37,547 nt of DNA from Candidatus Cloacimonadaceae bacterium. GTDB taxonomy: Bacteria; Cloacimonadota; Cloacimonadia; Cloacimonadales; Cloacimonadaceae. The DNA is taken from the NCBI GenBank assembly GCA_030693415.1, contig JAUYAR010000160.1, positions 1 through 37,547 on the forward strand, written 5' to 3'. Shown here in pieces: positions 1 through 37,547 of this stretch (positions are counted from its first letter, which is position 1; the number at the start of each line of letters is the position of its first letter). The notes below the pieces were generated by a model that did not search any database, was not told the origin of the DNA, and saw only the letters and a list, made by a program, of their open reading frames with translations. A program made the position numbers and the translations under genes.

Positions 1-24
1 AAATTCCAGACAGTAATGTGGGGT

Positions 25-46
25 ATCTGAGGTCCAATCTGAGGTC
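25..46. repeat. 10-bp direct repeat
   Basis: The decamer ATCTGAGGTC occurs at 25-34 and again at 37-46, separated by two bases. It lies downstream of tRNA-Gly (minus strand) in non-coding DNA at the window edge. No function can be assigned. Confidence 0.5.
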
Positions 47-96
47 TTCACAATACTATCATAAAAAAGCATACCCCCCAAACCCTTTAGCAGAAA

Positions 97-172
97 TGGA
101 GCGGGCAACGGGACTCGAACCCGCGACCCTCAGCTTGGGAAGCTAATGCTCTACCAACTGAGCTATGCCCGC
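97..172 (-). tRNA. tRNA-Gly (anticodon CCC)
   Basis: Read on the minus strand, a full cloverleaf is visible. The acceptor stem GCGGGCA pairs with TGCCCGC, the D-arm contains AGCTCAGTTGGTAGAGC, the anticodon loop is TTCCCAA (anticodon CCC, complement at 137-139) and the T-arm contains GGTTCGAGTCC. The discriminator base is U, and CCA is encoded (complement at 97-99). A minus-strand TTGACA lies just upstream. CCC decodes GGG, so this is one of the minor glycine isoacceptors. Confidence 0.96.
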
Positions 173-183
173 TCGCAAGGGTC

Positions 184-212
184 TAATCGATTTATCTGGC
201 TTTGATTGTCAA
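184..212 (-). promoter_or_regulatory. candidate promoter for tRNA-Gly
   Basis: On the minus strand a consensus -35 TTGACA (complement at 207-212) is followed after 17 nt by a weak -10, CGATTA (184-189). The tRNA 5' end is at 172, which fits a start a few bases upstream of the mature tRNA. The -35 is perfect and the -10 is poor. Confidence 0.45.
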
Positions 213-262
213 GGTATTTCCGTTTGCGTCTTGCTTGGGGGGCAAATACTTTTTTATTCCAC

Positions 263-282
263 AGCCGAATCGGAGCTCGGCT
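263..282 (-). terminator. weak hairpin after guaA
   Basis: AGCCGA (263-268) pairs with TCGGCT (277-282) about 45 nt past the guaA stop. On the minus strand no T-run follows directly; the nearest A/T-rich stretch begins several bases later. It may be a weak or Rho-assisted terminator. Confidence 0.25.
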
Positions 283-323
283 TCCCAATCCAAACAGCAT
301 GGTAGTGCCTTGAATCTTATGTC

Positions 324-1862
324 CTATTCCCATTCTATCGTTGCCGGTGGTTTGGAACTGATATCATAGACGACGCGGTTGATTCCGTTCACTTCGTTGA
401 TGATGCGGTTTGAAACGCGTTTGAGGAAATTGAAGGGGAGTTCTGTCCAGTCCGCGGTCATGCCATCGACGCTATTGACGGCACGGAGGGCGCAGACGTA
501 GTCGTAGGTGCGTTCGTCGCCCATCACACCGACGCTTTGGATGGGGAGGAGGACCGCGAACGCTTGCCAGGTTTTGTCATAGAGATCCCATTTACGGAGT
601 TCCTCGATGAATACTTCGTCGATTGCTTGAAGGAGCTGCACTTTGTCTCTATCCACATCGCTGATGATGCGCACAGCCAATCCCGGTCCCGGAAAAGGAT
701 GCCTGCCGATCAATTCTTCCGGCAAGCCAAGTTCGCGTCCCACGGATCGAACTTCGTCTTTAAATATCTCTCTGAAGGGTTCGATAAGTTTCAGTTTCAT
801 AGTCTCCGGCAAGCCTCCGACGTTGTGGTGGGATTTGATCGTTACCGAGGGTCCTTTGAAAGAAACGCTTTCGATCACATCCGAATAGAGAGTGCCCTGA
901 GCGAGAAATTCAACGTTGTCAAAGCGTTTTGCTTCGCTATCAAAGACATCGATAAAGGTTTTGCCGATGATCTTGCGCTTTTCTTCCGGAGAAGTAATTC
1001 CGGCAAGGCGATCGAGGAATAAATCCGCAGCATCGATAAAATCGATGTTTATGCCTGAATAGGAGGCAAAAAACTGTTTAACCCGCTCCGCCTCGCGATG
1101 ACGCATACAACCGTTATCAACAAAGATGGGTATAAGCTGGTCTCCGATTGCGCGGTGCAAAAGCGCAGCTGCGACCGAAGAATCGACTCCTCCGCTGAGA
1201 CCGAGGATGACGCGTTTGTCGCCTACTTTTTCCCGTATCGCAGCGATCGATTCGTTGATGAAGGAGCCGGGTGTCCAGTCTGCATTCAATCCAGCAATTT
1301 TAAGTATGAAGTTTCTCAATATCTGGATTCCGTTAACAGTGTGCATCACTTCCGGATGAAATTGCAAAGCGAAGATGGGCAGTGCTTTATGCGTGATTGC
1401 GGCAAAATCAGTATTGGTGGTATTGGCGATGGAATGAAAGACCTTGGGCAGATCGATGATCGAATCCCCGTGGCTCATCCAAACCTGTTGTTTGGGATCG
1501 AGTCCGTCAAAAAGACCGTGCTGTTCGATGATATTGAGTTCAGCATACCCGTATTCTTGTTTGCTGAGACGCTTTATCTTCCCGCCAAAGCGGTTGTTCA
1601 CGATCTGCATGCCATAGCAGATTCCCAAGATGGGAATACCCAGTTCCCAGATCGCAGAATCGGGATGCGGAGCACCTTCCTGATTGATGGAAAAGGGACT
1701 GCCGGAAAGGATCACCGCCTTGGGATTCAAGGACTTGATCGCATCCGAACTCATATTGAAGGGATGGATCTCGCAATAGACGTTGAGGGAGCGGATCGCG
1801 CGTCCGATCAACTGCGTGTATTGGGAGCCGAAATCGAGGATCAGAACCGATTCGTGGGTCAT
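324..1862 (-). CDS. guaA: GMP synthase (glutamine-hydrolysing)
   Basis: This 512-residue protein converts XMP, ATP and glutamine to GMP, the last step of de novo guanine nucleotide synthesis in the cytoplasm. The N-terminal class I glutamine amidotransferase domain carries the nucleophile Cys82 in GICYGMQ and the His169/Glu171 pair in FHPEV. The ATP pyrophosphatase domain begins with the PP-loop SGGVDSS at 223-229. The C-terminal dimerisation domain ends in the typical KPPATIEWE. Length matches the two-domain bacterial enzyme (about 510-525). It is the last gene of a three-gene minus-strand operon, starting 7 nt after the metallo-hydrolase stop, so expression is probably coupled to the upstream genes. 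Identification is secure. Confidence 0.98.
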   Translation of the reverse strand: MTHESVLILDFGSQYTQLIGRAIRSLNVYCEIHPFNMSSDAIKSLNPKAVILSGSPFSINQEGAPHPDSAIWELGIPILGICYGMQIVNNRFGGKIKRLSKQEYGYAELNIIEQHGLFDGLDPKQQVWMSHGDSIIDLPKVFHSIANTTNTDFAAITHKALPIFALQFHPEVMHTVNGIQILRNFILKIAGLNADWTPGSFINESIAAIREKVGDKRVILGLSGGVDSSVAAALLHRAIGDQLIPIFVDNGCMRHREAERVKQFFASYSGINIDFIDAADLFLDRLAGITSPEEKRKIIGKTFIDVFDSEAKRFDNVEFLAQGTLYSDVIESVSFKGPSVTIKSHHNVGGLPETMKLKLIEPFREIFKDEVRSVGRELGLPEELIGRHPFPGPGLAVRIISDVDRDKVQLLQAIDEVFIEELRKWDLYDKTWQAFAVLLPIQSVGVMGDERTYDYVCALRAVNSVDGMTADWTELPFNFLKRVSNRIINEVNGINRVVYDISSKPPATIEWE

Positions 1863-1869
1863 TCTCTAT

Positions 1870-2496
1870 CTACCTTACAAAGGGGTTGTTGGCTTTTTCC
1901 AAGCCGATGCTGGTGGCGGGTCCGTGTCCCGGAAAGACGATCGTGTCCTCAGGGAGAGTGAAAAGCCTGGATTTGATGGAATTGATGATCATCGTATGAC
2001 TGCCGCCGGGAAAATCCGTTCTGCCGATGCTGAGTTCAAAGAGAGTGTCTCCACTGATGAGATATTTTCCGCACAGCAGACAGATGCTGCCCGGTGTGTG
2101 CCCCGGTGTGTGCATCACTTTCACTTCAAAGCATCCGAGCTTAAGGATGTCTCCATCGTCGAGCAGGATGTCCGCGGATTTACCCTTGAGGGGCGTTCCC
2201 ATGAATTCGCTGAGGTTTTTTTTATTATTGACCAGCATACCCGCATCAAGGCGATGAATGGCGATGGGTGCGTGCAAAGCATTGTGAAAGAGCGGATTGC
2301 CGCCAATGTGATCCCCGTGGCCGTGCGTGTTCACGATGTATTTTACTTTGAGCGAATCCTTGTTGATCCGATCAAGAAAAGCTTGTGATGGAGCGGCGGG
2401 ATCGACCAAAATGGCTTCCCTGCTCTCGTCGTCAAAGAGCAGCCATGTGTTTGTGCCATATTCCAGTAGCAGAATGCTGGATTCCAGTTTGAGCAT
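1870..2496 (-). CDS. metallo-beta-lactamase fold hydrolase (glyoxalase II-like)
   Basis: This 208-residue cytoplasmic hydrolase carries the full metal-binding set of the metallo-beta-lactamase fold: THGHGDH at 57-63 (His58, His60, Asp62, His63), His133 in TPGHTPGS, Asp150 in SGDTLF and His191 in PGHGP. The size and the TPGHTPGS/SGDTLF motifs match the short glyoxalase II-like group that cleaves thioesters such as S-acyl-glutathione or other thiol adducts. The true substrate cannot be read from the sequence. It lies between a PP-loop sulfurtransferase-like gene (8 nt upstream) and guaA (7 nt downstream). Persulfide or thiol chemistry would fit the first neighbour, but that is inference. Confidence 0.9.
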   Translation of the reverse strand: MLKLESSILLLEYGTNTWLLFDDESREAILVDPAAPSQAFLDRINKDSLKVKYIVNTHGHGDHIGGNPLFHNALHAPIAIHRLDAGMLVNNKKNLSEFMGTPLKGKSADILLDDGDILKLGCFEVKVMHTPGHTPGSICLLCGKYLISGDTLFELSIGRTDFPGGSHTMIINSIKSRLFTLPEDTIVFPGHGPATSIGLEKANNPFVR

Positions 2497-2504
2497 TAAA
2501 TCTC

Positions 2505-3488
2505 CTAATCCAAAGAAATTATGTGTTTACGCAGGATGTCTTCGGGGCATTTGCTGACCACGATTTCGTTATCGAGATTGTTGTCAATGCCATACTTGAC
2601 AATGCCGGGGGAGGGGGCTTTGCGACTATAGTAGAGCAGGATGGAAGCCGCCAAAGAAAGGAGTTTCCGCTCCGGTTCTTCTGAAATGATGATCCCCAGG
2701 GGACCATAGACTTCCTTGATCAACATGCGGATGCCGGAGGATGAGTGTTTTTCGAGTTCATTGTTATCCGCTTCGGTTCTGCCGATAATGAGCTTGGTCT
2801 TGGCGCTGAGGCGAAAATGACGTCCAAACCGCAGCAGCGTAATGCTTTCTTCGTCGGTTTGTCCGTGCGCGATCAAATCTTTCAATCGCAGGGTGAAATT
2901 GCGGTCGGTTAAAAGACAACCACCTGCGGGAGTGGGATAGACGATCTCCATTTCTGCGGCAAGGCGGATCTGATCTTTTCTGCCGCGTCCGTGGAAGGCA
3001 AGCAGTTCGGTTTTATCCACCCAGCCTTCGCGAATGGGAAGGGTGTCCGGCAGGAGTTTTTGAGAGAGCGGACGGATGAGCAGATCGGGAAAACCGGAAT
3101 GATTGGCTACCGAATCCAACGCGTCGCGGCGTTGGGACATCGGTCTTTGACCAAGTACTTCGCCGGAGATGAGAAAATCCGCGCCAAGTTCGGCAAGCAT
3201 GTTTCCTGCCATGCGAAACATCAAAGCGTGGCAATCGATGCAGGGGTTGAGGTGTCCACCAAATCCATATTTTGGGTTTTTCATCATTTCCAGATGCGCG
3301 GCTGTGATATCGCGCACGATGAGCTCGATGGAGTTTTTGCCGGCTATATCGATCGCCCGTTCGGAGGGGATGTAGGGAGCACGAAAAAACACGGGAAAGA
3401 CGGTGTATCCGTGCTTTTGCATCCATTTCACGCTGAGGATGCTGTCCAAACCTCCTGAAAAAAGAGCGATGGCTTTATGTTGTTTCAT
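2505..3488 (-). CDS. PP-loop tRNA 2-thiouridylase-like protein with a C-terminal NFACT-R-like domain
   Basis: I place the start at 3488, not at the ATG 19 codons earlier, because GGAG sits 6 nt before it and the protein then begins MKQHKAIALFSGGLDS, as PP-loop enzymes do. It has 327 residues. SGGLDS (11-16) is the ATP pyrophosphatase loop, and Cys83-x-x-Cys86 in NPCIDC matches the place where MnmA/ThiI-type thiolases carry a catalytic cysteine. SGEVLGQRPMSQ (108-119) is also typical of MnmA-like proteins. The last ~130 residues contain a segment (IIGRTEADNNELEK) resembling the NFACT-R RNA-binding fold, which suggests tRNA recognition. Probable role: thiolation of a tRNA base. Which base and position are unknown. 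It is the first gene of the operon with the MBL hydrolase and guaA. Confidence 0.82.
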   Translation of the reverse strand: MKQHKAIALFSGGLDSILSVKWMQKHGYTVFPVFFRAPYIPSERAIDIAGKNSIELIVRDITAAHLEMMKNPKYGFGGHLNPCIDCHALMFRMAGNMLAELGADFLISGEVLGQRPMSQRRDALDSVANHSGFPDLLIRPLSQKLLPDTLPIREGWVDKTELLAFHGRGRKDQIRLAAEMEIVYPTPAGGCLLTDRNFTLRLKDLIAHGQTDEESITLLRFGRHFRLSAKTKLIIGRTEADNNELEKHSSSGIRMLIKEVYGPLGIIISEEPERKLLSLAASILLYYSRKAPSPGIVKYGIDNNLDNEIVVSKCPEDILRKHIISLD

Positions 3489-3567
3489 TTTATCTCCGTA
3501 CTTGATAGTCTCTATTTCGATGCTGCGGAAAAGATTGCTCAGCAAAAGCGGAGTCCTGTTCTACCTA

Positions 3568-3605
3568 ATAAAAAAAGCAAAGTGCCGGGCTTTAATACCC
3601 GGCAC
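3568..3605 (-). terminator. rho-independent terminator after tRNA-Thr
   Basis: On the minus strand a perfect 8-bp GC-rich stem, GTGCCGGG/CCCGGCAC (3598-3605 with 3582-3589), closes an 8-nt loop and is followed by a T-rich run (complement of 3568-3576). It sits 12 nt past the tRNA-Thr 3' end and separates that unit from the PP-loop gene. Confidence 0.85.
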
Positions 3606-3616
3606 CGCGTCTATTG

Positions 3617-3693
<77 letters not shown>

Positions 3694-3697
3694 TGGA

Positions 3698-4384
3698 TCA
3701 ATTTTTCATAAAACGGATGTTGACTGGATTTTCAGGAGTGTCGATAAACATTGCCTGATGCGATCTGCCAAAGCCTTCATCCTTGTAGGTGGCGAAGCTG
3801 TTTCCCAAAATGATGTTGAAGTACTGGGTGGTGAGCGCGTTGAATTCCACCATCGTAGGACCGGAAATGTTATGTGGATACCAATAATGCGCAGCGCTGA
3901 GCCCGGTGCCCGGTTTCCCGATTTCGTTGGGCACAAAATCCGGTAGGTAGATTACGTAGTCCAAGACAATGCGCACTGTTTCGGGATAATTTTCAAAGCC
4001 ATTTAGGTAAAAACCATAAAACTTAGCCAAAGAGCTTTCTTCCATCAGTTTCGGTATTGCTAACACAGGTTCGAAACTCGCACAATCAGCACCGTTGATA
4101 AAAAACATCGCCGAGCGGATGTTTCCCACTTGGATCGATTCGATGCGGGCGTTCTTGTTCAGGAAGAAACCGTTGTATGCAAAAGCATCGATGCTGTTCC
4201 TTGGCACGTCAAAAGTAGCTTTGACGCTCAACTTCTGCAAATCTGCCGTGTAATGCATATCAAGGATCACTCCGGCAATGGGAATGACCTTCATTTTGTT
4301 AGAAACCTTTGTGCTCTGATCCTTGGCAAACAGGTTCAAGCCCAAAAGGAGCAGGATCACGGAAACAAGCAGGTATTTATGCAT
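3698..4384 (-). CDS. secreted protein of unknown function
   Basis: I do not recognise this 228-residue protein. It has a clear Sec signal peptide (MHKYLLVSVILLLLGLNLFA, cleavage expected near residue 20), so it is periplasmic or outer-membrane associated. The mature part is moderately hydrophobic and rich in aromatic residues (YYFxx patterns, AAHYWYPHN near 165), which suggests a beta-rich fold, possibly binding a ligand. The start is supported by AAGGGAG 8 nt upstream. The stop codon lies 4 nt before tRNA-Thr on the same strand, and a promoter with -35 TTGACG is visible at 4423-4451. It may form a transcription unit with the tRNA alone. Confidence 0.8.
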   Translation of the reverse strand: MHKYLLVSVILLLLGLNLFAKDQSTKVSNKMKVIPIAGVILDMHYTADLQKLSVKATFDVPRNSIDAFAYNGFFLNKNARIESIQVGNIRSAMFFINGADCASFEPVLAIPKLMEESSLAKFYGFYLNGFENYPETVRIVLDYVIYLPDFVPNEIGKPGTGLSAAHYWYPHNISGPTMVEFNALTTQYFNIILGNSFATYKDEGFGRSHQAMFIDTPENPVNIRFMKN

Positions 4385-4422
4385 TTGAAACTCCCTTGCA
4401 ATTTCATAGACTATTCTTGCGC

Positions 4423-4451
4423 TAATTTTTAAACAGCGCCTGTTTCGTCAA
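4423..4451 (-). promoter_or_regulatory. candidate promoter for the secreted protein-tRNA-Thr unit
   Basis: On the minus strand TTGACG (complement at 4446-4451) is followed after 17 nt by AAATTA (4423-4428). The start codon at 4384 lies about 40 nt downstream. The -10 is imperfect. Confidence 0.4.
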
Positions 4452-4472
4452 GAGTTTTGTTTGCAGCTTGGC

Positions 4473-5261
4473 TCAGTTGGAATGAAAGGCGATGTTGTAG
4501 ATTATTCGGATAAGAAGTAAGATCATGGCGATCACGAGGATACGTTTGATCAGGATGTTTCCCTTGAGGATGACAAGCTTGGAGCCGAGGATGTTTCCCG
4601 CGATACCGCAAAGCGCTCCTGGTATTGCAATGGGATAGAAAATCTTACCGGCGTGGGCGAACGTGATCATGGCAGCAACGTTTGATGCCAGATTGATCAC
4701 CTTAGTATTGCCGTTTGCCACGACGAAGTCATAATGTAGCAGCAATGTGAAGGATAGGATCAGAAAAGTGCCGGTGCCAGGACCGAAGAATCCATCATAG
4801 AAACCGATCACAAAGCCTGCGAGGCTTCCCAAGATGATGCGGTATCCAAGCTTGAGCAAATGAGAGCGATCATGAATCCCGATCTTTTTACTGAGCAACG
4901 AGACCACCGTGATCAGAGGGATCAGCACGATCAAGAGATAATTCAAAAAAGCGGGGGAGAGGATCAAAGCTATTCGCGCTCCCAGCCAGGAACCCACGAG
5001 CGCGAAGCCGGCGCTGAACAAAGCAACCGGGATGTCGATCATCCCGGCGCGCAAATAGTTGGCGGTGGAAAAGACTGTCCCGAAACATGATGAAAACTTA
5101 TTTGTCCCAAGCGCCATGTGCGGAGGGATGCCCACGCTCCAATATGCCGGTAGGGAGATCAACCCTCCGCCTCCGGCAATCGAATCGATCAAACCCGCCA
5201 AAAAGATTAAGGGCAGGACGATGGCATAGTCGGTGCCGCTCAGGCTGATGATTTCGTTCAT
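4473..5261 (-). CDS. TSUP family permease (TauE/SafE-type anion exporter)
   Basis: This 262-residue integral membrane protein has about eight predicted hydrophobic segments in two related halves. The N-terminal half carries the family hallmark GLIDSIAGGGGLISLP and GTNKF. The second half has the matching GFYDGFFGPGTGTF motif. TSUP proteins move organosulfur or organic anions such as sulfite or sulfoacetate across the inner membrane; the substrate here cannot be told. The ATG directly abuts the stop codon of the 1090-residue surface protein (0 nt between), so the two are translationally coupled. Length is usual for the family (about 250-270). Confidence 0.92.
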   Translation of the reverse strand: MNEIISLSGTDYAIVLPLIFLAGLIDSIAGGGGLISLPAYWSVGIPPHMALGTNKFSSCFGTVFSTANYLRAGMIDIPVALFSAGFALVGSWLGARIALILSPAFLNYLLIVLIPLITVVSLLSKKIGIHDRSHLLKLGYRIILGSLAGFVIGFYDGFFGPGTGTFLILSFTLLLHYDFVVANGNTKVINLASNVAAMITFAHAGKIFYPIAIPGALCGIAGNILGSKLVILKGNILIKRILVIAMILLLIRIIYNIAFHSN

Positions 5262-8200
5262 CTAAAGTTCCGCGCGAAATTCGAGTTTTAGTTGGTTTTT
5301 GATCCTTTCCTCGGGATAGATGTTTCCGGTGTATTCAAGAGTGAAAGAGCTGAAATTGTTCAATCTATAAATCGCGGAGAAGCTCCATGAACTTTGCAAA
5401 CCGGCTCTTTTCTCCGGCAGGAAACTGAGAAATTCACTGCCGCCGCGATCGTTGTATTGCAGATTGAGTTGGGCAGCAAGCCGTCCGCGCCGGTTCCAGG
5501 TGCTGCGCCAAGAAGGTCTGATGCCATAGCTGATCAATTCATAGCCCTCGCTTTCGTTTTGCTGCCGGCCTTGCTCGATGGCGGTGGTCAAAACTGCCTG
5601 CACCTGGCTGTGAACCGATAGATTGCGCAAAACCGTGAGTTCCAACGACTGCTTTGTGATCTCGGATAGATAGCGGGTGTCTGTTTCGCGGCGATCCTGA
5701 AATTCGAGACTGAGGTTGTTGGCATAGAATTGTTTCAGCTCCAATCTCCCTCCGCGATTCAATCTGAAAGTGCGGGACTGGCTTTGATAGCGGTTGTCCA
5801 GAGACCGGTCGATTTCCAGATTGATTACTCCGAGCAGGCGATTGCGGATCAGATCGAGCCAGAGGTTTTGATTGTAGTTTTGCTTGCCATAGATAGTGCT
5901 GGTTTCATTGAAGACCGTGCCGGGATAGAAGACGTAGCGGCGCAGATCATCGCTTTGACTGCATTGCTCGGTCGCCTGAAGAGTTGCATCCCCGTGCATG
6001 CGTTTCCAAAAGCCCTTTTGGGAGAAGTTTCCCGGATTGAAGTAGATGCTGAGCAGGGCGTTGATCTCCGTGCTCAGGCTGCCGGTTTCGGATGTGATAT
6101 ACACATAATCATAATCTCCGTCGGGCAGATAGACTCCGGTGCTGTCATAGAGTCCCAAGCCCGCTCCAATATATTCCAGCTCGCGGATCTTGGGAAAGAA
6201 TTCCGTCTGGTTGAGCTGATAGTTGTTCATCAGGCTGATGGCGCTTTTGAGGAATTGATGCGAGCTGCGGGCGCTGATCAGATCATAGTTCGTGCCCGGA
6301 GACGCGTCAAAGCGAACAACTTCCCGGTGTGTGACATCGACACTCAGGTTGTGATTTTGAATGGCAGTAAGATGCTTTACCGCATAGGTTTGGGATTCGG
6401 AGAGAGCTTGCCATCCATCGCGATGCAGATCCGTGCTTTCAAAGGCATAATTGAGATCGGTGAAAAAGACCCTCGGCAACCCGAATCCCAGATTGGGAGA
6501 GAGCTTGTAGAAACGGTTTCCACCGGATACGAGAGCCTGATTCGGATCAGTCATTTCGAGGCTTTGAAAGTTGGCGTTCAATCTGGTTTTCAGATATCGC
6601 CAATCCCAGATAGCGACACCTTCGTGATGGTTGAGACGGCTTTGTCTATCAGTACCGTCCAAATAGTTTTGCAGGGACAAAGTGTGGCGCAGATTGAGCT
6701 CCGGGATGATACCGATCGCCGGTGAACGTGAAACGAATCGCAGTGCCGTTTGTGCATAATAGTCCTTTATCTCCTTGTAGCGCAACAATATCTCCGGTCG
6801 CCAGTAATTTCCCATTTCAGTTCTTGCGGATAGACCAGTGGAGCTTTGCGCTAGCGAATCGGCAGGATCGAGGGCGCTGAAATCATAATCCGCCTGCGGA
6901 TCGCTATATTGCGCAAAGAGATAACTATTCGCGAGACGTCGCTCATGGTCAATGCGAAGCTGCGTCCCGGAAACTCTATCGCTGGCTTTAAATTCTGCAA
7001 ATGCGTGAATGATACCTCCGGAATTGTCCTCATCGTCCAGAGGGGAGAGCGTGTTTTTGTCATTTAGGCTATAGATGCCCTCGACCCCGCCCAATAGCCG
7101 TTTATGGCTGTATAGTAGCTGTATGTCCAGATTAGTCCTTTTTACAGGAGAAACAAGGCGTTTTTGAGGTTGCCAGGATCCTTGCCCGGCACCAATATAG
7201 CGGTATTTGCCGCTGGAATATTGTTCATAAGCACCATTGCCATAGCCCACGTAACTGAAATAGACGTTATAGCTTGCAGTCGTGTCCCCCGGAGCGTATT
7301 CATAATACCCGATTCCGCCGGCAGAGGTGATCAGTGTATATGTCCCCAAGCCTGGCTCGACTTCGAAGACACCGTCTCCCCAAGCTTGCGTGTCTCCCGC
7401 CAGCTGCAAAGAATCACGGTCGGAGTCGGTCATTTCATACAATAGGGGGTTGTCTTTGGCATCTGCTTGATGGATGATGTGATGGGCGATACTCAAGCCG
7501 GGAAAGATGGCGATTCTCGATGAATTAAAATAGGTCGATTGCTTGAAGAAGTCGTCCGAATACTGAAAGAAAGCGCTCACCAAGCTTCCGGAGGTCACAA
7601 GTATGCGAAAGGTCACTGAGCCCTCGGAATAGTCGATGCCATAGTCCAATCCCCGCTCGAGGAGGCGTCCGTCCATATAGATTTGTTCACTGCCGGCGAT
7701 GATGATGTGGCTGGTTTGAAATCCGGTGGGATTGAGAAAATAAGGTCCCTGTTTTCCATCAATTATGGCAATGGTGAGATTGGCACGTTTGCCGCTATTT
7801 GCCGAAAATCCGCCTTGGAAAAAGTGCTTGGTTTCAAACCAAGCATTGATGCCCTCAGATTTGCTTTTGTAGTTGATGAATCTGGTGTCCTTGAACTCCC
7901 ATTCGACGTCGCCCATAGCGATCTCATAGTTTCTGCCAAAGACGCGTACAAAGACCTGATCGAGGCTGCTCAGTTCCTTGGAATCGCCTTCGGGAGAAAG
8001 TTTGGACTGGCTGTCCGAGAGCTGGGCACTGAGGTTGACGTTTGGTGAGAGCTCGCCGCTAAGATTGACAAACAGCGATTGTTTCAGATCGAATGTCGAA
8101 TCCTCGGAAAAAGTGATGGCAAAAGTCTTGGAGCCGCTGAGGTTCAGCTTTCCATCGTCCGACCACCAAGGAGTCTTGGTTCTGGTGATCGCTTTGAAGA

Positions 8201-8534
8201 GCGAATCGCTTTTTGCTCTCGGTTGATACATCCACTTGGTGTCTCGCAGGTTAGGCGGAATCAAAACGTATTGGATACTTAAGTATTGGTAGGGAAGAGG
8301 AGCCAGCAGAACAAGTTTTCCGCTGCGGTGGTCAAGCCGATAATCCTGCTCCCCGACAAGTAAAAGGGTGTCCGCCAAGATCGTCTCCGAGCCTTTGATG
8401 AGAGGATATCTGGAAAGTTGATAATCCCCGATCCCTGATCTAAGCTCCAATATCTCATCTACCAACAAGCTTTGCGAGAAAAGCTGCGGTACAAGGAGAA
8501 GCAAGAGACAAGGGGTGATCAGGTATCCGCGCAT
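5262..8534 (-). CDS. large outer-membrane beta-rich protein
   Basis: This 1090-residue exported protein has a signal peptide (MRGYLITPCLLLLLVPQLFS, cleavage near 20). The mature part is rich in Tyr, Ser, Asn and alternating hydrophobic residues, consistent with many beta-strands, and it ends in the strand-like KLEFRAEL. A segment near 280-310 (ERGLDYGIDYSEGSVTF) resembles a motif seen in SprA-like and other large outer-membrane proteins, but overall I cannot assign a family. A beta-barrel or large surface scaffold is the best reading. It starts 3 nt after umuD and ends flush with the TSUP permease, so all three are probably one transcript. Confidence 0.75.
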   Translation of the reverse strand: MRGYLITPCLLLLLVPQLFSQSLLVDEILELRSGIGDYQLSRYPLIKGSETILADTLLLVGEQDYRLDHRSGKLVLLAPLPYQYLSIQYVLIPPNLRDTKWMYQPRAKSDSLFKAITRTKTPWWSDDGKLNLSGSKTFAITFSEDSTFDLKQSLFVNLSGELSPNVNLSAQLSDSQSKLSPEGDSKELSSLDQVFVRVFGRNYEIAMGDVEWEFKDTRFINYKSKSEGINAWFETKHFFQGGFSANSGKRANLTIAIIDGKQGPYFLNPTGFQTSHIIIAGSEQIYMDGRLLERGLDYGIDYSEGSVTFRILVTSGSLVSAFFQYSDDFFKQSTYFNSSRIAIFPGLSIAHHIIHQADAKDNPLLYEMTDSDRDSLQLAGDTQAWGDGVFEVEPGLGTYTLITSAGGIGYYEYAPGDTTASYNVYFSYVGYGNGAYEQYSSGKYRYIGAGQGSWQPQKRLVSPVKRTNLDIQLLYSHKRLLGGVEGIYSLNDKNTLSPLDDEDNSGGIIHAFAEFKASDRVSGTQLRIDHERRLANSYLFAQYSDPQADYDFSALDPADSLAQSSTGLSARTEMGNYWRPEILLRYKEIKDYYAQTALRFVSRSPAIGIIPELNLRHTLSLQNYLDGTDRQSRLNHHEGVAIWDWRYLKTRLNANFQSLEMTDPNQALVSGGNRFYKLSPNLGFGLPRVFFTDLNYAFESTDLHRDGWQALSESQTYAVKHLTAIQNHNLSVDVTHREVVRFDASPGTNYDLISARSSHQFLKSAISLMNNYQLNQTEFFPKIRELEYIGAGLGLYDSTGVYLPDGDYDYVYITSETGSLSTEINALLSIYFNPGNFSQKGFWKRMHGDATLQATEQCSQSDDLRRYVFYPGTVFNETSTIYGKQNYNQNLWLDLIRNRLLGVINLEIDRSLDNRYQSQSRTFRLNRGGRLELKQFYANNLSLEFQDRRETDTRYLSEITKQSLELTVLRNLSVHSQVQAVLTTAIEQGRQQNESEGYELISYGIRPSWRSTWNRRGRLAAQLNLQYNDRGGSEFLSFLPEKRAGLQSSWSFSAIYRLNNFSSFTLEYTGNIYPEERIKNQLKLEFRAEL

Positions 8535-8537
8535 AGC

Positions 8538-8987
8538 TCAGACTTTATGAATCACGTATGTGACCAGACCCCAGACGAAGAAATCGCTCTCTTCATCGAT
8601 GACGATGGGGTTATATTCGTCATTTTCGGCAAGCAAGACATAGCGTCCGGCTTCGGTGCGCAGGCGCTTCACCGTCAGTTCTCCATTTAGGACAGCTACG
8701 ATGATGGAGTTATTTGCCGCTTCCAGAGATCGATCCACGATGAGAATGTCGTCTGGAAATATCCCTGCCTGGATCATCGAAAATCCTTCCACCCGCACAA
8801 AGAACGTGGAAGCTGGATGCTTGATCAGATGGTCGTTCAGATCCAGCGTGCCTTCGATGTAATCCGTTGCCGGAGATGGAAATCCGGCTGGTATGCGCGC
8901 TCCGAGAAGGGGGCGTTCGATCTTCTTCTCCGCCTTGAATCCATTGACAGCTTTGATCGTTCCATCGCTACCAGGTTTTTTTCTCAT
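8538..8987 (-). CDS. umuD: UmuD-like S24 self-cleaving SOS protein
   Basis: This 149-residue protein matches the S24 (LexA/UmuD) family. The self-cleavage site is Ala34-Gly35 in IPAGFPSPA, and the Ser-Lys dyad is Ser70 in VEGFSM and Lys107 in LTVKR. The Ser-to-Lys distance of 37 and the site-to-Ser distance match E. coli UmuD. The N-terminal arm is short and lacks a LexA DNA-binding domain, so a repressor is unlikely. In UmuD, RecA-stimulated cleavage activates translesion polymerase V with UmuC. No umuC lies in this window. A GAGG site lies 4 nt before the ATG. It heads an operon with an outer-membrane protein and a TSUP permease, an unusual setting. Confidence 0.9.
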   Translation of the reverse strand: MRKKPGSDGTIKAVNGFKAEKKIERPLLGARIPAGFPSPATDYIEGTLDLNDHLIKHPASTFFVRVEGFSMIQAGIFPDDILIVDRSLEAANNSIIVAVLNGELTVKRLRTEAGRYVLLAENDEYNPIVIDEESDFFVWGLVTYVIHKV

Positions 8988-9000
8988 ATTTCCTCTTATT

Positions 9001-9043
9001 CAAAAAAACAGTCAATCGAGCAAGCCTTGACCGATTGACTGTT
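9001..9043 (-). terminator. terminator of the TPR lipoprotein gene
   Basis: A perfect 12-bp inverted repeat (9007-9018 with 9032-9043, AACAGTCAATCG and its complement) closes a 13-nt loop. On the minus strand it runs into a long T-tract (complement of 9002-9008). It is 21 nt past the TPR gene stop. Because umuD starts only 14 nt beyond the T-tract, the same palindrome could also act as an operator for umuD. Confidence 0.8.
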
Positions 9044-9064
9044 CCTTGTCTTGATGTGTTTGAG

Positions 9065-10243
9065 CTATTTGATGGCTGCCAGTATTTTTTTGGCGTTGGT
9101 GCCATGAACGGCATCATTTTGGATGCGTTGCAGATCGGCTTTGGCTTCGGTGTTTTTCTTTTGTTTGAAGTAGGAATCTCCGCGCAGGAGAAAAGCCGCG
9201 GTTTTGCTGGAGTCCATATAGATCACCTGAGTGGCATAGGTGATGGTTTTATTATAGTTCTTTTGCTGATAAAAATGGTTTGCGAGAGCGAGAGCGATAT
9301 CGGCGTTGCGTTCGAGAGCCACGGATTTTTCCCAGGCTTCCGCCATTTTCGCAATGTTTTTTAGCTGGCGATAATTGTCGCCCATGATCCGATAGGCGCT
9401 TGCTGTGGTAGCGTTGTCCGGTTTGGTGGCGATCAGTTGTTCGAGGAGTTGGGTGGATCTGTTCCAGTTATTGATCGAGCGGTAGAAATCTGCTACGCGC
9501 GAAAAGACGTCAGGGTCTTTTTGCAGTTGCAGAGCTCTTTCAAAGTTCGCCGCGGCTTCGGGGTTATTGCCTTTTTCACGATAGCGTGTGCCGAGGATGA
9601 GAAAAGCTTTGTAGTCTCCCGATACGTCGGCATAGTCCTTCAAAACCTTGAAAGCGCGCACTTCGTCTTTGATGTTGTCGTTCAAGATGTTGTATTTCGC
9701 ATTGAGCATATCTTCGTTTCCAGGGTCGGATTTCAGCAGTAAATCATAATAGGATAAGGCTTCTTCAAATCTGCCGGCGTTTTGAGATGTCACAGCCATA
9801 TTTTGGTAGATGTCGGTAATGATTTTCTTTTGTTCTTCTTTGCTGATGGTAAGCAGCGCCAGCGATGCATAGATATCAACGGCGGTCTGGTATGATGCGA
9901 GGGCTTCGGTAAACATGCCTTGCTGCGAGTTGATAAACGCCAGGTCCGAATTGACTCTGGCGATGTTTAACAGCATGTCTTCGATGTTGATGTCGATGGA
10001 ATCAGCAGGTGTGGTAGTGGGTTTTGCTTCTTCAAAAAGTGCCTTAGCTTCGGAGAAACGGGCAAGTGCACCTTGATAATCCTTTTCAGCAAAGGATTCG
10101 GCTCCTTTCTTTGACGCTTCATAAGCAAGAGCCAGAGGATTGCGAACCGGAGCTTGTTCGACGACTACCTTGGTTTTGCTGCAAGCCGATATCAGGATCA
10201 GCATCGTAACTGCTATGAGCGATAAATATCCGAGTTTAAACAT
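9065..10243 (-). CDS. TPR-repeat lipoprotein
   Basis: The start is set at 10243 (392 residues) because GGAGG lies 6 nt before it and the protein then begins with a lipoprotein signal, MFKLGYLSLIAVTMLILISAC, with lipobox LISAC and Cys21. An upstream in-frame ATG 14 codons earlier lacks this. The rest is helical, with several tetratricopeptide units (for example ALARFSEAKALFEEA, ALSYYDLLLKSDPGN, AAANFERALQLQKDP, TITYATQVIYMDSSK). Such proteins scaffold envelope complexes. No partner is evident here. It is divergent from HU and has its own terminator. Confidence 0.88.
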   Translation of the reverse strand: MFKLGYLSLIAVTMLILISACSKTKVVVEQAPVRNPLALAYEASKKGAESFAEKDYQGALARFSEAKALFEEAKPTTTPADSIDINIEDMLLNIARVNSDLAFINSQQGMFTEALASYQTAVDIYASLALLTISKEEQKKIITDIYQNMAVTSQNAGRFEEALSYYDLLLKSDPGNEDMLNAKYNILNDNIKDEVRAFKVLKDYADVSGDYKAFLILGTRYREKGNNPEAAANFERALQLQKDPDVFSRVADFYRSINNWNRSTQLLEQLIATKPDNATTASAYRIMGDNYRQLKNIAKMAEAWEKSVALERNADIALALANHFYQQKNYNKTITYATQVIYMDSSKTAAFLLRGDSYFKQKKNTEAKADLQRIQNDAVHGTNAKKILAAIK

Positions 10244-10272
10244 TAAAACCTCCATGATTTTCTTTGCGCAAA

Positions 10273-10301
10273 CCATAACTGGCAAGGCACTATTTTGTCA
10301 A
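10273..10301 (-). promoter_or_regulatory. candidate promoter for the TPR lipoprotein
   Basis: Minus-strand TTGACA (complement at 10296-10301) is followed after 17 nt by TTATGG (10273-10278). The start codon at 10243 is about 25 nt further on. Confidence 0.45.
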
Positions 10302-10327
10302 TCGAAAAAGCAATCAGAGCTTTCTAT

Positions 10328-10359
10328 GAAAATAATCAACTACTTAGTTGATTATTTTC
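10328..10359. repeat. perfect AT-rich palindrome, 15-bp arms
   Basis: GAAAATAATCAACTA (10328-10342) and its exact complement (10345-10359) are separated by only two bases. It lies between the divergent TPR lipoprotein and HU genes, about 30 nt upstream of the lipoprotein -35. It could bind a dimeric regulator, be extruded as a hairpin, or act as a bidirectional terminator. No T-run is needed because the stem itself is AT-rich. Confidence 0.8.
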
Positions 10360-10461
10360 CAATCACAGTATATGTATGCACATCAATAAGATAGGCATTG
10401 TTGATAATGACTGAATATGCCCTAAACCCTGATTGGCAGAGGATCGAGCCGATTTTTTTTG

Positions 10462-10490
10462 TTGACAGAATATACCACGTTGGTTTTGAT
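10462..10490 (+). promoter_or_regulatory. candidate promoter for HU
   Basis: TTGACA (10462-10467) is followed after 17 nt by TTTGAT (10485-10490). A better -10, TATGAT, lies 5 nt further but would need a 22-nt spacer. The HU start codon is about 50 nt downstream. Confidence 0.45.
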
Positions 10491-10540
10491 ATGATTTGTA
10501 AAGTCTCTAACTCTTATCAGAATTATCTTAAGGAGGTAAA

Positions 10541-10816
10541 ATGAGCAGAGATGATTTGATCAAAAAGATTGCTGGCGCTGCCGGTGTGTCCCAGAGAGTA
10601 GCAGGTCTCGCACTTGCCGCTGTCCTGGAAGGTGTCACAGAAGCCCTTAAACAAGGCGACAGAGTATCCTTGGTCGGGTTTGGTTCGTTCAGCGTTGCCC
10701 AACGCAAAGCTCGCAATGGCATCAACCCCAAGACCAAGAAGCCACTAAAGATTCCGGCTCGCAAAGTTCCTGTCTTCAAAGCAGGTAAAAATCTTAAAGA
10801 CGCCGTGAAAAAGTAA
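10541..10816 (+). CDS. HU family DNA-binding protein
   Basis: This 91-residue nucleoid protein has the standard HU layout: a helical N-terminus (MSRDDLIKKIAGAAGVSQ), the dimer core with VSLVGFGSFSVAQRKARNG, and the DNA-binding arm with a basic INPKTKKPLKIPARKVPVFKAG segment containing the intercalating proline. HU bends and compacts DNA. AGGAGG lies 6 nt before the ATG. IHF would look similar, but the length and arm fit HU. The gene is monocistronic, with a promoter at 10462 and a terminator at 10838. Certain as a family member. Confidence 0.97.
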   Translation: MSRDDLIKKIAGAAGVSQRVAGLALAAVLEGVTEALKQGDRVSLVGFGSFSVAQRKARNGINPKTKKPLKIPARKVPVFKAGKNLKDAVKK

Positions 10817-10837
10817 CCAGATTTCACATTCTAAACA

Positions 10838-10864
10838 AAAGGCAGGATCACAAGTCCTGCCTTT
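10838..10864 (+). terminator. terminator after HU
   Basis: AAAGGCAGGA (10838-10847) pairs with TCCTGCCTTT (10855-10864) around a 7-nt loop, followed by the T-rich AACTTT. It lies 22 nt past the HU stop. Confidence 0.7.
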
Positions 10865-10890
10865 AACTTTATCTGGGTGATAAACAGTGA

Positions 10891-10919
10891 TTGACATAAT
10901 CTGCCTCATGGGAAAATGA
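10891..10919 (+). promoter_or_regulatory. candidate promoter for the ODC-type decarboxylase
   Basis: TTGACA (10891-10896), a 17-nt spacer and a poor -10 AAATGA (10914-10919). The start codon is at 10950, leaving a leader of about 25 nt. Confidence 0.35.
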
Positions 10920-10949
10920 CGCAAAAGATCTATGGAACAGGAATAATCG

Positions 10950-12131
10950 ATGTATAAAGAACCTTATCACTTCAATATAGCACGTTATATCGATCCCGAG
11001 CGCTTTGCTCGGATCAAGGAGTTTTCTCGCAACCTGGAAAGCCCTTGCCTGATTATCGATATCGAAATGATCCGGCAAAAGTATCATGCATTGGCGAAGA
11101 ACCTTCCCAATGCGCAGATGTATTATGCCGTGAAAGCGAATCCGTCCGATGACATCATCCTGCTACTGGAATCCCTCGGTTCAAATTTTGACATCGCTTC
11201 CCGCTTTGAGCTCGATCAGATGTTGCGCCTGGGCATTTCTCCAGATCGGCTCAGCTATGGCAACACGATCAAGAAAAAAAGCGACATCAAATACTTCTAT
11301 GAACGTGGAGTGGAACTCTTTGCCACGGACAGCGAAAACGATCTCTTGAACATCGCGGAAGTAGCACCCGGAGCGAAGGTTTTCTTTAGGATTCTCACCG
11401 AAGGCACTGGAGCGGACTGGCCATTATCGAAAAAGTTCGGTGCGCATTCGGACATGATCTATTATCTCATTGTGCAAGCTGCGGAGTTGAATCTGACCCC
11501 CTGGGGAATATCCTTTCACGTGGGATCCCAACAGCGGGATATCGGACAGTGGGATGACGCGGTCGCCAGATGCAAATATCTCTTCGACGCGGTTGCGGAA
11601 GAGGGAATCGAATTGAAGATGATCAATATCGGTGGCGGTTTCCCCGCAAACTATGTCGATCCCACTTACGAAGTGTCCGAATACACCGAAGAGATCATGC
11701 GTTTCATCAGCGAAGATTTTGGCGAGCACATTCCGCAGATCATTATGGAGCCGGGACGTTCGCTGATCGCGGATGCAGGAATCCTTGTTTCGGAGATCAT
11801 CAATATCACCCGCAAATCCAAAAACAACATCTATCAATGGGTTTTCCTGGACGTGGGTAAGTTTGGCGGATTGATCGAAACAATCGACGAATCGATCAAG
11901 TTTCCCATCTATTTCGACAAAGAAGGTTTGGCGGACGAGATCATCCTCGCGGGACCGACCTGCGACAGCATGGACATCCTCTATGAACACTATAAATATC
12001 ACATGCCGGAAACAATGCGACCTGGAGACCGCGTCTATATTTTCACCACCGGCGCCTATACACAAAGCTATAGCTCGATCAACTTCAACGGTTTCCCGCC
12101 ACTGAGATCAGTAGTATATAAAGATGGGTGA
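10950..12131 (+). CDS. fold-type III PLP decarboxylase, ornithine decarboxylase-like
   Basis: This 393-residue enzyme belongs to the alanine racemase-fold PLP decarboxylases. Lys62 in YYAVKANP should carry the cofactor. His190, the phosphate-binding IGGG (227-230) and EPGR (267-270) are all present. The C-terminal GPTCDSMD (335-342) supplies the active-site Cys338 and Asp339, and GAYT (368-371) the Tyr, as in ODC. These points favour ornithine (or lysine) decarboxylation to putrescine or cadaverine over diaminopimelate decarboxylase, which has a different C-terminal signature. Carboxynorspermidine decarboxylase is less likely. No spermidine synthase lies nearby. It precedes an Ldh_2 dehydrogenase by 69 nt. 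Confidence 0.88.
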   Translation: MYKEPYHFNIARYIDPERFARIKEFSRNLESPCLIIDIEMIRQKYHALAKNLPNAQMYYAVKANPSDDIILLLESLGSNFDIASRFELDQMLRLGISPDRLSYGNTIKKKSDIKYFYERGVELFATDSENDLLNIAEVAPGAKVFFRILTEGTGADWPLSKKFGAHSDMIYYLIVQAAELNLTPWGISFHVGSQQRDIGQWDDAVARCKYLFDAVAEEGIELKMINIGGGFPANYVDPTYEVSEYTEEIMRFISEDFGEHIPQIIMEPGRSLIADAGILVSEIINITRKSKNNIYQWVFLDVGKFGGLIETIDESIKFPIYFDKEGLADEIILAGPTCDSMDILYEHYKYHMPETMRPGDRVYIFTTGAYTQSYSSINFNGFPPLRSVVYKDG

Positions 12132-12200
12132 ACCAATGAATTTGCCCTACTTTCGCCATAACTGCGAAACTGAAATCCATTTACAGCCAAAGGACATGAA

Positions 12201-13289
12201 ATGAAACATCTTCCCATCGACATTCTTAAATCCTTCATGATCGAAGTTTTCACCCGCGTCGGAGTGCCCGAACCCGATGCCAATATTTGCGCGGACATCC
12301 TCATCGCCAGTGACCTCAAGGGCATCGAATCCCACGGGATCGGACGCCTCAAGATGTATTATGACCGCATCAAACTCGGAATTCAAAAACCCCTCACCCG
12401 GATTGACGTGATCCGAGACAGACACGCCACGGCAGTCTGGGATGGAACCCACGGCATGGGGCACGTGATCGGTTTCAAAGCCATGCAAAGCGCGATCGAA
12501 AAAGCCGCCAAATATGGCATCGGTGCGGTTGCTGTGAGAAATTCCACCCACTATGGCATCTGCGGATACTATGCCGAGATGGCATGCGAAAAAGACATGA
12601 TCGGTCTCACTTTCACAAACGCCCGTCCTTCCACTTGTCCTACCCACGGCGTCTCACCGCTTTTGGGAACTAATCCGATCTGTTTCGGAGCGCCTTCCGA
12701 TCTGCCTTACCCTTTTATCTACGATGCTGCCACGTCCATCTCCCAAAGAGGAAAGGTCGAACAATACGCCCGTGAGGAAAAAGCCACTCCCGCCGGCTGG
12801 GCGATCGATCTGGAAGGAAATCCTCAGACCGATACCAATCGGCTATTGGTGGATCTGATCAAGCAGACCGCTTCATTATTGCCCATTGGCGGAACGGACG
12901 AGCTTTCCGGTTCCCACAAGGGTTATGGACTGGCAACGATGGTGGAAATCCTCTGTGCTGCCCTGCAAAACGGCAGCTATCTGAACATGCTCCTCGGTCT
13001 GGACGAAAGCGGCAAACCCGCCACATACAATCTTGGGCATTTTTTCATGGCGATCAATATCGATTTCTTCACGGAAATTGACGACTTCAAAAATACAACC
13101 GGTGCCATTTGCAGAGAATTACAAGCATCAAAGCTCTTTCCCGGGCAGGATCGCGTCTATGTCGCAGGGGAAAAGGAATATGAAAGTGCGCTCAAAATCC
13201 GTGAATTTGGAGTGCCTATCATACCTAATTTGCAGAGAGATATCGAGGTTATGCAACGCGAATTGAACCTTGACATGATAAAGCTGTAG
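12201..13289 (+). CDS. Ldh_2-type malate/L-lactate (sulfolactate) dehydrogenase
   Basis: This 362-residue NAD(P)-dependent oxidoreductase of the type-2 malate/L-lactate dehydrogenase family is unrelated to classical LDH. The conserved active-site segments are GIESHGIGRL (His45) and VRNSTHYGICGYYA (His116). The family reduces or oxidises 2-oxo/2-hydroxy acids such as oxaloacetate, pyruvate or sulfopyruvate. The exact substrate is open. GTNPICFGAP and SGSHKGYGLATMVEILCAAL are further family landmarks. It follows the decarboxylase without a visible terminator, and a new promoter for the next gene begins 11 nt after it ends. RBS: AAAGGACATGAAATG is weak but acceptable. Confidence 0.93.
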   Translation: MKHLPIDILKSFMIEVFTRVGVPEPDANICADILIASDLKGIESHGIGRLKMYYDRIKLGIQKPLTRIDVIRDRHATAVWDGTHGMGHVIGFKAMQSAIEKAAKYGIGAVAVRNSTHYGICGYYAEMACEKDMIGLTFTNARPSTCPTHGVSPLLGTNPICFGAPSDLPYPFIYDAATSISQRGKVEQYAREEKATPAGWAIDLEGNPQTDTNRLLVDLIKQTASLLPIGGTDELSGSHKGYGLATMVEILCAALQNGSYLNMLLGLDESGKPATYNLGHFFMAINIDFFTEIDDFKNTTGAICRELQASKLFPGQDRVYVAGEKEYESALKIREFGVPIIPNLQRDIEVMQRELNLDMIKL

Positions 13290-13299
13290 CAATATTTTC

Positions 13300-13328
13300 T
13301 TGACAGACTACCGTATAGATTCATTTAT
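13300..13328 (+). promoter_or_regulatory. candidate promoter for the porin-like gene
   Basis: TTGACA (13300-13305) is followed after 17 nt by ATTTAT (13323-13328). The ATG is at 13362, preceded by AAGGAG. Confidence 0.5.
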
Positions 13329-13361
13329 GAACCACAAGTCTAAACATAAGGAGTACTCAGA

Positions 13362-14462
13362 ATGAAAAAAGTTATCGCAATCCTCATTTGCGTGATGCTC
13401 GCCGGCATGGTATTTGCCATCGAGTTCAAGCAAGACGGGGTTTTTCGCGCCCGCGCTGCAATCTATAACGACCTAAACGAAGAAGACGGCGGTCATCTCG
13501 ACAACCGGCTCCAGTTTGGTTTGAACGCAGAACTTCATGAATATTTGAATATGTATGGCAAGGTTGAAATTGGCAACCTAACCTGGGGCACCGATGGTGG
13601 AGCAATCACCACCAGCGGAGTAAACATCAAGACTTTTGAGCTTTATATCGATTACCGGATCGAATCCCTCATGGCAAACGTGAAGATCGGTCAACAGTGG
13701 TGGTCGGATCATCGCGGTCTCATATTAAATGATACTTTTTCAGGGATCGTGTTCACCATGGACAATTGCATGAGTTTCAAAACCCAAGTGGGATGGATCA
13801 AGGCAAATGAACGTTGGAAAAACAAATCCGATGACTACAACGTGTTTTTGATCAATGCCCAGACTGATTCTCCCATGCCTGCCGGCGTGTTATTCATGTA
13901 TGGCAGGGACGACAATCCCGCCTTCGAGATGAGCAACATCACATTCATGCCCTATGTCACAGTCAAGAACGATCCGATCGAACTCGATCTGACCGGCTTT
14001 GTCGATTATCAAATGTACACCAGCCCGATTGACTCCGAACTCTCTTTTGGCGCAGCAGCCAAGGCGAATATGGACTTGGGTATGATGCAAATCGGCGCGG
14101 ACATACTTTATGTAAGCGAAAAAGGTCTCACCACGCTCAGTCCCTACTACCAGAACGGGCTCTATATCTATGGTTACGGACCCCATCATGACGGTGTGAA
14201 CCTCTATTGGGGAAACTATAATGCACCTCAGAACGCCAATTTCCTCTCTGCCGTGGCTTCGGTTCGTATGCCTCTCAATGATAGTATGACGGCTTTCGGA
14301 GCTTTCGGTTTGTTGATTGATACCGGCATGGAGATCAACGCCGGAATCGAAATCAACTTGATTCCCGATCTGTTGAAACTCTCCGGCTATGGTGCCTATG
14401 GCATTCACGAAAGCGAAACCAAAAACTACATGTTCGGAACCACGATCAAGACCAGTTTCTAA
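13362..14462 (+). CDS. porin-like outer-membrane beta-barrel protein
   Basis: This 366-residue protein has a signal peptide (MKKVIAILICVMLAGMVFA, cleavage near 19), many alternating aromatic strands and a C-terminal Phe (KTSF), the recognition mark for BAM-assembled barrels. The overall plan (VFRARAAIYND..., then strands with WWSDHRGLILND) resembles FCB porin-like or alginate-export-like barrels, but I cannot name a family or a substrate. It has its own promoter at 13300 and a strong terminator at 14486, so it is probably an abundant monocistronic product. The start is clear, with AAGGAG 9 nt upstream. Confidence 0.85.
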   Translation: MKKVIAILICVMLAGMVFAIEFKQDGVFRARAAIYNDLNEEDGGHLDNRLQFGLNAELHEYLNMYGKVEIGNLTWGTDGGAITTSGVNIKTFELYIDYRIESLMANVKIGQQWWSDHRGLILNDTFSGIVFTMDNCMSFKTQVGWIKANERWKNKSDDYNVFLINAQTDSPMPAGVLFMYGRDDNPAFEMSNITFMPYVTVKNDPIELDLTGFVDYQMYTSPIDSELSFGAAAKANMDLGMMQIGADILYVSEKGLTTLSPYYQNGLYIYGYGPHHDGVNLYWGNYNAPQNANFLSAVASVRMPLNDSMTAFGAFGLLIDTGMEINAGIEINLIPDLLKLSGYGAYGIHESETKNYMFGTTIKTSF

Positions 14463-14485
14463 ACAATTCCGAGATACTATATTTC

Positions 14486-14518
14486 AAGCCCGGCGGACAC
14501 CAATCGCCGGGCTTTTTT
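14486..14518 (+). terminator. rho-independent terminator of the porin-like gene
   Basis: AAGCCCGGCG (14486-14495) pairs with CGCCGGGCTT (14505-14514) around a 9-nt loop, followed by TTTT. It lies 23 nt after the stop codon. Confidence 0.92.
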
Positions 14519-14539
14519 GAATAGCGTAAAATATCATGC

Positions 14540-14568
14540 TTGTTTCAAGCCTCTCGATGATTACTATA
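14540..14568 (+). promoter_or_regulatory. weak candidate promoter for trxA
   Basis: TTGTTT (14540-14545) and ACTATA (14563-14568) are separated by 17 nt. Start codon at 14599. Confidence 0.3.
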
Positions 14569-14598
14569 TCACCATGTTATATCAAGATGGAGATTACA

Positions 14599-14910
14599 AT
14601 GATAGTTGAGCTTAACAACAAGGATTTTGACCAGAGTATCGCAAGCGGTGCCGTGATCGTGGATTTTTGGGCGGACTGGTGTGGACCCTGCCGAGTTCTT
14701 GCACCTATTTTGGAAGAGCTGGAGGGAGAATATAACGATGTCACCATAGTAAAATTGAATGTGGACGACTTTCCCGAGATTGCCGGAAAGCACGGCGTGA
14801 TGAGCATTCCCACCCTGATGTTCTTCAAATCCGGCAAATTGATCGATACTACAGTCGGCGTCGTCTCCAAAGCGGTGATCGAAAAGAAGATTGCGGATAT
14901 CAGAGGCTGA
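14599..14910 (+). CDS. trxA: thioredoxin
   Basis: The start is at 14599 because GGAG lies 6 nt upstream and the resulting 103-residue protein begins MIVELNNKDF, as thioredoxins do. An ATG in frame further upstream would only add a non-conserved tail. The redox motif is WCGPC (27-31) in FWADWCGPC. The cis-Pro71 (SIPT) and the C-terminal KIADIRG are typical. It is a cytoplasmic dithiol-disulfide reductant for ribonucleotide reductase and other targets. It is the first gene of a pair: the acyltransferase starts 9 nt later. No thioredoxin reductase is present in the window. Confidence 0.97.
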   Translation: MIVELNNKDFDQSIASGAVIVDFWADWCGPCRVLAPILEELEGEYNDVTIVKLNVDDFPEIAGKHGVMSIPTLMFFKSGKLIDTTVGVVSKAVIEKKIADIRG

Positions 14911-14919
14911 AACTCCATT

Positions 14920-15810
14920 TTGAAAAGAAATAAAATCCTCCATCATATCGAATATTGTTCATTGCGGACGGTGCTTTTTGTCCTTCGCGTCTTGCCCTAC
15001 AAGCTGAGTATGGCATTTATCCGCTGTCTCGTGGTTGGGATCGGATACCACGCCGGAGTTCGCAAAATAGTAGCATTGCGCCAGATTGAAATGGTCTATC
15101 CGGAAAAGAGCCTTGCCGACCGGCGTGCATTGCTCAAAAAGCTCTATCTTTATATGGCTTTGATGGTGGGGGAGATCTATGTGATGAGGGAGAAAAAGCT
15201 GATCGCAAACTCCTCCTTCCAGGGGATGGAATACATCGAGGCTGCTTTTGCCATGGGCAGGGGAGCGATCCTCGCCACTGCACATTTTGGCAATTGGGAA
15301 GCGGCGCGAGTATTTCCCAAATTCGGAATTCCCGTCTCCGTGATCGTCAAGCGCCAGCGAAACATTCTCTTTGATCGGTTCAACAATGCCATCCGCGGAA
15401 AACACGGGGTCGGGGTCATCGATATGCGCCGCGGGCTCAGAGACATCATCACCTGTCTCCACAAAAACGAAATGGTCGCAATTCTCGCTGATCAAAACGC
15501 GGGCAAGGCGGGCATCGTTCTCGATTTTCTCGGCTTCCCCGCCTCCCATTGGAAGGGCGTGGCAAAACTCTCCCTGCGCTACAAGATCCCGATCATCCCC
15601 GGTTTCGCGCTCATGACGGAAGGCTCCCACATCCGCTTTTGTTTCGAGCCCCCTATCTATCATCCCGAGCTGGACGACAACGAGGAAAACTATGCCATCG
15701 TCCTCGGCGAGATCAATGCCGTCGTGGAACGCTATATCCGCGACTACCCGGAACAGTGGTTCTGGGTGCATAAGCGCTGGAAAGGCGCTTATGACATGTT
15801 TGCCGGATAG
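14920..15810 (+). CDS. LpxL/HtrB-type lipid A acyltransferase family protein
   Basis: This 296-residue inner-membrane protein belongs to the lysophospholipid/lipid A acyltransferase superfamily. The H-x4-E catalytic motif is His122/Glu127 in TAHFGNWEAA, followed by VSVIVKRQRN and a region with MRRGLRDI...ILADQNAG as in LpxL/LpxM. An N-terminal hydrophobic segment (about 15-45) anchors it. It would add a secondary acyl chain to lipid A or another lipid. The initiation codon is TTG, starting 9 nt after the trxA stop, with GAGG about 13 nt upstream. The next in-frame ATG (codon 31) would cut into the anchor, so TTG is favoured. It implies LPS or a lipid A-like envelope. Confidence 0.85.
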   Translation: MKRNKILHHIEYCSLRTVLFVLRVLPYKLSMAFIRCLVVGIGYHAGVRKIVALRQIEMVYPEKSLADRRALLKKLYLYMALMVGEIYVMREKKLIANSSFQGMEYIEAAFAMGRGAILATAHFGNWEAARVFPKFGIPVSVIVKRQRNILFDRFNNAIRGKHGVGVIDMRRGLRDIITCLHKNEMVAILADQNAGKAGIVLDFLGFPASHWKGVAKLSLRYKIPIIPGFALMTEGSHIRFCFEPPIYHPELDDNEENYAIVLGEINAVVERYIRDYPEQWFWVHKRWKGAYDMFAG

Positions 15811-15948
15811 GCTCTCACCATTTATTCATTCTTGTTAAAAGGTCTCGTTTTTAACTCCAAACAAGCCATTTATCATCAATGCAGCGGTCACAGGAAAGAT
15901 AGAAATAAACCATCCACAAATCTGTGTATGAAGTGAAAGTAAGGTGAA

Positions 15949-15982
15949 ATGAACTGACGGGGACGTCGGTAACTCCAATTCC
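15949..15982. repeat. ACCGACG-type hairpin repeat, diverged copy
   Basis: The 18-nt hairpin ACTGACGGGGACGTCGGT (15953-15970) matches the 23541 and 36861 copies except for one C-to-T change, which turns a C-G pair into U-G and keeps the stem. The flanks (ATGAA before, TAACTCCAATTCC after) are also shared in part. Confidence 0.75.
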
Positions 15983-16040
15983 AAACTCCAATTCCGATAA
16001 TTCCACATGTGGCGGCAAGTGGCTCTCCCATTTGGCTGCG

Positions 16041-16074
16041 TTAATCAAGCGTAATAATACTAACGCTTGATTAA
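16041..16074. repeat. 12-bp perfect inverted repeat
   Basis: TTAATCAAGCGT (16041-16052) and its exact complement (16063-16074) flank a 10-nt AT-rich loop. A third partial unit GCTTGATTAA follows at 16076. Confidence 0.7.
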
Positions 16075-16094
16075 GGCTTGATTAACACTTTGGA

Positions 16095-16120
16095 TGTAGC
16101 GCAGCATGCCGATGCTGCGG
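16095..16120. repeat. GTAGCGCAG hairpin repeat, copy 1
   Basis: The stem is CGCAGCAT (16100-16107) and ATGCTGCG (16112-16119), with loop GCCG. It belongs to the same family as the copies at 20346-20374 and 20406-20434. Confidence 0.8.
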
Positions 16121-16123
16121 TGG

Positions 16124-16152
16124 TGTCAATTGGAAGTCAATTGGAAGTCATG
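16124..16152. repeat. short tandem repeat
   Basis: The 11-nt unit GTCAATTGGAA occurs about twice in tandem and again partly (GTCATGAGCAATTCC). Non-coding. Confidence 0.55.
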
Positions 16153-16314
16153 AGCAATTCCACTGACATGTGAATTTGTGATGAAATCTGTGAAAACGAG
16201 CAGCGGAAACACAATCCATATTGATCCATGAAAAAACATGGAAAATAACGATCATAGCCGATCTGCGTCATCTGCGTTCTATTCAACATCAAAGCCTCGC
16301 CGGTTTTTTTTGTC

Positions 16315-16343
16315 TTGACAAAATAGCACCCTCAAATGATTTG
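16315..16343 (+). promoter_or_regulatory. candidate promoter for tRNA-Leu
   Basis: TTGACA (16315-16320), a 17-nt spacer and a poor -10 GATTTG (16338-16343). The tRNA begins at 16359. Confidence 0.4.
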
Positions 16344-16358
16344 TGCCGCACAGTATGT

Positions 16359-16446
16359 GCTGGAGTGGTGAAATTGGTATACACGCTAGTTTCAGGGACT
16401 AGTGAGCGATGAGCTCATGGGGGTTCGAGTCCCCCCTTCAGCACCA
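16359..16446 (+). tRNA. tRNA-Leu (anticodon CAG)
   Basis: The acceptor GCTGGAG pairs with CTTCAGC, and the discriminator is A, as leucine tRNAs require. The D-arm has GAAATTGGTATAC. The anticodon loop TTCAGGG carries CAG (16393-16395). The long variable arm (GAGCGATGAGCTC) is typical of class II tRNAs. The T-arm is GGGGGTTCGAGTCCCCC, and CCA is encoded. Confidence 0.96.
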
Positions 16447-16569
16447 TATTTTTATCCTCTTGATTCCATGTATTTTAGGCGCGCAAAATCTCAAATCCAA
16501 TAAAAAAGATTGACGTATTTACAAGCTATGCAAATCCTTGCACGAAGAATAAAAATGAAAGAGTTTGAT

Positions 16570-17079
16570 ATGAACGAATACCGCACTATAATCGACAAAC
16601 TCAATATGATGGCTCATCCCGAGGGTGGGTTTTATCGCCGCAACTGGCAATCGCTTCTGATGGGAAACGTCAAAGACAACACCGGAAAGGAGATCTTTCC
16701 AAACCGCTTCATCGGTTCATCGATAATTTATCTTCTGCCCGAGAACATGGTCTGTAAATGGCACCGCGTCAAATGCGACGAGATGTGGCATCACTATCGG
16801 GGCACCGCTCTGAAGATGTATCTGCTTTCGCAAAAAGGCTTGGAGACGATCATCCTGGGCTCCGATATCATCAGCGGAGAAATGCCGCAGTTTTTGATCC
16901 CGCGGAATACCTGGTTCGCAGCCGAACTGATCGAGCCAAAGGATTATGCCCTATGCGGTTGCACGCTCTGGCCAACCTTTTCCTACACCGATTTTGAGCT
17001 TGCGGAAACGGATAGCCTGGTGGATGATTTCCCCGCTCAGAAAGAGATCATCGAACGCATCCAAAATCACGCTCAATAA
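16570..17079 (+). CDS. cupin family protein (DUF985-like)
   Basis: This 169-residue protein is placed from the ATG at 16570; an AAAGAG is 7 nt upstream, and two earlier in-frame ATGs add only variable residues. It matches cupin family DUF985, with landmarks EGGFYRRNW, SSIIYLLPENMVCKWHRVKCDEMWHHYRG (metal-site His and Glu), LGSDIISGEMPQFLIP and GCTLWPTFSYTDFEL. Its function is not established; a sugar-binding or isomerase-like role has been suggested for relatives. It is followed 15 nt later by PhoH and may share a transcript with it. Confidence 0.85.
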   Translation: MNEYRTIIDKLNMMAHPEGGFYRRNWQSLLMGNVKDNTGKEIFPNRFIGSSIIYLLPENMVCKWHRVKCDEMWHHYRGTALKMYLLSQKGLETIILGSDIISGEMPQFLIPRNTWFAAELIEPKDYALCGCTLWPTFSYTDFELAETDSLVDDFPAQKEIIERIQNHAQ

Positions 17080-17094
17080 GGAATTGTCAAGCAC

Positions 17095-18435
17095 ATGGAA
17101 AAGAAAATCTTCATCCTGGATACAAACGTTCTCATTCACAGCCCACAATCGCTGTTTTCCTTTGACGAACACCGCGTGGTGATCCCGATAGTGGTGATCG
17201 AAGAGCTTGACCAATTCAAGAAAGGCGTCGATGAAAAAAGCCGCAATGCCCGCCAGATCGGACGCTACCTCGATTCTTTGCGTAAGCTGGGATCTTTGCA
17301 GGAAGGGGTCAAAACCGAACACGGCGGCGTCATCCAAGTCACGGTCAACAAGGACGTTACGGATACCGCAGCGAAGCTCTTTTTCCTCGATCGAAACGAC
17401 AATCTGATTATCGGCACGGCGCTCTATTTCAAAAACAAGTTTCCGGATAGCGAGGTGACTCTCGTCTCCAAAGACGCCAATGTGCGCATCAAATCCGATA
17501 GCATCGGTATCAATGCCGAAAACTATGAATCCGATACGATCAAATTTGACGAGTATTATACCGGATGGTCGGTGCTCGAAATCGAAAGCGCCATCTGGGA
17601 TGAGATCGCCATTAAAAAATATACTGCCAACACCTTCGGCGAATTTCAACCCAACGAGTTTGTCCGCTTTATCGACAAAGACAATCCCGAAAAGGTCAAG
17701 ACTATGCGCTATATGCAGGCGCACAATTCATTTTACGCGCTGCAAAGCTATACCGGGCAGGAAGTTTTTGGCGTGAAAGCCCGCAATTTTGAGCAAGAAA
17801 TGGCGTTGGACGCACTTCTGGATGACAACATCAAGCTCGTGAGCCTCTCCGGACGAGCCGGAACAGGGAAAACCCTTTTGGCTATGGCAGCGGGACTCCA
17901 AAAAGTGGTCGAGGAAAGCAAATATACCCGGCTTGTTATCTCGCGTCCTATATCTCCCCTTGGCAAGGATTTGGGCTATCTGCCGGGCACTAAGGCGGAG
18001 AAATTCAACCCTTGGATGCAGCCCATCTATGATAACATGGATATCCTGCTATCCCTGCACGAGGACAAATCTGCCGAGAATTTCAAGAGTAAAAAGAAAG
18101 CGAGCATTTTTGACTTTATGGATTATGGTTTTTTGGAGCTCGAACCGCTCACCTATATCCGCGGACGCAGCCTGCCGGATCAGTTTATCATCATCGACGA
18201 AGCGCAAAACCTTACACCGCACGAGATGAAGACGATCATCACCCGCGCTGGGGAAAACACCAAACTCGTGCTCACCGGCGATCCCTATCAGATCGATATC
18301 CCCTACCTCGATTCGCAGAGCAACGGACTCTCCGTAGCGGTGGAAAAGCTCAAGCATGAAGACATCATCGCCCACGTCACCCTGGAAAAAGGGGAACGTT
18401 CCAAACTTGCCGACATGGCAGCCAAGTATTTCTAA
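17095..18435 (+). CDS. PIN domain-PhoH ATPase (PhoH2-type)
   Basis: This 446-residue fusion combines an N-terminal PIN ribonuclease domain with a C-terminal PhoH P-loop ATPase. The PIN domain has acidic motifs IFILDTNVLIH (Asp9) and, further on, VSKDANVR (Asp127). The ATPase has Walker A GRAGTGKT (253-260), Walker B IIIDEAQN (365-372) and TGDPYQID (394-401). PIN-PhoH proteins act as RNA helicase/RNases in relatives and are often tied to toxin-antitoxin function, but no antitoxin gene is seen here. It lies between a cupin gene and alr with 12-15 nt gaps, suggesting one transcript. Confidence 0.94.
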   Translation: MEKKIFILDTNVLIHSPQSLFSFDEHRVVIPIVVIEELDQFKKGVDEKSRNARQIGRYLDSLRKLGSLQEGVKTEHGGVIQVTVNKDVTDTAAKLFFLDRNDNLIIGTALYFKNKFPDSEVTLVSKDANVRIKSDSIGINAENYESDTIKFDEYYTGWSVLEIESAIWDEIAIKKYTANTFGEFQPNEFVRFIDKDNPEKVKTMRYMQAHNSFYALQSYTGQEVFGVKARNFEQEMALDALLDDNIKLVSLSGRAGTGKTLLAMAAGLQKVVEESKYTRLVISRPISPLGKDLGYLPGTKAEKFNPWMQPIYDNMDILLSLHEDKSAENFKSKKKASIFDFMDYGFLELEPLTYIRGRSLPDQFIIIDEAQNLTPHEMKTIITRAGENTKLVLTGDPYQIDIPYLDSQSNGLSVAVEKLKHEDIIAHVTLEKGERSKLADMAAKYF

Positions 18436-18447
18436 GGCAGGACATTG

Positions 18448-20337
18448 ATGCACAAGATCCGCGAACGTAGCTGGGTGGAAATCGATCTCGCCGCTTATCG
18501 TCATAACCTTCAAGCACTCAAAGCTTTGATGCATCCAAAGCAGGAATTCCTGCAAATCGTCAAAGCCGATGCCTATGGTCACGGAGCCTTTGAGATCGCC
18601 AGGATCGCGGTTTTGGAAGGAGCCGTCATGCTCGGAGTCGCCAATGCCGATGAAGGCAAGCTGCTCCGCGTTCAGGGCTGCAAGATTCCCATTTTGATCC
18701 TGTCTCCCTCTTTGGAAACTGAGTTGGACGCCATCCTCGCCTATGATTTGATCCCAAGCGTTTCTGACGCCGCTTTTCTCTTTTCCTTGAATAATGCCGC
18801 TGTCAAGGCGGAAATGCGCGTCCGCATTCATCTCAAGTTCGACACGGGCATGCATCGCAGCGGAGCCCACTGCGAGGATTGGGAAAAGCTGATCAATGCA
18901 TTGGACAAATGTGCAAACCTCACCCTGGAGGGAATCTTTTCCCATTTCGCCAGCAGCGAAAGCGACAAAGAATACAGCGCTTTTCAGGAGATGTGCTTTG
19001 ATGAATTGATCGGCAAACTGAAACACAAACCCCGCTATATCCACATCTCAAACAGCTCCGCCATCGTCAATGGGATGGGACAAAACAGCAATCTCGTGCG
19101 CCTGGGCATCCTTTGCTTTGGAGTTTACACCCACCCCGCGCAAATCCCGATCATCGATCTCAAACCGGTGATGACCTTCAAAGCCGCAATTTCTCAGATC
19201 AAGAGCATCTCCGCAGGCGCGGGGCTTGGCTATAATCTCACCTGGACTGCCGCGCGTGATACACGCTATGCCATCATACCAATCGGCTATGCGGATGGTT
19301 ACGACTTCCTGCTGTCGAACCGCGGAATTGTGTTGGTAAACGATTCTCTCTGTCCCGTGATCGGTAGAATCAGCATGGATATGATCACCATCGATATCAC
19401 CGATGTGGAAGATGTCCGGATCGGGGACGAAGCTACGCTTTTAGGAGTCGGACATCCAGCTTTGAGAGCGGAAATGCTTGCCGCGCAATATAATGGCTCA
19501 GCATACGAACTTCTCTGCCAAGTGGGCAGACGCGCCAAACGCTATTACTTTGACGAAAATGGATTGGTGACCAGTTCTCCACTGTCGCGGCGCGATTTTG
19601 TGTCCTCGGATTTCAGCGATTCCAAGCTTGCTCAGATCATCGAATCCGCCCTCGCGCAGAGATTGCAAAGCGAGGAAATCGGCGAACTCATCTCCCGCGA
19701 GATATTGCGCAACTTCTTTTACAACAAGGATATGGATATCCATTACCGCAAAAACTTCAAGCACAAAGTGCGCTTTGATACATCGGACAGGGTTGGCTAC
19801 TACCGTGCGCACACTGAGCTGAGCTTTCGCAAGATATTACAAAACGACTATTTCATCGTTGCCTGCGCCAATTCGGACGAAGCCTTGAAAGCATATTTCA
19901 GACGCAACGACGTCGAGTATAGATGGTTGATGGACGATAATTTCACTCTCAGCGCGGAAGTCTTCGAATTGAGCGAAGTCCGCGTCAATGACCTTGTGCT
20001 CGATACCGAACTCATAAATAACGGCGATTGTTTCGAAATCCGCTGCTTCCATCCGTCGCTGAAGTCTCTTGTGGGCAGGGAGATGGAGTTTTTTATCAAC
20101 ACCAGGACGCTATATCCAACCGCCTCGCATCAACTCAGCATCTTCATCACCGAGCTCACCCACGGAGTCAGCATCATATACGAATATCCAGAGACGATCA
20201 AATCTGTGGAGACGATCCCCTTTTTCTCCGGTCAAAACAAGTTTCCAATGATCACCAAACAAGGCAATTCAATCAGCGTTGAAACCTCCGCGGAAGAATG
20301 GGTATTCCCCCTCTCCGGCGTAGTTTTTGCATATTGA
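18448..20337 (+). CDS. alr: alanine racemase with unknown C-terminal extension
   Basis: The ATG at 18448 (CAGGA 5 nt upstream) is preferred to the TTG one codon earlier, giving 629 residues. The first ~370 are a complete alanine racemase: PLP lysine Lys39 in VKADAYGHG, HLKFDTGMHRSG, RLGILCFGVY (Arg219), catalytic Tyr262 in GLGYNLTW, PIGYADGY and SMDM. It makes D-alanine for peptidoglycan. Residues ~375-629 are not part of any alanine racemase I know: a helical stretch (LAQIIESALAQRLQSEEIG) is followed by beta-rich sequence with YRAHTELSFRK and THGVSIIYEYP. The reading frame is continuous and no frameshift is seen, so the fusion looks real. Confidence 0.93.
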   Translation: MHKIRERSWVEIDLAAYRHNLQALKALMHPKQEFLQIVKADAYGHGAFEIARIAVLEGAVMLGVANADEGKLLRVQGCKIPILILSPSLETELDAILAYDLIPSVSDAAFLFSLNNAAVKAEMRVRIHLKFDTGMHRSGAHCEDWEKLINALDKCANLTLEGIFSHFASSESDKEYSAFQEMCFDELIGKLKHKPRYIHISNSSAIVNGMGQNSNLVRLGILCFGVYTHPAQIPIIDLKPVMTFKAAISQIKSISAGAGLGYNLTWTAARDTRYAIIPIGYADGYDFLLSNRGIVLVNDSLCPVIGRISMDMITIDITDVEDVRIGDEATLLGVGHPALRAEMLAAQYNGSAYELLCQVGRRAKRYYFDENGLVTSSPLSRRDFVSSDFSDSKLAQIIESALAQRLQSEEIGELISREILRNFFYNKDMDIHYRKNFKHKVRFDTSDRVGYYRAHTELSFRKILQNDYFIVACANSDEALKAYFRRNDVEYRWLMDDNFTLSAEVFELSEVRVNDLVLDTELINNGDCFEIRCFHPSLKSLVGREMEFFINTRTLYPTASHQLSIFITELTHGVSIIYEYPETIKSVETIPFFSGQNKFPMITKQGNSISVETSAEEWVFPLSGVVFAY

Positions 20338-20345
20338 AGGGGTTT

Positions 20346-20374
20346 CTGTAGCGCAGGATGCCGATCCTGCGGAA
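20346..20374. repeat. GTAGCGCAG hairpin repeat, copy 2 (covarying)
   Basis: The stem is CGCAGGAT/ATCCTGCG (20352-20359 with 20364-20371) around loop GCCG. Relative to copy 1, one G-C pair replaces C-G at the same position, so pairing is kept. Confidence 0.85.
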
Positions 20375-20405
20375 GAGTGTAAACCCTGTCAAACGAGGTC
20401 ATCGT

Positions 20406-20434
20406 TTCCGCAGCATCGGCATGCTGCGCTACAG
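20406..20434. repeat. GTAGCGCAG hairpin repeat, copy 3 (inverted)
   Basis: This is the inverse orientation of copies 1 and 2. Its stem CGCAGCAT/ATGCTGCG matches copy 1. Together with copy 2 it forms an imperfect inverted repeat (27 of 29 identical) 32 nt apart, between the convergent alr and vor genes. Confidence 0.85.
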
Positions 20435-20435
20435 G

Positions 20436-20462
20436 TAAAAAAACCCGGTCATCAAAACCGGG
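20436..20462 (-). terminator. terminator of the vor operon
   Basis: On the minus strand CCCGGT and ACCGGG (20457-20462 with 20444-20449) form a 6-bp stem followed by seven T (complement of 20437-20443), starting 25 nt after the vorC stop. Confidence 0.75.
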
Positions 20463-20486
20463 GCGATAAACAAGCGTTAAAATGTG

Positions 20487-21026
20487 CTATTGTCTTCCCA
20501 ATTCCATACCGCGTTTAATGGCGGTGAGGTTTTTTTCCAACAAATCGACGTTTTTCTCTTTGAGGAATTCGGTGAGGTCGTGTTCCATGGTATCATATTT
20601 GATCAGTTTCGTCTTGCCGATGACCATGCCGATGGCGAGCATATTGAGCACCATCACGCTGCCGATCTCTTTGGCGATCTCGCTCATCGGAGCGGCAACG
20701 ATAACGACGTCATCGCGTTTGATGCCATGTGGGCACATGTCCGTATTGATGATGATGACTCCGCCTTTGCGGACGGTTGGGCCAAACTTGTCCAATGACG
20801 GTTGATTCAACGCCACGAGGATATCCGGATAGCTGACTATGGGCGAAGCGATCGGCTCGTTGGAAACGACAGTAGCCACATTTGCGGTACCGCCACGCAT
20901 TTCAGGTCCATAAGAAGGCAGCCAGGAAACGTGTTTGCCTTCTTTCATTCCGGCTTGGGCGATGAACTTGCCGATAGTGAGGACGCCCTGTCCTCCGAAC
21001 CCGGCACAAATCAGTTCAGTTTTCAT
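20487..21026 (-). CDS. vorC: 2-oxoacid:ferredoxin oxidoreductase, gamma subunit
   Basis: This 179-residue subunit starts with CAGFGGQGVLTIGK (GFGGQG at 9-14), the signature of the POR/KOR/VOR gamma domain, and contains GPEMRGGTANVATVVS and NTDMCPHGIKRDD. It completes the active enzyme with the alpha and beta subunits and the ferredoxin-like delta. The start codon overlaps the beta stop by one base (TAATG), so translation is coupled. The naming follows the VorABCD set. A KorC reading cannot be excluded. Confidence 0.92.
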   Translation of the reverse strand: MKTELICAGFGGQGVLTIGKFIAQAGMKEGKHVSWLPSYGPEMRGGTANVATVVSNEPIASPIVSYPDILVALNQPSLDKFGPTVRKGGVIIINTDMCPHGIKRDDVVIVAAPMSEIAKEIGSVMVLNMLAIGMVIGKTKLIKYDTMEHDLTEFLKEKNVDLLEKNLTAIKRGMELGRQ

Positions 21027-21775
21027 TATTCTACTCCCTCGCCTTTGTCACGGAAACAGCCCACTTTGAAGAAGGGAAGCATGTTTTCCCGTGCCCAATC
21101 GCGTGATTTGACCGGATCGATGCCCCAGTTTGTGGGACAGGTGCTGATCAATTCCACAAAAGTGAAACCTCGTCCTTCCTTGTTGTATTGAATCGCTTTG
21201 TTGACCGCTTTCTTGGCTTTGATAATCTCCGCCGGGCTGAGCAGCGACACGCGTTCGATATAATATGGAGCTACCAAGGTTGCCAGCAATTCGCTTGCGC
21301 GGATGGGATAACCGATGTCGTCCACCTTGCGTCCGTATGGACTGGTGGTGGTTTTCATGTCCGGCAGGGTTGTCGGAGCCATCTGTCCGCCAGTCATGCC
21401 ATAGATGGCGTTATTGACGAAGAACACGCTGATGTGCTCTCCGCGGTTTGCGGCATGGATGATCTCCGCGGTGCCGATGGCGGCAAGATCTCCATCTCCC
21501 TGATAGGTGAAGACATGCATATCCGGCCTCGCGCGTTTCATGCCTGTCGCAACAGCCGGAGCTCTGCCATGTGCGGCTTGCGCCATGTCAAAATTGAAGA
21601 ACTTATATGCGAAAACCGAGCAGCCGACAGGTGCGACGCCGGCCATCTTGTTGATGAGCCCAAATTCCTCGACCGCTTCGGCGATGAGGCGGTGCGCCAC
21701 GCCATGCAGACAGCCGGGACAATAAGTGAACGGGGTTTTGGTGAATGTGCTTGGTCTGGTTGCGATTACTTCCAT
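21026..21775 (-). CDS. vorA: 2-oxoacid:ferredoxin oxidoreductase, beta (TPP) subunit
   Basis: This 249-residue thiamine pyrophosphate subunit has CPGC (19-22), the TPP-Mg motif GDGD (93-96) with NN at 121-122 about 28 residues later, and GMTGGQ. It catalyses ferredoxin-linked decarboxylation of a 2-oxo acid to the acyl-CoA. Branched-chain substrates are expected for the VorB-type partner. The ATG is 12 nt after the alpha stop. The alpha-beta-gamma order and spacing fit a conserved operon. Confidence 0.94.
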   Translation of the reverse strand: MEVIATRPSTFTKTPFTYCPGCLHGVAHRLIAEAVEEFGLINKMAGVAPVGCSVFAYKFFNFDMAQAAHGRAPAVATGMKRARPDMHVFTYQGDGDLAAIGTAEIIHAANRGEHISVFFVNNAIYGMTGGQMAPTTLPDMKTTTSPYGRKVDDIGYPIRASELLATLVAPYYIERVSLLSPAEIIKAKKAVNKAIQYNKEGRGFTFVELISTCPTNWGIDPVKSRDWARENMLPFFKVGCFRDKGEGVE

Positions 21776-21787
21776 TTCTCTTCTCCC

Positions 21788-22867
21788 TTAAAAACAAGCT
21801 TCCAGCTTGGCTTTGATCTCTGCGGGGGTGAAGACGATGCCGCCAACCTTGCCCCAAAACTTAATCGGCACTTTGCCGGCAACAGCGATCTTGACATCGT
21901 CTAACATTTGTCCCGTATTTAATTCAAAGACATACACTTGCTTGACCTTCTTTCCAATCGCGGCGTGGATCGCTGCGTAGGGATATGGCCAGCAGGTGAT
22001 GGGTCGGATGAGCCCGATGTTTTTTCCTTCGCAGTTGAGTTCGTGGACTGCGGATTTGACGATGCGTGAGGCGGTGCCCCAGGCTACGCAGAGGATCTCG
22101 TTGTCGTCGTTCACGTTATACTTTTCATAGCGCAGCTCGTCGCGGTTTACGATGGCATATTTGGCAAAGAGCTGGTTGACGTGTTTTTCAAGCACGAGCG
22201 GGTCAATCTCGAGAGAATTGATCTCATGATGGTGTTTGGAGTCACCGTCTTCATTTGGACAAATACACCAAGAATCGTGTTGTTTGCCAAGTTCTTCCAT
22301 TTCCTCGGCGCTCTTGGCGGGCTTGAATTCCACCGGCTCCATCATTTGCCCGAGCATGCCGTCCGCGAGGATGAGCACTGGATTGCGATATTTATCCGCC
22401 AATTCGAAAGCTTCGCTTGCCATGTCTGCGAATTCCTGGACGGAACTTGGGGCAAGGACGATGCAGCGGTAATCTCCGTGTCCACCGCCTTTAGTGGCTT
22501 GAAAATAATCACCCTGGGCGGGTTGGATGTCTCCCAAGCCGGGACCTCCGCGTTGGACATTCACGATTACGGCGGGAAGCTCGGAGCCGGCAAGATAGGA
22601 AATGCCTTCCATTTTCAACGAAATGCCGGGGGAGGAAGATGAGGTCATGACGCGTTTTCCACAGCCCGCGGCGCCATAGACCATGTTGATGGCGGCGATT
22701 TCGCTCTCCGCTTGGATAAATGTCCCGCCTACCTTGGGCATCATTTTTGCCATGTATTCGATCAATTCGCTTTGCGGGGTGATTGGATAAGCAAAATAGA
22801 GGCGACAGCCCGCACGGAGAGCGGCTTCGGCAACCGCTTCGTTTCCTTTCATCAGAACTTTAGACAT
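21788..22867 (-). CDS. vorB: 2-oxoacid:ferredoxin oxidoreductase, alpha subunit (VorB type)
   Basis: This 359-residue alpha subunit begins MSKVLMKGNEAVAEAALRAG and contains FAYPITPQSELIEYM, TFIQAESEIAAINMVYGAAGCGKRVMTSSSSPGISLKMEG and PVLILADGMLGQMMEP, which match the 3-methyl-2-oxobutanoate (VorB) group closely. The enzyme oxidatively decarboxylates branched-chain 2-oxo acids to acyl-CoA with ferredoxin reduction, useful in valine/leucine fermentation. It lies 9 nt after the ferredoxin gene. Exact substrate specificity needs biochemistry. Confidence 0.94.
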   Translation of the reverse strand: MSKVLMKGNEAVAEAALRAGCRLYFAYPITPQSELIEYMAKMMPKVGGTFIQAESEIAAINMVYGAAGCGKRVMTSSSSPGISLKMEGISYLAGSELPAVIVNVQRGGPGLGDIQPAQGDYFQATKGGGHGDYRCIVLAPSSVQEFADMASEAFELADKYRNPVLILADGMLGQMMEPVEFKPAKSAEEMEELGKQHDSWCICPNEDGDSKHHHEINSLEIDPLVLEKHVNQLFAKYAIVNRDELRYEKYNVNDDNEILCVAWGTASRIVKSAVHELNCEGKNIGLIRPITCWPYPYAAIHAAIGKKVKQVYVFELNTGQMLDDVKIAVAGKVPIKFWGKVGGIVFTPAEIKAKLEACF

Positions 22868-22876
22868 CTCTTCACC

Positions 22877-23080
22877 TCACTTTTCAATCTTGATTGCTAC
22901 GTCAGGACAGGTCAAATAGCACATCTTACATGCGATACAAGCTTCCTGATCAAAACACTCGGAATAGTGGTACCCCTTGGCATTGATGTTATCCGAAAAG
23001 CGTATTATCTTTTTCGGACAAGCAACGATGCAGAGACCACAGCCTTTACAATAAGTTGGGTCAACCGTCATTTTTGGCAT
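22877..23080 (-). CDS. vorD: 2[4Fe-4S] ferredoxin-like delta subunit
   Basis: The start at 23080 is preferred because AAGGAG lies 7 nt upstream; an in-frame ATG six codons earlier lacks it. The 67-residue protein has two C-x2-C-x2-C-x3-C clusters: Cys11/14/17/21 and Cys48/51/54/58. Such proteins pass electrons between the catalytic subunits and free ferredoxin. It is the first gene of the vor operon. Confidence 0.95.
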   Translation of the reverse strand: MPKMTVDPTYCKGCGLCIVACPKKIIRFSDNINAKGYHYSECFDQEACIACKMCYLTCPDVAIKIEK

Positions 23081-23119
23081 GGTTGCACTCCTTTTCATCT
23101 GATTTTTCTGATGCTGAGA

Positions 23120-23148
23120 TAAAGCTTTTAGCTTTGTAAATCTGTCAA
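23120..23148 (-). promoter_or_regulatory. candidate vor promoter with palindromic spacer
   Basis: Minus-strand TTGACA (complement at 23143-23148), 17-nt spacer and GCTTTA (23120-23125). The palindrome AAAGCT-AAA-AGCTTT covers 23121-23135 between the boxes and could be an operator. Confidence 0.45.
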
Positions 23149-23240
23149 ACTATTTCTTTTGCAAATGCCTAAGTTTCCATCGGAAAGAGACATACGGAAT
23201 CATGGGATATCTCCTTTTGAGTGAGCGGATGAACTCTTAA

Positions 23241-23339
23241 AAGAGATGAGATATGAGGTAAGAGAGATGAGATAAGCTGGCGCCGAACGAAAGCAATCAG
23301 CAGCACATTGCTTATATCACATCTCATATCTCATCTCTT
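23241..23339. repeat. 17-bp inverted repeat of AAGAGATGAG type with nested stems
   Basis: AAGAGATGAGATATGAG (23241-23257) is exactly complementary to 23323-23339. Inside are a second copy of AGAGATGAGATA (near 23264), a GATAAGC/GCTTAT pair and a 6-bp AGCAAT/ATTGCT pair (23292-23297 with 23306-23311). Confidence 0.75.
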
Positions 23340-23495
23340 ATATCTATCTCCCATCCCTTCTCCATCCCCTGCCCGCCTTATCCTGATGATCAAAGCATCC
23401 GCATTGCGGTACAGGCTCTTAGCGCGTTTTTCGTATGAAGGAAGCGTCTGTGTATAGTGCATTACGCAGTTAAATAGTTAGTCAAGTAGGTAAGC

Positions 23496-23570
23496 GGATA
23501 TGGAACTACCGACGTCCCCGTCGGTTTCAACCGCGCATGAACCGACGGGGACGTCGGTAATTCCATATCC
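23496..23570. repeat. 31-bp inverted repeat made of two ACCGACG hairpins
   Basis: The arms 23496-23526 and 23540-23570 are complementary at 30 of 31 positions around a 13-nt loop. Each arm itself contains the 18-nt hairpin ACCGACG/CGTCGGT (23508-23525 and 23541-23558), so either one long or two short stems can form. Confidence 0.9.
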
Positions 23571-23647
23571 GTCCTGCGTACTAATCAAGGTTGAACCTTA
23601 TCTCATCTCTCTGCTCTTGCTCTGCTATTACTCTGCTTTCCTCTGTG
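23537..23647. repeat. ~110-bp intergenic block shared with 36857-36964
   Basis: Beginning with ATGAACCGACGG, this segment continues through ACTAATCAAGGTTGAAC and CTGCTCTTGCTCTGC to TTTCCTCTGTG. The block at 36857-36964 has the same order with only a few substitutions and small indels. Confidence 0.85.
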
Positions 23648-23671
23648 ATAAACTCATCTTTCAAATCTCAC

Positions 23672-25387
23672 TCACATATTCACAAAAATGCTCACGTTGG
23701 CGCAGCGGATTTGATCTTCCACCCAGAGGTCAAACCAGTCTTCGTTCAGGGTTCGCTTGTAAGTCTCGCGCAATTGAACCGGTGAGACGACGGCATTTTT
23801 ATCAATGCGGTGATTTTTGACAAATGGTATGAGAATAGTGGTTCCGGCTACATAGACTTGCGTAGCGGACTTATCCAGATAGCGGCGGATGGCATCATAG
23901 TAGATCATGCCGACTTTGATGTCCCCCAAGGGAGTGGTGAAACTCATGGAGGGGACTGATTCCTTGGAAGAGTGGGGGAGAGCGGCGAGATTGATAATAC
24001 CGGCAGTTTGGTTACGCAGCCATTCGGAAGCGGTTACTTTGGCGATCTCGATGCTTTTGCTCTGTCTGAGAACGGCGACAATATCATTTTGCACGGAGGA
24101 AAGAGGGCGCACGCGGTTGAGCTGATTGTCCGTCATCTGCACGACCACCCAGGCGAAAAGCTGGTTTGAATATATCGGAGTAAATATGTGTCCGCGCTTT
24201 TTATCGTGAAGCTCTTTAAATATCGTCTCGAGGATGGCGCTGTCTCCGATCCAGACGGATTCAGGATTGAGGTTTTTGATTGGAACATAGCTCAAAGACA
24301 TTTCGTTGGCGGCGTTTTCCATGCCCACCGTCTGAGCAAGCTGGTAAAGCCTTTCTGCTGCGCTTCTTGATCTTTTCACGCTGGCGGCTAACGGCGATGC
24401 GACAATGGTAATGGTATTGAAACTGGTCATGCTCTTCGTGAGCTGTTCCAGGTGATAGATCGTGAATGAGCCGGAATCTTCAACCGGCGGGCTATAATCG
24501 CTTTCTTTCATAGCGGAAAACATGGCATAGAGCTTGGGATCGAGATCGGCATTGCGGAGGAAACCGCTGTTTTTGAGGATGATGCCCGGATAATGGACTT
24601 TGTGTCTGGCGATCACGCTCTGAGCGGGTTCTCCGCTTCTGAGCTCCGTAAAGATGGAATCCGTCACCGCTGCTGCATAGATCATGTCTTCCGCGCTTGG
24701 TCTGACAGGGAGGAGGATATAGGCGAGAGCAAAGCTCTCGTCCATCCGATATTGATCTAAGTTTTTCTGATAATATTGGGTGATTTCGCTTTCGGAGATA
24801 ATGGGTTGGATATTGGTGGCATCGACGATCACCCAATCGATATCGGCTTTGCCGGCAAGGACTTGTGTGATTCGCTTGCTTTCTTTTTTGGTGAGCATTT
24901 TCCGGTCGATGAGTTCGTTTTTGAGTTTCAAGATCGGGATCAGATAGTCGAAGTAGTGCTTGCGAACCGGCAGCAGGTTTTCCGGAGTGTCATAGAGGAG
25001 GGATTGCAGGTAGATGTTGTAGTCGAAAACGCCGTTTACCATGAATCGCGGTGAGGTCTTCAGGTATGGCGGGATATTGGTTTTGAGGGTGTCGATCATT
25101 TCCTGGGGACTGACGCGGATGCCGTATTTTTTAAAATTGTCTTTGAGGATCACGTGTTTGGTGATGTTTCTCCAGGTTTGGCGCATGATTTCTTGTTTCT
25201 CGTCGATGCCTGGCGCGCGGTTGTTTAGCATCCAGAAATTTTCATAGTGTCCGCGATTAGCCGCAATAAATTCGTCATAGGGGATGGGGGTGCCATTGAC
25301 CTTGCCGGCGAGCCGACCCTGATTGACGGAACAAGCGGTCAGCAGTGCCATCAGGATGATTAACAGTGCAGGGATGATACGTTTCAT
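23672..25387 (-). CDS. SurA/PpiD-like lipoprotein (peptidyl-prolyl isomerase family)
   Basis: This 571-residue protein has a lipobox signal (MKRIIPALLIILMALLTAC, Cys19) and a SurA-like N-terminal domain (VNGTPIPYDEFIAANRGHYENF...). It then has repeated rotamase-like segments of the PpiC/parvulin type, with an EITQYYQKNLDQYRMDESFALAYI stretch as in SurA/PrsA. Parvulin active-site residues are not clear enough to assert catalysis. It probably acts as a periplasmic chaperone for outer-membrane proteins, anchored by lipid. It begins 11 nt after the mutS stop and is the last gene of the rho-SPOR-mutS operon. Confidence 0.85.
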   Translation of the reverse strand: MKRIIPALLIILMALLTACSVNQGRLAGKVNGTPIPYDEFIAANRGHYENFWMLNNRAPGIDEKQEIMRQTWRNITKHVILKDNFKKYGIRVSPQEMIDTLKTNIPPYLKTSPRFMVNGVFDYNIYLQSLLYDTPENLLPVRKHYFDYLIPILKLKNELIDRKMLTKKESKRITQVLAGKADIDWVIVDATNIQPIISESEITQYYQKNLDQYRMDESFALAYILLPVRPSAEDMIYAAAVTDSIFTELRSGEPAQSVIARHKVHYPGIILKNSGFLRNADLDPKLYAMFSAMKESDYSPPVEDSGSFTIYHLEQLTKSMTSFNTITIVASPLAASVKRSRSAAERLYQLAQTVGMENAANEMSLSYVPIKNLNPESVWIGDSAILETIFKELHDKKRGHIFTPIYSNQLFAWVVVQMTDNQLNRVRPLSSVQNDIVAVLRQSKSIEIAKVTASEWLRNQTAGIINLAALPHSSKESVPSMSFTTPLGDIKVGMIYYDAIRRYLDKSATQVYVAGTTILIPFVKNHRIDKNAVVSPVQLRETYKRTLNEDWFDLWVEDQIRCANVSIFVNM

Positions 25388-25398
25388 TGTTGTGTCCT

Positions 25399-28032
25399 TT
25401 ACAGGCGTTGTTGGATTTCTTTCAGTTTTTGCCAGGCTTGAATCGGCGTGAGTTGATCCAGATCGAGGTCTTTGATCTCTTCGATGATGGGATCGTTTTC
25501 GCCGGCTTTGTCGATGATGGCTTCAAAGAGTTCCATCTGAGGTAAATTTCGGTTGAGTTTTCTGCGGATGGCGGCTGTGAGCCCTTGCGGGCTGATTTCA
25601 TGTTCCTCAAGGTTCTTCAGTATCTCTTTGGCACGGCGAACGACGCGATCGGGGATGCCGGCAAGCCTCGCCACCTGTATGCCATAGCTTTGATCCGCGC
25701 CGCCGCGTTCGATCTTGCGCAGAAAGATCATCTGGTCGTTATATTCCTTCACCGCGACGTTGTAGTTGCGAATGTCGGGATAGATGTTTTCGAGCTCGGT
25801 GAGTTCGTGATAATGGGTGGCAAAAAGGGTGAGTGCATGCTTGAACTTCTGGATGTGTTCGATGATCGCCCACGCCAGGCTGAGCCCGTCGAAAGTGCTT
25901 GTTCCTCTGCCGATCTCATCCAAAAGGATCAGGGATTCGGATGTGGCGGAATGGAGGATGTTCGCCGTTTCGATCATTTCCACCAAAAAGGTGCTTTGCC
26001 CTTGGGCAAGGTTGTCGGAAGCGCCTACGCGGGTGAAAACGCGGTCGAAAATCGGCATGGTCAGCTTTTTTGCCGGAACGAAGGAACCGATTTGAGCCAT
26101 GATGACGAGCAGCCCCACCTGCCGCAGATAGGTGGATTTTCCCGCCATGTTTGGTCCTGTGATGATCGCGACGGAAGTATCGGGATAGTCAAGCTCGGTA
26201 TCATTGGGGATAAAATGGTCGCTTTCGATCAGTTTTTCGATCACCGGATGCCTGCCGTCGCGGATGATCAGCGCCCGATCAGAGGAAAACTCCGGACAGC
26301 AATATTCGTTTTGCCAAGCCAGAAAAGCGAGATTACCCAAGACGTCCAAGAGCGCGATGCCATCTCCAAGCTCCTGCAAACGTGGAAGATGCGCTGCAAT
26401 GGCGATGCGTAGATCTTTATAGAGTTCATACTCAAGATTTTTGATCTTTTCTTCGGAACTGAGCACCTTGGCTTCAAAATCCTTGAGCCGCGGGGAGATA
26501 TAGCGCTCGGAATTGACCAATGTTTGTTTGCCGATGTAATAATCCGGCACCTTGCTTTTGTGGGCGGCGGACACTTCGATATAGTAGCCGAATACCTTGT
26601 TATAGCCTACTTTCAGAGAGGAGATACCGGTCTTTTTGCGTTCGTCGTCTTCCAGCTTGGCGATCCATGATTTGCCATCGTGGATGATTTCCAGGAGTTC
26701 GTCCAGATCGGTATGATATCCGGAATTGAAGATTCCGCCTTCGGTGACTGTGATAGGCGGATTGGCTCTGATGGCTCTATCCAGCAAGCCCACGATGTCC
26801 TCGAACCCGGAGAGTAGGATCAAAAAGGGATCAAAAAGCGGTTCGCTGAAATGGGATAGCTTGGTTTGGAGTTCAATGGCGACGAGCAGATAGGATTTGA
26901 GCGATTGAAGCTCTCTGGGGTTGATCCTCAGCGCTCCCAAACGCGAAACGATCCGCGAAATATCTCCGATGTCCCGCAGAGTGTGGCGCAAGTCCTTTAG
27001 ATAAGCGGTGTTTGTTAGCAGGGCTTTGATCATTGCCTGTCTTTGGATGATGATGGTCAGATCCAGTAGCGGATGCAGCAGCCAGTTTTGCAAAAGGCGA
27101 GAGCCCATCGGTGTCTGGGTTTGGTCGATCACCGAAAGCAGACTGCCGTGTTTGGTGCCATAGCGGATCGAGCGCGTCAATTCCAGGTTGCGACGGCTAA
27201 TCTCGTCCAACTGCATATAGCTTGACAGGGAGTAAAAGGTCAGTGAGGAAATGTGCTTGAGAGGAACGTTGTAAAGCGATTGAACGTAGGCGAGAGCGGC
27301 TCCGGCGGCGGTGGCTCCGATGTTTTTGTTGTGGGCTCCGAAGGCTTCCAACGAGCTGACCTGAAAGTGTTTCTTGAGCGTGGAGATCGCTTCGGATGGA
27401 CGGTAGAGCCAGGAATCGAAGATCGTGAGCGTGGGATTATATTCCAGTTTGAGGCTTTTGATCAGTTCCTCGCTTTTGAGTCCGTCCACGATGATCTCCG
27501 CCGGTTTGAGGCGCAACAGTTCATTGCTCAGTTCAGCCAGAGGGAGCTCGGTGAAGGCAAACTCTCCGGTGGAAAGATCGAGCCTGGCGATGCCGATCTT
27601 GCGCTTTTCGTCCTCGTAATAGATGGCACATAGATAGACGTTGGCACTGCCTTCCAAAAGCGATTGGTCGAGCACCGTGCCGGGGGTGATGATTTCCACG
27701 ACTTCGCGTTTGACCAAGCCGATCGCTTTTTTGGGGTCTTCCACCTGCTCGCAGATAGCGACCTTGATGCCGGCTTTGATCAATTTGTCCAGATAATTAT
27801 CCAGTGCGTGATAGGGAAATCCAGCGAGGGGAACAGGGTTGTCGGCGTTTTTATTGCGCGTTGTGAGAGTGATGTTGAGTATCTTGGAGGCAGTATAGGC
27901 ATCCTCAAAGAAGGTCTCGTAAAAGTCTCCCATACGAAAGAGGACAAGCTTGTCCGGATGAGTGTTTTTGACATCCTGAAACTGCTTCAGCATTGGAGTG
28001 AGGTTGGTCTCGGAGATTGGTTTTTCCAGCAT
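25399..28032 (-). CDS. mutS: DNA mismatch repair protein MutS
   Basis: The start at 28032 is preferred over an ATG seven codons earlier: the TGA of the SPOR gene overlaps it as TGATG, and TPML then sits where MutS proteins have it. This gives 877 residues. The mismatch-recognition F-x-E is FYE (37-39) in RMGDFYETFF. Domain III, lever and clamp follow. The ATPase has Walker A GPNMAGKS (626-633) and Walker B LILLDEIGRGTST (701-713), with TFLVEM before it and the FATHYHEL motif after. It recognises mispairs in DNA. MutL is not in the window. Confidence 0.97.
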   Translation of the reverse strand: MLEKPISETNLTPMLKQFQDVKNTHPDKLVLFRMGDFYETFFEDAYTASKILNITLTTRNKNADNPVPLAGFPYHALDNYLDKLIKAGIKVAICEQVEDPKKAIGLVKREVVEIITPGTVLDQSLLEGSANVYLCAIYYEDEKRKIGIARLDLSTGEFAFTELPLAELSNELLRLKPAEIIVDGLKSEELIKSLKLEYNPTLTIFDSWLYRPSEAISTLKKHFQVSSLEAFGAHNKNIGATAAGAALAYVQSLYNVPLKHISSLTFYSLSSYMQLDEISRRNLELTRSIRYGTKHGSLLSVIDQTQTPMGSRLLQNWLLHPLLDLTIIIQRQAMIKALLTNTAYLKDLRHTLRDIGDISRIVSRLGALRINPRELQSLKSYLLVAIELQTKLSHFSEPLFDPFLILLSGFEDIVGLLDRAIRANPPITVTEGGIFNSGYHTDLDELLEIIHDGKSWIAKLEDDERKKTGISSLKVGYNKVFGYYIEVSAAHKSKVPDYYIGKQTLVNSERYISPRLKDFEAKVLSSEEKIKNLEYELYKDLRIAIAAHLPRLQELGDGIALLDVLGNLAFLAWQNEYCCPEFSSDRALIIRDGRHPVIEKLIESDHFIPNDTELDYPDTSVAIITGPNMAGKSTYLRQVGLLVIMAQIGSFVPAKKLTMPIFDRVFTRVGASDNLAQGQSTFLVEMIETANILHSATSESLILLDEIGRGTSTFDGLSLAWAIIEHIQKFKHALTLFATHYHELTELENIYPDIRNYNVAVKEYNDQMIFLRKIERGGADQSYGIQVARLAGIPDRVVRRAKEILKNLEEHEISPQGLTAAIRRKLNRNLPQMELFEAIIDKAGENDPIIEEIKDLDLDQLTPIQAWQKLKEIQQRL

Positions 28033-29189
28033 CAATATTGGGTGATGAAACATTCAATTTTGTTATCGATCACGATCAGGCGTGCGGTTTCAGCTTCCGC
28101 CCGAGTGGTAAATGGCCCGCTCACCGCGACCCAAGGCATGGATTTGTTGTTTTTATCCTCAAAATAACTGCCCGGCAGTTTCATCTGCCGGAGTTTCTGG
28201 GCGATGGAAGAAGCGTTTGCCTCCACTCCAAATCTCCCAGCCTGCAAAAAGAACCCGGAAGACGGCTTGGCGGGTAGTTTCAAGGGAATAAACTGGGGCG
28301 GATCGATTGGTGCCGAAATCGATTCCACTGGCGCCATGATCTCTTCCCGGAGTGAGGATACAAGTTCCAATTCGCTGTAGGGATATAGAAATGCCAGATC
28401 AATAAGAGAGCCATTTTTGCCCTTAAGCTCAAAGAGATGATCCTCGATGCTGTATGCGATCTGCGTATAACGGTTGATCTCCAGCCCGGCACGCAAGCTT
28501 GCCACCGCTTCATTGGGAGAGCCAGACAGCTGATGTGCTGCCCCCAATCTGTAGTAGAAATATTGCTGGTCGGTGGGCATACCGGAGATCGTTTTGAGTT
28601 TGTTCAGGGTGGAAACGGCACTTTGGTATTTCTTTTGCCCGATATAGGCATCAGCGATCAGATACATGCATTCTTCGACATAGGTGCCCGCTGGTGCAAG
28701 GCGCAGATAGTTCTCTGCGTTGCTGATCATGGCGCTATAGTCATCCTGCATTTCGGCGCAGACACAGAGCCAATAAAACCTTTCCATCATATCCGTGGAA
28801 GTGACTCTCAAGAGCAGATTTCTGGCAAAGACGGCTTCGCGCTCGATGATATGCAGTTTGGCACGCTCAAGCATGCTGATCTGACCGTATTTAGTTTTTG
28901 GGTATTTGTCGATGTTTTGTTCCAAGAGCGCGGTGATCTCGCTCTTTTTGATCTTGAGCATGGCATTCAGGTGCAGCACTTGGGCGCGTTCCTCGTCGTT
29001 GGCGGGTTTGACGGAGATCAACTGACCGGCGAGCTCATCCAGCCTGCCGCTGTCATAGAGGCTTTGCAGGCTTTGAAACTCCTTACGTGGAATTGCAGCC
29101 AACAGGATGGTAAGAAAAAGCATGCCAATCACGAGCAGCGCAATCTTGCGGCTTTGTTCGAAGCTTAGCATCAGGGTCCACAGCTCCAT
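28032..29189 (-). CDS. membrane-anchored SPOR-domain protein with helical repeats
   Basis: This protein has 385 residues from 29189. A start at codon 7 (MLSFEQSRK, 29171) is also possible because GGAG is 11 nt upstream. A transmembrane anchor lies at 14-33 (IALLVIGMLFLTILLAA). Residues 40-270 look like TPR-type helices (SAVSTLNKLKTISG, EAVASLRAGLEIN). Residues ~311-385 form a SPOR peptidoglycan-binding domain (GFFLQAGRFG...WVAVSGPFTTRAEA). SPOR domains target denuded septal peptidoglycan, so a division or cell-wall role is likely. It lies 19 nt after rho and overlaps mutS by one base. Confidence 0.88.
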   Translation of the reverse strand: MELWTLMLSFEQSRKIALLVIGMLFLTILLAAIPRKEFQSLQSLYDSGRLDELAGQLISVKPANDEERAQVLHLNAMLKIKKSEITALLEQNIDKYPKTKYGQISMLERAKLHIIEREAVFARNLLLRVTSTDMMERFYWLCVCAEMQDDYSAMISNAENYLRLAPAGTYVEECMYLIADAYIGQKKYQSAVSTLNKLKTISGMPTDQQYFYYRLGAAHQLSGSPNEAVASLRAGLEINRYTQIAYSIEDHLFELKGKNGSLIDLAFLYPYSELELVSSLREEIMAPVESISAPIDPPQFIPLKLPAKPSSGFFLQAGRFGVEANASSIAQKLRQMKLPGSYFEDKNNKSMPWVAVSGPFTTRAEAETARLIVIDNKIECFITQY

Positions 29190-29208
29190 TGGGGTCAGCC
29201 GCTAAGGA

Positions 29209-30465
29209 TCAATTGCTCATGGCGTTGAGCAGTTCGAAATTGGTCTCGGTCACCTGCATCTTTTTGCGCAGGGTCTCGATTCCCTGAATCGGGCTGATCG
29301 TCTTGAGGTATTTGCGTAGGACATACATACGGTTGAGCTCGTTTTTGGTGAGCAGCAGCTCTTCGCGACGGGTTCCGCTTTTGACGAGATCGATGGCGGG
29401 ATAGAGACGCATGTCCGATATGCTGCGATCCAGCACCAATTCCATGTTTCCGGTGCCTTTGAATTCCTCAAATATGACCTGATCCATCTTGGAGCCGGTG
29501 TCGATCAACGCGGTGGCGATGATGGTCAGGGATCCGGCTTCTTCGGTATTGCGAGCTGAGCCAAAGAACTTTTTGGGCTTGATCAATCCGTTGGAATCGA
29601 TTCCGCCGGACAGCACCTTGCCGCTGGAAGGGGTGACGTTGTTATATGCTCTTGCCAGACGAGTGATGCTATCCAACACGATCACCACGTCCTGTCCGAG
29701 TTCGATCATGCGCTTGGCTTTTTCCAGCACCATTTCGCTGACGGCGCTGTGGTTTTTTGGCGATTCGTCGAAAGTGGAGGAGATCACTTCCCGGTTGCCG
29801 GGACGCAGGAATTTCTTCATTTCGGTCACTTCCTCAGGGCGCTCGTCCACAAGCAAAACGATCAGATACACTTCCGGATGATTGGTCAGAATGGCGTTTG
29901 CGATATCCTGCAGGAGCATCGTCTTTCCCGTTCTGGGAGCTGCCACGATCAATCCGCGCTGTCCTTTTCCAATGGGAGTGAAGAGGTTCATGATGCGGGT
30001 GGAATAGTTCTTGGGATCAAATTCCAGATTGAGGCGTTCGGTGGGATAATACGGCGTCAATTCGTCAAAGACGCGCAGCTCCTGCAAAAAAGTGGGCGCC
30101 ATATAATTGACGGATTCCACGCGCAGCAGGGCATAGTATTTTTCCCCTTCTTTGGGTGAGCGCACCGGTCCTGAAATCATGTGTCCGGTCTTCAATCCGA
30201 AGCGTCTGACCTGGGTGAGGGATACATAGACGTCGTCGCGCCCGGGATTATAGTTATTTTGGGGGAAACGCAGGAAACCGAAACCGTCTTCCATGATCTC
30301 CAAACATCCGGTCACGAAGGCGAGACCTTCCTGTTGGGCTTGAAACTCCAAAATCTTGAAGATCATTTCATTGCCTTTATATTGTGTGTATCCGGGGATG
30401 CCGAGTTTCTTGGCGTGCCGTGAAAGTTGGGCTTGATTTAGTTCAAACAGGTTTTCTTCAATCAT
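29209..30465 (-). CDS. rho: transcription termination factor Rho
   Basis: This 418-residue hexameric RNA helicase terminates transcription. The N-terminal domain and OSB fold lead to Walker A APRTGKT (176-182) in IVAAPRTGKTMLLQDIA, Walker B VIVLDSITR (261-269) and the R-loop SSGKVLSGGID (280-290). Length and motifs are standard; the usual E. coli P-loop APPKAGKT is APRTGKT here, which still has the Lys-Thr. It follows a methyltransferase by 42 nt and precedes the SPOR gene by 19 nt. Confidence 0.97.
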   Translation of the reverse strand: MIEENLFELNQAQLSRHAKKLGIPGYTQYKGNEMIFKILEFQAQQEGLAFVTGCLEIMEDGFGFLRFPQNNYNPGRDDVYVSLTQVRRFGLKTGHMISGPVRSPKEGEKYYALLRVESVNYMAPTFLQELRVFDELTPYYPTERLNLEFDPKNYSTRIMNLFTPIGKGQRGLIVAAPRTGKTMLLQDIANAILTNHPEVYLIVLLVDERPEEVTEMKKFLRPGNREVISSTFDESPKNHSAVSEMVLEKAKRMIELGQDVVIVLDSITRLARAYNNVTPSSGKVLSGGIDSNGLIKPKKFFGSARNTEEAGSLTIIATALIDTGSKMDQVIFEEFKGTGNMELVLDRSISDMRLYPAIDLVKSGTRREELLLTKNELNRMYVLRKYLKTISPIQGIETLRKKMQVTETNFELLNAMSN

Positions 30466-30507
30466 GATGATTTATCTCCTTGGCTGATGACAAAGTTGTT
30501 GTCTTTG

Positions 30508-31239
30508 TTATTTGTGTGCAATTTTCTTTTTATATCCTGTGATAAGCAAACGGCTGGCACTGGCGCAACCGATTTGCTGGATTCTATTCATAAGGTTGTT
30601 TCCCTGATTTAGCAGATCTTCGTTGTCCGGGATGTTTTCCAGGCGTTTGAAGGTATCGATGCAGCTTTTGCGCAGGGTTTCGCAATTTCTGGCTTCTTTG
30701 GGATTGTCCACCGGATAATAGAAATCCTCCACTTTGAGCTTCAGCAAATGCAGTTTCTTCGCCATGGCAAGGATCTCGTCCTTGGTGAAAGTCTCTGCGT
30801 GAAAGACGCCGCAGCGCCGATCGATGGCTGCGATCCAATGATGCATGAGGATATGAGTCTGCTGGGCATCGGTTTGCTCACCACTGCGATACATTTCGGT
30901 GACCAACATCATGCCGCCGGGTTTGAGCACGCGCATCATTTCCGCGAATACCTTGTCCGGATGCTCCAGGTGGTGCAGTGAATTGGATAGGCAAACCAGA
31001 TCGAAATGATCGTCCTCAAACTGCAAGTGTTCAAGATCCATCTTGTAAATTTCGACATCGTTTTCTGAAAAGACCTTCTGGGCATAATTGACGCTTTTCT
31101 CCGAAGCATCGATGCCAATGATCTGGGTGTATGATCCCAGATTCTGTTTCAGGACGTTGATAAATTCTCCCTTGCCGGTGGCGGCGTCCAATACCAACGG
31201 AGCATCGACGGAATTGAGAATTTGGAAAACGTCTTTCAT
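30508..31239 (-). CDS. class I SAM-dependent methyltransferase
   Basis: This 243-residue Rossmann-fold methyltransferase has motif I VLDAATGKGEF (about 16-26), post-I GIDASEKSV, motif II-like LEHLQFEDDHFDLVCLSNSLHHL and motif III-like LKPGGMMLVTEM. The C-terminal ~90 residues do not identify a substrate; ubiquinone/menaquinone, small-molecule or other targets are all possible. It is probably the first gene of the rho operon: a good promoter (TTGATT-N17-TATAAT) lies about 50 nt upstream. Confidence 0.9.
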   Translation of the reverse strand: MKDVFQILNSVDAPLVLDAATGKGEFINVLKQNLGSYTQIIGIDASEKSVNYAQKVFSENDVEIYKMDLEHLQFEDDHFDLVCLSNSLHHLEHPDKVFAEMMRVLKPGGMMLVTEMYRSGEQTDAQQTHILMHHWIAAIDRRCGVFHAETFTKDEILAMAKKLHLLKLKVEDFYYPVDNPKEARNCETLRKSCIDTFKRLENIPDNEDLLNQGNNLMNRIQQIGCASASRLLITGYKKKIAHK

Positions 31240-31289
31240 AATGCTATCCTCGCTTGTTCTCTATGATTGGGATGGTAGCGATCGTCTTT

Positions 31290-31318
31290 ATTATATAATA
31301 TACAACGCCCGGAATCAA
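31290..31318 (-). promoter_or_regulatory. promoter of the methyltransferase-rho operon
   Basis: Minus strand: -35 TTGATT (complement of 31313-31318), 17-nt spacer, -10 TATAAT (31290-31295), a perfect consensus -10. The predicted start is about 45 nt upstream of the ATG at 31239. Confidence 0.7.
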
Positions 31319-31656
31319 TTCCAAACGCTCTGTCGCTATTCTTTTATCCTGCCAAAATTCGTCAAGCTTTTTGTTTGCCGCGGGGGCTATTTGCCTGTGG
31401 AACACTGATGACGCTGATCGTTATGATCAATATGATCAATAAAATCTAAGCCAAAACAATTCGTTTGCCTGCCATGAGTTAGCCTGCTTTCGTGCAATCC
31501 TCTTCTCATATAGTCAATATGGACGCAGAAAGGCAAATCATGTCAATGCTGAAAACGCTTACCAAATGCCATGGTTCGCCCACATATATAAATACTTTAG
31601 CAAGCTAACTGATCAGGTATTTTGAAGGAATAGTCGAGCCGTCTCAAAAAAAACAC

Positions 31657-31685
31657 TTTACAGTAATGCTTGATATCCCGATAGT
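31657..31685 (+). promoter_or_regulatory. weak candidate promoter for the ABC-glmS operon
   Basis: TTTACA (31657-31662) and GATAGT (31680-31685) are separated by 17 nt. It gives a leader of about 115 nt to the ATPase gene. Confidence 0.25.
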
Positions 31686-31805
31686 GCGCTCATGTGCTGC
31701 AATGTCCAATCTGAATGCGATCTAACGCCATGGCACTCGGTCAATAACGATTTTAACCTGAGCTATCGGCGATGGCTCTTTGCAAAATGATCCAGAGGTG
31801 ATTTG

Positions 31806-32573
31806 ATGATAATGGTAAGAAACTTGGTCAAGGAGTTTCCCCAAAAGGACGGAGGTCGGTTTCGTGCCGTTGACGGTGTTTCTTTTGAAGCGCGGGACGG
31901 CGAGATCGTGTGTCTTTTGGGAGTGAACGGAGCAGGGAAAACCACCACCATGCGGGTGCTTTCCACCGTGTTTAAACCCACGGAAGGCACTGCACAGATT
32001 CATGGATATGACATTTTGACCCAAGGGCAGAAAGCGAGAGAGAATCTTGGCTTTCTCTCCGGCGATACCGGTTTGTATAACCGCCTGCGCCCCAGAGAGT
32101 TTATTCGCTATTTCGGCAGGCTCTATGGCTTGGACGACAGAACTATCGACGCTCGCATCGAACAGATGGCGGAGCTTTTGGACATGAAGGACTTCCTTGA
32201 TAAAAAGATCGAATTCCTTTCCAGCGGCATGAAACAAAAAGTCTCCATCGTGCGTTCCATCATCCACGACCCGCCGGTGATGATCTTCGACGAACCGACC
32301 TCAGGCTTGGATATCCTCACTGCGCGCAACATCATCACCTTTATCCGCGATTGTAAAGCGAGGGGCAAATGTGTGCTCTTTTCCACTCACATCATGCGGG
32401 AAGCGGAACGTCTCGCGGATCGCATCGTGATGATCCACAAGGGGAAAATCATTGCCGATGCACGGTTGGAAGACCTCAGAGAGCAGACCGGACAAACCGA
32501 TCTGGACGACATCTTCATCCATTTTGTAAACCAATTCACGGACGAAACGGAGGTGCAGGCGCATGAATTTTAA
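31806..32573 (+). CDS. ABC transporter ATPase (NatA-like)
   Basis: The ATG at 31806 follows GAGGTG by 5 nt; the TTG one codon earlier is less likely. The 255-residue ATPase has Walker A GVNGAGKT (39-46), signature LSSGMKQK (138-145), Walker B VMIFDEP (158-164, Glu163) and switch His195 in FSTHIMRE. It is of the NatA type: the partner is an ABC-2 permease. Drug, peptide or ion export are all possible. The stop codon overlaps the start of the permease gene by 11 nt, giving tight coupling. Confidence 0.95.
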   Translation: MIMVRNLVKEFPQKDGGRFRAVDGVSFEARDGEIVCLLGVNGAGKTTTMRVLSTVFKPTEGTAQIHGYDILTQGQKARENLGFLSGDTGLYNRLRPREFIRYFGRLYGLDDRTIDARIEQMAELLDMKDFLDKKIEFLSSGMKQKVSIVRSIIHDPPVMIFDEPTSGLDILTARNIITFIRDCKARGKCVLFSTHIMREAERLADRIVMIHKGKIIADARLEDLREQTGQTDLDDIFIHFVNQFTDETEVQAHEF

Positions 32574-34572
32574 GAAAGCCGGAATCGTTTTCCGCAAGGA
32601 ATTCCTGGAAATGCTGCGCGACAAGCGCACGCTCTTTACCACCATCATCCTGCCGGTGATCATGTATCCGATGCTGTTTATCGGTTTCAGCTCCATCATG
32701 AGCCGTCAGACCCGGGTGCTGGAAGAGCGCGGCGCCTACATCGCGGTGCGGGATAGCGTCAATGACGAGGTCTCGCTCAAGCTGCTCAAAGACTTGGCAG
32801 GAATCGCGAATTTCTCCTTCCAGCCTTATACAGCGCAAACTCCGTCTTTGTATAAAGAGCGGAGCATCAACGCCATCATCAGCATCACCGATTCATTGAC
32901 GAATAAAGGCTTGAGCACCTATAAGATCGACATCCAATACGACGCCGCCAAACAGCGGGATCAGATGATCTTTGCCAAGCTGCGCAACCAGATCGCACTA
33001 TCCGAGAAACAAATCCTGCAAAAGCTGCTGACCAAGCAAAAGGTCGATCCCCAGATCATGCAATTGGTCAGCGTCCGCGAACGGGACACCTCCACCGCGC
33101 AAAAGAAAGTTGGTATGTATCTTGGCATGTTTTTGCCCTATCTGATGATCATCATGCTCATCGCCGGCGCGGCAACCGTTGCCGCGGATCTTGTCGCCGG
33201 AGAGAAGGAACGTAAAACCCTGGAAACCCTTTTGGTGTCTTCGGCACAGCGCAACGAGATCGTGCTTGGCAAATACCTCACCATCGTCAGCATGGCAATG
33301 ATCAACGTGGTCATCAACCTTTTGAGCATCGGTTTTTCCCTGCATTACGTCCTCTCGCAGTCTCGTATGGAAATGGTGGGCATGGCGATGCCGCTCAAGG
33401 GGTTCGCGATTCTGATGCTGGCAATGCTGCCGCTGGCTACTTTGTTTGCCGCGGTGCTGCTTTCGATCTCCACATTTTCGCGCAATATGAAAGAAGCCCG
33501 ATCCTATGAACAGCCCATCCTCACGGTCTCCATGCTGCTGGCAATGATCTCGTTTTTCCCCGCCATCGAGATCAACAATCTGATGGCATTGATCCCAGTG
33601 GTCAATATCTCACTGCTGTTCAAAGCCGTGATGATCAACGAATACCAGCTTTCCCACGTGATCATCACCATCGCCTCGACCTTGGTTTTGGTCATCCTAG
33701 CAGTGATTCTGACGGTGAAGCTCTTCAATACTGAATCAATCCTATTCCGCACCGAGGACGACAGCAGCTTCAAAAACGTACGCAAGGACAAGCGCAGCTT
33801 TTTTAATTCCTACTATGGGCTGGTCTATTTTGCCATCGGCTTGGCGATTCTCTATTATGCGGGCGGCTATTTGCAAAGCCGGGACATGCTGAAGGGGTTG
33901 ATCCAGACGCAGTTTTTGGTGATCCTGCTTCCGGTGCTCATCATCCTGAAACTGCTGAAATTGAAGTCAAACGATATCCTGAGAATCAAAGCTCCGCGCC
34001 TCGGAGAGATTCTTTTGATCCCCTTCATCGCTATTCCGGCAACGATCATTGTATCGATGGTCGGACAGTTGATCAATCACTTTTTCCCCTTTCCCATACA
34101 CTATCTTGAGCAATTAGCGGGTCTTTTCAAGCTCGATTCCTCGATCTGGGTGATGCTCTTTGCCATTGCCGTGATGCCCGCAATCTGTGAGGAAGTGCTC
34201 TTCCGGGGATTCATGATCCGGTTCTATGAAAGCTATGGCACAAAGAGCGCCATCATCATCAGCGCTTTGCTCTTTGCCATCTTCCATCTCGATCCGTTCA
34301 GACTGTTGCCTACCTTTATGTTGGGCATCCTGCTCGGCTATCTGACGATCAGAACAAAAAGCATCATCCCCAGTATGCTTTCTCATTTTATCAACAACGG
34401 ATTTGCCCTATTCATAATCACTTACGCAAATACCGCCTGGGTCAAACCCTTGCTCAAAAATTCGGATTCGCTGCAGCCATGGATCCTCGTTCCGGCGATA
34501 ATCATCTTCGCCGCCGCGATCTACACCTTCCATAAATACACCAATACCAAGGAGATATCATGTGCGGAATAG
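32563..34572 (+). CDS. ABC-2 permease (NatB-like) fused to a CPBP intramembrane protease
   Basis: This 669-residue membrane protein has two parts. The N-terminal ~400 residues form an ABC-2/NatB permease: an N-terminal helix (EMLRDKRTLFTTIILPVIMYP), a large extracytoplasmic loop (~45-180) and several helices. The C-terminal part is a CPBP (CAAX/ABI) intramembrane metalloprotease with Glu543-Glu544-x3-Arg548 in CEEVLFRGF, His575 in AIFHLD and His608 in LLSHFINN, the expected catalytic set. Such fusions occur in other bacteria. The start overlaps the ATPase by 11 nt, and its stop overlaps glmS by 13 nt. What is exported or cleaved is not known. Confidence 0.9.
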   Translation: MNFKKAGIVFRKEFLEMLRDKRTLFTTIILPVIMYPMLFIGFSSIMSRQTRVLEERGAYIAVRDSVNDEVSLKLLKDLAGIANFSFQPYTAQTPSLYKERSINAIISITDSLTNKGLSTYKIDIQYDAAKQRDQMIFAKLRNQIALSEKQILQKLLTKQKVDPQIMQLVSVRERDTSTAQKKVGMYLGMFLPYLMIIMLIAGAATVAADLVAGEKERKTLETLLVSSAQRNEIVLGKYLTIVSMAMINVVINLLSIGFSLHYVLSQSRMEMVGMAMPLKGFAILMLAMLPLATLFAAVLLSISTFSRNMKEARSYEQPILTVSMLLAMISFFPAIEINNLMALIPVVNISLLFKAVMINEYQLSHVIITIASTLVLVILAVILTVKLFNTESILFRTEDDSSFKNVRKDKRSFFNSYYGLVYFAIGLAILYYAGGYLQSRDMLKGLIQTQFLVILLPVLIILKLLKLKSNDILRIKAPRLGEILLIPFIAIPATIIVSMVGQLINHFFPFPIHYLEQLAGLFKLDSSIWVMLFAIAVMPAICEEVLFRGFMIRFYESYGTKSAIIISALLFAIFHLDPFRLLPTFMLGILLGYLTIRTKSIIPSMLSHFINNGFALFIITYANTAWVKPLLKNSDSLQPWILVPAIIIFAAAIYTFHKYTNTKEISCAE

Positions 34573-36395
34573 TCGGATACATCGGGCACCGAAACGCCCT
34601 GCCGATCGTGGTCGAAGCGCTTAAACGTCTCGAATATAGAGGTTACGACAGCTCCGGCTGCGCCATCATGCACGAAAACGAGCTGCAAATCTATAAACGG
34701 CAAGGCAAGATCATCGAGCTCGAACGCAGCCTGCCGGAACCGAATAGATGCTCTGGAACCATCGCCATCGCTCATACCAGATGGGCAACCCACGGCGAGC
34801 CAAATGAAGTAAACGCGCATCCCCACACGGATTGCAGCGGCAATCTGGCGATCGTGCACAACGGCATCATCGAGAACTATAAACTCCTCAGGGAGAAACT
34901 GATCGAGCTGGGGCACAAGTTTGCAAGCGAAACCGATACCGAGGTCATAGTCCATTTGATCGAACAATTTATCACCACCGAACCCAGCCTCGAAGACGCC
35001 GTCCGCGAAGCGTTGAAAAGAGTCGAAGGCACTTATGGCTTGGTCGTCATCTCCAAAAACGATCCGGACAAACTGATCGCGGTTCGCATGGGCAGTCCGC
35101 TCATCATCGGCATCAACGACAATGAACATTTTATCGCCAGTGACGTGAGCGCTATCGTGATCCACACCAAAAACGTGATCTATCTGCAAGATAATGAGAT
35201 ATGCATCATTCACCGCGATGGATTCGAAATGACGAATATGGACAAACAGCGTCTCAAGCCCAAAATCTCGGTGGTGGATTGGGAAATCTCAGCGATCGAG
35301 AAAGGTGATTATAAACACTTTATGCTCAAAGAGATTTTTGAACAGACCGTCACCGTGGGCAATGGCTTCAGAGGACGCATCAACGAACAGATGGGCACCG
35401 CGCGTTTGGGAGGACTCAATCTTCCACCCCATGAACTTCGCAAAATCAAACAGATCCACCTCATAGCCTGCGGAACCTCTTTCCACTCGGCATTGATCGG
35501 AAAATATATCATCGAGGACATGGCTCGCATTCCCGTTCACGCGGAATATGCTTCCGAATACCGCTATCGTAATCCGATCATTCCCGAAGACACGCTCGTC
35601 TTTGTGATCAGCCAATCCGGCGAAACAGCGGATACCCTTGCCGCTATGCGCGAAGCCAAAGCAAAGGGCGCCAGGGTCTTGGGCATCACCAACGTAGTCG
35701 GCAGCACTATCGCGCGCGAAAGTGACGGCGGCACCTACATCCACGCCGGCAGCGAGATCGGTGTCGCGTCCACCAAAGCTTTCACTTCCCAAGTGACGAT
35801 TCTCACCTTGCTTGCCGTATTGATGGCTCGCCAACGCAGTCTGTCGCCGATGCAGGGTATGGATTATATCCGTGAACTCGGCAGGATTCCCGAAAAAATC
35901 GCGCAGATTTTAGCCCTAAATGACCATATCCGTGAGATCGCAACCAGCATCAAAGACAGCACCAACGCCCTCTATCTCGGACGCGGAGTAAACTATCCCG
36001 TGGCACTGGAAGGCGCTTTGAAACTAAAGGAAATCTCCTATATTCACGCCGAAGGATATCCCGCTGCGGAGATGAAACACGGTCCCATCGCTTTGATCGA
36101 CAAATCCATGCCGGTGGTCGCCATCGCCTGCCATGATCCCCTCTATGAAAAGATCTATTCCAATCTCCAGGAAGTGCGTGCCAGAAAAGCAAGACTCATC
36201 ACCATCGCCACTATCGGCGACACCGAAATGGAAAAGATATCCGAACATGTGATCCACATTCCAGATACCTTGCCAAACCTGCAACCGCTGCTAACCGTGA
36301 TCCCCTTGCAGCTCCTTGCCTACCATGTCGCAGATCTGAGAGGTTTTGACGTCGATCAACCCCGCAACCTTGCTAAAAGTGTGACGGTAGAGTAG
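34560..36395 (+). CDS. glmS: glucosamine-fructose-6-phosphate aminotransferase (isomerising)
   Basis: This 611-residue enzyme makes glucosamine-6-P from fructose-6-P and glutamine for peptidoglycan and LPS. The glutaminase domain has Cys2 (MCGIVGYIG), TRWATHG (73-79) and NG at 101-102. Two SIS sugar domains follow (HLIACGTSFHSALIGKY near 302, SQSGE at 351-355, STKAFTSQ at 404-411), ending in LAKSVTVE. The ATG overlaps the permease by 13 nt, preceded by AAGGAG. There is no upstream space for a glmS ribozyme, so control must differ from Gram-positive glmS. Confidence 0.98.
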   Translation: MCGIVGYIGHRNALPIVVEALKRLEYRGYDSSGCAIMHENELQIYKRQGKIIELERSLPEPNRCSGTIAIAHTRWATHGEPNEVNAHPHTDCSGNLAIVHNGIIENYKLLREKLIELGHKFASETDTEVIVHLIEQFITTEPSLEDAVREALKRVEGTYGLVVISKNDPDKLIAVRMGSPLIIGINDNEHFIASDVSAIVIHTKNVIYLQDNEICIIHRDGFEMTNMDKQRLKPKISVVDWEISAIEKGDYKHFMLKEIFEQTVTVGNGFRGRINEQMGTARLGGLNLPPHELRKIKQIHLIACGTSFHSALIGKYIIEDMARIPVHAEYASEYRYRNPIIPEDTLVFVISQSGETADTLAAMREAKAKGARVLGITNVVGSTIARESDGGTYIHAGSEIGVASTKAFTSQVTILTLLAVLMARQRSLSPMQGMDYIRELGRIPEKIAQILALNDHIREIATSIKDSTNALYLGRGVNYPVALEGALKLKEISYIHAEGYPAAEMKHGPIALIDKSMPVVAIACHDPLYEKIYSNLQEVRARKARLITIATIGDTEMEKISEHVIHIPDTLPNLQPLLTVIPLQLLAYHVADLRGFDVDQPRNLAKSVTVE

Positions 36396-36470
36396 GGGTG
36401 AGAGATACAGAGTTGTTTTTCACCACAGAGAAACAGAGCGATCAGAGCAGAGACATGAGAGAAAAGACCT

Positions 36471-36648
36471 GGATTCCAGCCTTCGAGACTGTGTAAAAAC
36501 TATTGGCAACATAACAGTTAGTTTTCACACAGTAAGCATTGGGCTCTGGAATGACAGTTCCCGGTAGTAGGAGACACAAACAGTAAACTGATTTCATAAA
36601 TATTGTGCTGTCTTCATAGTTTTCGCACAGTCTCCTTCGCTGGAATGA
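36471..36648. mobile_element. MITE-like non-autonomous element
   Basis: The 33-nt ends (36471-36503 and 36616-36648) are inverted repeats with about 25 of 33 matches, including GAGACTGTG and AAAACTAT. The internal sequence has no ORF, and a third copy of the CTGGAATGAC end motif lies at 36545-36554. No target-site duplication could be confirmed. An internal arm (36518-36533) can pair with the left arm (36488-36502) in place of the right arm. Confidence 0.6.
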
Positions 36649-36675
36649 CGGGTTCACCCGTTCACCTTCCCCCAT

Positions 36676-36735
36676 AGCATTACGGAATCAATACGGACTC
36701 ATTACGGACTAAGTCCGTATTGACTCCGTATTGCT
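36676..36735. repeat. 24-bp hairpin with TACGGA repeats
   Basis: Arms 36676-36699 and 36712-36735 are complementary at 22 of 24 positions. The 12-nt loop contains another ATTACGGACT, giving three ACGGA units. No T-run follows, so a terminator is unlikely. Confidence 0.8.
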
Positions 36736-36856
36736 CACGGGGAAGGATATAATTAAAACTGCTAAGCGTTTGAAATTAAAAGCAATTGGATGATATAGGC
36801 AGATTTGGGGAATTGACGCTATGGGTGTTTGTGTCGCTTTTATTGGGGTTGCACGT

Positions 36857-36964
36857 ATGAACCGACGGGGACGTCGGTAATTCCATATCAGTCCTGCCCA
36901 CTAATCAAGGTTGAACTTCATCTGATCTCTCATCTCTCTGCTCTTGCTCTGCTTTCCTCTGTGT
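36857..36964. repeat. Second copy of the 110-bp intergenic block
   Basis: It includes the hairpin ACCGACGGGGACGTCGGT (36861-36878). See the copy at 23537-23647. Confidence 0.85.
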
Positions 36965-37020
36965 TTAGATCTTCTCTGATCTCTCTGTTTCTCTGTGGTG
37001 ATAATCAACGGAGAAAGTTG

Positions 37021-37026
37021 TTGACA
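37021..37026 (+). promoter_or_regulatory. candidate -35 box of the SUMF1-domain gene
   Basis: TTGACA lies about 60 nt before the ATG. The expected -10 at a 17-nt spacing (TGGCAT, 37044-37049) is poor. Confidence 0.3.
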
Positions 37027-37082
37027 GAATTACGCGGCGCATTTGGCATGCAATATCATAAAACGCAACAAGAAGGGATGCT

Positions 37083-37547
37083 ATGAAAAAAGCTGTGCTG
37101 CTCATGTTGATCACCGTTTACTGGCTTGCCTGTGCAACTGCCCAGACGGTCAGCAATATCAGAGCTAAGCAAGACCCGGAGCTGAGCTACTGGAAGATCA
37201 ATTTTGATCTGAGCGGAAACGCGGATGATCAATATCAGATCAAACTGATACCATTCAAAACCGGCAAAGAGATCAGCTCCACCAGATCCTTAGGCGGACA
37301 GACATCTACCAACCCCGGGAAAAACCTTGTCCTCTTCTGGAACCCCTTTCTGGAAGGTCTGGAAACGGACGGATGGCAATTTAGGATCAGTGCCAAAAAG
37401 ATATCCATGATCTTTGTGCAGGGCGACTCTTTTAAGATGGGATCGAATGATGGTGAGAGCGATGAAAAACCTGTGCATCAGGTGACGGTATCATCCTATT
37501 ACATCGGAAAATATGAGGTTACGCAAAAAGAATGGACTGCGGTGATG
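37083..37547 (+). CDS. formylglycine-generating-enzyme-like (SUMF1) domain protein, truncated by the window end
   Basis: 155 codons are visible, with no stop before the window ends. The start has AAGGG 5 nt upstream. A signal peptide (MKKAVLLMLITVYWLACATA) sends it out of the cytoplasm; WLAC is only a poor lipobox. Residues ~25-105 look like a small beta-rich N-terminal domain. From ~110 the SUMF1/FGE domain begins (MIFVQGDSFKMGS, then KPVHQVTVSSYYIGKYEVTQKEW), the usual first motifs of the family. Catalytic residues of true formylglycine-generating enzymes lie beyond the window, so enzyme activity cannot be judged. Many such FCB proteins are non-catalytic surface proteins. Confidence 0.85.
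   Translation, partial: MKKAVLLMLITVYWLACATAQTVSNIRAKQDPELSYWKINFDLSGNADDQYQIKLIPFKTGKEISSTRSLGGQTSTNPGKNLVLFWNPFLEGLETDGWQFRISAKKISMIFVQGDSFKMGSNDGESDEKPVHQVTVSSYYIGKYEVTQKEWTAVM

Follow-up and report, generated by a model that had tools for sequence, protein, structure and literature searches.

The window analysed here, a stretch of 37,547 nucleotides that makes up contig C160 in the genome (2.81 Mb in 185 contigs) of an uncultured Candidatus Cloacimonadota bacterium, carries at 23495-23571 a near-perfect inverted repeat lying between two genes of the reverse strand. Upstream of it in the direction of transcription is a gene for a SurA-like / PpiC peptidyl-prolyl isomerase (23672-25387, - strand), and downstream is vorB, encoding a 3-methyl-2-oxobutanoate dehydrogenase subunit (21788-22867, - strand), the element thus sitting 3' of the one and 5' of the other, as an earlier note on this DNA had placed it. 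The order mutS-SurA is kept in the relatives examined, the genes that follow SurA differ, and in none of these relatives does vorB adjoin the SurA-like gene. The exact site of the element is without an orthologue among them, and the SurA-vorB gap therefore affords no empty-site comparison.

The arms of the repeat (23495-23526 and 23540-23571) are each 32 nt long, complementary at 31 of 32 positions (97%) and separated by 13 nt, a frame slightly wider than the 31-bp repeat with 30 of 31 matching positions from which the work began, and which was itself borne out. Each arm holds its own hairpin of the form ACCGACG-N4-CGTCGGT, again as had been claimed. In the left unit (23502-23525, + strand) a GGAA tag at 23502-23505 is followed by a spacer and the stem-loop ACCGACG-TCCC-CGTCGGT at 23508-23525, and in the right unit (23541-23564, - strand) the tag is the complement of TTCC at 23561-23564 and the stem-loop occupies 23541-23558. 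The proposal that either one long or two short structures can form agrees with folding of the 77 nt and of its halves: as single-stranded DNA the whole element is predicted to adopt one long hairpin at -38.3/-38.9 kcal/mol (z about -11 to -12), and either half by itself a hairpin of 7 bp at about -8 kcal/mol. Two REP units of the type that we call A thus stand tail to tail with their GGAA tags outermost, which is the arrangement of a REPIN: an inverted REP pair with outer tags that can fold as a single hairpin. A search of Rfam with the window element gave no match.

Two further copies of the hairpin, at 15953 and 36861, bring the number in the window to the four originally counted, against a chance expectation of 0.09 and with none of 100 shuffles reaching four. 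The copy at 36861-36884 (- strand) is a single type-A REP with the exact consensus GGAATTACCGACGTCCCCGTCGGT. That at 15953-15976 (- strand) is a degenerate single REP with a GGAG tag, in which the C-to-T change that had been noticed (ACTGACG...) does preserve pairing, as a T/U-G pair on the + strand. The flank at 23572-23617 is common to the 36861 copy and forms part of an 84-nt block (23534-23617 against 36854-36937, 89% similar) that extends beyond the span 23496-23570 described in the earlier note.

The genome-wide search which that note had advised revealed a large family, with 147 palindromic sites in the source genome at one mismatch or fewer and 236 at two or fewer, where the reversed pattern gave 10. 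From aligned copies the oriented type-A unit is GGAATT-ACCGACG-TCCC-CGTCGGT-TC, and beside it stands a sister unit, type B, GGAACG-CCGACG-TCCC-CGTCGG-CG; the genome has 145-150 sites of the former and 79 of the latter, numbers that are approximate and likely underestimates since REP clusters are suggested to break the assembly. Copies do lie unusually often near contig ends in this genome (for example on C2, C17, C20 and C22). Controls for the type-A and palindrome counts returned between 0 and 10 sites, and the oriented type-A pattern had a single match, with 2 mismatches, when 124 further genomes from the phylum were searched. Type A accordingly has the features of a REP in the broad sense, namely a palindrome of 20-40 bp, more than 100 copies per genome and a largely intergenic distribution: of 47 sites, 14 were called as lying within ORFs, and these were mostly short ORFs, several of them covering tandem REP arrays. 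In the loci examined, A-B pairs are frequent, either with tags facing, the gap then commonly being 7-8 nt, or tail to tail at a distance of 76-112 nt, and tail-to-tail A-A pairs with outer tags occur five times, the pair in the window included; at one locus (L050) five units form a 72-bp tandem array. The oriented unit had no match among IMG/VR contigs and a 101-bp stretch none among plasmids, so neither a phage nor a plasmid origin is indicated. One narrow, joint-term literature search found no description of REPs in Cloacimonadota.

Three genes of the Y1_Tnp family (PF01797) are present in the source genome, and one of them, on contig C29 (L017:1366-2007, - strand, 213 aa), is a RAYT gene bracketed by members of this same abundant family, with A/B units forming three blocks at one flank and two at the other. 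Its product scores above the cut-off for Pfam Y1_Tnp (PF01797) and slightly below the curated cut-off of 80 for NCBIfam REP_Tyr_transpos (76.8 bits), its best match in the PDB is E. coli TnpA_REP (4ER8, E=2e-8), and it carries the HUH motif H120-V-H122 and Y185-ILD-N189-P190, the latter being the Y---NP that is the signature of class 2 Y1 proteins (PMC6006769). A second gene, on contig C45 and 42% identical to the C29 RAYT, has another palindrome, GGGAAGCCGAATTCCGATTCGGC, on both sides, of which the genome contains 29 sites, so that each of these two transposases has a REP family of its own. The third (contig C71, L018 1000-2100, 187 aa) is without the W-Q guide motif of the E. coli type and is flanked by a long repeat, CTGAGACTTCGCTTTAACCCAAAACTCCGCC, also found near the C45 RAYT. 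When an alignment of RAYTs was used to scan genome contigs, 17 named loci were returned, mostly from Cloacimonadota; the same scan with a single RAYT as query found nothing.

Beyond the source genome, the closest relatives of the C29 RAYT are two genes in genome G028 (on C23), at 53% and 46% identity, and both are bracketed by hairpins with a different stem, the same ACGTCCCCGT core and a GGAG/GGAA foot. Given that these relatives are bounded by variants sharing the core, transposase and palindrome co-vary. G028 is also the only other genome of the family rich in GACGTCCCCGTC, being second with 37 sites against 206 in the source genome. Across the family, 14 of the 19 RAYT genes for which both flanks are available have the same hairpin on either side, against 32 of 2100 random positions (1.5%).

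Together these observations make it very probable that the element is a REPIN from a REP family specific to this genome (about 150 type-A and about 79 type-B units) that is mobilised in trans by the C29 RAYT/TnpA_REP, a gene on a contig other than that of the window, in a comparison where the source genome is the sole one of its genus. By analogy with E. coli TnpA_REP and IS608, the C29 RAYT would bind the single-stranded GGAA tag and hairpin (GGAATT-ACCGACGTCCCCGTCGGT), for instance on the lagging-strand template, nick beside the tag through Tyr185 and rejoin the strand, so that REP pairs would be copied or moved into intergenic gaps. The window copy, lying between vorB and the SurA-like gene, would be one product of such spread, and any effect that it has on the genes beside it would be secondary.

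A role mainly at the level of RNA, in which the hairpin between these two genes acts as a transcription terminator or as a 3'-end stabiliser of mRNA and its copies have been retained on that account, is unlikely. It draws on the intergenic position of all three window sites, on the stability of the folded element RNA (-60 to -65 kcal/mol) and on the location of REP sites in the genome, where, of 32 sites with callable genes, 19 have a 3' end as their nearest gene end and 3' ends lie at a median distance of 163 nt. Yet a 5' end is nearest in the other 13, the preference for 3' gene ends is at most mild, and REPs in general show such a mild preference (PMC3733652). Moreover, a terminator scan predicted none at the element, which has no T-run; the element is nearly symmetric and type-A orientations are equally frequent in the genome (74/76); and in 21 relatives the 400 nt that follow the SurA-like gene contain no GACGTCCCCGTC site, the contig of two of them stopping very soon after that gene. 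Such a role would also leave the link with the transposase gene unexplained.

Still less probable is that the RAYT gene and its flanking composite repeats form an autonomous, TIRtron-like insertion sequence of which the dispersed palindromes are solo ends. The multi-hairpin composite blocks on both flanks of the gene do resemble those of TIRYT genes (PMC3733652), but they consist of a pseudo-palindromic unit copied in direct orientation and do not form a single terminal inverted pair, one copy of the gene stands against about 150 palindromes, and the related C45 gene has its own, different palindrome. That the repeat is a local duplication or a chance inverted repeat of no wider meaning is almost inconceivable, and is excluded by 145-236 copies where controls gave 0-10.

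Among described systems, the REPINs of P. fluorescens SBW25 (PMC3116915) share with ours the inverted REP pair with outer tags and one long hairpin, the clusters and tandem arrays, and a cognate RAYT gene beside a cluster of the same REPIN; they differ in their tag, which is GTGG/GTAG where ours is GGAA, and two units, A and B, alternate here. The REP/BIME elements of E. coli and their TnpA_REP (yafM; 4ER8) likewise combine a Y1 HUH transposase, which the C29 RAYT matches in sequence, with flanking REPs of related subtypes (Y/Z2, comparable to A/B), although tag and guide residues differ in the C29 system. Subclass 2.6 and class 3 of TnpA_Y1 (PMC6006769) resemble it in having, around a Y1 gene, REP-like hairpins that are without a GT[AG]G foot and have copies elsewhere in the genome; however, their tag is CnGA and not GGAA, the HuH-Y spacing is 63 residues in the C29 RAYT where the median for subclass 2.6 is 82, and the signature of class 3 is Y----Q in place of Y---NP. 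TIRtrons and their TIRYT genes (PMC3733652) are similar in the composite palindromes around a RAYT-like gene and in moderately abundant solo copies, and dissimilar in that the blocks here are direct repeats of a pseudo-palindrome in which the GGGGWSAS motif was not seen by eye. The element is real and its kind, REP/RAYT, is a known one that explains it well; what sets it apart is the unusual GGAA tag, to which an alteration of the enzyme plausibly corresponds.

Most descriptions of REP/RAYT pairs come from Proteobacteria, where the palindromes carry a GTAG tag, and in canonical REPs, those of the GTAG superfamily, the stem has a GT[AG]G tetranucleotide as its foot. The A and B units lack this foot: 59 of 65 type-A units examined have GGAA, and 36 of 40 type-B units GGAA or GGAG. 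Feet other than GTRG have been noted for no group apart from subclass 2.6 and class 3, and H101 is among the listed tag-contacting residues of E. coli TnpA_REP (PMC6006769). In alignment, E. coli W94, Q95, E100, H101 and R104 correspond to W164, A165, D170, R171 and R174 of the C29 RAYT, which retains the W and R of the GTAG-contacting set and has E replaced by D, Q by A and H by R. Automatic scoring of feet covered 68 Y1 proteins, almost all from Cloacimonadota, in which the residue aligned to E. coli H101 was also read. Where that residue is His, all 28 scorable genes have GTA/GTGG feet; where it is Arg, 9 of 11 have GGA/GGG and 2 have GTA (Fisher p 2.6e-7, computed over sequences that are not independent). 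As a control, the flanks were read backward and gave 16 GTA hairpins and 14 of the GGR kind, where forward reading had given 102 and 37. The GGR genes fall mostly in one clade of the tree, with 3 changes, and independent contrasts of tag against residue 101 provided only 3 independent pairs, mostly reflecting one shift. Because the GGR genes are largely one clade and the sequences non-independent, the association cannot establish cause. It is quite possible, if a little short of probable on this comparison of sequences, that a clade of Cloacimonadota RAYTs switched the tag that it reads from GTA/GTGG to GGA/GGG via His101->Arg, with Q95 free to vary, and that tag specificity in REP systems resides in a small, re-writable patch of protein.

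In this little-studied phylum, most of the RAYT genes examined are bracketed by palindromes of their own, and one clade with a different tag is also altered in a region of the protein known to contact the tag. Were the tag switch causal, these genes would supply natural substrate-enzyme pairs for studying the choice of REP by a RAYT, and a route into the co-evolution of a domesticated transposase and its repeats.

The window holds several other repeats. Members of a second REP family with the canonical GTAG tag (GTAGCGCAGSATGCCGATSCTGCG) lie at 16096-16119 (+), 20348-20371 (+) and 20409-20432 (-); this family has 184 copies in the source genome and 50 in genome G014, where a RAYT gene (L186) is flanked by them. 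No cognate RAYT for it was found among the three Y1 genes of the source genome, so that the family is possibly orphaned, or its RAYT gene lost in assembly. A third family is GGGAAGCCGAATTCCGATTCGGC, the one that goes with the C45 RAYT, of which the window has one copy at 264-286 (-), with 2 mismatches. Pyrimidine-rich blocks (TCTCATCTC / CTCTGCTTTCCTCTGTG) and 'CACCACAGAGAAACAGAG' blocks occur at 23590-23670, 36920-37000, 23238-23350 and 36412-36451, and such blocks adjoin REPs repeatedly, including REP copies elsewhere in the genome. Finally, between glmS and the next gene, positions 36665-36746 contain a 35-nt inverted repeat (86%) with ATTACGGACT/AGTCCGTAT units.
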